This document shows, one piece after another, positions 1 to 64,000 of a stretch of DNA of 64,000 bases. A program made the position numbers and the translations under genes. The stretch lies in the IMG/VR virus record IMGVR_UViG_3300025161_000006, positions 1 through 64,000 of that record; one strand, written 5' to 3'. The DNA is from a virus. Each line of letters starts with the position of its first letter. Position 1 is the first letter of the stretch. The notes below the pieces were generated by a model that worked only from the letters and a program-made list of their open reading frames with translations, was not told the DNA's origin and ran no database searches.

Positions 1-53
1 AGACATAACCACTTTTTCATACTCTTTTCATGGTAGTAAATTTTTATATCCAT
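1..53 (-). CDS. N-terminal fragment of an unknown protein, cut by the window edge
   Basis: An ATG on the minus strand (54 bases from the edge) opens a frame that stays open to the end of the window, giving MDIKIYYHEKSMKKWLC. The start context ACTATGGA matches many other starts in this genome (AACTATGGAA and similar). It would be the first gene downstream of the hairpin array at 50-693, which would then form its 5' leader. With only 17 codons visible no function can be proposed, and the frame could be fortuitous. Confidence 0.35.
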   Translation of the reverse strand, partial: MDIKIYYHEKSMKKWLC

Positions 54-693
54 AGTCACCACAACTATGGTAAATATCGTCTAAGGCCGTGGTCACCCAA
101 TATCTCTTGGCCATAATCCTTATATCCGGCGCTACTGCCAGGACTATGGCCTATGTACTTCTCCCCAGGGATGGCGTGTAGGCAACTGGTTCAAGCCAAT
201 ACCAACACTTTCAGGGGGTGGAGTCTCAACTGAGTTGAGTTGAGTATATCCTGCCTAGCAGGATACTCCACCCCCTGAGTGGGGGAAGTTAAAAAAAACC
301 CATGCTGCCTGCAATAGGCAGCTTATTTACCTGGCCAAGGGTGTGGCCAGTGAGAGAGGGCTTACTTCCAGTAAGCCCTCAATTTATCCCTTATGATTCT
401 TAATTCATCATAAGGGATAAATGTCACTTCACGACCATCTTTGGTCGTGAAGCTGGCTATCTTGGGCACATAGCCCAAGATAGCCAAGCTCATCTCAGCC
501 ACCACAAGGTTGGTGGCTGAGAGAGCTGACAAGCTCTCGGGGGTTAACTCTTGCCCCCCTGAAGTAGCCTTCGCAGAGAAGGCTTCTTCAAAGAGGGCGG
601 GGTTGAGCCCCCCCCTAGGTCTTTGATTAGACATGAATGCCAATTTGCCAAAGTACACGGGGGGTTTGAGAGAGGTGGTCCACCCTCACAAAC
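50..693. repeat. Contiguous array of about 15 different hairpins (inverted repeats)
   Basis: Inverted repeats follow one another almost without gaps. Arms: 50-56/64-70; 109-115/145-151; 211-224/265-278 (14 bp, enclosing 225-239 and 248-254/258-264); 304-310/316-322; 331-337/344-350; 356-366/370-380 (11 bp); 382-396/408-422 (15 bp); 427-437/442-452 (11 bp); 454-467/473-486 (14 bp); 493-504/511-522 (12 bp); 521-527/532-538; 539-543/554-558; 560-572/578-590 with one mismatch; 588-602/608-626 with a bulge; 664-668/689-693. The stems are unrelated in sequence, so this is not one repeat copied many times. Base composition is visibly richer in G+C than the rest of the window. It lies between divergent gene blocks. 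It could be a structured leader RNA, or a cruciform/single-stranded element used in replication or packaging; the sequence alone does not decide. Confidence 0.9.
362..658 (-). CDS. Doubtful 98-aa ORF lying inside the hairpin array
   Basis: The frame starts at GTG (658) or, more plausibly, ATG at 634 (MSNQRPRGG...) and runs to TAA at 362. The C-terminal half reads like a protein (FTTKDGREVTFIPYDEL). However, every part of it is also an arm or loop of a hairpin, and the array continues outside the ORF in both directions, which suggests that structure rather than coding shaped the DNA. No Shine-Dalgarno or typical A-rich leader precedes either start. Composition differs from all other genes here. 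It could be a real small gene constrained to fold, or a chance open frame in G+C-richer sequence. No family is recognised. Confidence 0.35.
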   Translation of the reverse strand: MYFGKLAFMSNQRPRGGLNPALFEEAFSAKATSGGQELTPESLSALSATNLVVAEMSLAILGYVPKIASFTTKDGREVTFIPYDELRIIRDKLRAYWK

Positions 694-742
694 TAGTCTA
701 TTCTCCCAAAGAAAGTTATTAGGCAGTAGTGAGTAGGGGTTT

Positions 743-863
743 GGAAAAATTTTAAAAAAATTTTTAAGGTAGGTATGGGAGGGGGTAGGGAGAAATTTTG
801 GTATGAGGTATAATACAGGGAGGGGGTATAAGGAAAAATTTTATAAAAAATTTTTAAGGCAGG
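743..863. repeat. Two-copy direct repeat with A/T tracts and G-runs
   Basis: Copy one is 743-773 and copy two 832-863. Both have the form GGAAAAATTTT, an A-tract, then TTTTTAAGG(T/C)AGG, and differ by one inserted base and one substitution. Between them GGGAGGGGGTA occurs twice (777-787 and 818-828). The A/T part is itself nearly self-complementary. Confidence 0.75.
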
Positions 864-1343
864 GGTTTTCAGTGTGGTACAAACAGCAAACTTCTCATTA
901 TCAGCAAGTTATTCTACAATACAGCAGTATCAGGCATTTCCAGAAAATCACTGATTTGGTATGGTAAAGGAACATATGCCAAATTTTGCATTTTAGTGGC
1001 TCAAATTTTAATTTTCTATCGAAGTGGATAGATAACTCAACTTTGAAAATAGCCTCTTAATTTGACCCCTCAGATTGCTTCTAATGCAATTTTGGCATTT
1101 AGGGTTTTAAGAAAGATTCTTTCCTTCTCCCCCACACCCCCTTATCCTATCTTCAAAGAAGTACAGGTTTTACTTACTACATTATTATATATTATATTAT
1201 TATATTATTATAATTATAATTCCAAGAATTGTGCCAGGCTTCTCAAGTTACACACAATCAGATACATAACTTCAGGCATACTGATATACAGATAGTTACA
1301 GGGTAGTATAACTACATACAATATTAATTTTTGTAAATAATTT

Positions 1344-1378
1344 TTGGTGTGAGAAAATAAAATTATTTTGTACATTTG
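1344..1378 (+). promoter_or_regulatory. Promoter-like element before the left plus-strand operon
   Basis: TACATTTG (1371-1378) fits the Bacteroidetes -7 consensus TAnnTTTG and lies about 50 bases before the ATG at 1428. An upstream TTG at 1344-1346 is 24 bases away, somewhat too far, so the -33 element is weak. Confidence 0.4.
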
Positions 1379-1427
1379 CTCGTCATTTTGATGGTATTAG
1401 TCAGTACTAATAAACACATCTCAATTT

Positions 1428-1805
1428 ATGGTTAGAGAAAGCTTAGATTTCAAGCTGTACTACTTGAAAAGGCTACTTGCTCTATACGTTCTTTTTACAA
1501 GAAAGTGGAACAAGGTTTCAGTAGAACAAACTGTTGGTGAATTCAAGGGTAAGAAAGTACCCACCATCACCATTAAGTATTATGACCCTACAGACCGCTG
1601 GTACTTACACTCAGATGATGAGAGGGCTTCTGAGTTTGAGATGAAAGAGTTTCCTCTAAGCCACCTTAGTAAGATAATTGTACGTTACAAGAAGAAGGTA
1701 GCAAATGAGTTTAAGAACAGGCATTCCAATACAGCCTTGAAGAAGAAATATCAGGCTGCTCGAGATACCAAAACTAATGTAACTATTGATACAAAAAATG
1801 GATGA
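1428..1805 (+). CDS. Hypothetical 125-aa basic protein, first gene of the plus-strand block
   Basis: The ATG at 1428 follows a promoter-like box. The product is lysine-rich, with an N-terminal hydrophobic/aromatic helix (LYYLKRLLALYVLF) and a basic C-terminal helix rich in Lys and Arg (about residues 85-115), compatible with nucleic-acid binding. No motif of a known family is seen. The stop overlaps the start of the next gene by 8 bases, so the two are probably translationally coupled. Confidence 0.75.
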   Translation: MVRESLDFKLYYLKRLLALYVLFTRKWNKVSVEQTVGEFKGKKVPTITIKYYDPTDRWYLHSDDERASEFEMKEFPLSHLSKIIVRYKKKVANEFKNRHSNTALKKKYQAARDTKTNVTIDTKNG

Positions 1806-1983
1806 TAAACAAGGCATTCCTCTTTCTACAGAGGATATAGTAATGTTAGTACGTGGTGAAAGACCTCCTCATATAGAATATGAGATGTATAGAAAACTAC
1901 GTACTGACTTACAGAAACAAACAAAGCATTACCTGAAAGGTAAGTTAGTTAAAATTCCTCAAAAGTCACGTTATGGCAAGTAA
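1798..1983 (+). CDS. Hypothetical 61-aa protein
   Basis: ATG at 1798 (MDDKQGIPLSTEDIVML) is preferred to an in-frame start 12 bases upstream because it sits right after an AAAAAATG run at the end of the previous gene. The protein is helical, with an acidic N-terminus and a basic C-terminus (KGKLVKIPQKSRYGK). It is tightly overlapped by both neighbours, which supports it as a real operon member. Function unknown. Confidence 0.65.
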   Translation: MDDKQGIPLSTEDIVMLVRGERPPHIEYEMYRKLRTDLQKQTKHYLKGKLVKIPQKSRYGK

Positions 1984-2353
1984 AGTAATCCAGGTAACTG
2001 TTGACTCGGAGTTTAAGAAATATATGCTCGTATTCAGAATATTAGGTTCTTTGGGGGTAAAGGGATTCAGCGATTCATCAGAGAGAGAACTCCAGCTCTA
2101 TGCTACTCTTCTTATCAAAAGGAATAAGCTCATAGCTGATGGAGTAAAGGATAATTCCCACATAGAAACTTTACTGTTTACACCACAATCTCGTAAGGAG
2201 ATATGTGAGATGCTTGGTATAAAGATTGGAGTATTCAACACATATTTAAGTAGAATAAGACAATCTGGACTTATTACAAATTATACGTTAAACTATCCAA
2301 TTGGAACATTAGATGAGCTCACTATTAAATTTCAACGTAAAGATAACCTCTAA
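1973..2353 (+). CDS. Predicted helix-turn-helix protein, 126 aa
   Basis: The start overlaps the upstream gene by 11 bases. Residues about 72-100 (SRKEICEMLGIKIGVFNTYL then SRIRQSGLI) have the pattern of a helix-turn-helix followed by a wing, as in small transcription regulators: R-K-E-I-x-E-x-L-G-I with a recognition helix and the R-Q-S-G-L-I turn. The N-terminus (about 1-60) is helical and could mediate oligomerisation. Position near the left end suggests a regulatory or replication role, but the target cannot be told from the sequence. Confidence 0.7.
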   Translation: MASKVIQVTVDSEFKKYMLVFRILGSLGVKGFSDSSERELQLYATLLIKRNKLIADGVKDNSHIETLLFTPQSRKEICEMLGIKIGVFNTYLSRIRQSGLITNYTLNYPIGTLDELTIKFQRKDNL

Positions 2354-2534
2354 GATTTACTTGCAGAATGGAGAAAACCCTGCTGAAGTTATGCAACATC
2401 TCTATACAGCACTGGCATCTTCGGGGAAGCCTTTTACATTGAAGTTAGTGAGCCATCCATTAACTATTATTGTTGAAGAATATAAAAACTCTAATTTCAT
2501 ATGGTTGGAAGAAAAATCACTCAGTATGAATTAA
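2313..2534 (+). CDS. Hypothetical 73-aa protein
   Basis: This frame overlaps the 3' end of the helix-turn-helix gene by 41 bases and the start of the exonuclease gene by 34 bases. The central part alternates hydrophobic and polar residues (PFTLKLVSHPLTIIVEEYK), suggesting a small alpha/beta fold. It fills a gap that no other plus-strand frame covers, which is the main support. An in-frame start internal to the listed one cannot be excluded. No family recognised. Confidence 0.6.
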   Translation: MSSLLNFNVKITSKIYLQNGENPAEVMQHLYTALASSGKPFTLKLVSHPLTIIVEEYKNSNFIWLEEKSLSMN

Positions 2535-3439
2535 ACGGAACACCCGTATATACATATAATTCAATAAACGATGCGGCACAGACTATGGGTGTTAATGAAT
2601 CTACCATAAGAGCTGCAGTTAAGTATGGTAGACAATCCTGTGGATATCTCTGGAGAGCAGAGGAAGAAGCTAAGCCTAAAATCCTGTTCATTGATATAGA
2701 GACTGCACCAAATAAAGCTTATGTATGGAAGCTATGGAAAGAAAACATATGCACAGAGCAACTTATTGATGCATGGTTTATGCTGGCATTCTGTGCTAAA
2801 TGGAATGATGCTTCAAACTTTATTACTGCAGTACTATCTACAGAAGAAGTATTAAGAGAAGATGATTCAAGGATTATACAAAGATTACAGGCACTACTTG
2901 ACAAAGCTGATGTTGTTGTATCCTACAATGGAGATAAATTTGACTTACGACATATCAACACACGAATAGTCAAGTATGGTATAAGTAAACCAGCTCAGTA
3001 TAAGTCAGTTGATTTGATTAAGACAGCCAGACGTAAATTTGCCTTCCCGGGCAATAGTTTAAACGCTCTGGCTAATTATTTTAATATAGATGGCAAAATA
3101 CATGTAGACTTCTCTCTGTGGAAAAGATGTATGGAAGGAGATGCTTCTGCACTATCTGAGCTGGCTATATACAATAAGCGCGATGTACTCATTCTTGAAA
3201 AGCTGTATTATATACTAAGACCTTATGTGGTTGGGCATCACAATACAGGACTTTATGAAAACTATGATACTGAGTATGTATGTCCCTATTGTGGGAGTAC
3301 TCAGGTAACTTCCATTACAGATAAGCAATATACTACAGCAGCATATGCTTATGCTATGTTTAGATGCCAGAGTTGTGGTGCTATAAGCAGGTCAAGAAAT
3401 AATAGCTCAGGAAGGAAAGTAAAACTCTTACCACTATGA
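2501..3439 (+). CDS. NUMOD1 + DEDDy 3'-5' exonuclease + zinc ribbon fusion, 312 aa
   Basis: Three parts are visible. Residues about 5-52 match the NUMOD1 DNA-binding pattern (hydrophobic strand, SINDAAQTMGVNESTIRAAV helix pair, then GYLWR). Residues about 60-240 are a DnaQ/PolB-like exonuclease: D65 and E67 in FIDIET, D148 in SYNGDKFD, and Y224/D228 in YNKRD, i.e. the DEDDy set. Residues 261-292 are a zinc ribbon with CPYC and CQSC pairs. The expected activity is 3'-5' degradation of DNA ends or single strands in replication, repair or recombination. The gene ends in an ATGA overlap with the HU/IHF-like gene, so the two are co-translated. NUMOD1 is best known from homing endonucleases, so its fusion to an exonuclease is uncommon. 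Confidence 0.9.
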   Translation: MVGRKITQYELNGTPVYTYNSINDAAQTMGVNESTIRAAVKYGRQSCGYLWRAEEEAKPKILFIDIETAPNKAYVWKLWKENICTEQLIDAWFMLAFCAKWNDASNFITAVLSTEEVLREDDSRIIQRLQALLDKADVVVSYNGDKFDLRHINTRIVKYGISKPAQYKSVDLIKTARRKFAFPGNSLNALANYFNIDGKIHVDFSLWKRCMEGDASALSELAIYNKRDVLILEKLYYILRPYVVGHHNTGLYENYDTEYVCPYCGSTQVTSITDKQYTTAAYAYAMFRCQSCGAISRSRNNSSGRKVKLLPL

Positions 3440-3747
3440 ATACAATAAATACCAAGCAGATAATTACAGAGCTTGCTGAGAAGTATGGTATAAGTAAGGA
3501 CCAGGTAAGGGATGTGATAGTAGGTACATTCCGTGCTGTGAGGTATTATATGGGCAGTGCTCCTGATAGGGATAACCTTTATTTCCCTACTATCAGGGTA
3601 AAGGGATTAGGCTCTTTTGCCTGTCCTGATGATATGAAGTATGTGCTTGATAAGATAGTGAATAAGAGAAGAAAAGAAAAAGAAAGGAGGCTTCATGAAG
3701 CTCAAACTATTCGACTTGAAGGAGAAGCAGGTAATTATAGCTCCTGA
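3436..3747 (+). CDS. HU/IHF-family DNA-bending protein, 103 aa
   Basis: N-terminal helical pair (TKQIITELAEKYGISKDQVR, then DVIVGTFRAV) followed by the beta-arm entry FPTIRVKGLGSFACP, where the hydrophobic strand and the G-x-G-S-F turn match HU/IHF proteins. The C-terminus is a long basic helix (KRRKEKERR). IHF-like genes are conserved members of crAss-like genomes. The start overlaps the exonuclease stop (ATGA). The product probably bends or compacts phage DNA during replication or packaging. The C-terminal charged extension is longer than in host HU. Confidence 0.85.
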   Translation: MNTINTKQIITELAEKYGISKDQVRDVIVGTFRAVRYYMGSAPDRDNLYFPTIRVKGLGSFACPDDMKYVLDKIVNKRRKEKERRLHEAQTIRLEGEAGNYSS

Positions 3748-4273
3748 AGCTCTGCTGATAAAGGAGTTTAAGGCTCTGTGGGATAGAGATAAGACCAGGT
3801 CTAAAGAGAAGGCTATTGAAGACCTGGCTTATGTATTCTACATAGCAGATATTAGCTCTCCTTATCGAAACTATGATGAAGAAGTACGTAGTGAGAAGGT
3901 AAAGGAAAGTGTAATATCTCAACCTGACTGGAAGGAAGATGATGCTATTAAAAAGGCCATTAGCAAGTATAAGGAGATTCATAAAACTTACTCTATGGGT
4001 CTTCTTGAAGATGTAGAGTATGGACTGTTTAAGATAAGGCAATACTTCAGAAATGCAGCAGAGGGACTTGCTGATGATACAGCAGGCAAGGTTACTGAAC
4101 AATACCTGTCCAATGTAGAGAAGGTTCAGAAGATGCTTACTGCAATAAAGAACCTTAAGGACATTGTGGATAAGGAAATGGTTGAGAATGCACGTATCAG
4201 AGGAGGAGGTACAATTAATCCAAGAGAAGTGCCAAAGAGTAAAAGAGATAAATATACTAAACGTAGCGTATAA
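3695..4273 (+). CDS. Conserved hypothetical 192-aa protein upstream of terminase
   Basis: The start at 3695 is set by an unusually good Shine-Dalgarno site (AAAGGAGG at 3683-3690), rare in this A-rich-leader genome. The protein is almost wholly helical and highly charged (many Lys/Glu), with residues about 100-160 likely coiled coil. It overlaps the HU/IHF gene by 53 bases and shares one base with the zincin gene downstream (TAATG). Its place between a DNA-binding protein and the terminase suggests a part in DNA handling or packaging (for example a small-terminase-like role), but no diagnostic motif was found. Confidence 0.8.
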   Translation: MKLKLFDLKEKQVIIAPEALLIKEFKALWDRDKTRSKEKAIEDLAYVFYIADISSPYRNYDEEVRSEKVKESVISQPDWKEDDAIKKAISKYKEIHKTYSMGLLEDVEYGLFKIRQYFRNAAEGLADDTAGKVTEQYLSNVEKVQKMLTAIKNLKDIVDKEMVENARIRGGGTINPREVPKSKRDKYTKRSV

Positions 4274-4683
4274 TGACAAAAGTGTTTTATCATCATCTGG
4301 ATTTGTACAAGTTTTTATTTATTGTAGGTATTACATCTGAAGATTTCTTCGATAGTATATTTCATAAGTTGCATGTAGAACCTATTGATACATCTGATAT
4401 TGCAAGTGCTGTTACTGTGCGTGTGAGTATACCGGAAGGAGAGTATAATAGAAAGGCTATAGTGTGTGCCTTTTGCATATCAGACGTAATGAAGAATCCA
4501 CTTACTCCTGGTATTGTAGCACACGAAGCTTTTCATGCTGCTGCAGCTATATTTGATGATGTAGGTGAGCTTACTGTAAAGAAAGACTTTCAGGAACCTT
4601 GGGCTTATCTAATAGGCTATCTTGTTGAACTCATATATAAAGATATTGGTAAATATGTCAAAACTTGTAAAGATATCAGATGA
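4273..4683 (+). CDS. Small zincin-type metallopeptidase-like protein, 136 aa
   Basis: HEAFH at residues 84-88 is an HExxH zinc site, preceded by a hydrophobic segment (TPGIVAHEAFHAAAAIF), and E-P-W-A-Y downstream offers a possible third zinc ligand (Glu). Before it lies VRVSIPEGEYNRKAIVCAFC, plausible as the beta-sheet of a minimal zincin fold. The gene overlaps the terminase start by 29 bases and shares a base with the upstream gene, so it is embedded in the packaging operon. Head-maturation protease, or a processing enzyme for large virion proteins, are the obvious guesses; neither is shown by sequence. Confidence 0.8.
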   Translation: MTKVFYHHLDLYKFLFIVGITSEDFFDSIFHKLHVEPIDTSDIASAVTVRVSIPEGEYNRKAIVCAFCISDVMKNPLTPGIVAHEAFHAAAAIFDDVGELTVKKDFQEPWAYLIGYLVELIYKDIGKYVKTCKDIR

Positions 4684-6838
4684 TATCATTGTAGCAAAAC
4701 CCTGGTCTGAGTTTGGTGTTACAGACAATCCTGTAAGAAATACAGACCAGCAATATCTTAAGTTCATTAACCCTTATGTGTTTAATGAAGAGGCAAGGCA
4801 TTTCCTCAGGTATGGATATTATATAGATGCACCAAAAGGCACAAGAGATTATGATGAATACTGGGATGAACAGGAGAAGAGAATACTTGAAGGATATTCT
4901 GTTGGTGGAGTAAGAATACCAGGCAGATTATACTATTACCTTAACTTTGGTATGATTAAAGCACGCCCTGTTGACCCACTCACACATAAAGAGAGCAGTA
5001 CAAGGAAGATACTTACCTTTCCTAAATTCCTTGACCATATTTACTATCTTTCTAATGAAGTAGAAAAGTCCTTTGCAGAGGGTCCTTATATAGACATACC
5101 AAAGCAGGGTATGATAATAGCTAAATCCAGACGTAAGGGTATAACCTTCTTCACTGCTAATGGTATATTCAGTTATAACTTTAACTTCCTTCCCGCATCT
5201 AATAATATTCTTGCTGCTTATGAGAAGCAGCATTACAAGGCTACTCTTGATGCTATACACTTTACACTCAATCATGTAAATAAGCATACAGCTTTTGCCA
5301 AGAGAAGGGATAAGCTAGACAAGAGAGACCACTTCAGGGCAAGCTTTATCTATGTCAATGAAGAAGGTATTGAGATAGAAGAAGGATATATGAGTGAGAT
5401 ACAGGCCGTATCTTATAAGGATAATCCCTTCAAGAACATCGGTGAGTCTGTTGATGTGATAGGGGTTGAAGAAGCTGGTAGGTTCAGAGAATTACTTGAA
5501 GCCTATGCTATCTTTGAGCCTACTATACGTGATGGGGATATAATGACAGGAGTACCCTTTATCTATGGTACAGGTGGTGATATGGAAGATGGCACTCAGG
5601 ACTTTGCTGAGATGTTTTATAATCCTGCGCCTTATGGACTTAGAGCATATCAGAATATATATGATGAGAATGCTGTAGGAGATTGTGGTTGGTTCATAGA
5701 TGATATGTGGTATTATCCAGGTACTTATGTTAAGAAAGTAACTATCTCACTACCTGATGGAACAAAGCAAGAGAAGGAAGAGTTATATGAGGCTGTAGAT
5801 TTAGAAGGTAATAGTATAAGAGATATTGCAGAGAAGTTACTTGATGAAAAGGCAGAGTTAAGGAAGAAAACAAGCAGACAGGCATACCTTAAGTTCTTAA
5901 CTCAGCAGCCTAAGACTCCTGCACAGGCATTCTTGCGTATATCTGGTAATGTATTTGATGCGGCAAGATGTAATGCCAGGCTGGGAGAGATAATGGCTAA
6001 TCCTAATAAGTATCTGTCAAGTATCTATAGAGCTGCTCTTGAAATAGATGTATCTACGGGTGGAGTAAAGTTTACACATGATACTGTCAATCAACCTATT
6101 TATGACTTTCCTATCAGAGATAATAAGAACAAGCCAGGATGTATTGAGATATATGAACATCCTGTACTGGGACAAGATGGTAAGCCCATCTCTGGTAGAT
6201 ACATAGCAGGTATAGATAGCTATGATAAGGATGTATCCTCAACAGTATCACTTGGTTCATTGCTTGTCCTTGACACTTATACAGATAGGATTGTATGTCA
6301 CTACAAGGGCAGACCTCCTTCTAATGTATTCTATGAGAACTGCAGGAGAATACTTAAATATTATGGTGCTGTAGCTAACTATGAACGCTCTAACCTTGGT
6401 ATTTATACGTACTTCTACAATCATAACTCCCTGCACTTGTTAGCAGATGAACCTGAAATATTAAGTGAGAAAGGACTATCTACAGGCAATCTCATAGGTA
6501 ATAACAAGAAGGGTACTGCACCGAGTGAGAAGGTGAATGCTTTGGGAATAGAACTTGCTATGCACTGGCTATCCAGGCCAGCATATGGCTATGACCAGGA
6601 GAGTGAAGTAACAAACTATGATATACTTCGCTCTGTACCTTTACTTAAGGAGTTAGCTGCATGGAATGACAAAGGTAACTTCGATGACGTATCAGCACTT
6701 GGCATGTTGATGATATACAGAGAAGATAAGGTAAAGACCATAACCAAGCTTGTTAAGAATGTCAAGACTATAAGAGATGACCCCTTCTGGTCAAGGCATG
6801 TAGGTAAGGTTGTATATAGTCAATATGTTATAGATTAA
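4655..6838 (+). CDS. terL: Terminase large subunit (packaging ATPase/nuclease), 727 aa
   Basis: ATG at 4655 (MSKLVKISDD) is chosen over an in-frame start 33 bases upstream that would deepen the overlap. A Walker A-like loop is at residues 158-164 (SRRKGIT, the variant of terminases lacking GKS), Walker B at about 268-273 (VIGVEE, catalytic Glu next to the acidic residue), and the RNase H-like nuclease begins at about 518 (AGIDSYDKD, D521), with NYERSN and the late DVSALGM acidic residue following. It drives genome translocation into the prohead through the portal encoded next. Length and motif order agree with crAss-like terminases. Confidence 0.93.
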   Translation: MSKLVKISDDIIVAKPWSEFGVTDNPVRNTDQQYLKFINPYVFNEEARHFLRYGYYIDAPKGTRDYDEYWDEQEKRILEGYSVGGVRIPGRLYYYLNFGMIKARPVDPLTHKESSTRKILTFPKFLDHIYYLSNEVEKSFAEGPYIDIPKQGMIIAKSRRKGITFFTANGIFSYNFNFLPASNNILAAYEKQHYKATLDAIHFTLNHVNKHTAFAKRRDKLDKRDHFRASFIYVNEEGIEIEEGYMSEIQAVSYKDNPFKNIGESVDVIGVEEAGRFRELLEAYAIFEPTIRDGDIMTGVPFIYGTGGDMEDGTQDFAEMFYNPAPYGLRAYQNIYDENAVGDCGWFIDDMWYYPGTYVKKVTISLPDGTKQEKEELYEAVDLEGNSIRDIAEKLLDEKAELRKKTSRQAYLKFLTQQPKTPAQAFLRISGNVFDAARCNARLGEIMANPNKYLSSIYRAALEIDVSTGGVKFTHDTVNQPIYDFPIRDNKNKPGCIEIYEHPVLGQDGKPISGRYIAGIDSYDKDVSSTVSLGSLLVLDTYTDRIVCHYKGRPPSNVFYENCRRILKYYGAVANYERSNLGIYTYFYNHNSLHLLADEPEILSEKGLSTGNLIGNNKKGTAPSEKVNALGIELAMHWLSRPAYGYDQESEVTNYDILRSVPLLKELAAWNDKGNFDDVSALGMLMIYREDKVKTITKLVKNVKTIRDDPFWSRHVGKVVYSQYVID

Positions 6839-6866
6839 TTAGATACTATATGAAAAGTTTATACCC

Positions 6867-6899
6867 TTGTTATGTATGTTTAAAATTTTAGTATCTTTG
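6867..6899 (+). promoter_or_regulatory. Host-type promoter before the portal gene
   Basis: TTG (6867-6869), 22 bases, TATCTTTG (6892-6899): the Bacteroidetes primary-sigma pattern. The core TTTTAGTATCTTTGTCAC resembles the sites at 14584-14614 and 19255-19284. It lies 29 bases before the portal ATG. Confidence 0.7.
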
Positions 6900-6927
6900 T
6901 CACACATATTATTATTTGTTGAGTATT

Positions 6928-9450
6928 ATGGCTAAAACACCTGCAATAATTAGTCCAAACAATACTAGTCTTACATACTTTCCTTCACAGAAGAGAAAGG
7001 ATGCAGAAAAGACTACAGACTTCTTCAAGCAATGCATTGATGCTGGAGCATCTCTTGTAACCTATGGTGGACTATATAATAGTTCAGGGGTGAGAAGCAC
7101 AAAGAGAGAAAAGCTTATTAACTATAACCTTATTAATGGTATCATTGAAAAAGCTGAGATTGAGAGAATAACTAACCCACTGAGATTACAGGATGTATAC
7201 TTTCCTACTGTATATAGAAACTACCCTATCCTGAGTGATAACATTCAGCTACTTTGTGGAGAAGAAAGAAACAGGTTGATAGTACCTCATGTCACTGTGA
7301 TTAATAGTGATATAGTTAATCAGAAGCTTGAGAGAGTAAATCAAGAGTTCATGCAATATCTCTTTCAGACTTTACAGAAAGAAGCTTATGATGAAGAAAA
7401 AGTTAAGAAAGACATTCAGGATATAGTGCAATGGAGTAAATCCAGATATCTTGACAGAAGAGAAAAGATGGCTCAGGATACTCTGGACTATTTATTCAAA
7501 ACTCAGATGTTACGGGAAGAGTTTAGTCGTGGATTTAAAGACTTGCTCATAGTAGCAGAAGAGATTTATATTATTGATGTTATTGGTGGTGAGCCTATCC
7601 TCAGAAAGGCTAATCCCAATAGTATATTTACACTACGTAGTGGAGATTCCTGGAAGATTGAAGATTCAGATATTATTGTTGAAGAAAGTTACCTACCCAT
7701 AGGTGAAGTTATTGATAGATACTATGAGTATCTAACTCCTCAGCAGATTAAGCAGATAGAAGAGGGACAGAAGCTCACTGCGGGACTTGTAGCTAGCCTG
7801 AGCATGGGTAAGTCCACAGATGTTAATCTTGATGCTTATGTACAACAGATGGGACTTGGTAATCTTGTTACAGCTACAGCAAGCAATACAGGAGTATTCA
7901 GTGGTAATTATGATGCACAGGGTAATATTCGAGTTATACGTACTGTATGGAAAGGCATGAGACAGATAGGTGTGCTTGAGTATTTTGATGAGGCAGGAGA
8001 TAGACTTAAAAAGCTTGTTCCTGAAGGATATCCTGTCAGAGAAGAACTTGGTGAAGTAGTCACATGGTATTGGGTTAGTGAATGGTATGAAGGTACAAAG
8101 ATTGGCAATGACATATACATTAAGATGCAGCCCTGTGATATTCAGATGAGACATATGGATAATATATCCAGGTCTTCTCCAGGTATTGTGGGTACTATCA
8201 TGAATACTAATGCATCTAAGGCACGTTCATTAGTTGATATGGGCAAAGACTATCAATATCTATTCAATGCCTTTATGCATAAGTTACTTGACTTGTTCAT
8301 TAAGTCTAAGGGAAGAATAGGTAAGCTCCCTCTTCATCTGATGCCTCCAGGATGGAATATGGATAAGATTATGTACTATGCAGAATATCTTGGATGGCTA
8401 CCTATAGATGCTTTTAATGAAGGCAATGTAGGTGCAGCTACAGGTAAGCTTGCTGGTACTATGAATGAGAGTTCTTCTGTCATTGACCTGTCATTTGCTC
8501 AGGAGATAAGTCAGACATTTGTTATTCTTGACTTCATAAAGAGACAACTTGATAATCTGTGTGGTATAACACCACAAAGAAGAGGAGCAATAGATAACAG
8601 AGAAACTGTTGGTGGGGTAGAGAGGTCTATTGTTCAATCTTCTCTCTCTACAGAAGAGTGGTTCTCTGTGCATGAGAATACCATATCAAGAGCTTTGAGA
8701 GCTTTACTTGAAGCTGCTAAGGTAGCATGGAAAGACAAGTCATTCAAACGTCAATATGCTCTTGATGATGGTTCTATGGCAATACTTGACTTTGACTGGG
8801 AGATGTTTGTAGAGAGTGAGTATGGTGTAGATGTATCTGGTTCTTCTTCAGACTCTCTTATGCTCAGGACCATGCAATCTATGGTACCTCAGCTTATTAA
8901 TAAAGGTGCTCCTCTATCACTTATACTTGACCTTTATAGAACCAAGAACCCCGCTGCTCTACAGAAGAAGATTGAAGAATATGAAGCTAGAGTAGAGGCA
9001 GCTCAGCAGCAAGAGATGCAGCTTAGGAAGCAAGAGCTTGATGACGCGATGGCTCGCCAGCAAGCTATATTACAGCAAGAGCTTGATATTAAGAATAGGG
9101 AGCTAGACCTTGAACAATACAAGATTGATATGCAAGCTCAGATAGACCTTGAGATAGCAGCTATGCAAGCAAATAAAGATTATGCTGTATCTGAAGGTAG
9201 AAAAGGTATAAATGATGAGATAAAGAAGCAAGAGATTATTAACAAGGAATTTAGAGATAAGCAGGCGGCTTTACGTGCTGAAAGAGAGCAAGCAATTAAA
9301 CTTCAGATTGAAGCAAGGAAGTTACAGCTTAAAGCTGATGAGATAGCAGCAAAGGAGAGGTTGCAAAGGATGAAGGATGATGCTGCCATGCAAAGGGAAA
9401 GGTTAAAAGCTGAAACTTCTTTAAAGAATAAAGTATCAGGAGAGAAATAA
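6928..9450 (+). CDS. Portal protein, 840 aa
   Basis: ATG at 6928 (MAKTPAIISPNN) is preferred to a TTG 12 bases upstream. The gene directly follows the terminase, as in crAss-like phages, and length matches their portals. Residues about 60-600 contain the portal-like alpha/beta core with the conserved run GITPQRRGAIDNRETVGGVE about two thirds through. Residues about 680-835 are one very long charged coiled coil (repeated EL, QQ, KE heptads), forming the portal barrel or an internal extension. The protein forms the dodecameric ring through which DNA is packaged and ejected, and it seats the connector rings. Confidence 0.9.
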   Translation: MAKTPAIISPNNTSLTYFPSQKRKDAEKTTDFFKQCIDAGASLVTYGGLYNSSGVRSTKREKLINYNLINGIIEKAEIERITNPLRLQDVYFPTVYRNYPILSDNIQLLCGEERNRLIVPHVTVINSDIVNQKLERVNQEFMQYLFQTLQKEAYDEEKVKKDIQDIVQWSKSRYLDRREKMAQDTLDYLFKTQMLREEFSRGFKDLLIVAEEIYIIDVIGGEPILRKANPNSIFTLRSGDSWKIEDSDIIVEESYLPIGEVIDRYYEYLTPQQIKQIEEGQKLTAGLVASLSMGKSTDVNLDAYVQQMGLGNLVTATASNTGVFSGNYDAQGNIRVIRTVWKGMRQIGVLEYFDEAGDRLKKLVPEGYPVREELGEVVTWYWVSEWYEGTKIGNDIYIKMQPCDIQMRHMDNISRSSPGIVGTIMNTNASKARSLVDMGKDYQYLFNAFMHKLLDLFIKSKGRIGKLPLHLMPPGWNMDKIMYYAEYLGWLPIDAFNEGNVGAATGKLAGTMNESSSVIDLSFAQEISQTFVILDFIKRQLDNLCGITPQRRGAIDNRETVGGVERSIVQSSLSTEEWFSVHENTISRALRALLEAAKVAWKDKSFKRQYALDDGSMAILDFDWEMFVESEYGVDVSGSSSDSLMLRTMQSMVPQLINKGAPLSLILDLYRTKNPAALQKKIEEYEARVEAAQQQEMQLRKQELDDAMARQQAILQQELDIKNRELDLEQYKIDMQAQIDLEIAAMQANKDYAVSEGRKGINDEIKKQEIINKEFRDKQAALRAEREQAIKLQIEARKLQLKADEIAAKERLQRMKDDAAMQRERLKAETSLKNKVSGEK

Positions 9451-9453
9451 ACT

Positions 9454-12048
9454 ATGGCAGGTGAGGATGTAAAAATACTTACTACTACAGGCAATAAGGC
9501 CATAAGAGTAGGCAAGGATGCTACACTGCTTCCTATGCCTCTTAGTGTTTTGCATAGTGCAATCTCTAATGCAGTAGGGTCATATATTCCTTTAGTACCT
9601 GGTGCAGTTGCTGGTAATTTTCCTGTGCTGGCAACTGATGGGTCACTTACCAGTAGTTCTTACTCACCATCATCTTTTTCTCTATCTGCACATAATCATG
9701 ATGATAGGTATTATACTAAAACACAATTACAAACTCCAGGGCAAGCACAGGTACATTGGGGTAATCTAACCAATATAGGTATTCAATCTGATATCTTATA
9801 TTGGGACCTGGCTACTTTCAAGTATATGCCATATTCTTCCAAGCAATCTTCCCTGGTACATTTCTATACTGGTACAACCAACCCTGATAATACTACAAGG
9901 CTTAATTTGGATGCTTCTCTATATAGTACATCTCTTACTTCAATAGGAGACATTACAGCAGATAGTATTACCAGTAGAACAATTAGTTACTCTTCTGGAT
10001 TGGTAGGTTCAGGTTATAAGTTATGGAAGGATAGTAATAATTTGTATAACTTAGAACTAGACAAGCTCAGTGTGAGGGGTACAATGAATGTATTTGAGTT
10101 AAGAGTAAACAAGTACCGAGCCACTAATGGAGCTTTGTTAGTTTCAGATACTGTCAAAGCTTATGAAGGATTATTGTGGGATTCTGGAATTTCTAAATAC
10201 TACTTTACCGTAGAAAGTGCTGGAGAGATTACAGTAAGTACTAATGACCTTATCTGGGCACAGGAATTTAATGGCAATGATGTAACGCAGTACAGATACA
10301 AAGTATACTCAACTAACACTTCAACCAAACGTATTTACGTAGTAAATCCCGATGGCTCCACTCCTACCCAGGTTAACATAGCAGGAAAAGACTTTGTGAG
10401 GTTTGGTAATACTACTGATAGTTCAAGAAGGTCATTTGTTTTGCTCAATGCTTCAAGTTCAGACTTTGCCAAGCCTGTTATAGAAGTATGGGATGGAGTT
10501 AACTCTTTTACCTTTAATCAATCTACCCAGCTTAAAGCAAGGATGGGTAATTTACAGGGATTGACTTTTAATGGACAGGCTATTTCAGGATATGGGTTTT
10601 GGAGTAATCTGGCTTATCTGGAAGGAGCAGTTAATGCTACATCAGGTAAGATAGGTAACTGGAATATTAGTGGAGGGTATTTAAGTGCTTCAGACTCTAA
10701 TGGTTCTATTTCAGTAGGACAGGAAATAAATCTGTATGATTCTTCAGGTATTCAAAGGATAAATATTTGGAAGGGTAATATTGGTGGGGTAAGTTATTTT
10801 ACAGGAGGTTCAAGTCTAGCCTGGACTGGGACCAATGCTATTGATTATACCACAAATACTCATGCTCTTACCAGTTTTACTAACTTATCTAATCCACCTT
10901 ACTATATACAATCCCAATCAACTTTAAATGATAATATTATAAAAACTTATACTTCTTTACAGACACCTTCATATCATATAGAGGTTGCAGCTAATAAGAT
11001 ATATTCATTCTCTTATAAGCTGAGAATTTACATTTCTTATACCCTGGATGCTGATGACACTAATAACACAGATGGTCTAACCTACGTTAATTATATTAAC
11101 GGTTGGTACCAAATAACTGCCACCGTTTATGTCTATAATAGTAGTAATACACTGCTTGGTTCAAGTTCAGTAACCTCACCTCAATTTGCTCCACAAAATG
11201 GTAGTGGCTATCCTAACTATGTTGATGTAGCTGTTAATCTTAATCTGGGTACTATCACTACATCACAGGTGTATTTTAAGATTGTTTATTCCATTACTAA
11301 TAGTGTGAATGAAAGAAGGGAGAATACTGTTTGGAAGTATCTGGGAGGAAATGACTGGGTAGAAGATTATGAGTACACTTCCTATCATAACCTGACTATC
11401 ACTTACAATGTATGTGCTTATGAAGTTTACTTAAGAGGAGTATCAGGAGGATTTGTTCAAATAGGGAAGTCAGGATTCCAAAATATTAAGGATGACACTC
11501 ATTATTGGAGAACTGACCAAACTGATGCTTCTTATATGATGGATGTATATGGGCTGGTAAGATTTAGAAGTGATAGTGAAAGTTTTCCTATGTACATTAT
11601 AAGAAACTATAACTCTGATAATCCAGTTTTGTTGTTGCACCAATATGCTTTATCTTCTGGCACTTGCAAGGTTATTTCTTTCAAGGCAAGTAGTGCAGGT
11701 AATGATAAGGGATACATACAATGTAATATAGATACAGGAACTCTGTCTTTTGTGAGTTCTTCGGATGAGAGATTAAAGGAAGATATTACTGAGGCTACAC
11801 TGGATGCATTGAGCATTATTAAAGCTGCCCCACTGAAGGAATTTACCTTTAAGGATACAAAGACAAGAAGTATGGGATGGATTGCTCAGGATATGCTTGA
11901 GGTATATCCAGCAGCTGTGGCTAATGTAGAAGGATATAAAGAGAAAGGTGAATATCTTGGCGTAGCTAAGGATTACCTTATAGAAATACTGTGGAGAGCA
12001 GTACAACAATTAATTGATAAAGTTGAACAATTAAACACTAAAATTTAA
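9454..12048 (+). CDS. Fibre protein with C-terminal S74 intramolecular chaperone, 864 aa
   Basis: The C-terminal ~100 residues match the peptidase S74 chaperone: S770-D771-E772-R773 in SSDERLKEDI starts it and GWIAQDMLEVYPAAV follows. In this family the domain drives trimerisation of beta-helical fibres and then cuts itself off at the Ser-Asp site. Upstream sequence is Ser/Thr/Asn/Gly-rich with short beta repeats (for example NATSGKIGNWNISGGYLSAS, typical of phage fibres). The last residues form a short coiled coil (IEILWRAVQQLIDKVEQ). First gene of the fibre cassette. Tail or head fibre cannot be told apart here. Confidence 0.87.
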   Translation: MAGEDVKILTTTGNKAIRVGKDATLLPMPLSVLHSAISNAVGSYIPLVPGAVAGNFPVLATDGSLTSSSYSPSSFSLSAHNHDDRYYTKTQLQTPGQAQVHWGNLTNIGIQSDILYWDLATFKYMPYSSKQSSLVHFYTGTTNPDNTTRLNLDASLYSTSLTSIGDITADSITSRTISYSSGLVGSGYKLWKDSNNLYNLELDKLSVRGTMNVFELRVNKYRATNGALLVSDTVKAYEGLLWDSGISKYYFTVESAGEITVSTNDLIWAQEFNGNDVTQYRYKVYSTNTSTKRIYVVNPDGSTPTQVNIAGKDFVRFGNTTDSSRRSFVLLNASSSDFAKPVIEVWDGVNSFTFNQSTQLKARMGNLQGLTFNGQAISGYGFWSNLAYLEGAVNATSGKIGNWNISGGYLSASDSNGSISVGQEINLYDSSGIQRINIWKGNIGGVSYFTGGSSLAWTGTNAIDYTTNTHALTSFTNLSNPPYYIQSQSTLNDNIIKTYTSLQTPSYHIEVAANKIYSFSYKLRIYISYTLDADDTNNTDGLTYVNYINGWYQITATVYVYNSSNTLLGSSSVTSPQFAPQNGSGYPNYVDVAVNLNLGTITTSQVYFKIVYSITNSVNERRENTVWKYLGGNDWVEDYEYTSYHNLTITYNVCAYEVYLRGVSGGFVQIGKSGFQNIKDDTHYWRTDQTDASYMMDVYGLVRFRSDSESFPMYIIRNYNSDNPVLLLHQYALSSGTCKVISFKASSAGNDKGYIQCNIDTGTLSFVSSSDERLKEDITEATLDALSIIKAAPLKEFTFKDTKTRSMGWIAQDMLEVYPAAVANVEGYKEKGEYLGVAKDYLIEILWRAVQQLIDKVEQLNTKI

Positions 12049-12053
12049 GAACT

Positions 12054-12374
12054 ATGGACACAATAAACATTAGGAGAGGTAATAAGGTTGTAATACCTAT
12101 AACTTTTAAAGATGCTGATGGTAATGCTATAGACATTACTGGAGGAACTGTAACTTTCACTGTTAAGGCACCAGGTGCTAATGCTAATGCAATACAGAAA
12201 GTTATAACCACATTCTCTGACCCAACACACGGTAAGTGTGATGTAACTCTTGAGACTACAGATACAAGTCAACTCTGGGAAGGAAGGTATTTCTATGACG
12301 TTAAGCTTGTAACTTCATCAATCAATGAGAATACTGATATTGGTATACTTAATGTTACTGTACCACTGAGCTAA
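12054..12374 (+). CDS. BppU-like N-terminal domain protein, 106 aa
   Basis: Opening pattern INIRRGNKVVIPITFKDADG followed by a beta-sandwich (TVTFTVKAP ... RYFYDVKL ... GILNVTVP) matches the small immunoglobulin-like attachment domain found at the N-terminus of baseplate/upper fibre proteins of the BppU type, here as a stand-alone protein. It sits between two fibre genes with 5- and 11-base gaps. Likely an adaptor linking a fibre to the particle. Confidence 0.75.
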   Translation: MDTINIRRGNKVVIPITFKDADGNAIDITGGTVTFTVKAPGANANAIQKVITTFSDPTHGKCDVTLETTDTSQLWEGRYFYDVKLVTSSINENTDIGILNVTVPLS

Positions 12375-12385
12375 ATCTTACAACT

Positions 12386-13633
12386 ATGGGTATCAATGTT
12401 TTAATAAAAGACAATGCTATGGATGCAATTATAGGACAAACAGGAGTAGCTGCCTCTATTGGAGTGCAGCAAATAGGTATGAGTGCAGACAAATGGTGGC
12501 ATCATCCCGAGTGGGTTGATGTCTCGGATGTTGCCAACAATGAAATAAACTTACTTGTTGGAGATTTTAGTGTAGCAGCAGTTGCATTTCAGGTAAATGT
12601 TGCCAGCTCAGGCACTTACTATGTTGATTGGGGAGATGGTACTCAAACCTCTCATTCTTCTAACACAATAGCTCAGCATCAGTATGTTGTGGGTTCAGGC
12701 AAGCCTTGTTCTTTGGGTTATTCGACGTATAAGATAAGGATATGGGCGAGTAATACAATTACTTATTTTGCCGCTAAAGCACCAACTAACTATGTGTCTT
12801 ATTCATCAAATATGGTACTTCCCATCTTAGAGGCTTATTTTGGCACAACTGGGCTTACAGCACTTAATTCTGGTTTTGGTCAAACAATATCACTTGTTGC
12901 ACTTATTTTGCCAGATAGTCTTCTTTCTTGCAGTAATTTTGATTCAATGTGTTATTGTGTATGTAATTTAAAATACGTTAAAATGCCAATTAATACTTAC
13001 TCAAATGCAAGTTTTGGGTATGTATTCTTTAATTGTTATAGTTTGGAAAAGACTACACTAACCAATGTAACTTTACGTACTTCTATATTTGCTTATAATT
13101 ATAATTTAAAAGCGGTAAATTTTTCCAACTGTACACTTGGTAATGATGCATCATATTTATTTCATTCTACTCCGCAACTTAAAGAAGTAACATTACCATA
13201 CGGGCAGAATGTAACAAGTGCAGCAAGTATGTTTAATTTATCTGCCGTTCAGCAAATAAATAATTTAGAAAATCTGGGTAGTAGAACAACCGATGTAGAT
13301 TTTACTAATTTTTCTGCAGGTTCACCAACGCCACAAAACAAAACTTACAATATCTATGCAAGAATTTCGAGAATAGATATTAAAGGAGTTAATTCAAGTA
13401 ATATGAATGGCGCAGAAGTAGTAAGGCTTTACAACGCTGCAAGTTCAGGATTTGGCGGAGCATCACCGCAAGTAGATGTAAGCTACACCAAGATGAGTGC
13501 CACTGCGCTGAATGACCTGTTTGGCGACTTACCTACAATAAGTGGAAAGACTATTAAGATAACTGGGGCACTGGGAGCTGGTTCTTGCAATACAAGTATT
13601 GCAACAAGTAAGGGATGGACAGTGGTTAACTAA
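12386..13633 (+). CDS. PKD-like / BspA-type leucine-rich repeat surface protein, 415 aa
   Basis: Residues about 55-125 contain YYVDWGDGTQTSHSS followed by QHQYVV, the PKD-type beta-sandwich signature. Residues about 140-330 carry irregular BspA-like leucine-rich repeats (LKYVKMPIN, LKAVNFSNCTLG, LKEVTLPYGQNV). The C-terminus has another repeat-like unit (MSATALNDLFGDLPTISGKT). Such proteins are common receptor-binding or carbohydrate-binding tips in Bacteroidetes phages. Location in the fibre cassette supports a host-recognition role. The LRR part appears more AT-rich than the ends, which may reflect exchange of the central domain. Confidence 0.75.
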   Translation: MGINVLIKDNAMDAIIGQTGVAASIGVQQIGMSADKWWHHPEWVDVSDVANNEINLLVGDFSVAAVAFQVNVASSGTYYVDWGDGTQTSHSSNTIAQHQYVVGSGKPCSLGYSTYKIRIWASNTITYFAAKAPTNYVSYSSNMVLPILEAYFGTTGLTALNSGFGQTISLVALILPDSLLSCSNFDSMCYCVCNLKYVKMPINTYSNASFGYVFFNCYSLEKTTLTNVTLRTSIFAYNYNLKAVNFSNCTLGNDASYLFHSTPQLKEVTLPYGQNVTSAASMFNLSAVQQINNLENLGSRTTDVDFTNFSAGSPTPQNKTYNIYARISRIDIKGVNSSNMNGAEVVRLYNAASSGFGGASPQVDVSYTKMSATALNDLFGDLPTISGKTIKITGALGAGSCNTSIATSKGWTVVN

Positions 13634-13645
13634 AAAATTACAATT

Positions 13646-14200
13646 ATGAAAGCAAAGGTTATAAGGAATCAAGACGGCCAGTATTATGACATATTTACTG
13701 GAAGAAAAGCTGTACTACTCACTGCTGAATATGCTGTATATGGAAACTTAGAAGGGTGGTTAGATTTTAGTAATGAACAAGAGGCATGTAAATTTTTTGG
13801 ACTTGTTAGAGTAAATAACGAATCAGCTACTCTGTTAACTCCAGAAAAAAGTACAGATGTTCCGCAGAATTCATTCATCACATATGTTCTACAAAGTGAA
13901 TGCCCAATAGGTAGTATGGTAAGAACTGCTTATTGGTGTGGCGATATAAGTGCCTCTAACAATTATTTTAGGATTGACTTTCTTGTTAAGCATGAAGGGC
14001 ATCCAGAATTAGATAAGTGGATATATACGTATATTGATAAGCTTACAACCATAATCAACCCTACTACTGGTGAGCCAGTGAATGAGTATGACTTCTTTTA
14101 TACTATGGTCCAGCAAGGAGTACCCTTTTTGGATATTATTGCTTATGGTTTGCAGAAGGCTGATTTGGATGGAACAATTAATAAACGACTTTATTCTTAA
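13646..14200 (+). CDS. Hypothetical 184-aa fibre-cassette protein
   Basis: No family recognised. The N-terminus (MKAKVIRNQDGQYYDIFTGR) looks like a beta-strand tail-attachment segment, the centre has hydrophobic/aromatic strands (YFRIDFLVKHEG) and the C-terminus is helical. It is 12 bases from the LRR gene and is followed by a promoter-like box, so it closes the fibre cassette. A head-fibre or chaperone role is possible. Confidence 0.7.
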   Translation: MKAKVIRNQDGQYYDIFTGRKAVLLTAEYAVYGNLEGWLDFSNEQEACKFFGLVRVNNESATLLTPEKSTDVPQNSFITYVLQSECPIGSMVRTAYWCGDISASNNYFRIDFLVKHEGHPELDKWIYTYIDKLTTIINPTTGEPVNEYDFFYTMVQQGVPFLDIIAYGLQKADLDGTINKRLYS

Positions 14201-14215
14201 TACATGAAAAGTTTG

Positions 14216-14223
14216 TATATTTG
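14216..14223 (+). promoter_or_regulatory. Promoter-like -7 box TATATTTG
   Basis: TATATTTG at 14216-14223 fits TAnnTTTG, but no TTG lies at the right distance. The preceding ACATGAAAAGTTTG resembles the sequence before the box at 48839 (ACATATAAAGTTTT). Confidence 0.4.
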
Positions 14224-14259
14224 GTGCCTATTATATGTCTAATTAATAATCATACACTT

Positions 14260-14580
14260 ATGACAGTAAATTTAAATCTAAAAGACAGGCTTACTATGAT
14301 AGAACTCCTTCCTAAGCAGGGGGATATCATTACCATGATGCTTGTAAAGAACCTGTTAAGTAGGTTAGACTTTAGCTCAGAAGAGATTAAAGAGTTTGAG
14401 CTAAGGGTTGAGGAAGATTCTATTCGGTGGAATCCTGAGAAAGGAGATGCTGAAAAAGCAGTAGAGATTAGTGATGCAGAACTTAAGGTTGTAATGGATG
14501 GAATTGATGCTCTTGATAAAGAGAAGAAGATACCTATCAGTATGATAGACTTAATTTCAAAACTCAAAGCACTTAAGTAA
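14260..14580 (+). CDS. Hypothetical 106-aa acidic protein upstream of scaffold
   Basis: ATG at 14260 (MTVNLNLKDRLTMIELLPKQ) is chosen because upstream in-frame codons overlap the promoter-like box and because the TTATG context matches other starts. The protein is short, helical and acidic, with a C-terminal Lys-rich helix. It is flanked by two promoter-like sites, so it may be separately controlled. Possible small head-assembly factor; no recognised family. Confidence 0.75.
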   Translation: MTVNLNLKDRLTMIELLPKQGDIITMMLVKNLLSRLDFSSEEIKEFELRVEEDSIRWNPEKGDAEKAVEISDAELKVVMDGIDALDKEKKIPISMIDLISKLKALK

Positions 14581-14583
14581 CAT

Positions 14584-14614
14584 TTGGTTTATTTGATATA
14601 TTGTAGTAAATTTG
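14584..14614 (+). promoter_or_regulatory. Host-type promoter before scaffold and capsid genes
   Basis: TTG (14584-14586), 20 bases, TAAATTTG (14607-14614), followed by TCACA. The spacing is optimal for Bacteroidetes promoters. ATG of the scaffold gene lies 22 bases downstream. Confidence 0.72.
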
Positions 14615-14635
14615 TCACAAAATAAACGTATAGTT

Positions 14636-15874
14636 ATGGCAGATACCAAAGACAAAAATGCCGATACTTTAGGTATTGACTTCTCAGCCCTCATGGCTGA
14701 TGATAGTGTAACAGTTGATAGTAGTAAGACTGTTGATGATGACCACGCTCAGGTAGCTAAAGCAGCTAAAGATGCTAATAAAGATGCTCCTGAAGATATT
14801 GATGTAAACAAGGTTCTTGCTAACATGCTTGGTGATAAGGAAGAAGAACCTACTAAGCCTGAGGACAAAAAAGCTGCTGCACCTAAAGTAGATGATACTT
14901 TAGATGATAAAGCAGATAAATCTAAAGATACTAAGAAAGTAGATACAGGTGATGAGCCTTTTGCTCTTACCTTCGCTAAGTATCAATATGAACAGGGAGT
15001 TATCTCTGAGGTTGATGAAGAAACTATTAAAAAGATTGCTGAAGAAGAAGGTGAGGCTGCTGCTGTATCTTATGTTATAGCACATGAGCTTGATATTAAC
15101 AGAGCTCAGCTTCTTGAACATTACAATGAGCAATTCAATAAATTTGTTGAGCTTACAGAAGGAGGAGTTCCCCATGAAGAAGCTGCTGATATTGTTAAGC
15201 TTACTTCTCAGATAACCAGTATAACTCCTGAAGACCTTAAAGGTGATGATAAGGAAGACTTGCGAAGAAGCATCCTTACTGCTTACTATAAAAATACTAT
15301 GGTAGGAGCTTCTGATGCTAAAATCAAGAAGATTGTTGACAATCATATTGCTCTATCTGAAGATGTTGAGGAAGCTACTAATGCTCTTGAAGAACTTAAG
15401 GCTATTGCTAAGAAAAAAGAAGAAGAGGCTATCATTGCTGCAAAGCAAAGAGAAGAAGCTTATAAACAGTCTATACAGCAATATGTTGAGTCTGTTAAGA
15501 AAACTGTTGGTGAAATAGATGAGATTATTCCAGGACAGAGAATTAATAAGCAGACCAGGCAAAAGATGGAAGAGCTTATTCTTAAACCTCATACTACAGA
15601 TGCTCAAGGTAGAGCTTTGAATGGCATATGGGCTAAGCGCGCTGAGAATCCCCAGAAGTTTGATGCTATTCTTGCCTATATGGTTGCTACAGGAGCATTC
15701 GATGGTAAATGGAATAAAGTAGCTGATGTAAAGAAATCAAAGGTGGTAGATGAACTTGAAGAACACCTTAAAAGAAAATCATATACTTCATCCCTTGGTA
15801 GTAGTGCTACAAAGAGGGGTGAGGATATTGATGGAAGAGACTATCTTGAAAGTATGAAGAAAGTCTTTTCATAA
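14636..15874 (+). CDS. Capsid scaffold-like protein, 412 aa
   Basis: The start is ATG 14636 (MADTKDKNAD); an upstream in-frame codon lies inside the promoter. The first ~110 residues are extremely acidic and disordered (many D, E, K, T). Residues about 120-350 are charged helices with a strong coiled coil (EELKAIAKKKEEEAIIAAKQ). The C-terminus ends in a basic/helical patch, as in scaffolds that contact the capsid protein. Placement directly before the major capsid gene (35-base gap) is classic for scaffolds. It probably templates prohead assembly and is then lost. Confidence 0.8.
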   Translation: MADTKDKNADTLGIDFSALMADDSVTVDSSKTVDDDHAQVAKAAKDANKDAPEDIDVNKVLANMLGDKEEEPTKPEDKKAAAPKVDDTLDDKADKSKDTKKVDTGDEPFALTFAKYQYEQGVISEVDEETIKKIAEEEGEAAAVSYVIAHELDINRAQLLEHYNEQFNKFVELTEGGVPHEEAADIVKLTSQITSITPEDLKGDDKEDLRRSILTAYYKNTMVGASDAKIKKIVDNHIALSEDVEEATNALEELKAIAKKKEEEAIIAAKQREEAYKQSIQQYVESVKKTVGEIDEIIPGQRINKQTRQKMEELILKPHTTDAQGRALNGIWAKRAENPQKFDAILAYMVATGAFDGKWNKVADVKKSKVVDELEEHLKRKSYTSSLGSSATKRGEDIDGRDYLESMKKVFS

Positions 15875-15909
15875 CTCTATTGGTTTAACCTTTTTAATAC
15901 GTAACTAAA

Positions 15910-17400
15910 ATGAATGTTAGTAAATTACAAATTGTAGAACCCAAATATTGGAGTGGGCTTACTAGGGAAGCTCACCTTGGCTGGTTGGGTATGCGTGAAC
16001 CTCAGTTCATTAACAATGTGATTGAACGCTTGTATGAAGTTAACTATGGTGCTGATAACTTTGTCAGCCTGATAGAAAAGCTTCCTGTGTTCTATATCAA
16101 TGAAGATGCTCCTTTCAGGTGGAGGATTCAAGGCACTGAAGAAAGAAATATTCCCCTTGTCAAAGCTGCTCTTACCCCCACTGGTAACCAGGTTGCTTCA
16201 ACTGACCGTGCTGGATTGAACCGCTCAAGGTTCTATATGTGGTTTGGAGAAAAGTATTTTGATGTAACCTCAGTAATTGTTGGTGAGCGTCCTGATGCTT
16301 TCTCTCTGCGTGTTGTTGATGAACCTGTGCTTGATGGTAGCCTGTATAGGTATACTGTTGAGCTTGTGACAGGTGATGACACGCTGTTTGTTCCTTATTC
16401 TGACCTTGCTGTTGGAACCAGATGGAGTGAAGAATATGGTCTTGTCGAGCAGGAGCTCTCTGTTCGTGGTAACTCAGTGCACCATGCAGCTCCTTACATC
16501 CTGGAAAATACTGTGTCTGCTATCCGCAAGAACTATGATGTTCCGGGTAATATGATTACTGCCGGTAAGAATGCACCCCTTGCATTTGCCTTTGTTGATG
16601 ACACTGGTAAAGTACAAACCCGCTGGATTGATAAGCTTGGCTGGGACTTTATGGTGCAGTTCAGGCGTGATAAAGCTCGTCTGCTCCTGTATGGAAAATC
16701 TAACAAGCTCATGGACAACAGTGGCTATGGTAATAAGGGAGAAACAGGAAATACCATTCGTGCTGGCTTTGGACTGTATGAACAGATGGATGGCTCTAAT
16801 GTTCTCTATTACAATGACTTTAGCCTTGATGGCCTGACTGACTTTGCAATGGATATTACCACTGGTAAGTTCCGTGAAGATAGTCGTAGATTTGTCCTTT
16901 CAACTGGTGAACGTGGTGCTTACCTGTTCCATAAGAAAGCTGCTGATAAAGCATCTGGTCTTACCTGGTTGAAGAGCGACCATAACATTATTGTAGCTAA
17001 TGGGCGTGTAACCCTGGATGAAGGTCAGTTCCTTGAATATGTGTCTGTCAATGGCATCAGGTTTGAAGTTATGATTGACCCAACCAAGGATGACCCTGTA
17101 CGTAACAAGATTATGCATCCTCTTGGAGGGCTTGCTTCTTCCTATATCTTTGATATCTTTGACTTTGGAACTACCGATGGTAAACCCAACGCTCAGAGAG
17201 TGCTTGTCAAAGATAATGAAGAGTTCTTTGGTTATATTCCTGGCTTGAGAGACCCCTTCTCACCGTATAACAATCTGACTGAACCCAGGATGATGGCTTC
17301 ACCTAAAGATGGGTATTCAGTGTACAAGATGTTTATTGGTGGAATTATGCTTCGTAATCCTCTGAAGACAGGACGTATGATTCCTGCAATTCTCAGGTAA
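15910..17400 (+). CDS. Major capsid protein, 496 aa
   Basis: Length, position after the scaffold and the N-terminal pattern (PKYWSGLTREAHLGWLGMRE, then QFINNVIERLYEVNYGADNF) agree with HK97-fold major capsid proteins of crAss-like phages. Codon choice is visibly different from neighbours, with more C/G-ending codons (CTG, CGT, ACC, GGC), as expected of a very highly expressed gene. The fold is expected to give hexamers and pentamers of an icosahedral head. A branched hairpin follows the stop at once (17407-17453). Confidence 0.92.
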   Translation: MNVSKLQIVEPKYWSGLTREAHLGWLGMREPQFINNVIERLYEVNYGADNFVSLIEKLPVFYINEDAPFRWRIQGTEERNIPLVKAALTPTGNQVASTDRAGLNRSRFYMWFGEKYFDVTSVIVGERPDAFSLRVVDEPVLDGSLYRYTVELVTGDDTLFVPYSDLAVGTRWSEEYGLVEQELSVRGNSVHHAAPYILENTVSAIRKNYDVPGNMITAGKNAPLAFAFVDDTGKVQTRWIDKLGWDFMVQFRRDKARLLLYGKSNKLMDNSGYGNKGETGNTIRAGFGLYEQMDGSNVLYYNDFSLDGLTDFAMDITTGKFREDSRRFVLSTGERGAYLFHKKAADKASGLTWLKSDHNIIVANGRVTLDEGQFLEYVSVNGIRFEVMIDPTKDDPVRNKIMHPLGGLASSYIFDIFDFGTTDGKPNAQRVLVKDNEEFFGYIPGLRDPFSPYNNLTEPRMMASPKDGYSVYKMFIGGIMLRNPLKTGRMIPAILR

Positions 17401-17406
17401 TCTTTA

Positions 17407-17453
17407 TTGGGGATGTCTATGAGACTTAAGGTAGGTCGCACCTACCTCCCCAA
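17407..17453 (+). terminator. Branched hairpin after the capsid gene
   Basis: The outer stem TTGGGG (17407-17412)/CCCCAA (17448-17453) encloses a small GTCT/AGAC hairpin (17415-17425) and an 8-bp perfect hairpin AGGTAGGT/ACCTACCT (17429-17447). No T-tract follows, so it may act as a partial terminator, RNA-stability or processing element rather than a full stop. Confidence 0.6.
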
Positions 17454-17464
17454 ACTAAACTGAT

Positions 17465-18418
17465 ATGTGTAACACTAAAAATACATTTATGACAAAAGAA
17501 GAAGCTATCAAGAAAGGGTATCTTGAAGATAAGATTGTATATCTTAAGCCCTTACCTCGACCTGGCAAGATGGTACGTGACAAAAACCACGTGGGATATT
17601 TCATGTGGGATGGTGCAGTGAAGCACTTTTGCCTACCTATAGATGTCAATACGGGTGTTCTGAAAAATCCCTTTTCCTCAGATGAAGAAAGAAAGTTCTT
17701 TGAAGAAGCTATGAATGCTGACTTGAATGTCTTCAGTTCAAATAGTAAGTTCTGGAAAGACTTTAAAGTTAGCATTGTTAAAGATGCAGGTTTTATGGAG
17801 AATGGTGTGAAGTTTGATTTAAGTGTTCCTATTGATAACTTGAAATATAAAGTACTCAAGCTATGGGCAGGAGAGGAGGTTGCTCTAAGTGAAGAAGATG
17901 CTGAGGCTAATCCTTTTGTCAGGTTTATTCTTGTAGAAGAAGGTTATAAGAGTAAAAGGCAGGTTTCTGAAGCTGATGCTCTTGTAGAGATATATACCTT
18001 CTATGGTTCTATTAAGGACAGTCAGAGGAAATGTGCTGACTTCCTGAGTGCTTACTTGCTCAATAAACACAGTGCACGTATGGTACCTGAAGATGCCACT
18101 CTGGAATGGCTCAATGCTCAGATTAAAGATGCTATTGATAATGATAGAGCAGGTATTCTTGATACTATTCGTGACACTAATTATGATATGAAGCTCTTTA
18201 TTGCCAGGGCTGTAAGGATTGGTGCTATTCAGAAGTATGGTGTTAACTCATACTCTATTCCAGGTATGGGTGTTAAGTATACTCTTGCTGAGTTTGTTCC
18301 TTATATGAAGCAGCTGGAAGATACGACAGATGATATATATCTGAAGATTAAAGCACAGGTAGATATGGCTTTAGGCAATAAGAAGGCACATACTACAACT
18401 ACTAAAAAGAATGAATAA
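17465..18418 (+). CDS. Virion-associated protein following the capsid gene, 317 aa
   Basis: ATG 17465 is listed; ATG 17489 (MTKEEAIKKGYLEDK) is an equally plausible start preceded by ACTAAAAATACATTT. The N-terminal third resembles a small beta domain (VGYFMWDGAVKHFCLPIDV); the rest is helical. It lies between the capsid protein and connector-like genes in the conserved structural run, so a head-completion role is likely. No named fold recognised. The stop shares a base with the next ATG (TAATG). Confidence 0.8.
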   Translation: MCNTKNTFMTKEEAIKKGYLEDKIVYLKPLPRPGKMVRDKNHVGYFMWDGAVKHFCLPIDVNTGVLKNPFSSDEERKFFEEAMNADLNVFSSNSKFWKDFKVSIVKDAGFMENGVKFDLSVPIDNLKYKVLKLWAGEEVALSEEDAEANPFVRFILVEEGYKSKRQVSEADALVEIYTFYGSIKDSQRKCADFLSAYLLNKHSARMVPEDATLEWLNAQIKDAIDNDRAGILDTIRDTNYDMKLFIARAVRIGAIQKYGVNSYSIPGMGVKYTLAEFVPYMKQLEDTTDDIYLKIKAQVDMALGNKKAHTTTTKKNE

Positions 18419-19239
18419 TGGCAGGAATGACTGCATCCCAGATGATGTATGAAGCTAAGGTTATCTATGAAGCCTTAGCTTCAGCTGATGCTCGTGGATA
18501 TACCAACAGAGAGTGGTCTACTTTGCTAACTCAGGCACAGGAAGATGTGGTACTTGAGATATGCACAGAAGGCATAGATAGAGATGAAGATAACAGAAGG
18601 AGTATAGCTAACTTGCTGCATAGCTTGAAAGTATCTAATGCAGGATATTCCACTGATGGAACTGCTACAACATCAGCAGTTACACGTATAGCCACTTTTG
18701 GTGAATATCCTAATGCTTATCAGGTATCTATCATTGCAGCGTTAAATACTCCCCTAATAACAAATCATCTTATCACACTTAATGAAAGAGCAGAAGCTAC
18801 ATCATCTGGCATTACTTATGTTAACATACAGGTAGAACCTATTCAGTATGATTTCTACATGGCTAATAAGGATAATCCATTCAGAAAGCCAAGTAAAGAG
18901 TTATTCTGGAGATTAGAATATCCTGGCGGAGAGAACTTGACTGTACCAGGATATCCAATGAAAAGGATTATAATCACTAATGGATTTACTCTGTCTGCTT
19001 ATTATATGGATTATCTGAGCAAGCCTGACCCAATCATTGTAGCTTCTTCTGACTATACATCATCTATGTATATAGACGGTAAGCAATTATCTTTATATAC
19101 AACCACATCGTTGGATTGTAAGCTGGACCCTATAGTACATAGAAGGATTGTTAAGAAAGCTGCTAAGTTAGCTTATGCTTATATGCAAGAACAACTTGGT
19201 TATCAGATACAAAATATTGAAGAACAAGATACTCAGTAG
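18418..19239 (+). CDS. Connector/ring-like structural protein, 273 aa
   Basis: The N-terminal helical segment (SQMMYEAKVIYEALASADAR, then GYTNREWSTLLTQAQEDVVL) resembles head-tail adaptor proteins of podovirus type, which begin with a helix bundle followed by a beta-rich part. Residues 115-230 are beta-rich (INLY/NIQVEPIQYDFYMANKDNPFRKPS). The C-terminus is a helix that could insert into a neighbouring ring. Translation is coupled to the upstream gene. Assignment as adaptor or ring is inferred from context and shape, not from a diagnostic motif. Confidence 0.7.
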   Translation: MAGMTASQMMYEAKVIYEALASADARGYTNREWSTLLTQAQEDVVLEICTEGIDRDEDNRRSIANLLHSLKVSNAGYSTDGTATTSAVTRIATFGEYPNAYQVSIIAALNTPLITNHLITLNERAEATSSGITYVNIQVEPIQYDFYMANKDNPFRKPSKELFWRLEYPGGENLTVPGYPMKRIIITNGFTLSAYYMDYLSKPDPIIVASSDYTSSMYIDGKQLSLYTTTSLDCKLDPIVHRRIVKKAAKLAYAYMQEQLGYQIQNIEEQDTQ

Positions 19240-19254
19240 TAAAGCAAAGGTGCA

Positions 19255-19284
19255 TTGTTTTACTACTTAACTTTAGTATATTTG
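19255..19284 (+). promoter_or_regulatory. Host-type promoter before the 523-aa virion protein
   Basis: TTG (19255-19257), 19 bases, TATATTTG (19277-19284), with TTTAG before the box as at 6867-6899. The gene start is 42 bases downstream. Confidence 0.72.
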
Positions 19285-19325
19285 CACTATAATTAAACCT
19301 ATGTTTAACTCAAATAATTACAACA

Positions 19326-20897
19326 ATGGCAATTAACGAAAAAAATGCTACTTATGTGTTTGTAGCTAACTCTGATTTTACAGGAACTACGCTTGATGAC
19401 CTTAAGGGTGTCAATAATAGTGGGAAAGTAGCTATTGTAGATGAGTCAGGAAGTGTTAAAACATCCAGTATAATTAGCGCTGATACTCTGGTAAGAGTTG
19501 CAGCTAATGTAAATGGTGTCCTGCATTTCTCTCCCTTCTTCAAACCTTCTCAAGCCACTATTACATACCAGGCAGGGCAGGCTGCTCTACCACAGGTAAC
19601 TCTTATAGGGCACAACGGTGGTTCTCTCAATGTGGGTATTGGCTCGATTGTTACAGGAAATTATGTCCTGCGCATCTGGCTGAATAGCACACGTGGGGTG
19701 TATGGTACAATGCCTGTCATTAAGGATATTCTGTACTATGCAAACTCTTCTGTTGACACTCAGGCAACAGTGGTTAAGAACATTGTAGATTCAGGTAATA
19801 GCATTTTGAAGAAAGGAGTGCTCTATCCTCAAATTGCTCTGGGTCGTACAGTTGATGGTGCTGGTGGTGCCAATACTATTAGTGCTATCTCCGGTATTAA
19901 GCTTGTCAAGCTCACCAAAGGTTCTACTACTGTGGGTGTATTCAATGTTAATTCATCTGGTGCTGTAGCTGCTACTGCCAGTGTGAGTGATGCAGCTATA
20001 TTGACCATTCCTTCATATAATGGAAGGTCATTTACCTTCACTGCAAATGCTCTGGGTTCAGGTGCTGGACGTCATCTTATTTTCATTAATGATGAAACCA
20101 TTAATGTGGCAGATGCTGGAGATGCCACGCAGAATGCTACAGCTATTGCTGCTGCTATTAATGCAGGTAGTAAGTATGCATCTGCAAGTTCTTCAACAAG
20201 TACTGTGACTATCACCCTGAAACCTAATGTATTTGCTGTAGTTCCTTCAGTTATTTACACTGCAGATGATTCTACTTTCACAGCAATTGCAGTAAGTATT
20301 GCTTCAGGTGAGTCTAAAGCTACCAAAGCCATCATTAATGGTACTACTTCTTCAGCTGCAACCTTTGAACTTGACTTGCCCTGGGAAGGAGAGACCTGCT
20401 ATGTAACTGTTGGTACAACTGAATCTTACTGTGCTGGCACTGTGAGTGTGAATGGTTCAGCCAACTGGGGTATTAAAGTATCAGGTTTGCCCAAGCCTAT
20501 CTTTAATCCTGTCACTGATGAGCCTGATGTAGTTAATTTTGTAGCTACCCTGAATGGCCCTGGTATTTATGCTGCTTCATACAATGCTCAGAAGGGATTT
20601 GCTGGTATTGGAACATATCATCAGGTTGCTCAGGCTGAAGTATATTCTTCCTTCATGGATGGATATATTGTCAACAGCTCAATGCCACCCACCAAATATC
20701 CCAACCTGGCTACAATCAATGCTACTAATGGACTTTACAATACCTTTGCTTTTGATGTGACTACTCCAGGCTTTGTAGCACAGGGTGCTGGAATTAACGT
20801 AAAGAGCGGGTTTAGAGTGATGATAGCAGTTGATAGTGGACTGTTTGATTCGGGTGAATCTGGTGCTGACATTAAGACTGTCTTTGGAATTTCCTAA
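19326..20897 (+). CDS. Abundant virion protein (auxiliary capsid or tail candidate), 523 aa
   Basis: Beta-rich, Ala/Ser/Thr/Gly-rich protein with repeated strand-turn patterns (TITYQAGQAALPQVTLIG; RSFTFTANALGSGAGRHLIF). Codon choice shifts toward C/G-ending codons as in the capsid gene, and it has its own promoter and a strong terminator, which together point to high expression. In crAss-like genomes a protein in this position is a second major head component; a tail-sheath-like or auxiliary capsid protein are the options. The C-terminus (GFRVMIAVDSGLFDSGESGA) is conserved-looking but unassigned. Confidence 0.75.
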   Translation: MAINEKNATYVFVANSDFTGTTLDDLKGVNNSGKVAIVDESGSVKTSSIISADTLVRVAANVNGVLHFSPFFKPSQATITYQAGQAALPQVTLIGHNGGSLNVGIGSIVTGNYVLRIWLNSTRGVYGTMPVIKDILYYANSSVDTQATVVKNIVDSGNSILKKGVLYPQIALGRTVDGAGGANTISAISGIKLVKLTKGSTTVGVFNVNSSGAVAATASVSDAAILTIPSYNGRSFTFTANALGSGAGRHLIFINDETINVADAGDATQNATAIAAAINAGSKYASASSSTSTVTITLKPNVFAVVPSVIYTADDSTFTAIAVSIASGESKATKAIINGTTSSAATFELDLPWEGETCYVTVGTTESYCAGTVSVNGSANWGIKVSGLPKPIFNPVTDEPDVVNFVATLNGPGIYAASYNAQKGFAGIGTYHQVAQAEVYSSFMDGYIVNSSMPPTKYPNLATINATNGLYNTFAFDVTTPGFVAQGAGINVKSGFRVMIAVDSGLFDSGESGADIKTVFGIS

Positions 20898-20907
20898 TCT
20901 AAGTTAA

Positions 20908-20940
20908 TAGGGGAAGCCCTCATGGGCTTCTCCTATTTTT
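20908..20940 (+). terminator. Strong intrinsic terminator
   Basis: The stem TAGGGGAAGCCC / GGGCTTCTCCTA is 12 bp (one G-T wobble) with a TCAT loop (20920-20923), then TTTTT. It lies 11 bases after the stop of the 523-aa protein and ends the capsid transcription unit. Confidence 0.9.
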
Positions 20941-20967
20941 ATCTATAACTAATTAAACATTACTATC

Positions 20968-21489
20968 ATGAATATAGACAATATTCAGTTTGGTGATGGC
21001 ATAGCAGTAAGGGGTAAAGCATGGCTTAGTAGGGCCATCAGGTACTTTATGAAGCAATACAAACCAGGAGTTAAGGATTACAGTCATAATGCTGTAATCA
21101 TCAATATGTGGGGAGAGAAGTGGGTTGCTGAGGCTCTTGCCTGGGGAGTAAGATTAAGACCCTTTGCTTATACTGAATATGCCCATAGTACAAACTGGGT
21201 TATCTTAAGAGATAAGAGGGGGTTTACTGAAGAGCAGATTAAGCGTATGAGCTGGAAGTGTGCCAGTCTGGCAGGTGTAAGGTATCAATATGAAAATTTG
21301 CCTACATGGATAATCAGGATTTGGCTTAAACTGAACCTTTTCAAAAGGAGAAATGAGAAGTCAATATATTGTTCTGAGCTTCTTGCAATTGCAATAAATG
21401 AAGCACATCCTGGTACATTTAAAGCACCTAATGCTATGTCACCAGCTGACCATATTGATAGTGAAGTGTATGATATAATAGAACAGTAA
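20968..21489 (+). CDS. Permuted papain-like (YiiX/NlpC-P60 superfamily) amidase, 173 aa
   Basis: The circularly permuted layout is visible: H40 in DYSHNAVII, acidic E55 in WVAEALAWGVRLRPF, and the nucleophile C135 in IYCSELLAIAIN near the C-terminus. These match YiiX/YaeF-type cysteine peptidases/amidases, which act on peptides, lipids or cell-wall amides. It is first in a run of membrane and lysis genes right after a terminator, suggesting a role in cell-envelope breakdown or modification. No signal peptide is seen, so it would need another route to the periplasm or would act inside the cell. Confidence 0.82.
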   Translation: MNIDNIQFGDGIAVRGKAWLSRAIRYFMKQYKPGVKDYSHNAVIINMWGEKWVAEALAWGVRLRPFAYTEYAHSTNWVILRDKRGFTEEQIKRMSWKCASLAGVRYQYENLPTWIIRIWLKLNLFKRRNEKSIYCSELLAIAINEAHPGTFKAPNAMSPADHIDSEVYDIIEQ

Positions 21490-21492
21490 GTT

Positions 21493-21858
21493 ATGGAACA
21501 GTCGTTTTTAGAAGCACTAAGATTGGGAGCAATAGATATATTGCACTCTGTAAATACAAAATTTCTTGTATTGTTCATTGTTATTATGTTTTTATTTAAT
21601 GAAGCTATCAATCATCCTGAACTATGTCAATGGTTAAATTGGCTTCAGAAAGTGCCTACAAGTATTAGAGTATTTGTGTCTGGTATTTTACTTGCTATTA
21701 TATTTGCATTATTAGAAGGCTATAGAGATGCTGACAATATAAGAAAGTTGTTCTATGCTATAGTTGTTGGCATGGTGATATGGAAGTTAGGAGTTAGTTA
21801 TTTGTTTGATGCAATTAAGCAATGGTGGAACAAACTATGGAGTAGGGTGATACAATGA
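21493..21858 (+). CDS. Holin-like membrane protein, 121 aa
   Basis: Three hydrophobic segments: about residues 18-38 (FLVLFIVIMFLFNEAI), 57-75 (IRVFVSGILLAIIFALL) and 85-107 (LFYAIVVGMVIWKLGVSYLF), with a basic/Trp-rich end (KQWWNKLWSRV). Size, topology and place between an amidase and an M15 peptidase fit a holin. Overlaps the next gene by four bases (ATGA). Alternative: another small envelope protein. Confidence 0.65.
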   Translation: MEQSFLEALRLGAIDILHSVNTKFLVLFIVIMFLFNEAINHPELCQWLNWLQKVPTSIRVFVSGILLAIIFALLEGYRDADNIRKLFYAIVVGMVIWKLGVSYLFDAIKQWWNKLWSRVIQ

Positions 21859-22289
21859 AAGATGTTGTTAAGATTATCATTGATTGGCTTAAGACAAGAA
21901 GTAAGAATACTCTGGTAACATTGACATTGATAACACCACTTGTGGTGTATATTTCAGTGCCATTGTTATTTAGAGTAAGATACAACACAAAGGATATTGA
22001 AGAGTTGAAGTCTAAGGTAGAGATAATAAGTAAGCAACTTGATAATCTATATACTAGTGTAACACTTTACAAAGTATCACATTTAACCTCTGTAGTGAAC
22101 TATGTAGATAATGCAATTACAATAGCACAAACTGAAGTTCTACTTGAGGTTAAGACTGAACTTGAACGTATTGCTGATAAGTCAAATACTAATAATTGTA
22201 ATGTGCAATCTGAGCTTGATAGGTGGGAGAGGGCAATAATCAGGAAGAACAGGATTGATAGCACTAAGGTAAATATGAAAATGAAATAA
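21855..22289 (+). CDS. Membrane-anchored coiled-coil protein (spanin-like), 144 aa
   Basis: One N-terminal transmembrane helix (about 19-40, LVTLTLITPLVVYISVPLLF) with positive residues before it, followed by a long coiled coil (about 45-140: DIEELKSKVEIISKQLDNLY and later EVLLEVKTELERIADK). This is the topology of inner-membrane spanin components (Rz type). The gene is translationally coupled to the holin-like gene. Lack of a clear partner immediately inside it leaves the assignment open. Confidence 0.6.
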   Translation: MKDVVKIIIDWLKTRSKNTLVTLTLITPLVVYISVPLLFRVRYNTKDIEELKSKVEIISKQLDNLYTSVTLYKVSHLTSVVNYVDNAITIAQTEVLLEVKTELERIADKSNTNNCNVQSELDRWERAIIRKNRIDSTKVNMKMK

Positions 22290-22307
22290 AGTTAGGAGGA
22301 GTGTGTT

Positions 22308-22673
22308 ATGAAACATAGAGTTATTATTAAATGGGCTATATTCTTGGTTGGATTTATCATTGCTGCTGTAAATTATGTTAATGCAGGAGTATTTGAGCTA
22401 ATCATAAAATCCGATGGTTATCAGCAACTTGCTGGTATTGGAGTAATGCCTGTAACAAGTAATGCTGGTACTATTGAAGATGGTATTTTAGCCTTAGGAT
22501 TTATGCTCATCTATTCAGCATTGGGTGGCATAATTTCTGTGATGTCTGCTCAGATTTATTTGTATATTTGTGAGGTCATAGGTATTAAACCTAACCTCTA
22601 CAAATTCTTAATGGGAGAATCTGAAGATGAGCAGACTAACAATAAAAAGAGTAAAGATAAGAAGGCTAACTAA
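22308..22673 (+). CDS. Small membrane protein, 121 aa
   Basis: It has a real Shine-Dalgarno site (AGGAGGA at 22294-22300), unusual here. Two hydrophobic segments, residues about 7-27 (WAIFLVGFIIAAVNYVNAGV) and about 62-92 (ILALGFMLIYSALGGIISVM), with a very charged C-terminus (ESEDEQTNNKKSKDKKAN). Possible holin/antiholin or envelope protein. It overlaps the next gene by 47 bases. Confidence 0.65.
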   Translation: MKHRVIIKWAIFLVGFIIAAVNYVNAGVFELIIKSDGYQQLAGIGVMPVTSNAGTIEDGILALGFMLIYSALGGIISVMSAQIYLYICEVIGIKPNLYKFLMGESEDEQTNNKKSKDKKAN

Positions 22674-22833
22674 GATTTTTATATTAGCTTTTGTACTTGG
22701 TAGCGCAGCGCAGATGTTCAAACCCTTACATATGGGGTGGTTATGTCAGATACTTAACTGGGTTGCTTTGATAGGAATCACAGTATCTGTTATAAGTGAG
22801 GTTGTAATTATAACCAGAAATAAAAAAGAGTAA
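22627..22833 (+). CDS. Very small two-helix membrane protein, 68 aa
   Basis: After a basic start (MSRLTIKRVKIRRLTK) come two hydrophobic segments (IFILAFVLGSAAQMF and ILNWVALIGITVSVISEVVI). Size and charge fit a small holin or antiholin. It overlaps the previous gene in another frame. Support is topology and the tight spacing to the following gene (1 base). Confidence 0.6.
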   Translation: MSRLTIKRVKIRRLTKIFILAFVLGSAAQMFKPLHMGWLCQILNWVALIGITVSVISEVVIITRNKKE

Positions 22834-22834
22834 A

Positions 22835-23320
22835 ATGTTATGGCTGTATTTAATATTCCTGGCAAGTGTAATACTTAAAGCTTCAGGAGATGCACTTAAA
22901 GACGGTGCTAAGTTTGCAATTAGTACAGATACAAGATATAAGCTGTCTGCTACAGGACATTTACTTATAGCTATCTGCATAGGATTACTTGTATTTGCTA
23001 CTCTAATGCCATCACTTGGGATAGATGCTCTAAAGTATCATAATCTCATCTGGTGGCTTCTATTTTATGTGCTAATACATTTCTCTCTCTTTAATCCTGT
23101 ATATAACATAACAAGGATGCTTATGCCGGGAAGTACTATAACATCTATCTATTACTCTGGAAATACATCAGCATTTGACAAGTTTGAGAATAGTCTGACA
23201 GAGAGGCTTAGAATACATCCAATGTACATATTCTGGATAAGAGTAGTAGGGAATTTCTCTCACGTTATGCTTGTTGTACAGATGTTTAACTCACAAACTA
23301 TACTATTATGCCAGTACTAA
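22835..23320 (+). CDS. Multi-pass membrane protein, 161 aa
   Basis: Hydrophobic segments at about 1-14 (LWLYLIFLASVIL), 40-60 (GHLLIAICIGLLVFATLM) and 70-95 (LIWWLLFYVLIHFSLF), with a later region around 130-150 (MYIFWIRVVGNFSHVMLVV). The spacer with DALKDGAKFAISTDTRYK is polar. It overlaps the endolysin gene by 13 bases. No family recognised; possibly holin-like or a superinfection-type membrane protein. Confidence 0.65.
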   Translation: MLWLYLIFLASVILKASGDALKDGAKFAISTDTRYKLSATGHLLIAICIGLLVFATLMPSLGIDALKYHNLIWWLLFYVLIHFSLFNPVYNITRMLMPGSTITSIYYSGNTSAFDKFENSLTERLRIHPMYIFWIRVVGNFSHVMLVVQMFNSQTILLCQY

Positions 23321-23769
23321 GTTCTGCATCAAAGCAAAAGCTTGCTCAATGTCACGAGGACTTGCAGGCACTATTTAACACAGTAATACAGTATTATGAC
23401 TTTACCATAGTGTATGGTCATAGACCTGTAGAAGAACAATTTCAACTATTCAAGTATGGGAGAAAGCTTGTTAATGGTGTGTGGGTAGTAGATGATAAGA
23501 GTAAGATTGTAACATATTGTGATGGCAAGACAAAGCTCAGCAATCATAACTACTATCCTTCCAGAGCTATTGATGTGGCTCCTTACCCTATTGACTGGAC
23601 TGATGACCTATCATTTGCATACTTTGCAGGTAAGGTAATGGAGCTATATAGAGTATTAAAGAAAGAAGGAGTTATCAAGTCTAACATCAGGTGGGGAGGT
23701 GATTGGAATATTAATAGTAAGACAAAGGATGAGAGACTTGTTGATTTACCACATTTTGAAATTTATTAA
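23308..23769 (+). CDS. M15 family peptidoglycan peptidase (endolysin), 153 aa
   Basis: Zinc-site residues of the M15 (L-alanyl-D-glutamate / VanY-type) fold are visible: H80 and D89 in LSNHNYYPSRAIDVAP, and H149 in LPHFEIY, with RWGGDW (128-133) as the family's glycine-rich strand. YGHRPVEEQFQLFKYGR (36-52) is the usual N-terminal signature. Expected to cut the peptide stem of peptidoglycan at lysis. No signal peptide, so export would depend on one of the holin-like proteins just upstream. Confidence 0.92.
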   Translation: MPVLSSASKQKLAQCHEDLQALFNTVIQYYDFTIVYGHRPVEEQFQLFKYGRKLVNGVWVVDDKSKIVTYCDGKTKLSNHNYYPSRAIDVAPYPIDWTDDLSFAYFAGKVMELYRVLKKEGVIKSNIRWGGDWNINSKTKDERLVDLPHFEIY

Positions 23770-23780
23770 ATTCAATCATT

Positions 23781-24356
23781 ATGGCAGTATTACAATTTTC
23801 AGCTCAGGAAAACACAGGATTAACCGCAATATCTTTTACAGATTTGAGTGCTTGGGGTACTTCACCACTACCTGCAAGAAATAACCTTAGTGGCGCTGTA
23901 TCTATAGTTATTGACGTATATTTACTTGATGGTACGCATGTAACAAGCCCTACAATAGATGTGACTACCCAGGTAGCAAATAATACACTTACAAACTATC
24001 AGATTTTAGCATCAGCTATTAACTCTACATGGACTACTCTTTCACAAGGTGTATATTACATAAAGTTCTCTTATTCTACTTATATGACTGGTGGGATGGT
24101 GTATGTTATTCCAACAATAGCCAATAAGATTAACTCCCTTGCTACTGAGTTACCTACACTTTATGATAAAGTAATTCATAAGGTAAGTCCTTATGATATA
24201 AATGAAGCTGCTGAGAAAATGGTTATTTACTATTTGTGGAAGGCCATGCTTTACTCGCAACAAGCACTTGCTTATACCGGAGCATTGCCTAATCCTGTAG
24301 AGCAACAGAATGTATTAAGGTATATCAATACATACTTAGAATCTAAAAATTATTAA
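23781..24356 (+). CDS. Putative virion protein, 191 aa
   Basis: The N-terminal half is beta-rich (QFSAQENTGLTAISFTDLSA ... VSIVIDVYLLDGTHV) and the C-terminal half helical (EAAEKMVIYYLWKAMLYSQQ). Similar two-part proteins lie near the tail genes of crAss-like phages, so a tail or connector role is possible. Not assigned to a family. Confidence 0.7.
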   Translation: MAVLQFSAQENTGLTAISFTDLSAWGTSPLPARNNLSGAVSIVIDVYLLDGTHVTSPTIDVTTQVANNTLTNYQILASAINSTWTTLSQGVYYIKFSYSTYMTGGMVYVIPTIANKINSLATELPTLYDKVIHKVSPYDINEAAEKMVIYYLWKAMLYSQQALAYTGALPNPVEQQNVLRYINTYLESKNY

Positions 24357-24358
24357 TT

Positions 24359-24652
24359 ATGGATTTACTAAGTTACTTTCCTAATATTGACAGAGATAAA
24401 GTTACAACTACAGTAGCAGCAGATAGTACTATGTATACTATGATAGCTACTGAAGTACCTACCTTTGCGAGTAAGACAGCTACTATGTTGTCATTTGCGT
24501 CATATCTGCACGACGTTACAGCTACAAAGTTAAACTTTGTATGTACTATGCAGATGATTGATGCTCTAATAGACTATTACACAAGTAGTAGTATATCAGA
24601 GGACAGTGCTAGAGAACTTAAAGATAAACTACAACTAATACTTGAACTATGA
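24359..24652 (+). CDS. Hypothetical 97-aa protein
   Basis: Two bases after the previous stop and overlapping the next start (ATGA). Mostly helical with a hydrophobic centre (TKLNFVCTMQMIDALIDYYT). No family recognised; operon position is the main support. Confidence 0.7.
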   Translation: MDLLSYFPNIDRDKVTTTVAADSTMYTMIATEVPTFASKTATMLSFASYLHDVTATKLNFVCTMQMIDALIDYYTSSSISEDSARELKDKLQLILEL

Positions 24653-24975
24653 TAAAAACTTATGACATAGTATCCTTCCTGCTAATACTGGCATTAGTAG
24701 CTTTGCTTGGTGATAGTATGCATGAAACTTGTCTTGAGAAAAAAGCTCATGCTGTCACCAAGCAAAAACTTGAAAGAGCCCTGGACACTATCACACTCTA
24801 TGATGGGCAGATGTTGCTCATGTACAAGAAGTTACAAAGTAAAACTATCGAGTTAGTCAGTTTAAAGAGAGAATTAACCACATTAAAAAAGCATCAATAT
24901 GTACAGGATACTATTAATCTTAGCCTTGATGATAGTACCGCTTTCAGGCAAATCACAGAGAGATACAATCATTAA
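24649..24975 (+). CDS. Inner-membrane spanin-like protein, 108 aa
   Basis: N-terminal transmembrane helix (about 6-23, IVSFLLILALVALLGDSM) then a periplasmic coiled coil (about 30-95; KQKLERALDTITLYDGQMLL). Size and topology match Rz-type i-spanins. The 3' end overlaps the next gene by 77 bases in another frame, the usual layout of Rz/Rz1 pairs. Together they would disrupt the outer membrane at lysis. Confidence 0.65.
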   Translation: MIKTYDIVSFLLILALVALLGDSMHETCLEKKAHAVTKQKLERALDTITLYDGQMLLMYKKLQSKTIELVSLKRELTTLKKHQYVQDTINLSLDDSTAFRQITERYNH

Positions 24976-25309
24976 GGTAAATAACCATGTATGGTATTGC
25001 TTTGACGGGCAGACTATTGTGCAGATAAATGCAGATTTACATCGTAAGGATTATTGCCTGCAGAGAGAAGTATTACTAAATCAGCAGGTTATACTATATG
25101 ATAGTCTGCTTAATGATTGCACAAGGTTACAGGCTCTTACTGCTGCAAAGAATATAGAACTATCAAATCAAGTTGACACCCTGAATGTCGCAATTAATAC
25201 ATTAATAAGAGACAGCCTTATGCAAGTAAAGCAATATAAGTCTAAGGCTACAATATATAAGCTCACTTCAGCAGGATTATTTGTGTTACTTGTAATATCA
25301 ATACTATGA
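24899..25309 (+). CDS. Exported protein with C-terminal membrane anchor (u-spanin-like), 136 aa
   Basis: N-terminal signal sequence (MYRILLILALMIVPLSGKSQ) followed by a predicted coiled-coil/helical body (CLQREVLLNQQVILYDSLLN) and a C-terminal transmembrane helix (YKLTSAGLFVLLVISIL). Signal plus C-terminal anchor is the layout of unimolecular spanins, but those carry a lipobox cysteine and none is seen next to the cleavage site. Starts inside the upstream spanin-like gene. Its stop overlaps the following ATG. Confidence 0.65.
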   Translation: MYRILLILALMIVPLSGKSQRDTIIKVNNHVWYCFDGQTIVQINADLHRKDYCLQREVLLNQQVILYDSLLNDCTRLQALTAAKNIELSNQVDTLNVAINTLIRDSLMQVKQYKSKATIYKLTSAGLFVLLVISIL

Positions 25310-26043
25310 AGACTAACATTTCACTCAATGAAATAGCATATGGATTCAGGGAGTTATATAGAGCCAAGTTTAAAGATACAGACTCTCCGGACATAAGACT
25401 TGTTAAATACTGGGTGCAGGAAGTAAGAGCTAAGCTTATCAAACAAAAAGTTGATAAGCTTGGTATGTTTCAGATAGATGAGGTATTTGTACAGTCAATA
25501 CCATCTACTCTGGAAAGAGTAAATAGTAGTCAGGTGAGCTTTGCTGGGCTTACTCTTGGTACTATAGACCCTGATATTTATCTCTACAGGACAGTGCGCA
25601 ATATACCACAGGTTATAGAGAAGCAAGGTACTGCTGGTGTATTTACAAGGATAGGGCCAGAAAGAGGCTCACTTGGATATCTTATATTACCTTATGGACA
25701 GTGGCTTACTACAGGTTATGGAGCTTTCAACAGGCAATTTGTGTATGCTACCTACTTAGATAGAAGAGTATATCTAAAGTCAGGTAATCCTTCTAACCTT
25801 GGCTCAATCACAGCAATAGAGGTACGTGGAGTATTTCAGAATCCTGTAGAAGCTGCTCTGATTGCTGACCCTACTTACACAGATGATGATGATTATCCCA
25901 TCAGTCAAGCTATGGTAGATGACATTTATACTATACTCATGTCTAAAGAGTTCAAAGCTACCTATGCTCAATTTGAAGATAAGACAGCTAACGCATCCAA
26001 TGACCTTAGTGATGCTGGTACAAGAACTATTAAACAACAGTAG
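25306..26043 (+). CDS. Tail ring/connector protein candidate, 245 aa
   Basis: N-terminal helical domain (ISLNEIAYGFRELYRAKFKD), a beta-rich core (PERGSLGYLILPYGQWLTTG; FVYATYLDRRVYLKSG) and an acidic C-terminal part. The pattern and genomic place, just before the second ring protein and muzzle, fit the ring proteins of the crAss-like tail. Ends with TAG, showing that TAG is a normal stop. Fold assignment is inferred. Confidence 0.72.
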   Translation: MKTNISLNEIAYGFRELYRAKFKDTDSPDIRLVKYWVQEVRAKLIKQKVDKLGMFQIDEVFVQSIPSTLERVNSSQVSFAGLTLGTIDPDIYLYRTVRNIPQVIEKQGTAGVFTRIGPERGSLGYLILPYGQWLTTGYGAFNRQFVYATYLDRRVYLKSGNPSNLGSITAIEVRGVFQNPVEAALIADPTYTDDDDYPISQAMVDDIYTILMSKEFKATYAQFEDKTANASNDLSDAGTRTIKQQ

Positions 26044-26045
26044 TT

Positions 26046-26576
26046 ATGCCTAAGTTTAACTATGCTCCCGAGATAAAGATTAAAGACCTGTATAAGTATT
26101 ACAAGGAGGTAACTAACAATCCTGTATCAGCGTCCTTGTATGGTAAAATACTATTTGATTTCTTTGCAAAGAAGATGGATTATATACTTCATGAAGGGGG
26201 CATATTTCACATACCAGCAGGTATGGGTATGATATGCGTAACTAAGAATAAGTTTAATATTAAACTTGATGACCAGGGCAATGTGATGAAGGAGAGGCTA
26301 CTGGTAGATTGGAAGAAAACCTGGGAATTATGGGGTAAGCAATATCCTGGCAAAAGTTTGGAAGAGATTAAGAAGATAAAACACAAAAAAGTTGTATATT
26401 TGCTTAATGAACATACTGACAGTTATGTATGTGCTATAAGATGGGTAAAGGGTCATGCTTTTCTTAGAAATAAACTAGCATACTCATTCTTACCTATGAG
26501 AAGGCACAAAAGGAATTTAGCTAAAATAATAAAGTCTAAACCATCTGTAATGCTTAAATATTATGAAATCAGGTAA
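26046..26576 (+). CDS. Conserved Bacteroidetes-phage basic protein, 176 aa
   Basis: Recognisable pattern of a family common in crAss-like and other Bacteroidetes phages: GGIFHIPAGMGMICVTK (strand-turn like HU arms), then VDWKKTWELWGKQYPGK, VVYLLNEHTDSYVCAIRW and RNKLAYSFLPMRRHKRNLAK. Strongly basic C-terminus. The recurring hydrophobic/basic layout suggests nucleic-acid binding. Its function is not known; it lies with ring genes, so it may be a virion component. Confidence 0.72.
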   Translation: MPKFNYAPEIKIKDLYKYYKEVTNNPVSASLYGKILFDFFAKKMDYILHEGGIFHIPAGMGMICVTKNKFNIKLDDQGNVMKERLLVDWKKTWELWGKQYPGKSLEEIKKIKHKKVVYLLNEHTDSYVCAIRWVKGHAFLRNKLAYSFLPMRRHKRNLAKIIKSKPSVMLKYYEIR

Positions 26577-26862
26577 AGTAAAACAAGTGTCAAGTGAAGA
26601 TACTAGAGTGTCATACTCAGTAAGAAAAGGAGATAAGTCTGCTGATATAACCATTGAAAATATAGAGAATGGTTATCTTGTTACTGTCTCAGAGTGGGAT
26701 GATAAGAAGATGCGTAGCAATACCAAGAAGTTTTTCTCAAAGGAAGACCCGTCAAGTAAGATTGATGGGCTTAAATCTATTGAAGAGATAAATATAGATA
26801 GTATGAAATCTGTATTTAATAGTCCTATTGTTAATGCTCTGGAGAAGAGTACTAAAAAATAA
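26563..26862 (+). CDS. Hypothetical 99-aa protein
   Basis: Small, charged, beta-rich in the middle (SADITIENIENGYLVTVSEW) with a lysine-rich end. It overlaps the preceding gene by 14 bases and ends 5 bases before the next. No family recognised; place in the tail operon suggests a structural or assembly part. Confidence 0.7.
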   Translation: MKSGKVKQVSSEDTRVSYSVRKGDKSADITIENIENGYLVTVSEWDDKKMRSNTKKFFSKEDPSSKIDGLKSIEEINIDSMKSVFNSPIVNALEKSTKK

Positions 26863-26867
26863 AGAGT

Positions 26868-27659
26868 ATGTTAAATGGTAAGTATGTAGAAGTAAGTAGA
26901 ATACTTGAGAATGTATCAAGAGACTTTGGGTTTCAACCACAAATACAGGATGTAGTTGAGTGGGTATGGACTATTGTCGGGTTGATTGGACTACCTGACA
27001 GTTTATATGATGATGCTGCTATTGTTGAGATAGAAAACTACAGGGGAGTATTGCCTGCTAACTTTTATGAACTTGCAGGAGAGGGAGCAGTCAGGGATTA
27101 CTATTCTAAAGAGCCTCTTGTATATATGACCAATACAGCTAACTTACTTGATGCTAATGAGTCTGCTGGAACTGTTGTATATTCAGAACGTCTTGGTATA
27201 CACAAAGATGAGAATGGTGTTGAGGATGATGTAGTACTTGTTAACCTTGTAAATGCATCATCCAACGAAACTAACTCTTACAAGATAACTGGAGATTATA
27301 TATACACAGGATTTAAAGAAGGCAAGATAGAGATGCAATATAAGGCATTTCCTGCCGATGCAAATGGGCTGCCTCTTGTACCTGAAGACCCCCAGTATAT
27401 ACGTGCTGTTACAGACTATATAGGTGAGAGGATGGCATTCAGGGCTATGCTAAGAGATGAAATTTCAGAGAGGAAATATATGCTAATTAAACAGCAATAT
27501 GCTTTCTCTATAGGTGCTGCAAGGACTAAGGGACTTATGCCTTCTATTGATAAGATGGAAGCTCTGAAGAACAGGTCTTACAGACTAATTAATACTAATA
27601 CAGAACATAGAGGTTCATTTAAGTATATGGGTGACCCGCAGTTATTAAGACGTATCTAA
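26868..27659 (+). CDS. P22 gp4-like tail ring protein, 263 aa
   Basis: N-terminal pattern VEVSRILENVSRDFGFQPQI followed by DVVEWVWTIVGLIGLPDSLY, then GVLPANFYELAGEGAV, matches the tail accessory/adaptor proteins of podovirus type conserved in crAss-like genomes. C-terminal helices (ERKYMLIKQQYAFSIGAART) end in a basic segment. It is immediately followed (1 base) by the muzzle gene. The expected role is a dodecameric ring between the portal and the nozzle. Confidence 0.82.
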   Translation: MLNGKYVEVSRILENVSRDFGFQPQIQDVVEWVWTIVGLIGLPDSLYDDAAIVEIENYRGVLPANFYELAGEGAVRDYYSKEPLVYMTNTANLLDANESAGTVVYSERLGIHKDENGVEDDVVLVNLVNASSNETNSYKITGDYIYTGFKEGKIEMQYKAFPADANGLPLVPEDPQYIRAVTDYIGERMAFRAMLRDEISERKYMLIKQQYAFSIGAARTKGLMPSIDKMEALKNRSYRLINTNTEHRGSFKYMGDPQLLRRI

Positions 27660-27660
27660 T

Positions 27661-30600
27661 ATGAGTACTCCTGTTGTTAATACTTTCAGTGGCGGAATGA
27701 CTAAAGACTTGTCATTTAACAAGTTTCCAAATGATAAGTATTTTGATGCTTTAAATCTTCGTGTGTTAACTGATAAAGAAGGAGGTACAATATCACTTGT
27801 TTCTGCTAAAGGTAATCAGATTGTCACATCCTTCTATGGTCAGCTATTTGGCTATTGTTCTATACGTGATAACCTGTACTTATTTTATGAAAGTGATGAT
27901 ATTGGATATATAGTCAAAGTAGATATGTCCAATTATCATTTCACTACTATATATTCTAGTTCTGACCTATTGGGAGGTAGTGGATATGTTAGTGCTGTTG
28001 GAGTGTATGAATCTGAGAATATACAGAAGATATATTGGTCTGATGGGAGTAATCCGTTGAGGATGATTAATGTAGTAGCGGATAACTCAGGAAAAGTGCC
28101 TGATGATTTTAATATCTTACCTGCTGCTCCTATGAAACCCCCTTATATAACAGGCATAACTACAGGTAATCTTAAGACCTGTATGATACAGTATGCATAT
28201 AGATTGTATGTAGAACATGGCCAGCAAACTGCATTTTCTCCCGTAGGAAATATTGTACATATCACAGCAAGTCCTGATACTAATACAGAGAGCTACTATA
28301 CAGGCTCAGATGTAGATACATACACAGCCAAAGGCACAGTAGTCAAAGTGTATCTATATAGTATGCAATTCAACAGGATTGAACTTGTAGCTATCCAATA
28401 TGAAAGGCAAGAAGAGACCCCTACTATTCGTATAGTTGAAGATAGAGCTATATCACCTAATAGTTATTTGACACTTACATTTAGAGATATAGGGCAGAGC
28501 TTCGGTACATATAGTACTGAAGAATTTATGATATTAGCAGACTCTTCATTTACTTGTGGTACTTTGAAAGTAAAAGATAACATTCTTTTTGCTGCTAACA
28601 TAACTAATGAATCTGAACCATCGTTTAATTTTGATGCAAGAGCGTATAGTTTTGACCATCTTCAATATCTGTACTTATGGAGTTCTGATGGAAATGAATT
28701 AATTACAGGACATGTAGGTGGTTCTTATTATCACTATAAAAACTCTACAGGCACTCCATTTGATAGAAGCCATACAAATTATACCCTATATGCTACCTAC
28801 ACATCTCTATCACAAATACCTGCAAACTTTGATTGTGTAAACACATTTAACAATATTACCAGAGATAGTATAGATGCTACATGGTCTCAGTTTCAAATGG
28901 ATGGCACTACCTTTGGAGCTGAAGGGCCTAACATTAAAATTAGTATAGATGTTAACTCCAAACCCATAGGTAATTACGATAGCACATCTAAGGTGATATC
29001 TCCTGTAGATTCAGATACATCATTTAGGCAAAGCTATGCTAATCCACTCTGGCAGTCTTACAGGTCATTTCAACCAGGAGAGATATACAGGCTTGGACTG
29101 GTAATATACAGCAATAATAGACCATCTCCTGTCAAGTGGATTTGTGATATAAGAATACCCGAAGAATCACAAATAGGTCCACTATTTACAGTAAGTAATG
29201 GTATTATCTATGCTAAGGTAGTATCTATGGGTGTATTTCTCAGAAACTTACCACTAGGAGGTTCTGCAGCACAGGTTGTTATGGTAAAGAGAGATATACA
29301 GAATTCTACTATACTTGCTATGGGTGCTATGTATCCTACACTGATAAGAAATGATATACCAGGTGCAGCTAATAAAGTGCAGTATGCACCTATGATTACA
29401 ATGCCTACCAATGTAAGTACATCTATTGTTAAGTTTGTTGCTCCAGAGATAGTGTATGGAACATTCACTCCAGCTAATGGAGACTTCTTCAGATTTAAAT
29501 CATATTTTAGTGGACATCAGTACTATACAATCACTTATGATTCTACACTACGTGGTTACTTAATACGAAATGGTGCTACAAGTATACTTAATCAATCTTA
29601 TCGTATTGATATAACTCCTACTGCACTTACCTTTATGACTCAACCTGAGTCTGGTGATTATACATCATATAATGTAGGTAGTGGTATTACTAATCTTGGT
29701 GTAATGGATACAGGTTCTGCGAGAACTCTTGCAGGCAGTGGTATAGCTGCTGCTTTATCATCAGCTGATGATAGTGCTCTTAGAACATTATGTAATGCTA
29801 TTAATGACTATACAAATGTTTTATTTTGCTCTTACAGAAGGCCACTGACTAATCAATATGGTGGTAACTCTTATACAGCACGTCAGTTTAATATATATAC
29901 TCCTGTACCTTTCACAGGCATTGCTATAAACCTTGCTTTCTGGGGTATATCAGACCCAGCTCCGCAGTATAACACTACAAGTGCTTATACACAGTCTGGA
30001 TTTATAACTATATATGGAGATACTTTTGCTGGTATGTTTGACTATCTGAATGGTTCATATGATACTAGTCTATCTGTAAGCAATAGAATCATGTATGTTC
30101 ATCTATTTCCTACATATAGCAGAATAAATCTGGCTCTTACCTCAGGAGATATATTTACAAGGTCAACAGACCCACTTGCTTATGCAGTGAAAGAAAAAGC
30201 AGGAGCTCAGGATGCTGGTGGTGATTTAATCTACACACAGAATAGAGATTACTATGTATATAATACAGTATTCTCTCAGATGCCTTCTTACCCTTATTTC
30301 TTCCCACAGCGAGATATTAGTAAGAGCTATAGATATGATTCAAGGATTAAGTTCTCACTTAAGAAGGTTGCAGGAGAACTAAAGGATTCATGGTGTAACT
30401 TTAGACCAGGTAATTACAAGGACCTTGATTCTATGTATGGTGCTATTAATGCTATGCTAATATTCAAGGGAAGATTAATAATCTTTCAGACTAGTGCTGT
30501 AGCTACAGGTGCTGTTGATGATAGGCAAATGGTATCTCAAGATTCAACATTTGGGTCTGTAACAATAGGTGTTGCACAGCCATTACAATGGATAAACTAT

Positions 30601-31419
30601 ATAACTACAGAGTATGGATGCAAGCATCCTTATCAGGCAATAGCTACAGATAATGCTATATACTGGATAGATAAAAGAACAAAAGAGTTATTAACACTTG
30701 CTGGAGATACAGGAGTATTATCACTGTCTAAATCTCTGGGTATGCAGAGCTGGTTTGAAAGTATAAATCCAGATTATACTATGTTAGCATATGACAAGAA
30801 GCTTAAGGAAGTGTATATATTCGATAATAATGTAATTACTCCAACTACTGCAAAATCTTTAGTATTCTCTGAGTATATAAAGGCTTTCTCAGGATTCTTA
30901 ACTATGTACACAAGTACCTTGTTTATACAACATCAGGAAAGATTGCTCTCTACAATTCAGTATAATATGTGTAATGGGCGTTCTGGTGCTCCTGATGAGC
31001 AGATTGGGTTGATATCCTGGAATACAGGCAGCTATCATAGTTTCTATGATTATATCAGACCTGCAACACTTGACATAATACTATGTCCTGCTAATACTAA
31101 CTCATTTAGGATGGATGTCACAGAGTTCTCTACTGAAGTACTTAATGACAGCTCTGTTCCCTATCATAATATGACATGGACTACTATGAATGTGACTAAC
31201 TCCTATCAGAATACAGGTACAATAACATTTGTGCCTGAGAACAACATTATCAAGAGATTTAAACTATGGAGATTTAATATGTTCAGAGATGCAACTACAG
31301 ACTCTCCAAGCATTAAAGATAGCTATGGCAGGATGCATCTTGAATTTACCCCTCCAGATGTTGGATGGTCTATTAAGTGTAATGATATACAATCATTAGT
31401 AACATTAAGAAGACAATAA
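27661..31419 (+). CDS. Tail muzzle / P22 gp10-like stabilisation protein, 1252 aa
   Basis: A large beta-propeller-type protein. The first 150 residues contain VNTFSGGMTKDLSFNKFPND, then the repeated hydrophobic strands (GYCSIRDNLYLFYESDDIGY; IYWSDGSNPLRMINVV) typical of the crAss-like muzzle and of P22 gp10. Length, position after the ring gene and the following cargo genes match crAss-like order. It forms the distal tube that closes the tail and opens on ejection. The C-terminus is beta-rich with WRFNMFRD, compatible with the adhesin-contact end. Confidence 0.87.
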   Translation: MSTPVVNTFSGGMTKDLSFNKFPNDKYFDALNLRVLTDKEGGTISLVSAKGNQIVTSFYGQLFGYCSIRDNLYLFYESDDIGYIVKVDMSNYHFTTIYSSSDLLGGSGYVSAVGVYESENIQKIYWSDGSNPLRMINVVADNSGKVPDDFNILPAAPMKPPYITGITTGNLKTCMIQYAYRLYVEHGQQTAFSPVGNIVHITASPDTNTESYYTGSDVDTYTAKGTVVKVYLYSMQFNRIELVAIQYERQEETPTIRIVEDRAISPNSYLTLTFRDIGQSFGTYSTEEFMILADSSFTCGTLKVKDNILFAANITNESEPSFNFDARAYSFDHLQYLYLWSSDGNELITGHVGGSYYHYKNSTGTPFDRSHTNYTLYATYTSLSQIPANFDCVNTFNNITRDSIDATWSQFQMDGTTFGAEGPNIKISIDVNSKPIGNYDSTSKVISPVDSDTSFRQSYANPLWQSYRSFQPGEIYRLGLVIYSNNRPSPVKWICDIRIPEESQIGPLFTVSNGIIYAKVVSMGVFLRNLPLGGSAAQVVMVKRDIQNSTILAMGAMYPTLIRNDIPGAANKVQYAPMITMPTNVSTSIVKFVAPEIVYGTFTPANGDFFRFKSYFSGHQYYTITYDSTLRGYLIRNGATSILNQSYRIDITPTALTFMTQPESGDYTSYNVGSGITNLGVMDTGSARTLAGSGIAAALSSADDSALRTLCNAINDYTNVLFCSYRRPLTNQYGGNSYTARQFNIYTPVPFTGIAINLAFWGISDPAPQYNTTSAYTQSGFITIYGDTFAGMFDYLNGSYDTSLSVSNRIMYVHLFPTYSRINLALTSGDIFTRSTDPLAYAVKEKAGAQDAGGDLIYTQNRDYYVYNTVFSQMPSYPYFFPQRDISKSYRYDSRIKFSLKKVAGELKDSWCNFRPGNYKDLDSMYGAINAMLIFKGRLIIFQTSAVATGAVDDRQMVSQDSTFGSVTIGVAQPLQWINYITTEYGCKHPYQAIATDNAIYWIDKRTKELLTLAGDTGVLSLSKSLGMQSWFESINPDYTMLAYDKKLKEVYIFDNNVITPTTAKSLVFSEYIKAFSGFLTMYTSTLFIQHQERLLSTIQYNMCNGRSGAPDEQIGLISWNTGSYHSFYDYIRPATLDIILCPANTNSFRMDVTEFSTEVLNDSSVPYHNMTWTTMNVTNSYQNTGTITFVPENNIIKRFKLWRFNMFRDATTDSPSIKDSYGRMHLEFTPPDVGWSIKCNDIQSLVTLRRQ

Positions 31420-31432
31420 GGAAAAATTTTAT

Positions 31433-31440
31433 TAATTTTG
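31433..31440 (+). promoter_or_regulatory. Promoter-like -7 box TAATTTTG before the cargo block
   Basis: TAATTTTG (31433-31440) fits TAnnTTTG and is followed by ACAAAAC; no clear TTG lies at -33. It lies 16 bases before the ATG of the 803-aa gene. Confidence 0.4.
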
Positions 31441-31456
31441 ACAAAACTTTCATATT

Positions 31457-33868
31457 ATGGCTACTCCAAAACTTATTCAATATAAAGGTCAGACACATGA
31501 TGGTCCTGATGGAGGAATACCTGTTGATTCATATGGTAATCCCGCCGCTGTAACAAATAATTCCGTGGCTGCACAGGTTGAACAACCTGAAGTAGGGTAT
31601 AAGAAACCTGATGGCTCTACCTATGTATTCTCTGATAAGCTCAAAATGCCCGGTACTAGTAAGAGCTTTGCAGATATTGCTAATAACATAAAGAGTAAAT
31701 ATAAGCTCAGACTTGGTAAGAACCAGGAAAGATTTAATGCTATTGACTCTGCAGCTATGCAGAAACAACTTGATGAGCTTGCCCTGATACAAGAAACAGT
31801 TAAAGGTAATACTACCCTTGTTAATGATTATCAAGGTAATACAGCTAATCAGGCCATGCAGCAGCCTTCTCAAGAAGATATAGCAGCTACTCAAATGCAG
31901 GGTGCTATGCCTGAACAATATGACCTGGGTGGGTGGTTTAAGGACCATAAAGCAGGCATACTTGGTGGATTAGCCACTCTTGGTGGTGTAGCTGCAATGT
32001 TTGTACCTGGAGGGCAGCTTATTGCTCCTACCCTTATTAGTGGTGGACTTGGTGGTATAACTGCAGATGTACAGGGTTCTACAAATAGAGCAATTACTGA
32101 AGAACAAGCTAAGAATCAAGAAATTCAAAATAGAATGTCTATGATTGACAAGAGAATACAAACACAGGCAGCTCCTGTGTATAATCCTATTATGGCTCTT
32201 GGTGGAGACCTGGCTGAGTTTGATACAGAAGAAGATGCTATCAAGCATGGATATATACCCTGGGGTAAAACTGGTATTTATATTAAGCCTTCACGTAGAG
32301 GTACATTCACTGCTGCAGCAAAAAGAGCTGGCATGGGTGTGCAGGCTTTTGCAAGGCATGTACTTGCTAATAAGGATAGATATTCTTCAGCTATGGTGAA
32401 GAAGGCTAACTTTGCACGTAATGCAGCTAAGTGGAAACATGAGTTAGGAGGTCCAATACAGGCTAGTGGTATTATGCAACATCTTGCTGACGGTGGTAAG
32501 ATAGCTACAGTAGGTGGAAAGGAGGAGCCTGGTAAACTTCCTAAATATACAGACTTAGTTAAGCTATATGGTCCTAACCTTGAGAGAATGCCTGAGAATG
32601 AAAAAGAAGAATATGTCAGGATGTTAGGTAGTATAGTTGGTACTCAAGATAGTGACACACACATGTCTCTTCCAATACGTGAAGGTACTACTAATGTGCT
32701 GTTTACTGAACAACGAGCTACCCAACCATATACACAAGCTCCTACTGCTGGGTTAGACCTGATAGGTATTGACCCAAATACAGGCAAAGCTATTACAACT
32801 GCAAGGCAAGCTCCTGTTGCAACACAAGAATATGCTAATGCTCTGTACGAAATGGTAACAGCAGGTATACTTCCTATAGAGTATATTGCTTCTCCAGAGA
32901 AGCGCTATGCTGTTGATAAATATCTTGCTCGTAATAATATGAATGTTGATGAAGCTGGTAATGTTACTTATGGTCCTGATGATAAGGGTACTTACACAAA
33001 TACATTAAGATATGTAATGTCATTTCCACAGAACCTTGCTACTTTAAGAAAATATGTAGAAGCTACAGGTGAAGGATATGACTTGCTGAGAGACCTGGAA
33101 AGTAGAACACGTGCTGCTGATGAGGCCAATAAGGCAAGGAATTATATTGAAACTGACAGGATATTGAATAATTATCCTATACCATTTTATAGTAAAGGAG
33201 GTAAAATACCCAAGCTTGAGCCTGAAGATGCATCTACAAGTTCTACAATTCCTACTGATATAGCTCATGCATGGACTAATCCCTGGCCTACTATAGCAGC
33301 TTCAGCATTAAACTTTGGATTAGCACTTGCCTCTCCCTCTGTGAGAGGGGCTGGTAGGATACCTTATAGAAGGTATGCTCCTGCTGAAGTAAACCTTGGC
33401 AATCTCAAGAGAGATATTATTAGCTCAGGTAATGATGCAGCAAGAGCAGCACAGCTCTCTTATGCAGGACTTGACCCGGCTCTTCAGACAGCTGCAACTA
33501 TAGCAGCTAATGAAGCTGCACGTAGAGCTACTATTAGTGGATTAACACAAGCAGCTACTCAGGAAGGAATATTTAATGCCCAGGCAAGAAATGCTGCAGC
33601 TCAGTTCAATACACAGCTTGCTGCACAGACAGACTTGTATAATGAGATGTTGAAAAAGCAAGCACTTGAGCAGAAGTATGGCTTATATAGTAAAGCTGCT
33701 CAACCATGGATGCAGAGAGCTCAAGATTTGGCTCTTATGGAGAATGATATTATTGCCGCTAACATGAGGGCACCAGACTATTATATGGCTGAGCAAGATG
33801 CTGGCAATGGACCTTTGTATAGAATGTTCCATAGACCTGTGTACTATAGAAAGTATAAAGGCAATTAA
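31457..33868 (+). CDS. Virion cargo protein with membrane-like and GTFTAAAK motifs, 803 aa
   Basis: Residues about 166-205 form a Gly-rich hydrophobic stretch (ILGGLATLGGVAAMFVPGGQ), suitable for membrane insertion. Residues about 282-332 hold a motif often seen in Bacteroidetes-phage proteins (GTFTAAAKRAGMGVQAFARH, then VLANKDRYSSAMVKKANFAR), flanked by LGG linkers. The C-terminal third is a long Ala-rich helix (about 640-770). Together with the next three genes it fits the ejected cargo of crAss-like virions, perhaps helping DNA and polymerase cross the envelope. Confidence 0.72.
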   Translation: MATPKLIQYKGQTHDGPDGGIPVDSYGNPAAVTNNSVAAQVEQPEVGYKKPDGSTYVFSDKLKMPGTSKSFADIANNIKSKYKLRLGKNQERFNAIDSAAMQKQLDELALIQETVKGNTTLVNDYQGNTANQAMQQPSQEDIAATQMQGAMPEQYDLGGWFKDHKAGILGGLATLGGVAAMFVPGGQLIAPTLISGGLGGITADVQGSTNRAITEEQAKNQEIQNRMSMIDKRIQTQAAPVYNPIMALGGDLAEFDTEEDAIKHGYIPWGKTGIYIKPSRRGTFTAAAKRAGMGVQAFARHVLANKDRYSSAMVKKANFARNAAKWKHELGGPIQASGIMQHLADGGKIATVGGKEEPGKLPKYTDLVKLYGPNLERMPENEKEEYVRMLGSIVGTQDSDTHMSLPIREGTTNVLFTEQRATQPYTQAPTAGLDLIGIDPNTGKAITTARQAPVATQEYANALYEMVTAGILPIEYIASPEKRYAVDKYLARNNMNVDEAGNVTYGPDDKGTYTNTLRYVMSFPQNLATLRKYVEATGEGYDLLRDLESRTRAADEANKARNYIETDRILNNYPIPFYSKGGKIPKLEPEDASTSSTIPTDIAHAWTNPWPTIAASALNFGLALASPSVRGAGRIPYRRYAPAEVNLGNLKRDIISSGNDAARAAQLSYAGLDPALQTAATIAANEAARRATISGLTQAATQEGIFNAQARNAAAQFNTQLAAQTDLYNEMLKKQALEQKYGLYSKAAQPWMQRAQDLALMENDIIAANMRAPDYYMAEQDAGNGPLYRMFHRPVYYRKYKGN

Positions 33869-33881
33869 TATACTATAACAT

Positions 33882-35816
33882 ATGAGAGGATATAATCCAT
33901 ACTTACTTAACCGGGGGTATTCAAATCAAGCTTCTGCAGATGTAGGTGTAGAAGTGCCTGCGCTCTATAACCCTGCTTTTGGTGATAAGATTACTGAGGC
34001 TATAGCTTACAATCAGGAGCGTGCTGATAAAATAAATCAGGCTATTGCTGAGATGAAAGCTAAACAAGCTCAGGAAGTAGCAGTGTCACAATTAGATGAA
34101 GCAGTAAGGCAAAAAGCTATTGATGATATTAATCAGCAATACAATGCCCTCATGGAGAAGCATGCTAATGACCCTTCAGCTGCTTATACTGACCTTGTTA
34201 AGTTAGTGGGTAATGCATGGAACAGTCCTTTCTGGATGGCTAACAGATATAAAGCTAAGCAACTTGAGACAGAGCAATCTCTGGCACAGCAAGGATATTT
34301 GGTCTTTAAGTCTATTAAAGATATACCTATTGCTGACCCAACCACAGGCAGGATAAAATCATTTGAAGAGTTAACTCCTCATATTGAAAAAGCTAATGAC
34401 TGGGCTGCCAGGCAAACTCAGATTGTGGATGATGTGCTAAAGACTGAAAGTTTTGATGGTCCTCTACCAACTCCTGAGGAGATACAAAAACAAATTAAGG
34501 CTGGAGTACCGTGGGTAAGTATACTCAAGACATCTGGTATATTCACTTCACAGGTAGCTAAGAAGTTGGAAGGTATGATAAAAGAATATAAGGCAACAGC
34601 TCCTGAACACTATGACCAGCAAAAGCGTTGGTACATGAAAGAGTATAAGGAGTTACATCCTGATGCTTCAGATAATGAAGCTGCAGATGCTGCAGATGAT
34701 AGGATATCTAAAGAAGTTGCTGTTAAAGCAATGAATAGGGTATGGACAGCTACAGATAGGCAGGTACTTACTATACCAAGTGGATTTGGTTCTACTAATA
34801 ATGAGCCATATAAGCCACCTCTTGTACCAGGGCCAACAGTAGTTCTGAACTACCCACTCTCTTCATTATCCAAGGCGACTGCTTTGAAAGATGCAGTTAA
34901 AGTAGCAAAAGGTGATGATATAGAAACTAAAGAAGCTGCACGTCATGTCATTGGACTTACTCTTGCAGACCTTAAAGACGATGCTGATGTTAAACCATTC
35001 ATTGCCTATGATAGTAAAGGTAATATAGATACTGATAAAACACTGTATAACTTATATGGCTCGGCAGCATCTCAATTTGAACCTAACACTAAGAGTCAGG
35101 AAGGTGAAATAAAATTAACAGAGGCAACTACTGGCCCAGCTGCTGTGGAAGGACTACCCTCACAAGAAACAAAGAAGGCAATAAAGAAAATAGATGATGC
35201 ACTTACACAAAAAGCACAGTTTTTCAAGCGTCCTATGAATTTCCAGGTATATATGTTACATCCTGCCATATCAGATAATGCAAATAACATTATTAACACT
35301 TATGTCAGAAACTCAATAGATACTCATAAGGTAGAAATAGTTGGTACTGCTGATAAAGATTCAGAAAAGCTTATGAATCCCAAGAATAGAGAAAAGCTGC
35401 TCGTACTGGGTACTAAAGATAAGCCAACTGCTGAAGATTTAGGTAATGCACGTATAGTAGGATTTACTGGAGACTACTCAACAGGTATAATCTATTATGC
35501 TAAGACAGATAATAATACTTACTTGTTAAGAACCCCAGATGCAGCTATTAATGGTGTATCAGCTAATATGCTTGGAGATGAAGCTAGTACAATATATCTT
35601 GCAAACCGTGCATATGAGCAGTTGAAAACAAATGCAAAAGACCCACAAGCTAAATATTTAAGCGTAGATGCTCTCTTTGGTGATGAACATTCAAAGAATG
35701 CTCTTAACATATTACTTGCACAGACAGGTGTTAAGCTCGATGCTAATGATAATGCAGAGACTTTATTCGGAAAGATTAAAGGTGTTGAAGTAGTAAATGC
35801 ATTTAATACAAAATAA
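33882..35816 (+). CDS. Virion cargo protein, 644 aa
   Basis: Helical, charged protein rich in Ala/Lys/Glu. N-terminal coiled coil (about 30-95; EAIAYNQERADKINQAIAEM). Later segments alternate helix and loop, with an NTYVRNSIDTHKVEIVGTAD region that may be a small alpha/beta domain. No enzyme motif seen. It lies between the 803-aa and the giant polymerase genes with 13- and 7-base gaps, so it is probably co-packaged. Function unknown. Confidence 0.72.
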   Translation: MRGYNPYLLNRGYSNQASADVGVEVPALYNPAFGDKITEAIAYNQERADKINQAIAEMKAKQAQEVAVSQLDEAVRQKAIDDINQQYNALMEKHANDPSAAYTDLVKLVGNAWNSPFWMANRYKAKQLETEQSLAQQGYLVFKSIKDIPIADPTTGRIKSFEELTPHIEKANDWAARQTQIVDDVLKTESFDGPLPTPEEIQKQIKAGVPWVSILKTSGIFTSQVAKKLEGMIKEYKATAPEHYDQQKRWYMKEYKELHPDASDNEAADAADDRISKEVAVKAMNRVWTATDRQVLTIPSGFGSTNNEPYKPPLVPGPTVVLNYPLSSLSKATALKDAVKVAKGDDIETKEAARHVIGLTLADLKDDADVKPFIAYDSKGNIDTDKTLYNLYGSAASQFEPNTKSQEGEIKLTEATTGPAAVEGLPSQETKKAIKKIDDALTQKAQFFKRPMNFQVYMLHPAISDNANNIINTYVRNSIDTHKVEIVGTADKDSEKLMNPKNREKLLVLGTKDKPTAEDLGNARIVGFTGDYSTGIIYYAKTDNNTYLLRTPDAAINGVSANMLGDEASTIYLANRAYEQLKTNAKDPQAKYLSVDALFGDEHSKNALNILLAQTGVKLDANDNAETLFGKIKGVEVVNAFNTK

Positions 35817-35823
35817 TTCTACT

Positions 35824-38800
35824 ATGAGAAAATTTTCTATTGACAAGAATGTTTTAACTGAAAATTATGCTAACCCCACTTCTATTACACCCGAAGAAGC
35901 TGCTAAACAACCTATACTAAGTACACCTGGCCAAATAGGTTATACTTATGAGCAACTAAAAAGGTATATACCAGGACTTGTATCTCCCTATGATTTTCAA
36001 GAACAGCTTGGTGTTTATCAGCCAGCATCAAGTAAAGTACTCAATGGTCTTGGTAAGATGGGTATTACAGCTGCAGCTACCTTCAGTGATGCTTTTATTG
36101 GCACTGCAGTAGGACTTGTCAATATGATTGGTGGTGGTAGCTTTACAGATAATCCTTATAGTAGAGCTGTTAATGACCTTCTCGCTAAATCAGAAGAGTG
36201 GCTTCCTAACTATAGAACACATGCAGAAGAGAATATGAACTTATTACAGAAGTTAGGTACTGCTAACTTCTGGGCTGATTCTATCATTAAGAACACAGGC
36301 TTTGCACTTGGTATGCTTGGTGCTGCTATGGTAGGTAATGAACTTGCCTTCTCCAAGATATTTGGTGCATCCAAGTTAGAAGGTCAGATAATGAGAGCTC
36401 TTGGTGCTTATGGCGATGATGCTGTCAAAGGCATTAAGGCTCTTGATGGTACTATACTTCAATCATCAGATGACGTACTGAAAGCACTGTATACAAATAA
36501 TCTTGACCTTGCTAATCTGTCCAATGAGGTTATCCAGAATGCTAAAATGCTCAAGATAAAGAGTGGACTTCAGGCAGTTACATCGGCAGCCTGGGGTGCT
36601 CAAGGTGAAGCAAGGTTTGAAAGTATTAATACACGAGATGAAACATATCAAAATTTAATAAGAGATGAGCTAATAAAGACGCAGCAGCAAAATCCTTATA
36701 GGCTTATCACTGAAAATGATATTCCTGAAGAGAGAAAGCAGGAGTTTAAAAAGCAAGCTGCTGCTGCAGGTAATATTGACTTCGCCTTAAACATGCCACT
36801 GCTTACTGCTGGTGAGCTTATACAGTTTAGTAAGGTTCTTGGCAGAGGATATAAGTTCGAGAAGAGAGCTTTTAACCTGCTGCAAGATAAAGTAGCTCTT
36901 GATGAGACAGGTAAGATGGTTATCCAGGCACCTAAGGGATTCTGGCAAAAGGCTGCACGTGCTGCACTTGTTACAGGTAAGGTGCTTGAAAGGCCCTATC
37001 TTGAAGGTCAGGAAGAGCAGCTTCAGTTTGCTATACAGGAAGGTTCAGAAGATTATGTAGCAAGAAGGAATGACCCTAACAGTCAAGGGTGGTTAACAGA
37101 TGGATTTAAAGCTACAGTTGAAGGGTTATCTAAAGCCTATGGTACTCAGGAGGGGTGGGAGAACTTCCTCGCCGGATTTATCACCTCTATGATACCTATG
37201 CCTACCTTTGGAGCTAAAGGAGCTCCTAAGTTTATGTCTCCTATGGTAGAAAGCATCAAGGAGTTAAAGGAAGGTAGAGCTGCTGTACAGTCTGCTGTTA
37301 ATTCCTTTAATAAGATGTACAACACTTATGAACCTCTTATTAAAGGTATTACAGCAATACGTAGTTATGAACAAGATAAGTCCAAAGCTTTAGAGAATGA
37401 TGATGTATTCTCATATGAATCAGCTAACTCAATGCAGCTTACAGAGCTTGTAATGGCACTGCATGAGCTTGGTAGGCTTGACATATTAAAAGAGAAGATT
37501 GCACAAGCACGTGAGCTAAGTGGTGATGATATTATTAAGATGCTCACTATAACCAAGGATGCGCAAGGCAATCCTCTTCCTCAGGAAAAGTGGATTAATC
37601 CTTATGAAAATACAGACCCTGATGAAGTTAAGCAGATATACAATCAAAGACTTGATAAGCTACAAGCTCAGATAGATGCTATTGCTAAGATTAAGGAAGG
37701 AGTAGAAACACAATTTGGTAAATATACCAGCGCTGAAGGTAGGGTGGCGCTCATTCATGACCTTGCCTATGCTGAGAACCTTGACAGTAGAATAAAGAGT
37801 ATGTCTGCTGACCTTCAGAGGCTTGGTGTTGTAGATAGTGAAAAGCTTGCTGCACTACTTGAAGAAAGAGCTAAGCTTGGCCTGGATATTGCAGGTGCTA
37901 CTACACGTGCTGACATATCTAAACTGGATGAGCTTAACAAGAAGATAATTGATGGTATTGTAGCCTTTGAAGGTGAGAATGCAAGACCAGAGCTTGAGGC
38001 TATGGCTAAAGCAAATCCTCAAGCTCTCATTGAAAGAGCAAGAGCTTCTATTCAGGAAGAACCTACACGTAGAGCTGGTCTTAGATTGATACATACCTCT
38101 ATACTTGAGAAAACAAATACCAAGAGAGAAGAAATAGTAAAAGAAAAAGCAGCTCTTAATGAGAATAAAGAAATAGCTGAAGAAGAAAAGACTGCTAAGA
38201 ATGCAGAGCTTGACAAGCAACTTGAGATATATGATAAGGTACTTAAGACTAGTCAGGATAGACTTAGTGAACTTCTTGGTAATAACTATGATTGGATAGC
38301 AGATGAACTTAAAGCTCTTGAAGAAGAAAATGCCAGATACACTAAAGCTAAGGAAGAACTTGATGCACTTGTAAAGCAACAGAATGCTCTTGTAGAGAAG
38401 ATTGCAGAAGTACAGACAAATAAACTTGCTACTCTTGGTCCTGTATATGGACTATCTAAAGAAGAGTATATCAACAGATTAGTTGCTCTGCATGATGCTC
38501 AGGAGCAGCTTAATGCCAATGTAGCTGCCAGGATGAAAGAAGCTCCTCATCTTTCTGAGGATATATTCAAGCTTGTTACTGATATAAGTAGAGCCCAGAA
38601 TGCTAAGCTCAGGGCACTTAACAATTATATGAACAATGTTAAAGCTATACATGATAACCCTGAAGCTTTTCAGAAGAGATTAGATAAGTTATTTGACCAT
38701 CTTAACAACAGAGCTGTAGAGTCAAGAATTGCCACTCTTAAGGAAGCTACAGACCTTGCGAATGGTAGAATGGCTTTTGTTGATAATGCTAGTAAAGAAG

Positions 38801-41800
38801 TTCTTGTTGCAGAGAAGACGGGGGATAAAGCCTACACTTTATATGGACGTAATGCAGCGAGTGGTGAGTTTAGTATTAACAAAGGTACTTATGATATAGA
38901 TAAGGATTTTATTGAGAGATATACACCACTGTATGAGCTGCAGGTTAAGAAAGTTACTGATGATAACAGGTTAAATCCTGAAGATGTCAATGGTACAAGT
39001 GATGCGGGTAGTCTATCTGACATGGCTCCTATAACAAGTACAAGAAAGTACAATAGGGTATCTTTTAGAATACCTTACTTTAGGCCTGGAGTACTATTCG
39101 TAACTACAGATGCTTATTATCTAAGAGAACAGACTGATAAAGGTGATGGCATTCCTGCAACTGCTGCAGATGTAAAGAAAGCTATTGATAGTGCTTCTAC
39201 ACCCCAGCAGAAGGCTAATATCAGGTATGACCGTTTTAACTCACGTAATAATGTCCTTAGTGGAAGATTCAAAGTTAAGGTAAGAGAGCTAACTGCTGAA
39301 CAAGTAGGAGCACCTGGTACATTTGAAGGTGTAGGTAAGTTTGCTTTTATTGTAGATATAGATGGTGACTATGTAGATATGGATGGTAAGAAAATACCTG
39401 AGTCTGAAGCTCTTGAAAATGGTATTTACACATCCATAAGATTACCTCAACATGCTATAGAGACTGTGTCAATGGAGCATCCTGAAGACTCCAGCAAGAC
39501 TGTTGATATGTATGTTATTGTGGATAAGAATAACAGGCAACTCACACTACCTATAGCTGATAAGAAAGCTCTTCAGGAAGAAATAAATAACTATGAGAGA
39601 TTCTACAATAAGATAAAGGATGGAGATATACTTCCCATAACTGCAAAGTTTCAGGGCAAGGAAGTAGGTGGTGAGAATAGACCTACCGGTGAGGTATTAT
39701 CCAACATGTCTGAGGCTACACATAAGGTTACAGTAGTTACTAAGGGGTTTGTTGAAGCTGGTAATACACGTTATACTGCACCTAATGGATTTGTATTTGT
39801 AGTGGATGAAAATAATAATGTAATACAGCTTCAGCCAAGGACACTCACTGAAGATGAAGTAAATTCTATACTTGAAATTGCTGAATACATTGCTGAAGAA
39901 GGTATTGATGATGCAGGTAATCTTATAGCTTCTAAGTTGGAGGGTGACTCTGAAGCAGAGGGTACAACTACAACACAGAAGAGCCCTGAAGAAGCTGAAC
40001 TTGAAGCTGCTATGAGTGAGGCTGTTAAGAAAATCTCTCAGGGTGCTAAAGCAAAAGTTCCTCTGTTTGAAGCTATAGCAAGTCTTGTATATACACCTAC
40101 AAGAAGTAATCTCAGTGATGCTGCTTATAATAAGATGCGCTCTGAGATGAGCGATATGATAAGCTCTTATTCAGATAAGTATAATAATGCTAAGACAGAT
40201 GAAGAGAAGCAAGCTGTAGTATTAGAGGTACGTAATAAACTTACTGAAATCATAGATAAGTTTGTACCCAGGACAAATAATGAAGATAGAATTTACTTTG
40301 TAGGAGCTTTATCTGATGAATCATTACCTCTTGGGCTATCCAATCTGGTAAACATAGGTGGTAACTTCTATGAGCTTCGTGATGCTGATGGTAAGTTAAA
40401 TGAAGATACAAGAAAAGCTCTTAAGGAAGCTCTGGCTAACAGGATGATGCAGATAAGTACTACACTTGTTAACTCACACAAACCTATCAATGTCCTGCAG
40501 TCAGCTAAACGTGATATGGCTAATCATACCATCACGTTGAAGACTAAAGAAGAAAAGGATAGATTTGAGTTTGTAAAGAAGAATACTACTACTGATGCTG
40601 TTGTAGGAAGTACAGAAATACCAACAAGATTAGGACAGAGCTTACGTATAGGTGATAGTAGTGCTTATGAGCAGAAGAGACCTTCTTCAGATGAAGAAGA
40701 CCTGGGTGAAGGTACACCACTTGATTCTATTCTTGGTGGTAAGAAAGCACAGGAGCAAGCCACACCAAAAGGCAAAGCTTCTGCCAGGGGTAAGAAAGTA
40801 AATTATACCAAAGGACCCAGAGGCAAGAGATACTACTTTGAACCTATCAAGAAGGGTAATAAGGTAATAGGATATAAACGTCGTGTAGCTTCTACTAAGG
40901 AAGAGATAGCTCTGGCTAACAAACAGGCTAAGCAAAACTTTGTTCGGGTAGAAGATAGTAAAGGTAGAATACGTAAAGTAAATGGTAGTATATTATTCCA
41001 GCTTGATACTGGTGCTACTAAAAGTACTCAGCATGGCACTACTACTAAGAGTACAGAGGGGAAGAGTAACCTGGAGGCTTTACGTGAAGCTATGGGTATT
41101 AAAAAAGATGTTAAGATTAAACCTCAGAAGCCAACTGGACGAGCTAAAGAATTACTTGAAGCATTTGAAAAAGTCGAATTAGTAGATGATGGTACTATCG
41201 AAGGTGGTGTTAAAGGTACTGAAGAAGCATTAAAGAAATTAGCTGAGGCACAAAAACAGCAATCTCAAGGCACACCTGAGCAGAAACCCACTGAGAGTAA
41301 AGAAACTCCTAAGACTCCTCCTCGGGTTGATACTAACAAACTGCCTGAAGAAGAGGCACCCTACAGATTGGCTAGTGAGCTACCTGAATATGAGAAAGAA
41401 GATATTGAGAAAGCAAGAGCGTGGGTACAAAGTAAATTTGGTAACTCTATAACATTTGAAGTGGTAGACCGTCTTATCAATGGTAAGGCGTGGGGTATGT
41501 TCTATGATGCTTGTATCTTCTTGTATAAGCATGCAGAAGTGGGTACAGCCTATCATGAAGCATTCCATGCTGTAAAGAGGATGTATCTCTCTGATAGAGA
41601 ATGGAGAGATATTGCTAATGAGTTTAGGGCAAGACCAGAAAATAAAGGTAAGACATTCACAGATAGTCAAATTGAAGAAGCTCTTGCTGAAGAGTTTAGA
41701 AACTATGTACTTTCTGATGGTAAACTTGAGATACGCTCACCAAAGAAGCATAGCTTCTTCTCCAGACTGCTTGACCTTATCAAAAGGCTCTTTGGTATGG

Positions 41801-44800
41801 ATAAGTCTTCTATCAAAGAACTGTATGATAAAGTACTCAGCGGGTACTACAAAGATATGAGGCCTATTAGAAGTGGTGTGGCTGAGCTTAAATCTCAGAA
41901 TGCAACACCTGGTGATATATATGCAAATAAGCCTGCTTACAGAGAGATACAGAGTACTAAATACTCTGCATCTATGGAAGGTGCTCTACTGGAAGGCATG
42001 GCATATCATTTCTCTGCAGCCTTATTTACTTCAAGTAAAGAAGCAGATGTGATTCAAAAGCTCTTCTCTAAGGTAGGTGTATCTGGGGAAGTGGTTGAAG
42101 ATGCTATGAATTATTGCAAGGACGCTCTTACAAAAACAAGAGATAATCTTATACGCATTGCACAACAGACAACAGATGCCACAGAGAGAGAAGGATTTCT
42201 TGAGAGAGCAAAGGTACTTGATGAATACCTTAATAACTGGAATTATACTATAGAAAGGTTCTCTCTGTATCTCAAGCGTTTTGGTATTAGCCTTAACATT
42301 AGAGAGCGTACTGCTGCAGAAGCTGCTATTGATACAGAGATGAATGAAGATGCTGCTAGTGAAAATGAAACTAATGTTGAGAATGTTGATAGAGAGCTTG
42401 AAGATAGTGGCAAGTCCACAGATTATATCTATAAGTCTCTCACTGTATCTTCAAAGAAGACAGCCAGTCGTGTTGTTAAGATGCTCATAGCTACTCTTGC
42501 TGAAGTAAGTGAGAAGGGTGCTATCATACGTAATGAACTTGGACTACCAAAGCTTGTTGGTTATGGACGGGCTTTTAATGTTATGTCAAATGTCCTGGCT
42601 AACACGACAAATGTCAGGTCATTCCTTGACAAACTAAATACCCTATCTAATAGACCCGGATTTACATGGGTTAAGTACTTTATCAACAGAATTAAAGCAC
42701 AGCACATTGTAGAAGCAGGTAATCAAGATATATCAATAAGGCAACTATCTACGTTCTTTGCTGCTGCGCAAACATTCTGTAAATATAAACATACAGGTAA
42801 TATCATACTTGTTGATGAAGCTGGTAAGGACACTATTGTAAATGCTAACAGGTTATCCAGTGAAAGAAGAGTACTTATTGAATGGATGGCCCGGGCAAGC
42901 AAAGATGCTGCTTCTAAAGATAATAAGTTCCTTGTCATTGATAATGGGGTTATTAAGTACAATGCCAAAGCATTACTCTCCAAGTATAGTCATGGTAAGT
43001 TTAATGCTGATGATGCCTTAAGTTTTCTCAATGATATAGGTGTATACCTTAGTGATATGCCTGAAGACAGAGAGATGCGTGAAGCTATCATTAAGAAGGC
43101 TCAGTCTATTTATGAGGCTGTTGTAAAGCACATGGATGATAAGGGATTATCTGCAGAAGCTCATATCTATGCAGATGTTAACAAGGGAGATAATTCTATT
43201 CAGAGCATCATCAGAGCAGAGATGTCACTTCTTGGTGGTATAGATGATATTGAGAATAGCTATAGAGATGTTAATGGTAGAAACATATATGCTATCAACC
43301 TATATGGATATACTACCTTCATGCTGGAGGACATAAAATCTATTATTGCAGAAGCACGCAAGGAAAATAAAAGTGTTGAAGAGATAAGAGGGCTATTGAT
43401 ACAGAAATACCCTCAGCTGGGTGAGGAGTATGCAAAGCATTCTTTATTACTTGATAAGCTCATCAATGGAGAAAATGTAGAGATGCATCTCATCAGTGGT
43501 CTTAATCCTGGTGAATATGCTGATACAGTGCCTGCTACCAAGATGAAAGGACCTGATAGAGTACGCCTTGAATTTAACAATCATAAGAAGGGTGTTTACT
43601 CTATGAGTCAGCCTGCAGATAACTCTGTGAAGAGAGTATTTACCTTTGGGCAGTTCTTTACCAAAGAAGAGGTACGTACTAACAAGCACATTAATGCCTT
43701 TGTGTGGTATCTAAGAGATGAAATAGCTCTTAGAGCTGCACATAGCAAGGCTGGGGAAAATTACACAAAGGTAAAAAACAACCTTTACAGGGGTGTAATG
43801 ATTGACTTTGTAAGGAAGTACCTGGCTACAGATGAGCAGAGAGCTCAATTTGATAAAGAGCTTAAGGAAGCTATTGATAATGGTAGCAAAGAAGCTATCA
43901 ACTCAATGCTGGCAGGTATGATTGATAGTATCACTCAATCTATAGCTGCAGGTATTAAGGCAGAGAGTGATTCTATGACAAAGTTACTGCTTTATAATAA
44001 TCTTGTACAATCTGATGATAGTACAGGTACTACACTTTACTCTTCATCTGCACTTGACTTTGACTCAACTAAAGCACTCACCAAAGATGAGCTTGATGCT
44101 GAAGTGATGCATTATACTGTTAACCAGATGGTGTCCAAGATGGAGCAGATGAAGCTCTTCCTTGGAGATATGCTGTATAGCAAAGATTTGCTTGAGAAGT
44201 ATAAACGTAATAATGCTGCTATCTCTCCTAAGAAGATATGCTTTGCTGAGACTAAGGATTCTCCTGTTGAAAGAGTAACACAGACAGTAGTACAGGGTGC
44301 TGATAATGGGCATTTACTCTATGATGAAAGAACTGGTCGTAAGATACTAAGGACTCTTGTTGTAGAAGACCCTGTTGTCAAGTCAGACCTGTATGATGCT
44401 TATGCTGAGGTTATAGATGACCCTAAACCTTATAAGGAAATTACTGAAACAGATGGATTCTGCTTTATCACTATGGATGAGTGGAGAAGGATGTTACTTC
44501 GTGTAGGCGAATGGACTGAAGCTCATGAGCTGCTCTATCATTATGAGATGCAGCAGTATCTGGGCAACCTGGTTAAGCAAGGTAAATTTGCTAAAGATGA
44601 TTTCTATAGATTATTTGGACATAATGAATATGGTAAAGTATATTATGTAGGCAAAGAAGTAAAAGCAAAAGATATTAAGCTGAAGGTTAACTCACTTAAG
44701 GCACAGTACTATGGACCTATAGTTGGTGGTGGTAGTGCTATGACAATGTATAAAGCCTCATTCTTCCCTATGCTCCCTTCAGCCTTCATGGATAAAAATG

Positions 44801-47800
44801 GCAAGATTACAAAGACTTCCATGGCTAAAGTGTACTACGCTGCAATGCTCAATGGTATAGGAATAGTAGGATTTCAATCAGCTAATAAGGGATTAACATC
44901 TATAGCTAATCCTAATAATAAGCTATACACTGGTGACAGGCAGTTAAACATTGCATTTGACAAGCCTGAAGAGCTGGCAGATAATATGTCATTTCAGGAT
45001 ACTTACTATGAACATTGGGGTATACAGCAAGATACGGGCTTTGACAGGCATAATGAGAATGTACTTGGTACTCAGATGATGAAGATTATACGCTCTTATA
45101 TCTATTCTGAAGGTAAGCCTGTTAATGAGAAACAAGCAAGAAGATTAAGAGGGCTTGATGAGCTTAATGCCAGAAGATTACAGTATGGTGTAAAGAATCT
45201 TATTAATACACTTGGGCTTACCTATGATAGCCAGCGTGATGTTTATATTATTGATGCAGAATCTCTTGATAGTATTAAAACAAGACTTATAAATGTTGCT
45301 GCTGCAAGGGATGTACCTGAGAATATCATAGAGGCTATTAATAACTTGAGCCCTTCTTATGGAGCAGAGTTGATTGTTGATAGAAAGACTATGGAAAAGC
45401 TCCTTACTTCTATTGCTAAGAATATGACTATCAGCAGGAAAGTAAGAGGCTCAGCTCCTTATCAAGTACCATCAACACTCTTTGAACCTGATGAGTTTGT
45501 AAAGACTAAGACTAAGGAAGGTAACAAGGAATACTTAACATCCAACTTCCTTAAGACTTATAGGAATGAGAATGGTGCCATCACTAAGATGCAGGTTTAT
45601 CTTCCTTCTTATCTTGAAGGAGTGATTAATCCCAAGAATGTGGATGCATCCCTGCTTCAACTTATAGGATACAGAATCCCAACACAAGCACTTGCTTCTA
45701 TTGAAGCTATTGAAGTTGCAGGATTCTTGCCTGCACATTATGGAGATGTGATTGTACTGCCTACTGAAGTAGTTGCTAAGACTAACAGTGACTATGATAT
45801 TGATAAGATGAACCTTATCATACCAAGGTACTATACAGTTAACAAACAACTTGCTGATGGAAGAATAGTAACAGAGCATCATGTTATTAAGGGTACAAAG
45901 ATTGCTTATGATAGTTATGTAGCTGATGTAGAAGCTCATAATATTGTAAGTGAGAATAGACAGGCTATAATGAGTTTTGATGAGTGGATGGAGCAGTCTA
46001 TTGAGAATGATATGATAAATACTATATCTTCTATACTCACTGACCCATCTAACTTCAAACATCTTATAGAACCTGTAGGTCCTGGTAATTTAAGTAAGTT
46101 ACGCAGTGACCTTGACCTGCTCACACAAGGTATCTTTAGAGAGAACTTTGCTACTGATGAGGAATATGAAGCTGCAAGAAAGCAGGCTTTACAGAGAGAA
46201 AGTTCCTATGGGTTTGACTCATTCATAAGTCCTACTTTTAATGTTAGATTTGAAGAAGAAGCTATAGAAGGTAAGGAATCTATTGGTATAGTAGCTCTTG
46301 CATTAACATTTAAGATTATTTCAGCGGAGCATGAAGTGTCAGTAGCTCCACAAATAGAAGTTTCAAATCCCTATACCAGAGAGACCAGGACAGTAGCTAC
46401 TTACATAAGGCTTCTTCACAATACAAATGAGAAGGGGGAGATATCTTTATCTAAGCAGACAGATGTAGAAGGTAAGTCTATTAACAATACACTAAGTAAG
46501 TATGCATCTCTAACTGTAGATAATATCAAGACTATGGACTTGAAGAGACTTGATGTTACTACAGCAACCTTACCTGTAATAGAATATCTTGTTATGGCTG
46601 GTGTACCTGTAGAGACTATCCATCTGTTCCTAAAACAACCTGCTATACAGAGGTTCTTACAGTTACAAGAATATTATGAGTCAGCTACAGCTGTATCTCA
46701 GGATGATGATGCTAATGTAAGTATGATACATAGCATGGTTGAGGAAGAGTTTGCTGTTGAGAATATGAGTGCTTATGATATACCTTCTACAGTTGATGCA
46801 AAAACTCTTGAAGATGCTATCAAGAAGTTTATACTTAACAAAGGTAGTCTCTCTGCTGAAGCAAAAGCTTTTCAGATTGCTATGCTAAGAGATTACAGAC
46901 ATTATATGAGTGTAGCAAAAGGACTTTCAAGCGCAGTACAGGCTGTTCAGTATGATACTCAATCTGTAGGTAGCTCTATTGGTAGAATCATTTATATGCT
47001 TACTCTCAAAGAAAGAGCACTTGAACAGGGTATTATCCAGGGATTTGATAAGATACTTGGATATGCTGGGGAGCATTCTTTTGTGAAACCTTACAGAGAA
47101 ACTCTTGAAGAAGTACTGAAGATATATCATCCTTACTTTATACAGCTTTACAATGAGCCCTTCTATGAATCTCTAACCGACTTAGCTCGCAAGCTTACAT
47201 CAAGTGGAACATACTATAGTAAGGATGAAGTAATAAGAATACTTGATAACTATGCATCAGAGTTTATTACTTATCTGATGATGACACGTGAAGTATCCAT
47301 TAATGGAACGAAGATAAATAAGCCTGTTAGTGAGATGACTGATGCCTTATTTACAGGTGAAGATGCTGTAGGTGCAAGAATAGCAAGAATAAAGGACATT
47401 ATCAGGCGTGGAGATATGGGTGAACAATTTGATAATGCAGAAGAGTATGCTCTGTATAATAACTACAGTGATAATGCTTTCATACGTAGTATCAGTGCTA
47501 TCTATGATAGTGAGACTAATATGTGGGGTGTAGTCTCATTTAATAATAAACTTGAAGCTATAGAATCTGATGATGTTACTAAGGGCTGGCAAGAACTCTT
47601 TGATGCAGGAGACCCTCTTGCTACAGAGCTGGTCTTACTTGCTATACATCAGACAGGCATAAAGGATGTACCAGGCTCATTAATTAAGTTCATGCCTGCC
47701 AATATATATGCAGATATGATTAGTTCAGTACTAAGGACAGCTGATGTAACAATAGACCACAGTGAGATACAATCTTTCCAGAATCAGTTTATACTGAATA

Positions 47801-48813
47801 ATGCACGTAGTAGAGTACTCATGCCTACTATAGTTCCTGGAAAGAGAAGACCTGCTGGGTTTGTTAATACATACATGCATCCTTATGCTAAGGAGAAGGT
47901 GCTGAAAAAAGAGTTTCTTGCTAAACATGGTAAGTTAAGTGCTAAAGCTTTAAGTACTAAGATTAGAGAAGCTCTTGCTCGTGGAGAAAAGCCTTACTCA
48001 GCTAAATTTAATATCTATGATACTACTACAGGGCAGAGAGTAGAAGGATTTAGAGGATTCTTTAATCCCAGTACCAGGATGTCTGTTGTTGACTATAGGA
48101 GAGGGGTATTTGAATATTCTCAAAAACCAACTGAAAATATGGTTAAGAAAGAATCTCCTGTAGACAAGATATTAACAGAAGATGCACAATCTGATGTAGC
48201 AACAGATAATCGTGCTTTTGTAATATATACAGTTCCTTCTACACAGTATAAGGATAGAACAAGAGTTAATGCAGCTAAGACAGACATTACTCTGAGATTT
48301 GCTGTAGACTTTACAACTGCTGATGAAAAAGCTACTCTTAATGCTATTAGAGAGTTCAGGAAAAAGTATGCTGATATAAATCTACTAGATAACAAACTTA
48401 CTGTTACTAAAGAAGATATATCAAGAGTAGCTAATGAAATACGCAGGTTAGGCAAGCCTGAAGTAACAATTAATATTGCTGGTAATGCTCATGATACATT
48501 AAGTGCTAAGGATATATCACAAGCTGCAATAGATAAGTATATGGAAGAATTTATTTACAGATTAAGAAATGAACTTGGCACTGAAGTAGCTATTCAGGCT
48601 ATATATAGTGGTGGACAAACTGGTGCAGATGAAGCTGGTACAAAGGCAGCCTTGAAAGCTCAGATTCCTGCACGTATATATGCTACAGAAGATTTAAGGA
48701 CTAAAAAAGGTTCTGGTATAACAGCCTTTACAGATAGATTCAAGGATGTTAAGATTGATGACGAGGATGAATCTAATGATAGTCAAGTACCTTTCTGCAT
48801 CATAGGATTGTAA
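35824..48813 (+). CDS. Giant virion RNA polymerase polyprotein, about 4329 aa
   Basis: ATG 35824 (MRKFSIDKNV) is preferred to one 27 bases upstream inside the previous gene. Domains in order: N-terminal hydrophobic/Gly region (residues about 60-260), long coiled coil (about 560-1000), a zincin-like site HEAFH at 1911-1915 with EEFRNY downstream, a first polymerase barrel candidate with YKASFFPML (K2977), then a second barrel GYRIPTQAL ... NSDYDIDKMNLIIP with the metal-binding DYDID at 3323-3327. The RxPT and DxDxDxM signatures align with cellular beta-prime (RAPT, NADFDGDQM) and with the DFDID of the phi14:2 virion polymerase. The C-terminus (about 4200-4320) has GGQTGAD at 4263-4269, as in SLOG/YAcAr nucleotide-binding domains. 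Expected to be packed in the virion and ejected to transcribe early genes; the zincin may process this or neighbouring cargo. Confidence 0.9.
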   Translation: MRKFSIDKNVLTENYANPTSITPEEAAKQPILSTPGQIGYTYEQLKRYIPGLVSPYDFQEQLGVYQPASSKVLNGLGKMGITAAATFSDAFIGTAVGLVNMIGGGSFTDNPYSRAVNDLLAKSEEWLPNYRTHAEENMNLLQKLGTANFWADSIIKNTGFALGMLGAAMVGNELAFSKIFGASKLEGQIMRALGAYGDDAVKGIKALDGTILQSSDDVLKALYTNNLDLANLSNEVIQNAKMLKIKSGLQAVTSAAWGAQGEARFESINTRDETYQNLIRDELIKTQQQNPYRLITENDIPEERKQEFKKQAAAAGNIDFALNMPLLTAGELIQFSKVLGRGYKFEKRAFNLLQDKVALDETGKMVIQAPKGFWQKAARAALVTGKVLERPYLEGQEEQLQFAIQEGSEDYVARRNDPNSQGWLTDGFKATVEGLSKAYGTQEGWENFLAGFITSMIPMPTFGAKGAPKFMSPMVESIKELKEGRAAVQSAVNSFNKMYNTYEPLIKGITAIRSYEQDKSKALENDDVFSYESANSMQLTELVMALHELGRLDILKEKIAQARELSGDDIIKMLTITKDAQGNPLPQEKWINPYENTDPDEVKQIYNQRLDKLQAQIDAIAKIKEGVETQFGKYTSAEGRVALIHDLAYAENLDSRIKSMSADLQRLGVVDSEKLAALLEERAKLGLDIAGATTRADISKLDELNKKIIDGIVAFEGENARPELEAMAKANPQALIERARASIQEEPTRRAGLRLIHTSILEKTNTKREEIVKEKAALNENKEIAEEEKTAKNAELDKQLEIYDKVLKTSQDRLSELLGNNYDWIADELKALEEENARYTKAKEELDALVKQQNALVEKIAEVQTNKLATLGPVYGLSKEEYINRLVALHDAQEQLNANVAARMKEAPHLSEDIFKLVTDISRAQNAKLRALNNYMNNVKAIHDNPEAFQKRLDKLFDHLNNRAVESRIATLKEATDLANGRMAFVDNASKEVLVAEKTGDKAYTLYGRNAASGEFSINKGTYDIDKDFIERYTPLYELQVKKVTDDNRLNPEDVNGTSDAGSLSDMAPITSTRKYNRVSFRIPYFRPGVLFVTTDAYYLREQTDKGDGIPATAADVKKAIDSASTPQQKANIRYDRFNSRNNVLSGRFKVKVRELTAEQVGAPGTFEGVGKFAFIVDIDGDYVDMDGKKIPESEALENGIYTSIRLPQHAIETVSMEHPEDSSKTVDMYVIVDKNNRQLTLPIADKKALQEEINNYERFYNKIKDGDILPITAKFQGKEVGGENRPTGEVLSNMSEATHKVTVVTKGFVEAGNTRYTAPNGFVFVVDENNNVIQLQPRTLTEDEVNSILEIAEYIAEEGIDDAGNLIASKLEGDSEAEGTTTTQKSPEEAELEAAMSEAVKKISQGAKAKVPLFEAIASLVYTPTRSNLSDAAYNKMRSEMSDMISSYSDKYNNAKTDEEKQAVVLEVRNKLTEIIDKFVPRTNNEDRIYFVGALSDESLPLGLSNLVNIGGNFYELRDADGKLNEDTRKALKEALANRMMQISTTLVNSHKPINVLQSAKRDMANHTITLKTKEEKDRFEFVKKNTTTDAVVGSTEIPTRLGQSLRIGDSSAYEQKRPSSDEEDLGEGTPLDSILGGKKAQEQATPKGKASARGKKVNYTKGPRGKRYYFEPIKKGNKVIGYKRRVASTKEEIALANKQAKQNFVRVEDSKGRIRKVNGSILFQLDTGATKSTQHGTTTKSTEGKSNLEALREAMGIKKDVKIKPQKPTGRAKELLEAFEKVELVDDGTIEGGVKGTEEALKKLAEAQKQQSQGTPEQKPTESKETPKTPPRVDTNKLPEEEAPYRLASELPEYEKEDIEKARAWVQSKFGNSITFEVVDRLINGKAWGMFYDACIFLYKHAEVGTAYHEAFHAVKRMYLSDREWRDIANEFRARPENKGKTFTDSQIEEALAEEFRNYVLSDGKLEIRSPKKHSFFSRLLDLIKRLFGMDKSSIKELYDKVLSGYYKDMRPIRSGVAELKSQNATPGDIYANKPAYREIQSTKYSASMEGALLEGMAYHFSAALFTSSKEADVIQKLFSKVGVSGEVVEDAMNYCKDALTKTRDNLIRIAQQTTDATEREGFLERAKVLDEYLNNWNYTIERFSLYLKRFGISLNIRERTAAEAAIDTEMNEDAASENETNVENVDRELEDSGKSTDYIYKSLTVSSKKTASRVVKMLIATLAEVSEKGAIIRNELGLPKLVGYGRAFNVMSNVLANTTNVRSFLDKLNTLSNRPGFTWVKYFINRIKAQHIVEAGNQDISIRQLSTFFAAAQTFCKYKHTGNIILVDEAGKDTIVNANRLSSERRVLIEWMARASKDAASKDNKFLVIDNGVIKYNAKALLSKYSHGKFNADDALSFLNDIGVYLSDMPEDREMREAIIKKAQSIYEAVVKHMDDKGLSAEAHIYADVNKGDNSIQSIIRAEMSLLGGIDDIENSYRDVNGRNIYAINLYGYTTFMLEDIKSIIAEARKENKSVEEIRGLLIQKYPQLGEEYAKHSLLLDKLINGENVEMHLISGLNPGEYADTVPATKMKGPDRVRLEFNNHKKGVYSMSQPADNSVKRVFTFGQFFTKEEVRTNKHINAFVWYLRDEIALRAAHSKAGENYTKVKNNLYRGVMIDFVRKYLATDEQRAQFDKELKEAIDNGSKEAINSMLAGMIDSITQSIAAGIKAESDSMTKLLLYNNLVQSDDSTGTTLYSSSALDFDSTKALTKDELDAEVMHYTVNQMVSKMEQMKLFLGDMLYSKDLLEKYKRNNAAISPKKICFAETKDSPVERVTQTVVQGADNGHLLYDERTGRKILRTLVVEDPVVKSDLYDAYAEVIDDPKPYKEITETDGFCFITMDEWRRMLLRVGEWTEAHELLYHYEMQQYLGNLVKQGKFAKDDFYRLFGHNEYGKVYYVGKEVKAKDIKLKVNSLKAQYYGPIVGGGSAMTMYKASFFPMLPSAFMDKNGKITKTSMAKVYYAAMLNGIGIVGFQSANKGLTSIANPNNKLYTGDRQLNIAFDKPEELADNMSFQDTYYEHWGIQQDTGFDRHNENVLGTQMMKIIRSYIYSEGKPVNEKQARRLRGLDELNARRLQYGVKNLINTLGLTYDSQRDVYIIDAESLDSIKTRLINVAAARDVPENIIEAINNLSPSYGAELIVDRKTMEKLLTSIAKNMTISRKVRGSAPYQVPSTLFEPDEFVKTKTKEGNKEYLTSNFLKTYRNENGAITKMQVYLPSYLEGVINPKNVDASLLQLIGYRIPTQALASIEAIEVAGFLPAHYGDVIVLPTEVVAKTNSDYDIDKMNLIIPRYYTVNKQLADGRIVTEHHVIKGTKIAYDSYVADVEAHNIVSENRQAIMSFDEWMEQSIENDMINTISSILTDPSNFKHLIEPVGPGNLSKLRSDLDLLTQGIFRENFATDEEYEAARKQALQRESSYGFDSFISPTFNVRFEEEAIEGKESIGIVALALTFKIISAEHEVSVAPQIEVSNPYTRETRTVATYIRLLHNTNEKGEISLSKQTDVEGKSINNTLSKYASLTVDNIKTMDLKRLDVTTATLPVIEYLVMAGVPVETIHLFLKQPAIQRFLQLQEYYESATAVSQDDDANVSMIHSMVEEEFAVENMSAYDIPSTVDAKTLEDAIKKFILNKGSLSAEAKAFQIAMLRDYRHYMSVAKGLSSAVQAVQYDTQSVGSSIGRIIYMLTLKERALEQGIIQGFDKILGYAGEHSFVKPYRETLEEVLKIYHPYFIQLYNEPFYESLTDLARKLTSSGTYYSKDEVIRILDNYASEFITYLMMTREVSINGTKINKPVSEMTDALFTGEDAVGARIARIKDIIRRGDMGEQFDNAEEYALYNNYSDNAFIRSISAIYDSETNMWGVVSFNNKLEAIESDDVTKGWQELFDAGDPLATELVLLAIHQTGIKDVPGSLIKFMPANIYADMISSVLRTADVTIDHSEIQSFQNQFILNNARSRVLMPTIVPGKRRPAGFVNTYMHPYAKEKVLKKEFLAKHGKLSAKALSTKIREALARGEKPYSAKFNIYDTTTGQRVEGFRGFFNPSTRMSVVDYRRGVFEYSQKPTENMVKKESPVDKILTEDAQSDVATDNRAFVIYTVPSTQYKDRTRVNAAKTDITLRFAVDFTTADEKATLNAIREFRKKYADINLLDNKLTVTKEDISRVANEIRRLGKPEVTINIAGNAHDTLSAKDISQAAIDKYMEEFIYRLRNELGTEVAIQAIYSGGQTGADEAGTKAALKAQIPARIYATEDLRTKKGSGITAFTDRFKDVKIDDEDESNDSQVPFCIIGL

Positions 48814-48838
48814 TATATGGTGGTAACATATAAAGTTT

Positions 48839-48846
48839 TATCTTTG
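48839..48846 (+). promoter_or_regulatory. Promoter-like -7 box TATCTTTG before the 1608-aa gene
   Basis: TATCTTTG (48839-48846) is preceded by ACATATAAAGTTT, like the box at 14216. The nearest TTG (48808-48810) is 28 bases away, too far for a canonical -33 element. Confidence 0.45.
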
Positions 48847-48864
48847 TAATATAAACTCATTCAT

Positions 48865-51800
48865 ATGGCAACAAGCTGTCAATTTAGAGGTAGTGAAGCA
48901 TCAACTAAAGCATGGTTCAGGACAAGAGGCTTGATAGATAAGTATTTAAACATTCTTGACCTTCCGGGGTTTAGAAGAGAAAATACTAAGTGGAGTAACT
49001 ATGCTAAGACTAAGTTTAATATAGAAGGCAGACTTTTCTATGAGGAGAACAATGGCACCAAGGCTGTACCTAATAAGGAAATGTTTGAGAAGATAGATAA
49101 AGCTAAGAAAGATAATGGTACATATTACAGTATACAAAGTACAGCACAGGAGCCTGTAGTTATTGCCAAGTCCTCAGATATAGAAAAGCAGATGGCAGAC
49201 TTACTCAAAGCTCTTGGTATATCTACTGAAGTTGTTGACAACATCACTGATGCAGCTGGTAATAAGATACATGCACTTGCTAAGATTGATATTTTCAAAC
49301 AAGTGCTTCAGGTTGTTCATGGAGAAATAAGCCCTCAGGTTATCTCTGAAGAAGCTGCTCATGTGTTCTTTAAGTTATTGCCAGAGAATCATCCTCTGCG
49401 TAAAAGTGCTATGGAGAGAGTTACTCAAACTCAGATGTATGCACAGATTAAGCAGCAATATGCTGAGGCATATAATCATGATGAGCAAAAGATAAGGGAA
49501 GAAGCTGTAGGGCATCTTATTGCTCAGGAAGTAGTTAAGCTGTATAACAAGACAGTTGAAACTGCATCTACAAAATCCTGGATACAGAAGTTATTTGAAG
49601 CTATAACTTCATTTCTTAAAAATAGGTTTGCTCACTTGCCATCATCATCCTTTGATGATATTATGGCTCCATACAGAGAAATAGCTCGTAAGATGGTTAA
49701 TAAGGATATAGATGAGCTAAGAACCATTGATGAAGTAAAAGGGCAGTATAGTCATCCTGATGAGTTCTACTTCTATAATCTAAGTCCAGAGGTAAAAAAA
49801 CACCGGGAGGCTTTAATTACAGCTATTAAGAATCCACCTGTTACTATACGTTCAAGGCGTGATGAAAATGGTAAGGTCATTGAAGAGTATGTTAAGGCTG
49901 ATGGTACAGTAGTTAAGCATAGGGTTACTGACTATGTTAAGGCAATGTACAGGCGTGTGTTTGGTGATGAGCCTGCTACACTTGAAACAAGAATACAAGC
50001 TGCCAGAGGTACGTATATTCATGCTATCAAGCAGATAACTATGCAGATGCTCATAGAGGGCAGGACAATAGCACCTAACAACAGGACTGTGCTTAATGAA
50101 ATAGCTGAGAAGGCAAGATTACAGGCACTTGAGAAAGGTGATGTAGCTGATATAGCAAGTAAGATTGGTGATACACTATTTGAGCTGGGTAATGATAAGG
50201 CAACACACTATTCATCTCTAGGTGTTCTTGTTGAATCTACCAAGCAAGTATACAGTACAATACAGAGAAACCAAGAGAGGATAAATAAGTTAACAGGAGA
50301 TAAGGAAGGTAAGGCAACTATTATTCCTGAAGCTGTAGTATATGATGAAGCAAAGGACCTTGCAGGTACAATAGACTTGCTTGTAGTATATAGTAATGGT
50401 GTGATAGGAAGATATGAATACAAGACAATAGATTTTACAGGTAAAGGATATATCTCTGACCTTAAGGTAAGAGGTTATGAAATACAGACATCCTGGTATT
50501 CACGTATACTTGTTGAAGCATATGGAGCTACAGACTTTGCAGAATCTGTAGTTATACCTACTGGCGTATGGAATATTCGTGGTACTAATAGAGTACTCAG
50601 AGTAAGTGAGGTTCTTAGTGAGGCAGAGGCTAAGGATAAACCATATCTTGAGCATATACCTATTAAGAGCTTCACTATGGATGAGGATGTGAATGAAAGT
50701 TTGAAGAAGCTATATGCTCAGCAAGATTTACTTCAGGCTAAGTTAAAAGTAGACCCTTATGGCCCACAAGCTGATACTATCAAGGTCAAACTGCGCAGGA
50801 TAGAAGATGCTATCAAGAAGATAGCTCTGTATAATGACTTCAACTATATTGTCACTATGGTCAACGATATATCTAAAGACTATAGTACAAGAAGAAAACT
50901 TGGTAAAGGTTCACCCAGAGCTATTGACGAGGAATACCTTAATGATATACTCACTGAGTTGAATGTATATAAAGATATTCTGTCTAATGTGCTTTACAGG
51001 TCTAAGTCTATCAAGCTCACAGCAGCTGAAGAATCTAAGATGAATGAAGCTATAGGGCAGATAGAAGGACTACTTTATGCTGTTAATGGTAGTATGATTG
51101 ACCTGGTTAATGCTTCTACACGTGAAGGAGGAGATATAAGGAGACCTGGTAGAGCTATTAGTGCTCTTGGTAGAATATTTAAGAGCCTTAGTGAAATAGA
51201 CCATCCTGCTTTTAAAAAGCTTAATGAGATTATGCGTAATGTATCTACACAGGCATTTAATGATACACAGAAGGTAATAGAAGAAATTACAAAGAAGAGA
51301 GAAGCTCTTAAGCAATGGGCTGAAGCTAATGGTATGTCTCTTATGGATGCTTACAGGAAGTTAATAACAATAAGGACACTTCCTGATGGTACCAGGGAAA
51401 AGCAACTTATTACAAAGTATAGTGCTAAGTACTGGCAAGACCTGGCTAAGGCACGTAGAGAAAAGAGACTACAGTGGATGCTTGCTAATACTAAGTTAGA
51501 GACACGTAATGGCAGAATTTATTATAATGAAGCTACAGAGAAAGTATTTAAGGATAAGAGGCAGAAGTATATTGAGATGCTTGAGTCCAGATATCCTGGT
51601 GAATCTGGTGCACAGACAAGAAAGTTATTACTGGATAAGTGGGATGCTAAATATAATGTAACAACACATCCAGATACAGCTGTATTCAATCCTAAGAACT
51701 GGCTTATCAACCCTAAAGAATCTGAAGAGTACTTATCGGATGAGTGGAAGTATATAAGAAACAACCAGCCTCTTATGGATTTCTATAATATGCTTGTTAA

Positions 51801-53691
51801 GTATAACAGGCAGTTCGCTGCAATGACATCAAGAGATATAAGCATCACCTTCATACCTAATGTTGTCAATGATATGATTAGCAGGATTGGGCAGAATGGT
51901 ATTGCATCACTTGGTTCTATGAAGATGAACATACTTGATTCTCTTGCAGTACAGCAGTCAGATACTATTCGGGGTAATATTGACCCAGATACAGGTAAAC
52001 CAATTGCTGCTATACCACTGCTGTACACTACTAACATAGACCCTGATAGTAAGAGTGATGACCTTGCTACTAATCTTATACTCTTTGCTAAGAGTGCATA
52101 CTCTTATAAATATCTTTCTGAGACAGAAAATCTGGTGAAGAGCATAAGAGCTATTATCTCAGGGCCAAGATATGCAACTAATGTGGCGGATAATAAAGGT
52201 AGGCCGTTAAGAAATGAATCTGGTAAGTTACTTGAGATGAGTGGTATGCCTGCTGATGACCTTGCTTTATTTGATAAGTTTGTAAATGCTCTATGGTATG
52301 GACAGAATGTACAGGGAGACTTTACAGCTAATGTACTTGGTAAAGAAATATCTCTTGCTAAGACCATTGGGTTCTTGCAGAAGTTTATAACCTTTAAAGC
52401 ACTTGGTCTGAACCTATTTAACTCTCTGGGTAATGACCTTGGTGAAGTAGGCAATGCCTGGATGGTAGCTTCTGAAGGAAGGTACTTCAATAAAGGTGAT
52501 ATTAAGTCTGCTATTAAAGACATAACTGAAGGTAATGCTGACTTTGTTGAAGCAGCTGAGAGGATATTCAATCCCCATACTCATAATGTAATTGGTGAGC
52601 AGGTTAATAAGATAGCTGCTACATCTATTGAGAGAGCTTTAACAATGGATAATGCTCTTATACTTATGAAAGAGCCTGGTAAGATGCTTAATAGAGTTGT
52701 GATGATGGCAATGCTTAACCATTATGGAGTAGATGCTGATGGTAATATTGACAGGCTTGATAAGATAAGGAAGACTAATCCTAATGCACAGTCATTAAGG
52801 GCTATGTTAATACGTGATGCCGATGGAAATATAACTCTTAAGGGTGTTAGTGAAGCAGAGATTATGAGGTTTAGACATAGAATACAGAAAGTAATCAATT
52901 ATACACGTGGTGAAACTGCTGAACATGACATTAGAGCTATCAATACAACCATAGCTGGTAGGTTACTTATGCACTTTAAGAATTGGATTCCTGGACTTTA
53001 TATGTCCCGATTTGGAGATTTAAGATTTGACGAAACACTTAATGATTTTGATGCAGGTAGGATGAATATAACCTATCATCAGATAATAGATGGCGGATTA
53101 AAGAATGCTGTAGCAGAGGTAAAAAATTTATTGGGGGAGGTAATTACGGGAGGATACCTTTTTGGAGGTATTAACAAGATGAATATGGCAATTGCCGAAG
53201 CAAATTACAGGAAGTACATGGCTGAGCATCCAGAGTTAAGTAGGGAATCATTTACTCTTGAAGATTATAAGGAACTTGTAAGGTCTAAACTTAAGGGTGC
53301 TGTCACAGAGCTAAGGATGATACTGGCATTTATTGCTCTTGTGCTTGGTGCTAAAGCTGCTATACCTGACGATGAAGAAGATGAACTGTTAAGTAGCCTA
53401 TCAAGAAGCAGCTATTTACTTGCCAACAGAACATCTCTTGAGTTCTTATTCTTCTATTCACCTAAGGCTATGAGTCAGCTTATAACCAGCCCCTTTACTA
53501 TGTATGGTCTTGTTACAGATGTTGGTAATATGGCTTCTAACTTTGTATCAGAGACATATAAAGCTCTTACAGGTACAGAAGACCCTTCAGATAGGTCACC
53601 CTTTGGGTACTATTTTGTAACAAGGTTTATACCTGGTGGTAGCTCTGTAACCAAAGCTCTTGACATCTATAACTCATTCAGAACTAAATAA
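48865..53691 (+). CDS. Large cargo protein with PD-(D/E)XK nuclease and degenerate zincin, 1608 aa
   Basis: Residues about 140-230 resemble a zincin, but the first zinc His is replaced: EEAAH at 162-166, followed by REEAVGHLIAQEV. Residues about 370-550 form a PD-(D/E)XK nuclease of the RecB/Cas4 type: GTIDLL with D504, EYK with E518 and K520, and the QTSWY motif (541-545). Much of the remainder is helical, with a hydrophobic helix near the C-terminus (about 1490-1515, LRMILAFIALVLGAKAAI). It closes the cargo operon. It may help the ejected polymerase complex or act on host DNA on entry; both are inferences. Confidence 0.82.
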   Translation: MATSCQFRGSEASTKAWFRTRGLIDKYLNILDLPGFRRENTKWSNYAKTKFNIEGRLFYEENNGTKAVPNKEMFEKIDKAKKDNGTYYSIQSTAQEPVVIAKSSDIEKQMADLLKALGISTEVVDNITDAAGNKIHALAKIDIFKQVLQVVHGEISPQVISEEAAHVFFKLLPENHPLRKSAMERVTQTQMYAQIKQQYAEAYNHDEQKIREEAVGHLIAQEVVKLYNKTVETASTKSWIQKLFEAITSFLKNRFAHLPSSSFDDIMAPYREIARKMVNKDIDELRTIDEVKGQYSHPDEFYFYNLSPEVKKHREALITAIKNPPVTIRSRRDENGKVIEEYVKADGTVVKHRVTDYVKAMYRRVFGDEPATLETRIQAARGTYIHAIKQITMQMLIEGRTIAPNNRTVLNEIAEKARLQALEKGDVADIASKIGDTLFELGNDKATHYSSLGVLVESTKQVYSTIQRNQERINKLTGDKEGKATIIPEAVVYDEAKDLAGTIDLLVVYSNGVIGRYEYKTIDFTGKGYISDLKVRGYEIQTSWYSRILVEAYGATDFAESVVIPTGVWNIRGTNRVLRVSEVLSEAEAKDKPYLEHIPIKSFTMDEDVNESLKKLYAQQDLLQAKLKVDPYGPQADTIKVKLRRIEDAIKKIALYNDFNYIVTMVNDISKDYSTRRKLGKGSPRAIDEEYLNDILTELNVYKDILSNVLYRSKSIKLTAAEESKMNEAIGQIEGLLYAVNGSMIDLVNASTREGGDIRRPGRAISALGRIFKSLSEIDHPAFKKLNEIMRNVSTQAFNDTQKVIEEITKKREALKQWAEANGMSLMDAYRKLITIRTLPDGTREKQLITKYSAKYWQDLAKARREKRLQWMLANTKLETRNGRIYYNEATEKVFKDKRQKYIEMLESRYPGESGAQTRKLLLDKWDAKYNVTTHPDTAVFNPKNWLINPKESEEYLSDEWKYIRNNQPLMDFYNMLVKYNRQFAAMTSRDISITFIPNVVNDMISRIGQNGIASLGSMKMNILDSLAVQQSDTIRGNIDPDTGKPIAAIPLLYTTNIDPDSKSDDLATNLILFAKSAYSYKYLSETENLVKSIRAIISGPRYATNVADNKGRPLRNESGKLLEMSGMPADDLALFDKFVNALWYGQNVQGDFTANVLGKEISLAKTIGFLQKFITFKALGLNLFNSLGNDLGEVGNAWMVASEGRYFNKGDIKSAIKDITEGNADFVEAAERIFNPHTHNVIGEQVNKIAATSIERALTMDNALILMKEPGKMLNRVVMMAMLNHYGVDADGNIDRLDKIRKTNPNAQSLRAMLIRDADGNITLKGVSEAEIMRFRHRIQKVINYTRGETAEHDIRAINTTIAGRLLMHFKNWIPGLYMSRFGDLRFDETLNDFDAGRMNITYHQIIDGGLKNAVAEVKNLLGEVITGGYLFGGINKMNMAIAEANYRKYMAEHPELSRESFTLEDYKELVRSKLKGAVTELRMILAFIALVLGAKAAIPDDEEDELLSSLSRSSYLLANRTSLEFLFFYSPKAMSQLITSPFTMYGLVTDVGNMASNFVSETYKALTGTEDPSDRSPFGYYFVTRFIPGGSSVTKALDIYNSFRTK

Positions 53692-53697
53692 GTGGAA

Positions 53698-53724
53698 GGG
53701 TGTAATTACAATGTAATTACACCC
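53698..53724. terminator. Bidirectional hairpin between converging operons
   Basis: GGGTGTAATTAC (53698-53709) AAT GTAATTACACCC (53713-53724) is a perfect 12-bp stem with a 3-base loop, 6 bases past the stop of the plus-strand gene and 9 bases before the stop of the minus-strand gene. There is no long T-tract on either side, but position strongly suggests termination from both sides. Confidence 0.85.
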
Positions 53725-53732
53725 CCACGTTA

Positions 53733-53981
53733 TTATACAAGTTCTATGTGTGGATATCTACTCTTAATATAACGTGCTATTGTTTTAGCAGCTCTCTTCT
53801 TATTACTACAATAAAATACAGTGTTCAAAGGGTCACCAACAACTTTGTAGGGTTTCTTACGTGCATCTCTCTTCTTAACAATAGCAAGCCATTTCATAGC
53901 AATTTCTCTGGCTACTCTATCTTCTTTAAATAGCAGAGCATAAGTTGTTAAAGGTTTGGGTTCATTACTTGCGTACATCAT
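53733..53981 (-). CDS. Small basic hypothetical protein, 82 aa
   Basis: Lys/Arg-rich and helical, with KKRDARKKPYKVVGDPLNTV followed by FYCSNKKRAAKTIARYI; a nucleic-acid-binding or adaptor role is possible. An alternative start lies 3 bases further in. The gene overlaps the upstream one by 17 bases and is the last gene of the minus-strand block before the bidirectional hairpin. Confidence 0.7.
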   Translation of the reverse strand: MMYASNEPKPLTTYALLFKEDRVAREIAMKWLAIVKKRDARKKPYKVVGDPLNTVFYCSNKKRAAKTIARYIKSRYPHIELV

Positions 53982-54255
53982 AAGCAGTTAAATTTTTAAC
54001 ATGTTCAACTTCTTCTTTTGTATATACACCATAGGTTAGATAAATCCACGAGACAAGCATTTCTGCTTCTTTATCAGTTAATCCTTTCTCTTTAGCATAT
54101 TTCAAGCATTCATTAAACACCTGTTCTCTCTTCTCCTTAGTTGTAAGAAATATCTTCTTAAACTTTGGCACATTGTAATAAATAATAGGAAAGTGATTAA
54201 TCTCTCCCTGCTTACTAACGAACATTCTTGTTAGTTCTTTTTCTATCTCTGTCAT
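53965..54255 (-). CDS. Hypothetical 96-aa protein
   Basis: Helical, mixed charge (TTKEKREQVFNECLKYAKEK and a second helix GLTDKEAEMLVSWIYLTYGV). The AACAGAAAGCTATG context at the start resembles other starts here. It is 18 bases from the uracil-DNA glycosylase gene and overlaps the basic protein gene, so all three are probably on one message. No family recognised. Confidence 0.72.
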   Translation of the reverse strand: MTEIEKELTRMFVSKQGEINHFPIIYYNVPKFKKIFLTTKEKREQVFNECLKYAKEKGLTDKEAEMLVSWIYLTYGVYTKEEVEHVKNLTAYDVRK

Positions 54256-54273
54256 AGCTTTCTGTTTTAGCTG

Positions 54274-54963
54274 TTACCACCTTATTTCTTTCTTATTACA
54301 AGCAGATAAATACTTATTACATGCTCTGAAATGTCCGCACCCTTTGAATGGAGTACTTGTCTTATCATATCCAAGGGGTGATGGATGAGATGCTTTCAGG
54401 CATATATGACCTGGATTTATAATCATAGGAGCCATACTCTGTGCATAGTTACCCCATAACATCCAAACAAGTATAGGTTTAGTATTGAGTGCTTTTGTAA
54501 CTATTCTAGTAAATGGCTCCCATAGTTTAGTATGTGTACCGGGTTTGTTGCGTACAACTGTATGAGCTACATTTAATAGTAGTACACCCTGTTGTACCCA
54601 TGAAGTAAGGGATATATCTTTACAAGCATCTTCACCATATTCAGCTCTAACCTCAGCGATAATATTCACAAGGCTTGGACTAATAGTTTTAGTTGTAGGG
54701 TTATTACCAAAAGCATGTCCCATGAATACTTCAGGCTGTGGATAAGGGTCTTGACCTATAATAACCACGTTGGTTTTATAGAATGACAAATCTCTGAATA
54801 TTTTGAGTATCAGTGAAGACCCTAATGGTGGTTCTACAGGTAAGTACGCTCTTTCTGAAAGTACCTTTCTGCTAATAGAAGCAAGTATTAACCACACATT
54901 AGGGTCTGCTGATTCTAATGCCTCACACCAATCTTCAGAGAAATACTTTTTAAGTTCATTCAT
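54274..54963 (-). CDS. ung: Uracil-DNA glycosylase, family 1, 229 aa
   Basis: Hallmarks are complete: the water-activating loop GQDPY at residues 70-74 (catalytic D72), the GVLLLNVAHTVV strand at 126-137, and the leucine-insertion loop HPSPLGYD at 193-200 (H193), followed by FKGCGHF. Length is that of the family. It excises uracil from DNA, leaving abasic sites, in repair or to protect phage DNA after dUTP incorporation. It is a conserved crAss-like gene. The start overlaps the upstream stop by four bases (ATGA). Confidence 0.95.
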   Translation of the reverse strand: MNELKKYFSEDWCEALESADPNVWLILASISRKVLSERAYLPVEPPLGSSLILKIFRDLSFYKTNVVIIGQDPYPQPEVFMGHAFGNNPTTKTISPSLVNIIAEVRAEYGEDACKDISLTSWVQQGVLLLNVAHTVVRNKPGTHTKLWEPFTRIVTKALNTKPILVWMLWGNYAQSMAPMIINPGHICLKASHPSPLGYDKTSTPFKGCGHFRACNKYLSACNKKEIRW

Positions 54964-55739
54964 ACTTCTGAGTCTATAAGTTCATTCTCAATCACGGGCT
55001 TACTATCAAGTTCCATATCAGGACTAAGGTCAACTCCAAGAAATTTACTAAGTTCTTTACGTAGTTCTTCGCTCTTATGAAGTACACTATTTACTTTTTT
55101 CTTGAGTTCCTTGTCTGTATAATATAGACCAGCCATGTACTTAAGTTGGTCAGATACTTTAGAGTACTGGCCATTAAGTACCGCATCAACGTCACTAAGA
55201 TGCTTATCAGGTATAGCGTAATAATAGCCAGTATGATAGGAATCAAGCTCAACACAACCAATATAGAAAGGATGAGCTTTGAGAAGTCTTTCAGTAAGTA
55301 AGTAAGTTTCATGGCTTGAAAATAAATATTTTAATACTAATAAGTTTTTATACTCGCGATGTATGTATGCATTAATGAGATACCAATGGTACAACATTGC
55401 AGCATCCGTATATTGTGGTGCATATAAAAGAGGTGTAAGATACTGAGTTACTTTATTTCTTTCTGATACAATAAGAATGTAAGAATGTTCTTCTTTCTTA
55501 ACTATAGAGCTTATTCTATAAGGTATTATGTAAGGTATAGCATGTCTTGTATCAAATACTACTTCTATAACACCACCCCTTGTTATGAGAGGATTATTAC
55601 CAATGTACAATTTTTCAATAGCATCTTCTTTGTCTCTTCCTTCTGTAATTAGTGGCGAGGATATAATTACTCTTGTTGCATTAAGTACTACAGCATTTAC
55701 TCCTTTAACATCTGTCTCACCACTACTTGTTACTCTCAT
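54960..55739 (-). CDS. Conserved hypothetical 259-aa protein coupled to uracil-DNA glycosylase
   Basis: The N-terminal half is beta-rich with hydrophobic strands (GVNAVVLNATRVIISSPLIT; IPYIIPYRISSIVKKEEHSY), the middle helical/aromatic (DAAMLYHWYLINAYIHREYK), and the C-terminus a charged coiled coil ending in acidic residues. No motif of a known enzyme. Translational overlap with the glycosylase suggests a functional link in DNA repair or replication. Confidence 0.8.
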   Translation of the reverse strand: MRVTSSGETDVKGVNAVVLNATRVIISSPLITEGRDKEDAIEKLYIGNNPLITRGGVIEVVFDTRHAIPYIIPYRISSIVKKEEHSYILIVSERNKVTQYLTPLLYAPQYTDAAMLYHWYLINAYIHREYKNLLVLKYLFSSHETYLLTERLLKAHPFYIGCVELDSYHTGYYYAIPDKHLSDVDAVLNGQYSKVSDQLKYMAGLYYTDKELKKKVNSVLHKSEELRKELSKFLGVDLSPDMELDSKPVIENELIDSEV

Positions 55740-55775
55740 AATCTCCTTGCTTTAGTGGTTAATACTAAGCTTCTT

Positions 55776-55946
55776 TTACAATACTTCACGTTGTAAATCT
55801 CTCATTAAATCATCAAGTTTTCCTATTAGCTCATTCTTTATACTTTCAGCTTTTGTGTATTTTCCATTGGCATATAAATTTTGCATATATTCTATATCTT
55901 CGATAAACTTAGCTAAATTTATCGAAACTTCGACAGCTACTTTCAT
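55776..55946 (-). CDS. Small coiled-coil protein, 56 aa
   Basis: ATG at 55946 opens a clean frame: MKVAVEVSINLAKFIEDIEY, then MQNLYANGKYTKAESIKNEL and a charged tail to TTGTAA. Amphipathic helices with regular Leu/Ile spacing. It sits between two genes in the same direction with gaps of 36 and 30 bases, filling an otherwise empty interval, and shows normal codon use. Function unknown. Confidence 0.7.
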   Translation of the reverse strand: MKVAVEVSINLAKFIEDIEYMQNLYANGKYTKAESIKNELIGKLDDLMRDLQREVL

Positions 55947-55976
55947 GTACTTCTATATTTAAAATATTTATACTTA

Positions 55977-56228
55977 CTATTGGTCAAACTTCATTTGTTT
56001 GTAACATATTGTACATATGATTTTACCATCAACCACATCTATCTCTCGTGGTATAAAGCACTGGCAATATTCTTCTTTTGGCATGCTCTCCAAAACTTTA
56101 TACACCATCTGCTTTAACTTCTCTTTGAGAAGCTCAAAGTCACTATAACCCATTTTCCCTTCTGCTGATTGTACCATAAACTCTTGAGCAGTCTGCTCAA
56201 CTAATTTATTTATATCTTTTTCTTCCAT
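55977..56228 (-). CDS. Small zinc-ribbon protein, 83 aa
   Basis: The N-terminal helix (DINKLVEQTAQEFMVQSAEG) resembles that of the duplicated proteins at 58333-58924. The C-terminus has two Cys pairs (YCQCFIP ... ICTICYKQM), a likely zinc ribbon. Small regulator or adaptor; no known family assigned. Confidence 0.78.
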   Translation of the reverse strand: MEEKDINKLVEQTAQEFMVQSAEGKMGYSDFELLKEKLKQMVYKVLESMPKEEYCQCFIPREIDVVDGKIICTICYKQMKFDQ

Positions 56229-56252
56229 AGTTTTAATAGTTTAATGTTATAC

Positions 56253-56690
56253 TTAATCACACTTTTTATATTTATAAATAACTTGTTCGAATAACTTCAG
56301 TTTAGCAATATCATTCTCAAGTTCTTTAATTTTAGATAGTACTGATTCAAGTGTGTCCTTTCTTCTTTTCAATAGTTTTCTATATGCTGGAGTCTTTGAT
56401 GCCTCAAGAGTTGTGTAAAATTCCTTATCACTATGCCAGAAATATTGCGGGTAATCCGGGTTATCATTAAGCATTGCAACATATCTAAACATTTCTTTAT
56501 TATCTGCCTGGGTCACAAGTAATCTACATGGCTCATGGTCTCTACAATTTCGGCATTCTATATCATATAATATACAACCCTTATCATCTATAACATTACG
56601 AACAACATATCGAAATGTACCACCCTTCAGTAGGTCATATCCATACAATGTGTCACCGACTTTTAGCTTTATTCTTTTTTCTTTATTCAT
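56253..56690 (-). CDS. Hypothetical 145-aa protein, paralogue of the next gene upstream
   Basis: N-terminal beta part (KRIKLKVGDTLYGYDLLKGG, then TFRYVVRNVIDDKGCILYDI) followed by YFWHSDKEFYTTLEASK and a C-terminal coiled coil (KDTLESVLSKIKELENDIAK). The same order of elements occurs in the neighbouring protein at 56687-57163 (LKIGDILYGYSP ... YIWHEDEKYYLTIIDAK ... coiled coil), so they arose by tandem duplication. The start codon overlaps the upstream stop by four bases (ATGA). Function unknown. Confidence 0.78.
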   Translation of the reverse strand: MNKEKRIKLKVGDTLYGYDLLKGGTFRYVVRNVIDDKGCILYDIECRNCRDHEPCRLLVTQADNKEMFRYVAMLNDNPDYPQYFWHSDKEFYTTLEASKTPAYRKLLKRRKDTLESVLSKIKELENDIAKLKLFEQVIYKYKKCD

Positions 56691-57163
56691 AAGCTACCAG
56701 ATTTAGTGGGTTCTTGACAATCTTTTATGAGCATATTTAACTTATTTATATCTTCCTCAAGCTCTTCAGCTTGCTTTTTCAACAACTCAAGTTTTTCTCC
56801 CTTGTGTCTTAGCATATGATTATATGCTGCAATTTTTGCATCTATAATAGTTAAGTAATATTTCTCATCTTCATGCCAGATATACTTACGTCCATCCTCA
56901 TCCTCATCCTCATCCTCATCCTCATCGTCTAAGTCTATGTTAATTATTGTAGCATATTGAAATTTTTTCTCGTCATCAATTTGAGATATAAGTATCCTGC
57001 AATATTCTTCAGGGTCAGAATTTGTATATTCTATTTCATAGAGAATAGCATTTCCATAGTCTCTAATACCACAAACAGTATAAGTAGATATGTCATTCTT
57101 TATTGGTGAATACCCATACAGTATGTCACCAATTTTAAGTTTTATTATTTTTTCTGTATCCAT
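56687..57163 (-). CDS. Hypothetical 158-aa protein with variable Asp-Glu repeat
   Basis: Paralogue of the 145-aa neighbour (same beta N-terminus, YIWHEDE motif and coiled-coil C-terminus). It differs by an inserted run of alternating Asp-Glu residues before GRKYIW, encoded by a hexanucleotide repeat. The acidic run lies in the loop where the paralogue has DNPDYPQ. Function unknown. Confidence 0.78.
   Translation of the reverse strand: MDTEKIIKLKIGDILYGYSPIKNDISTYTVCGIRDYGNAILYEIEYTNSDPEEYCRILISQIDDEKKFQYATIINIDLDDEDEDEDEDEDGRKYIWHEDEKYYLTIIDAKIAAYNHMLRHKGEKLELLKKQAEELEEDINKLNMLIKDCQEPTKSGSL
56894..56929. repeat. Hexanucleotide tandem repeat (ATCCTC)5 plus one variant unit
   Basis: Five perfect ATCCTC units (56894-56923) and ATCGTC (56924-56929), inside the 158-aa gene; on the coding strand each unit encodes Asp-Glu or Glu-Asp. 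Slippage would change protein length without a frameshift. Confidence 0.92.
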
Positions 57164-57174
57164 AACTTAATTTT

Positions 57175-57426
57175 TTAAAGGTTATCATTTTCTATGACAT
57201 CTAAAGAACCACTTAAATCTTTACCAACTATTTTATAGTCCCCCATTGCAATACTCATATACAACATATTAAGTATATAATTACTGTTAGGAACAATCTG
57301 GTAAATATTCCCATTACTTAAATGAATAAGAATAGTTATCCCTTTAATTTCATTTTTAAAATTTTCAGAATCATTATTACCATCAGACTTCTCACTGGAA
57401 GTAACTTCCTTTTGTGCTTTACTCAT
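57175..57426 (-). CDS. Hypothetical 83-aa protein
   Basis: ATG at 57426 (MSKAQKEVTSSEKSDGNN) is used rather than codons further upstream, which overlap the neighbouring gene; the ATGA overlap with that gene's stop supports it. Disordered polar N-terminus, then a hydrophobic beta/helix part (ITILIHLSNGNIYQIV). No family recognised. Confidence 0.72.
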   Translation of the reverse strand: MSKAQKEVTSSEKSDGNNDSENFKNEIKGITILIHLSNGNIYQIVPNSNYILNMLYMSIAMGDYKIVGKDLSGSLDVIENDNL

Positions 57427-57842
57427 AATAATTTGATTTTTTTTGGTTTGTATATTCTTAATTTGGGGTAACGTTGTAAAAGATGTTCCCAATTAAGTTT
57501 TTCCAACATTTCTGCATTACAATATTTTATAAGTCTGGGATGATTACTCAGCAGCGTATTCCAGTGATAATTATCCAATTTGTTCCAATCACAATACTTT
57601 GCGTATTGTGACTGATAAGATAATAAAACTGACCATTCATAACCATCTATTTCATCCCAATTACAATGCTTTGCAAATTGTGTATATCCATGCCTAAGTC
57701 TCCACAACCTAAAATTAAGTGGGCATTTTTCAAAAACCTCCTGCAATGTTTTACAGGAATAGTTAAATTTTATACCTTTCTTGCAAGCTCCATTGACTTC
57801 CCACTCTTTATGTAGCTCTTCGAGTGTATTAAAGGTTTTCAT
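57423..57842 (-). CDS. 24-residue W/C-repeat protein, 139 aa (copy A)
   Basis: After the conserved opening MKTFNTLEELHKEWE and a CPLNFRLWRL segment, a 24-residue unit repeats: WSVLLSYQSQYAKYCDWNKL, WNTLLSNHPRLIKYCNAEML, then the partial WEHLLQRYPKL. Each unit has W-x2-LL-x4-P/S-x-hydrophobic-x3-C. Such repeats suggest a small alpha-solenoid for protein binding. A longer copy lies at 58937-59422. The same 36-base leader precedes both copies. Function unknown. Confidence 0.82.
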   Translation of the reverse strand: MKTFNTLEELHKEWEVNGACKKGIKFNYSCKTLQEVFEKCPLNFRLWRLRHGYTQFAKHCNWDEIDGYEWSVLLSYQSQYAKYCDWNKLDNYHWNTLLSNHPRLIKYCNAEMLEKLNWEHLLQRYPKLRIYKPKKIKLL

Positions 57843-57879
57843 AATTCACTTTTTAATTTAACTTTTTATTTAAAAATCT
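57843..57879 (-). repeat. Duplicated leader sequence (copy A)
   Basis: The 36-37 bases before the ATG of the 139-aa repeat gene are almost identical to those at 59423-59459 before its paralogue: TTTAAATAAAAAGTTAAATT, then AAAAAGTGAATTATG. They hold the A-rich translation leader and the end of the upstream gene. Confidence 0.85.
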
Positions 57880-58295
57880 TTTGGTACATATTTCTCCCAT
57901 TTATCCTTATGCTCGGAACAATACAGTACTAAAAATTTTAAATATCTCCAGTTAAATTTATCAGGGTCAAACCACTTATCAAAATCATTATTAATATGAT
58001 GCTTCTTACCAAATATGATTTTATCAGTCCTCCATTTATTTCCATCAGGGTCTTTAATTACCTTAGCATCTTCTGGTATAGTTACCTCTCTAATCCATGT
58101 ACCATAATCCAAAAATTTTACTAAGTTTTCATAGTCTGTGAAATAAAATCCACCAGGAACGCATGAAGCGGTAGAGTCGTCATTAAATTCTTCTTCAAGA
58201 ATGTTTAACCCATCCTCGTATGGGTAACCATGATGAATTTCATCTTTATTGGTTACCTTGTAGTAGATTTTAGTATAATCAAATTCTTCGTTCAT
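57870..58295 (-). CDS. Hypothetical 141-aa protein, short paralogue of the 197-aa gene
   Basis: The N-terminal ~105 residues (YYKVTNKDEIHHGYPYEDGL; CVPGGFYFTDYENLVKFLDY; REVTIPEDAKVIKDPDG; WRTDKIIFGKKHHI) are a compact alpha/beta domain common in small phage and bacterial proteins. One DKWFDPDKFNWRYLKFLVLY repeat unit and a short tail follow. The paralogue at 59433-60026 has the same domain and three units. The domain resembles those annotated only as DUFs; function unknown. Confidence 0.8.
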   Translation of the reverse strand: MNEEFDYTKIYYKVTNKDEIHHGYPYEDGLNILEEEFNDDSTASCVPGGFYFTDYENLVKFLDYGTWIREVTIPEDAKVIKDPDGNKWRTDKIIFGKKHHINNDFDKWFDPDKFNWRYLKFLVLYCSEHKDKWEKYVPKDF

Positions 58296-58332
58296 ATTTT
58301 TTTTATTTTAAATTCGTACATAGTTTTAAGTT

Positions 58333-58626
58333 TTAAATATTATTTTTAAGCCAATTAAACGCCCATTTAATCCCAGCTTTTAAGCCATCGTAATAATCCT
58401 CACTTTCATAGCCATAAGGTATGAGCTCATTTATTTGTTCTTCTACTTCAGCATCAGTTGGTAATTTCTTAATAATGCTTTCTATTACTTCATCAGCCAT
58501 AGCAATTAAGGCATTAACGACGTCTTTCCTATCAAAATCAACTCCAAAGGTAGCTGGTGTATCTTTAGCAGTTATAAATTCAGAACACATTTGTTCTGCA
58601 AGCTGTTCGATTTTTTCCTGTGTCAT
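58333..58626 (-). CDS. Hypothetical 97-aa protein (duplicated pair, copy 1)
   Basis: Helical: IEQLAEQMCSEFITAKDT, then TFGVDFDRKDVVNALIAMAD and a C-terminal DGLKAGIKWAFNWLKNN helix. The gene 14 bases away (58640-58924) has the same layout (TFGISVEKEDIIDALLAMHY ... REGIRLGMQTLLDL), so they are tandem duplicates. The first helix also resembles the zinc-ribbon protein at 55977. Function unknown. Confidence 0.78.
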   Translation of the reverse strand: MTQEKIEQLAEQMCSEFITAKDTPATFGVDFDRKDVVNALIAMADEVIESIIKKLPTDAEVEEQINELIPYGYESEDYYDGLKAGIKWAFNWLKNNI

Positions 58627-58639
58627 AGTTTTAAATTTC

Positions 58640-58924
58640 TTAAAGATTATCTGTAATTAAATCAAGCAAAGTTTGCATACCTAATCTAATGCCCTCTCGC
58701 AAATCCTCATTCTCACCCCCACTTAAATCAACCCATGGTATTAAGCGCTCCAACTCATCCTGGTCTGGAAGTGATTGCTTCACTTTTTCCATTGTTTCAT
58801 AATGCATAGCAAGTAAAGCATCAATAATGTCTTCTTTTTCAACACTAATACCAAATGTTACCCTAATACCAATATGCTCATAATATACTTGCATCGCAAG
58901 ATTATCTATTTCTTGTGTTTTCAT
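58640..58924 (-). CDS. Hypothetical 94-aa protein (duplicated pair, copy 2)
   Basis: Paralogue of the preceding gene, with the shared TFG(V/I)-x5-D(V/I)(V/I)-x-AL(I/L)AM pattern and similar acidic linker (LERLIPWVDLSGGENEDL). The start has the genome's ACTATG context. Helical; no known family. Confidence 0.78.
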   Translation of the reverse strand: MKTQEIDNLAMQVYYEHIGIRVTFGISVEKEDIIDALLAMHYETMEKVKQSLPDQDELERLIPWVDLSGGENEDLREGIRLGMQTLLDLITDNL

Positions 58925-58936
58925 AGTTATGCGAAT

Positions 58937-59422
58937 TTACTTTTTAAGTTTTTTATAGAAGTTCTTCAATGCAGGTTGATGCTTGACCAAAAATTTCCAA
59001 TCTTTTTTACGCAATATAGTGAATTTATAATATTCAACAAATTGCGGTCTTTCAAGCAATAATACAATCCAATCAAATCTATCTAATTTCTCCCAATTAC
59101 AAATATTTGCAAATTGTGGTTGATGGGATACCAGATAAACCCAATTATATCCCTCAAGTTTATCCCATTGACACAGTTCAGCATATTTAGGCTGATGTGA
59201 TAAAAGACTTGCCCAATCTATTCCACTTAATTTATCCCATGGACAATGTTCTTCAAACTGAACATAACCTCTGGAAAGTCTCCATAATCTTAATTTGAGT
59301 GGACACCTTTCAAATACTTCCTGTAAATTCTTACAATAATGATTGAATTCCTTACCTTCTTCACAAGACTCATTTATTTCCCACTCTTTATGGAGTTCTT
59401 CAAGTGTATTAAAGGTTTTCAT
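58937..59422 (-). CDS. 24-residue W/C-repeat protein, 161 aa (copy B)
   Basis: Same opening as copy A (MKTFNTLEELHKEWEINESC) and four successive 24-residue units starting WASLLSHQPKYAEL, WVYLVSHQPQFANI, WIVLLLERPQFVEY and WKFLVKHQPALKNF. It has one more unit than copy A and better-conserved QPQF positions. Probably an alpha-solenoid binding protein. Copy number differs by unequal recombination or slippage between repeats. Function unknown. Confidence 0.82.
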   Translation of the reverse strand: MKTFNTLEELHKEWEINESCEEGKEFNHYCKNLQEVFERCPLKLRLWRLSRGYVQFEEHCPWDKLSGIDWASLLSHQPKYAELCQWDKLEGYNWVYLVSHQPQFANICNWEKLDRFDWIVLLLERPQFVEYYKFTILRKKDWKFLVKHQPALKNFYKKLKK

Positions 59423-59459
59423 AATTCACTTTTTAATTTAACTTTTTATTTAAAATCTT
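59423..59459 (-). repeat. Duplicated leader sequence (copy B)
   Basis: Second copy of the leader described at 57843-57879, before the 161-aa gene. It marks the boundary of a duplicated two-gene module. Confidence 0.85.
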
Positions 59460-60026
59460 TAAAGCATATTTTCGCCATTTATTTTTATGCTCGGAACAAT
59501 ATTCTTCTAAATATTCTGCATATTCCCAATTAAATTTTTCAGGGTCAAACCATTTGTCAAAATGTTGTGGACAATACACAACTAAATAATATGAATATTC
59601 CCAATTAAACTTTTCAGGGTCAAACCACTTATCAAAATATTTTGAACAATACATAGCTAAATAATGTAAATATTTCCAACTATATTTTTTAGGATTGAAC
59701 CATTTGTCAAAATCATTTTTAATATGATATTTTTTACCCAATATAATTTTATCTGTCCTCCATTTATCACCTTCAGGGTCTTTTACCACTCTTGCATCTT
59801 CTGGTATTGTTATTTCTCTAATCCAAGTACCATAATCGAAAAATTTGGGCAAATTTTCATAATCGGTAAAATAAAAACCACCAGGAACACAAGAAGCAGT
59901 TGAATCATCATTAAATTTTTGTTTAAGAATGTTTAACCCATCCTTGTACCGGTAACCATTATGAATTTCATTCTTTTTAGTTACTTTGTAATAAGTTTTA
60001 CTGTAGTCAAATTTTTCTTGTGCCAT
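59433..60026 (-). CDS. Hypothetical 197-aa protein with three 25-residue repeats
   Basis: It shares its ~105-residue N-terminal domain with the 141-aa protein (YYKVTKKNEIHNGYRYKDGL; CVPGGFYFTDYENLPKFFDY; WRTDKIILGKKYHI). Then come three units: DKWFNPKKYSWKYLHYLAMY, DKWFDPEKFNWEYSYYLVVY and DKWFDPEKFNWEYAEYLEEY, each ending in C-S/P and a His-rich link. DNA repeats every 75 bases exactly. Probably a helical repeat binding surface. Function unknown. Confidence 0.82.
   Translation of the reverse strand: MAQEKFDYSKTYYKVTKKNEIHNGYRYKDGLNILKQKFNDDSTASCVPGGFYFTDYENLPKFFDYGTWIREITIPEDARVVKDPEGDKWRTDKIILGKKYHIKNDFDKWFNPKKYSWKYLHYLAMYCSKYFDKWFDPEKFNWEYSYYLVVYCPQHFDKWFDPEKFNWEYAEYLEEYCSEHKNKWRKYALKILNKKLN
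59512..59715. repeat. 75-base coding tandem repeat, about three copies
   Basis: The marker AGGGTCAAACCA recurs at 59541 and 59616 and, degenerate, at 59691 (AGGATTGAACCA), i.e. with a period of 75 bases, encoding the 25-residue units of the 197-aa protein. Confidence 0.88.
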
Positions 60027-60063
60027 AATTTAATTTTTTAAAGTTTATCCTTAATGGCATTAC

Positions 60064-60297
60064 TTATTTATCCCAATTTCCAAATTCAATATAATCAGAC
60101 CATGGTTCAGGAATTTCCATTATTTCATTGTTCCTAACAAAAAAGTTTTTGCTTGTAAAATTATTTTCACAATTAATGTAAACTCCTTTTATTTTGGAGC
60201 TTTTCAATCTTGCTAATGAGTATATAACTATTTCTAAATCAGTCCCATACTCTTTTACCCAATTTTCCAAAAACGTTTGAAAAGTAGTTGTTTCCAT
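60064..60297 (-). CDS. Hypothetical 77-aa protein
   Basis: Small alpha/beta-looking protein (TFLENWVKEYGTDLEIVIYS, then a short sheet and a Trp-rich end EPWSDYIEFGNW). ACTATGG start context. No family recognised. Confidence 0.7.
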   Translation of the reverse strand: METTTFQTFLENWVKEYGTDLEIVIYSLARLKSSKIKGVYINCENNFTSKNFFVRNNEIMEIPEPWSDYIEFGNWDK

Positions 60298-60333
60298 AGT
60301 ATCTTATATTTAATGTTATTGGTACTATTTTAA

Positions 60334-60687
60334 TTATAATTTTTTAACCAATGAATACGAATATTTATACTCCATAAACACTTCAAACCCATTACTAAAA
60401 TATAGATTTACTGCTTTATAATTAGCTTTTTCAACCATTAAGGTAATAATGCTTAATTTTAACTTGTTTTTTACATAATCAAATATTTTATTGAGTAATT
60501 GTTTTCCATAACCTTTTCCTTGAAAGGGTTCAAATACTTCCAGATTACAAACTGATACGTAATTTTCATCAAAAAATTCATCTGGCAATTCAATGCTAAG
60601 TTCAGCTCTTGCAATCCAAGTACCATCTTCAAACAGTTTAAGTGAATGGTTTTTATTTGCAAGCTTATAAGCTTTAAGTGTTTTCAT
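60334..60687 (-). CDS. GNAT-family N-acetyltransferase, 117 aa
   Basis: Motif A is clear: hydrophobic strand VCNLEVFEPFQGKGYGKQLL with the acetyl-CoA loop Q56-G-K-G-Y-G61, then a helix, strand IITLMVEKANYKAVNLYFSN and GFEVF, as in GNAT enzymes. The N-terminus is shorter than usual. It transfers acetyl groups to an unknown amine (protein, small molecule or toxin-like substrate). A phage copy might modify host proteins; no substrate clue here. Confidence 0.85.
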   Translation of the reverse strand: MKTLKAYKLANKNHSLKLFEDGTWIARAELSIELPDEFFDENYVSVCNLEVFEPFQGKGYGKQLLNKIFDYVKNKLKLSIITLMVEKANYKAVNLYFSNGFEVFMEYKYSYSLVKKL

Positions 60688-60707
60688 ACTATACAGTATA
60701 CATAGTA

Positions 60708-61016
60708 TTAAGGTAATATGTTTAGATAGTGAGTAACAAAGAAGTCATAAGCAGATAGCCCTGACTTCCTTACTTTCTCGTTGAATGTATTTACCATCTC
60801 TACTATGATAGCTTTGTTCTTTCTCATAATAGTAAATATCCTTGGGTCTTCACAGTTGTCAAGATAACATACATAGATAGTTTCGGACTTTGTTATGAAA
60901 GGCCAGGTTAAATTTTCATACTTATCTTTATGAGTAGAAATCTCCTCCTTTAGGATATTATAGATTTCCTCATAAGGTGTTGGGGTAGTTACTTTAGGTA
61001 AATCTTTTGTGTTCAT
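60708..61016 (-). CDS. Hypothetical 102-aa protein
   Basis: Pattern TPTPYEEIYNILKEEISTHK followed by beta strands (ETIYVCYLDNCEDPRIFTIM) and a final helix. The AAAAAGTTAAAATATG leader resembles other genes of this block. No family recognised. Confidence 0.7.
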   Translation of the reverse strand: MNTKDLPKVTTPTPYEEIYNILKEEISTHKDKYENLTWPFITKSETIYVCYLDNCEDPRIFTIMRKNKAIIVEMVNTFNEKVRKSGLSAYDFFVTHYLNILP

Positions 61017-61027
61017 ATTTTAACTTT

Positions 61028-61297
61028 TTAAGGACGTTCATTATATGCATTTATTTGAGCCTTATCAATCTTTTTTGGTAGCTCTTCAGAATAGGCATTG
61101 CCAATATTAATATGTTTTCCTTCATAAAATAAAAGGGTATATACATCCATTATATCAGCAGGAATATGAAAATAATCTCCCCCGAAGCAATAAACAAAGG
61201 TAGCCTCGTTATTTTGTTGCTCAAGGAATGTAACTTTATCTGTGTCAATAATAAAAGTTTTTTTGCTAAACTGCGAATAAATTTCAATTTTCTTCAT
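61028..61297 (-). CDS. Hypothetical 89-aa protein
   Basis: Beta-rich small protein (IEIYSQFSKKTFIIDTDKVT; ATFVYCFGGDYFHIPADIMD), 11 bases from the upstream gene's end. Possible small beta-barrel fold; not assigned. Confidence 0.7.
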   Translation of the reverse strand: MKKIEIYSQFSKKTFIIDTDKVTFLEQQNNEATFVYCFGGDYFHIPADIMDVYTLLFYEGKHINIGNAYSEELPKKIDKAQINAYNERP

Positions 61298-61314
61298 GAT
61301 TGAACTGTTTTAGA

Positions 61315-61617
61315 TTATACATTAAATATGTTAGATGCCTCATAACCAGCTTTGCTTAGTATATCTTTTATTATATTATCAGCATATTCCTTTTTTAATT
61401 GTTTTAAAATTTCACTTCCAATTAAAGAATCTGAAGAAAACGTATTCTTAAGCGAAAAATCAAATTCTTGGCCATTTTCTTTTGTTCCTTTAATGCGTAT
61501 ATGCCGTAAGTGATAAGGTAGAATTTCTATGAATTTCTTTATTAATTCATAAAGCTCTTGCTTAGCTTGGTAGGTAGCAAGCGCATCAATAGCCTCATTT
61601 AATCTGTTGGTTTCCAT
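61315..61617 (-). CDS. Hypothetical 100-aa protein
   Basis: Helical start (METNRLNEAIDALATYQAKQ), then a strand pair (HIRIKGTKENGQEFDFSL) and a C-terminal helix. The ACTATGG context supports the start. No family recognised. Confidence 0.7.
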   Translation of the reverse strand: METNRLNEAIDALATYQAKQELYELIKKFIEILPYHLRHIRIKGTKENGQEFDFSLKNTFSSDSLIGSEILKQLKKEYADNIIKDILSKAGYEASNIFNV

Positions 61618-61681
61618 AGTTGTAAATTTTTAAGATTAATAACCTAATTTATCTGGGGTTGTAATTAACCATTTTTATATA

Positions 61682-62005
61682 CTATCTCCAGGATTCTGGG
61701 CAGATAACAATTACAGTAGCCCCTTCACGTTCTAATACATACTTATGTCCAGGTTGTCCTTTTAAATCATTAAAGTAACATTCACTTATATAAGCATGTT
61801 CAATTTCAGGTAATTCATTTTGGCAATCTTCTACTTCTTTCTTATCTACTACCTCAAAATCAGTTGGAAGTACTAATTTACTTCCTAAAGGTGTTATTAC
61901 AGGTAATCCTTCTTGATTCCCCCAATGACAAGATATTAGAAGACTAGACTCTGGATATATAACTATGCCAGAACTTTTATTGGTAACATCATATAGTCTT
62001 TTCAT
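61682..62005 (-). CDS. Hypothetical 107-aa protein
   Basis: Beta-rich N-terminus (GIVIYPESSLLISCHWGNQE) and C-terminus (HKYVLEREGATVIVICPESW). The gene lies 11 bases downstream of the ATA-start frame at 62017-62247 and is likely on the same message. Function unknown. Confidence 0.72.
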   Translation of the reverse strand: MKRLYDVTNKSSGIVIYPESSLLISCHWGNQEGLPVITPLGSKLVLPTDFEVVDKKEVEDCQNELPEIEHAYISECYFNDLKGQPGHKYVLEREGATVIVICPESWR

Positions 62006-62016
62006 AAGGTAAAGAT

Positions 62017-62247
62017 TTAAAGAGATTTAAGAATACTCTTTAGCTCATCTTCTATATTTTCAAAAGATAAGGCTAAAATACATGAGGCAAAAGCTAATGT
62101 TTCACCTGAATATCTCTTACATAATTCTCTGTAAGCTTCTGATTTTTTGTCACAGGAGAATACCAACTCTGCACAAAGGTCAATAATCTCATCCTTTGTT
62201 TCTTTAGGAATATCTAAGGCTTCCCAAAGTGTTTTTTCTTTTTCTAT
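62017..62247 (-). CDS. 76-aa gene with ATA in place of the start codon
   Basis: A clean helical frame reads I/M-EKEKTLWEALDIPKETK, then DEIIDLCAELVFSCDKKSEA and on to LKSILKSL, ending in TAA. Between the preceding in-frame stop and this frame there is no ATG, GTG or TTG, but ACTATAGAA (ATA at 62245-62247) stands exactly where neighbours have ACTATGGAA. Spacing to both flanking genes is that of an operon. Either ATA (or nearby ATT) is used as start, or a recent ATG-to-ATA change has silenced the gene. No family recognised. Confidence 0.6.
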   Translation of the reverse strand: MEKEKTLWEALDIPKETKDEIIDLCAELVFSCDKKSEAYRELCKRYSGETLAFASCILALSFENIEDELKSILKSL

Positions 62248-62272
62248 AGTAATATATTTTAGTTATTTTTAT

Positions 62273-63196
62273 TTAAGGTAGCATTGCAACATATCTTAAT
62301 ACAGTCTTGTCAGGTGTAATATCATTATCTCTGTAATGAACCATATATCTGTCAGATGTATTATTAAGTTCAGTACTCCACCTATATCCTGTTACTGGAT
62401 TATAGATGATGTCAAGAATTTTAGCCAGTAATGTCTTTCCGCACAATCCTAATATTACAGCATTACCCACATCCATTTTGATATATATCCACTGTAATAT
62501 CTTCTTACCTATACTATTAGGAAGTACATGTAATTGCCAGGCTGCTATGTGACGTGCATAAGCAGGGAATAACAACTTAGCCCATTTATTGTAGGTTTTT
62601 TTGCCACAGAAAGATTCATCAAGACGGCTTAACATATATAGTTCTTCTCTGTCTAACCTGAATATTACCCTTACTGCATAGTTCCATAGCATAGTAAAGA
62701 ACATCTGGGGTATCATAATAAGATAATAGATGAAGTTCCATATCCTACTTGATAATATTATCCTTGCTGATTTAGAAAATAACTCTTCTGAGTTTTTAAC
62801 TACATCTCTTAGCACAATATTTTCCCATATCCACATATCAATAGTTCTGTTAAATTTATCAGATACTGCCCACTTCCTAAACCTTATAAATAGTCTTGCG
62901 TAAATTTTAAATGCTGGGTCATCTATTTCACGGTATGCTTTACTCATTGCCATCACCCAGTAAATAGTATGGTCTCTTGAAGTATCATAGTGGTCTTGAC
63001 AGGTTGGATGTCTATATAGGCGCATAGTTTTTTCTGCAACATTAAATGTTGCAGTATGCAGAAGTGAATGAGCATATTCAGGTTTACCTGTAGCCATATA
63101 CATTAGAGCTAATGTGCCTATGCTATCTCCCTTACCTTCATCTACAGTATTAGATGAGTCAAGGATAAAACCATAATTGTCAATATATCTTGCCAT
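62273..63196 (-). CDS. Conserved hypothetical 307-aa helical protein
   Basis: ATG at 63196 (MARYIDNYGFILDSSNTVDE) is preferred to an upstream in-frame start at 63241 that lies in a terminator-like hairpin. Repeated helical hairpins (SIGTLALMYMATGKPEYAHS; DHTIYWVMAMSKAYREID) resemble an alpha/alpha-toroid of glycoside hydrolase type, but catalytic residues cannot be assigned. A hydrophobic segment (IWNFIYYLIMIPQMFFTMLW) is unusual for such folds and could be membrane-associated. Confidence 0.75.
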   Translation of the reverse strand: MARYIDNYGFILDSSNTVDEGKGDSIGTLALMYMATGKPEYAHSLLHTATFNVAEKTMRLYRHPTCQDHYDTSRDHTIYWVMAMSKAYREIDDPAFKIYARLFIRFRKWAVSDKFNRTIDMWIWENIVLRDVVKNSEELFSKSARIILSSRIWNFIYYLIMIPQMFFTMLWNYAVRVIFRLDREELYMLSRLDESFCGKKTYNKWAKLLFPAYARHIAAWQLHVLPNSIGKKILQWIYIKMDVGNAVILGLCGKTLLAKILDIIYNPVTGYRWSTELNNTSDRYMVHYRDNDITPDKTVLRYVAMLP

Positions 63197-63227
63197 ATAC
63201 TCTCTTATTTGGGTTAAACATAAACAA

Positions 63228-63252
63228 AGGAGAGAGCACATGGCCCTCTCCT
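63228..63252 (-). terminator. Hairpin between the 59-aa and 307-aa genes
   Basis: AGGAGAG (63246-63252 read on the minus strand) pairs with CTCTCCT (63228-63234), followed on the minus strand by TTGTTTATG. It may be a weak terminator or attenuator. Confidence 0.5.
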
Positions 63253-63256
63253 ATGG

Positions 63257-63436
63257 TTAATAAAGTGCATACTCCTTACTTTTTAATACTGCATATACAG
63301 TCTCAATGTAATAAGGAGGAAGATTGTATCTTTTCATACACAAATCCATATATTTGCGTGCTGCAGGTAACTGTTCCTTTCTGGTGCAATCGTTAATTAC
63401 ACGCAGGAGCTTAATTACAATATCATTCAATGTCAT
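63257..63436 (-). CDS. Small hypothetical protein, 59 aa
   Basis: ATG at 63436 (MTLNDIVIKLLRVINDCTRK) to TAA at 63257. Helical, basic in the middle (ARKYMDLCMKRYNLPPYYIE). It overlaps the stop region of the exported protein gene by 14 bases, the usual spacing for coupled genes here. No family recognised. Confidence 0.72.
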   Translation of the reverse strand: MTLNDIVIKLLRVINDCTRKEQLPAARKYMDLCMKRYNLPPYYIETVYAVLKSKEYALY

Positions 63437-63884
63437 GGCTGTAATGAGTTATAACTATGGCAAAAGCTTCTGATTTAAGTATTTGCTGTACAGACCATCT
63501 CTTGCCTACCCAGAAGTGGCGTGTAAATGCTGCTTTATCCAGCAAAAAAGCCTGATATAGTTCATATGTATTGGACAGGTCAAGGTCCGGTGGATATACT
63601 GCTCTGGTAATAACTATGTCATCAACAGTCTTATCATTATCTGCCACTAACCTCCAGAAGTCTCTCATACAATCATCCAAGCCTACAAGTGAACTCTTAT
63701 ACAGAGCAATGTATACATCTTGAGCATTCTCAGTCCATTCCTCAGGATTATTTAATCTTATAAAGCTACCCCAATGCGGGTCATCATCTTGTGGTACAGC
63801 TTGTGATGGGGAAAAGCCACGAATTTGAGAAAATACAGTTAAAGAAGTTAATGCAAATAGCATTAAAAGAAATAATCTTTTCAT
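63423..63884 (-). CDS. Exported protein with signal peptide, 153 aa
   Basis: N-terminal signal peptide (MKRLFLLMLFALTSLTVFSQ) with a likely cleavage after FSQ, no lipobox Cys at that point. The mature part is mixed alpha/beta (NPEEWTENAQDVYIALYKSS; YELYQAFLLDKAAFTRHFWV). It would act in the periplasm or outside the cell. Family not recognised; possibly a lysozyme-inhibitor-like or envelope-modifying phage protein, but this is only a guess. Confidence 0.78.
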   Translation of the reverse strand: MKRLFLLMLFALTSLTVFSQIRGFSPSQAVPQDDDPHWGSFIRLNNPEEWTENAQDVYIALYKSSLVGLDDCMRDFWRLVADNDKTVDDIVITRAVYPPDLDLSNTYELYQAFLLDKAAFTRHFWVGKRWSVQQILKSEAFAIVITHYSHDIE

Positions 63885-63914
63885 AATACAAAACTTTAAA
63901 TTGTTAATACTTGG

Positions 63915-64000
63915 TTATTCAAGGTCTTCTGGACTTATGAACACCTCATCATTTATTGAGTTAGGTGCAGAAGTCCAATCATTTGTTTTAATCCTTCTAA
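63915..64000 (-). CDS. C-terminal fragment of a gene running off the right edge
   Basis: The minus-strand frame from the window edge ends at TAA (63915-63917) and encodes RRIKTNDWTSAPNSINDEVF, then ISPEDLE. It is 30 bases upstream of the exported-protein gene. Too short to identify. Confidence 0.55.
   Translation of the reverse strand, partial: RRIKTNDWTSAPNSINDEVFISPEDLE

What the first reader, a model, noticed from the sequence alone, without database searches (positions are those of the whole stretch)
50..693. End-to-end array of about fifteen unrelated hairpins
At least fifteen inverted repeats, with perfect stems of up to 15 bp, follow each other almost without spacers, and the arm sequences differ from one another. 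This is far more self-complementarity than elsewhere in the window. It is neither a CRISPR array, a single repeated element nor a tRNA cluster. It lies between divergent blocks and in front of a probable minus-strand operon (start at 53), so it may be a ~600-nt structured leader RNA, a phage non-coding RNA, or a cruciform-forming replication/packaging element.
Basis: seen in the sequence. Interest (0 to 1): 0.88.

Follow-up and report, generated by a model that had tools for sequence, protein, structure and literature searches.

The report
Phage gene written as chained hairpins
At the start of its early-gene block, a crAss-like phage carries a 640-base chain of back-to-back hairpins, and a 90-codon gene runs straight through half of it; close relatives show that both the base pairing and the protein reading frame are being kept, so one stretch of RNA appears to serve as structure and as message.

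Summary
Positions 50-693 form a chain of about 15 almost abutting hairpins (perfect stem up to 16 bp), 110-119 kcal/mol more stable than shuffles and the most structured place in the 82-kb contig. Nothing comparable appears in nine reference crAss-like genomes or 33 further related loci.

Shuffling its synonymous codons destroys the fold (z -9.5). A diverged relative keeps the frame (dN/dS 0.24, one in-frame codon loss) and has 6 two-sided pair changes where 1.5 are expected. A near-identical relative differs at 9 sites in 13.4 kb: 5 lie in the ORF, and two of those are exact pairing partners.

The array sits at the divergent switch and GC-skew flip, at the head of the early block. A relative with 61%-identical terminase has a second, unrelated hairpin-laden first ORF there, followed by Pistol ribozymes; others carry Pistol, Hatchet or GOLLD RNAs nearby. 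The array itself matches no Rfam family.

Best reading: an early phage RNA that is both structured RNA and mRNA. Transcription, translation and purpose are inferred. Mutation-driven origin (template switching) and a DNA-level role remain possible.

The parts
50..693 (-). Whole hairpin chain, read as RNA on the minus strand
   Evidence: Fold z -21.6; top structured cluster of the 82-kb contig; helix list
640..687 (-). 48-nt 5' leader block, identical in L004 and L005; contains most of the first hairpin (664-693, 3-nt loop) and the GGTGGACCACC palindrome (674-684)
   Evidence: Alignment; single copy in the window
612..662 (-). Second hairpin, with the ORF's ATG (634-632) in its apical part
362..634 (-). 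90-codon ORF (MSNQRPRGGLNP...RAYWK, stop TAA 364-362) running through the hairpins
   Evidence: synonymous-shuffle z -9.5; dN/dS 0.24 against L005
539..611 (-). Long interrupted hairpin, 27 bp, inside the ORF
487..527 (-). 17-bp hairpin inside the ORF; pair 515/500 swapped C-G to U-A in L005 with both changes synonymous
454..486 (-). 14-bp perfect hairpin inside the ORF; pairs 473/467 and 485/455 changed on both sides in L005
426..453 (-). 12-bp hairpin inside the ORF
382..422 (-). 16-bp perfect hairpin inside the ORF; 386 and 418 changed together (A-U to G-C) and 416 to a G.U in L004
356..380 (-). 11-bp hairpin that contains the ORF's stop codon
54..361 (-). Non-coding structured tail: hairpins 331-350 and 304-322, three-way junction 211-278, hairpins 176-208 and 109-151
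   Evidence: only L004 (identical here) covers it
50..70 (-). Last hairpin, containing the start codon (53-51) of the next minus-strand gene
1..53 (-). Start of the next gene, a small protein with a predicted membrane segment (continues in L004: MDIKIYYHEKSMKKWLYLYDITLILCAVFF...)

Best explanation
The array is an early phage RNA read from the minus strand, starting next to the divergent switch between the late (+) and early/replication (-) blocks. The RNA folds into a chain of abutting hairpins. Its 5' half is at the same time the coding sequence of a fast-evolving ~90-aa early protein; its 3' half is a non-coding structured tail that ends in a hairpin covering the start codon of the next gene. 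Shown: the fold, its dependence on synonymous codon choice, two-sided changes that keep pairs, and purifying selection on the frame. Inferred: transcription as part of the early operon (crAss-like early genes are attributed to a virion-carried RNA polymerase), translation of the ORF, and the purpose. The purpose I consider most likely is a compact, nuclease- and defence-resistant early transcript with slowed or gated translation.
For: Fold far beyond shuffles. Synonymous-codon shuffles lose the fold (-152.7 against -93.9 kcal/mol, z -9.5, 0 of 100); lowest of 549 coding stretches. L005: 6 two-sided pair changes against 1.5 expected, P 0.0016; two of them synonymous on both sides. L004: 386/418 exact partners among only 9 substitutions in 13.4 kb. 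Frame kept: dN/dS 0.24, P 0.0004, one in-frame codon loss, the other five frames contain stops. Position at the divergent switch and skew flip. A relative has a second hairpin-laden first ORF (z -8.1) followed by Pistol ribozymes; other relatives carry Pistol, Hatchet or GOLLD on the same strand of the region.
Against: Only two relatives, one of them a fragment with Ns; 12 pairs are broken in L005. Strand is not settled by single-sided changes. No RNA or protein data. No Rfam family and no homologue of the protein outside these contigs. The protective or gating role is a guess from the anatomy.
Confidence: 0.55

Rival explanations
1. Mutational by-product: template switching during DNA replication makes and repairs inverted repeats, so the hairpins and their matched changes arise without selection on RNA structure.
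For: The segment is a substitution hotspot (5 of 9 changes, P 4e-7; about 81% against 93-99% identity in the flanks). Template switching is documented to create and maintain hairpins (PMC8794818). Two-sided changes alone do not exclude it.
Against: L004 and L005 contain G.U pairs and broken pairs rather than copied perfect arms; loops are not inverted; the frame stays open with dN/dS 0.24. No other locus of the genome has such an array, though all is replicated alike.
Confidence: 0.15
2. DNA-level element: hairpins form in single-stranded or supercoiled DNA at the replication origin, at a packaging or ejection site, or as promoter hairpins for the virion RNA polymerase, as in coliphage N4.
For: Position at the GC-skew switch; neighbouring AT-rich palindromes at 745-765 and 834-855; first hairpin has a 3-nt loop and lies largely in a perfectly conserved 48-nt block upstream of the ORF.
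Against: Hairpins extend through the whole ORF and 300 nt beyond, whereas N4-type promoters need one short hairpin (own knowledge). No such array in 9 reference crAss-like genomes or in most relatives. Swaps that are synonymous on both sides fit an mRNA better.
Confidence: 0.13
3. Purely non-coding large structured RNA (a GOLLD- or ROOL-like phage RNA of a new family); the ORF is incidental.
For: Size (~640 nt), G+C of 50% against 37%, and relatives with GOLLD, Pistol and Hatchet in the same area. The left half has no ORF.
Against: Coding signal: 13 synonymous against 12 non-synonymous codon changes in the ORF frame, frame-preserving gap, dN/dS 0.24. Hairpins are simple and local, unlike the pseudoknotted GOLLD/ROOL folds. 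No Rfam match.
Confidence: 0.12

Closest known systems
GOLLD / ROOL large phage RNAs
   Same: Phage-encoded, 600-800 nt, highly structured; a GOLLD lies in the early region of relative L024
   Different: No Rfam match; chain of simple hairpins; half of it is coding; not in a tRNA cluster
Coding-region RNA structure of RNA viruses (ordered RNA structure, cis-acting elements in ORFs)
   Same: Protein and RNA fold encoded together, synonymous sites constrained by pairing
   Different: A dsDNA phage gene; density of perfect 11-16-bp hairpins end to end
Self-cleaving ribozymes of phages (Pistol, Hatchet)
   Same: Relatives carry them on the same strand, 0.2-1.5 kb downstream of the first early ORF
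   Different: None found in the array itself, even at E <= 10
N4 virion-RNA-polymerase hairpin promoters
   Same: Hairpin with a 3-nt loop just upstream of the first early gene of a phage group thought to inject its own RNA polymerase
   Different: 12-bp stem, one copy, and a chain of 14 more hairpins behind it
Template-switch-generated hairpins (PMC8794818)
   Same: Near-perfect inverted repeats that change in a correlated way; mutation hotspot
   Different: No copied patches or loop inversions seen; frame kept under selection

Membership tests
Crassvirales phage (context) | Terminase related to crAss-like phages | tested here: met
   TerL matches phrog_6681 (E 1.8e-112) and 157 records led by crAss-like phages at about 32% identity
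GOLLD RNA (RF02032) and other Rfam families | Covariance-model score at or above gathering | tested here: not met
   No family in window or array; best chance hits 10-23 bits, all far below their gathering scores
Pistol / Hatchet / other self-cleaving ribozymes | Conserved core recognised by the Rfam models | tested here: not met
   None in the array at E <= 10 or in the G000 genome for Pistol
CRISPR array | Regularly spaced direct repeats | tested here: not met
   Arms unrelated; no repeat family with regular spacing
tRNA cluster | tRNA genes | tested here: not met
   ARAGORN: none
Protein-coding gene | Open frame kept with excess of synonymous change | tested here: met
   dN/dS 0.24, P 0.0004, in-frame gap
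Protein-coding gene | Translation | not testable with these tools
   No ribosome or proteome data
Selected RNA secondary structure | Compensatory changes beyond chance | tested here: met
   6 against 1.5 expected in L005; 386/418 in L004; few sequences, simple null model
N4-type hairpin promoter | Short hairpin with 3-nt loop recurring upstream of early genes and used by the virion RNA polymerase | tested here: inconclusive
   3-nt-loop hairpin at 664-693, but the palindrome occurs once in the window; polymerase use not testable

The most novel reading that the evidence does not exclude
A new kind of dual-purpose phage RNA: an early gene whose coding sequence is built as an almost unbroken chain of hairpins continuing into a structured non-coding tail, with pairing and protein sequence co-evolving, and arising separately in different early genes at the same genome position in related phages.
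Probability: 0.42. Interest if true: 0.85.

Novelty: new variant of a known kind. Interest (0 to 1): 0.66.

Why it matters
A gene that must satisfy a protein and a dense RNA fold at once is rare outside RNA viruses. If the hairpin chain protects or times the first transcript of crAss-like phages, it would point to RNA-level conflict at the start of infection in an abundant group of gut phages, and it can be tested by recoding the gene synonymously. The relatives also show that the early switch region of this clade collects structured RNAs (Pistol, Hatchet, GOLLD).

Tried and rejected
Rfam, tRNA and repeat searches of the array: nothing. Homologues of the 90-aa protein: only L004 and L005 in IMG/VR; none in phage records, GTDB genomes, Pfam, PHROGs, PADLOC or PDB sequences. 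Single-sequence structure model (pLDDT 63) and fold search: no usable match. Search for the same array in 9 reference crAss-like genomes and 33 related loci: none; only L018 (scanned separately) has something similar; the L133 candidate is one terminator-like hairpin beside late genes. A strand call from single-sided changes failed: in L005, changes giving G.U on the minus strand and changes giving A.C there are balanced, about 6 to 6 by my count from the list. TROVE-protein partner idea: TROVE found in G005, G010 and crAss001 but not in G000, which is incomplete. Loop-inversion signature of template switching: looked for by eye in the aligned hairpins, not seen. Promoter and terminator scans: within about one standard deviation of shuffles. 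A first run of the synonymous test timed out. No further relatives of the L018 ORF to test covariation in the second array.

Full report
WHAT IS THERE. The window is the first 64 kb of an 82,059-bp IMG/VR virus record. Its large terminase matches PHROG 6681 (E 1.8e-112) and 157 phage records led by crAss-like phages at about 32% identity. Genes run on + from 1428 to about 53.7 kb (late block) and mostly on - from 53.7 kb to the end; GC skew is +0.14 and -0.13 in the two blocks. If the genome is circular (not shown), the array at 50-693 lies at the divergent switch, at the head of the minus block; near-identical contig L004 continues past window position 1 with further minus-strand genes.

Minus strand 40-720 folds at -338 kcal/mol against -219 for dinucleotide shuffles (z -21.6); plus strand z -18. 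Local folding gives 21 helices, 16 with at least 7 bp: 664-693, 612-662, 539-611 (27 bp with interruptions), 487-527 (17), 454-486 (14 perfect), 426-453 (12), 382-422 (16 perfect), 356-380 (11 perfect), 331-350, 304-322, a three-way junction at 211-278, 176-208, 109-151, 50-70. Many neighbours abut or are 1-4 nt apart. Arms are unrelated to each other. The array is 50.5% G+C against 36.7% for the window. After correction for composition it is the top structured cluster of the 82 kb (z -9.7, next -5.2).

AN ORF RUNS THROUGH IT. The minus strand holds a 90-codon ORF, ATG at 634, TAA at 364-362. The start codon falls in the apical part of the second hairpin, the stop in the 356-380 hairpin, and the next gene's ATG (53-51) in the last hairpin. 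Shuffling synonymous codons, which keeps the protein and codon usage, raises the MFE from -152.7 to -93.9 on average (z -9.5, 0 of 100). Among 549 coding stretches of this genome and G005 it is the lowest.

RELATIVES. Two contigs carry it. L004/L008 (3300007072_000086) differs from the window at 9 sites in 13.4 kb; 5 are in the ORF (binomial P 4e-7), of which 386 and 418 are exact partners in the 16-bp stem (A-U to G-C) and 416 makes a G.U on the minus strand. L005/L009 (3300002966_000143) ends inside the ORF; flanking genes are mostly 93-99% identical but the array only about 81%. In the ORF the differences by codon position are 10/9/19, with one in-frame codon missing; dN/dS 0.24, Fisher P 0.0004; the other five frames contain stops. 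Of 79 comparable pairs, 53 are unchanged, 6 changed on both sides, 8 on one side and 12 broken; 6 two-sided changes against 1.5 expected (P 0.0016). Two swaps, 473/467 and 515/500, are synonymous on both sides (GGC>GGG with GTG>GTC; GCC>GCT with GTG>GTA). Four of six ORF hairpins pair third positions with third positions, the register in which this is possible. A 48-nt block at 640-687 is unchanged in L005. Caveats: the null model is simple, L005 has Ns, assembly errors in a hairpin region cannot be excluded, and there are only two relatives.

A SECOND CASE. In L018 (101-kb contig, terminase 61% identical) the same place holds another hairpin-rich zone. A minus-strand ORF of 95 codons (4481-4765) runs through it, with synonymous-shuffle z -8.1. 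Its protein is unrelated in sequence to the window's but has relatives at 29-30% identity, likewise first on the minus strand, in L016 and L024, whose coding sequences are much less structured (z -2.6, -3.5), so in L018 the fold is laid over an existing protein family. About 190 nt downstream on the same strand lies a Pistol ribozyme and about 345 nt further a second one. L124 has two Pistols, L022 a Hatchet and L024 a GOLLD, all on the minus strand of the same region. Nine reference crAss-like genomes (about 0.89 Mb) and 33 further related loci show no comparable array.

HOW IT MOST LIKELY WORKS. In crAss-like phages early genes are read within minutes of infection; in phi14:2 this was attributed to a virion-borne RNA polymerase (PMC8375218, PMC10136315). 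The array would be at the front of that transcript (inferred). A chain of abutting hairpins can fold locally as it is made, leaving little single-stranded RNA for ribonucleases or RNA-targeting defence and slowing or gating translation; the last hairpin could hide the next start codon. Fold, pair maintenance and frame maintenance are shown; transcription, translation and the protective or gating role are inferred. The fast change of the segment fits either conflict with the host or hairpin-driven mutation.

ALTERNATIVES. Template switching can make and mend hairpins (PMC8794818) and may contribute; G.U intermediates, absence of loop inversion and the kept reading frame speak against it as the whole cause. 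A purely non-coding RNA conflicts with the coding signal. A DNA-level role fits the position but not the extent through the ORF. Single-sided changes in L005 do not settle the strand.

STATUS. No known RNA family fits. It works like the coding-region structure of RNA viruses and resembles large phage RNAs in size and setting, but is a member of none tested. Filed as a new variant of a known kind, with a real possibility of a new class of dual-purpose early phage RNA.

Noticed in passing
L018 4218-4290 (-) and 3874-3943 (-): Two Pistol ribozymes about 345 nt apart in the early region of a related crAss-like phage, above Rfam gathering (53.7 and 55.3 bits). Among 23 genomes or records only this one has Pistol.
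   Followed up: partly
L124 935-994 (-), 1662-1718 (-); L022 3705-3790 (-); L024 265-659 (-): Further structured RNAs on the same strand in the early region of relatives: two Pistols, a Hatchet and a GOLLD (242 bits).
   Followed up: partly
window 365-634 compared with L008 and L009: The ORF/array is a substitution hotspot: 5 of 9 differences in 13.4 kb fall in 270 bases; about 81% identity against 93-99% in flanking genes.
   Followed up: partly
window 745-765 and 834-855: Two copies of an AT-rich palindrome (AAAAATTTTAAAAAAATTTTT) 89 bases apart in the divergent intergenic region, recognisable also in L005, with G-rich stretches between: candidate origin or promoter elements.
   Followed up: no
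G004 (L042, L043, L046): A 99.8-kb crAss-like relative with more than 20 tRNA genes and a tmRNA match of 72 bits.
   Followed up: no
window 2501-3439 (+): DNA-polymerase-type exonuclease with a NUMOD1 domain at its N-terminus, as seen in homing endonucleases.
   Followed up: no
G005:C1:98519, 13580, 99596 (+) and 64228 (-): Other coding stretches in the L018 genome that fold far better than synonymous shuffles (z -6.3 to -7.6); the early block there may be more structured in general.
   Followed up: no
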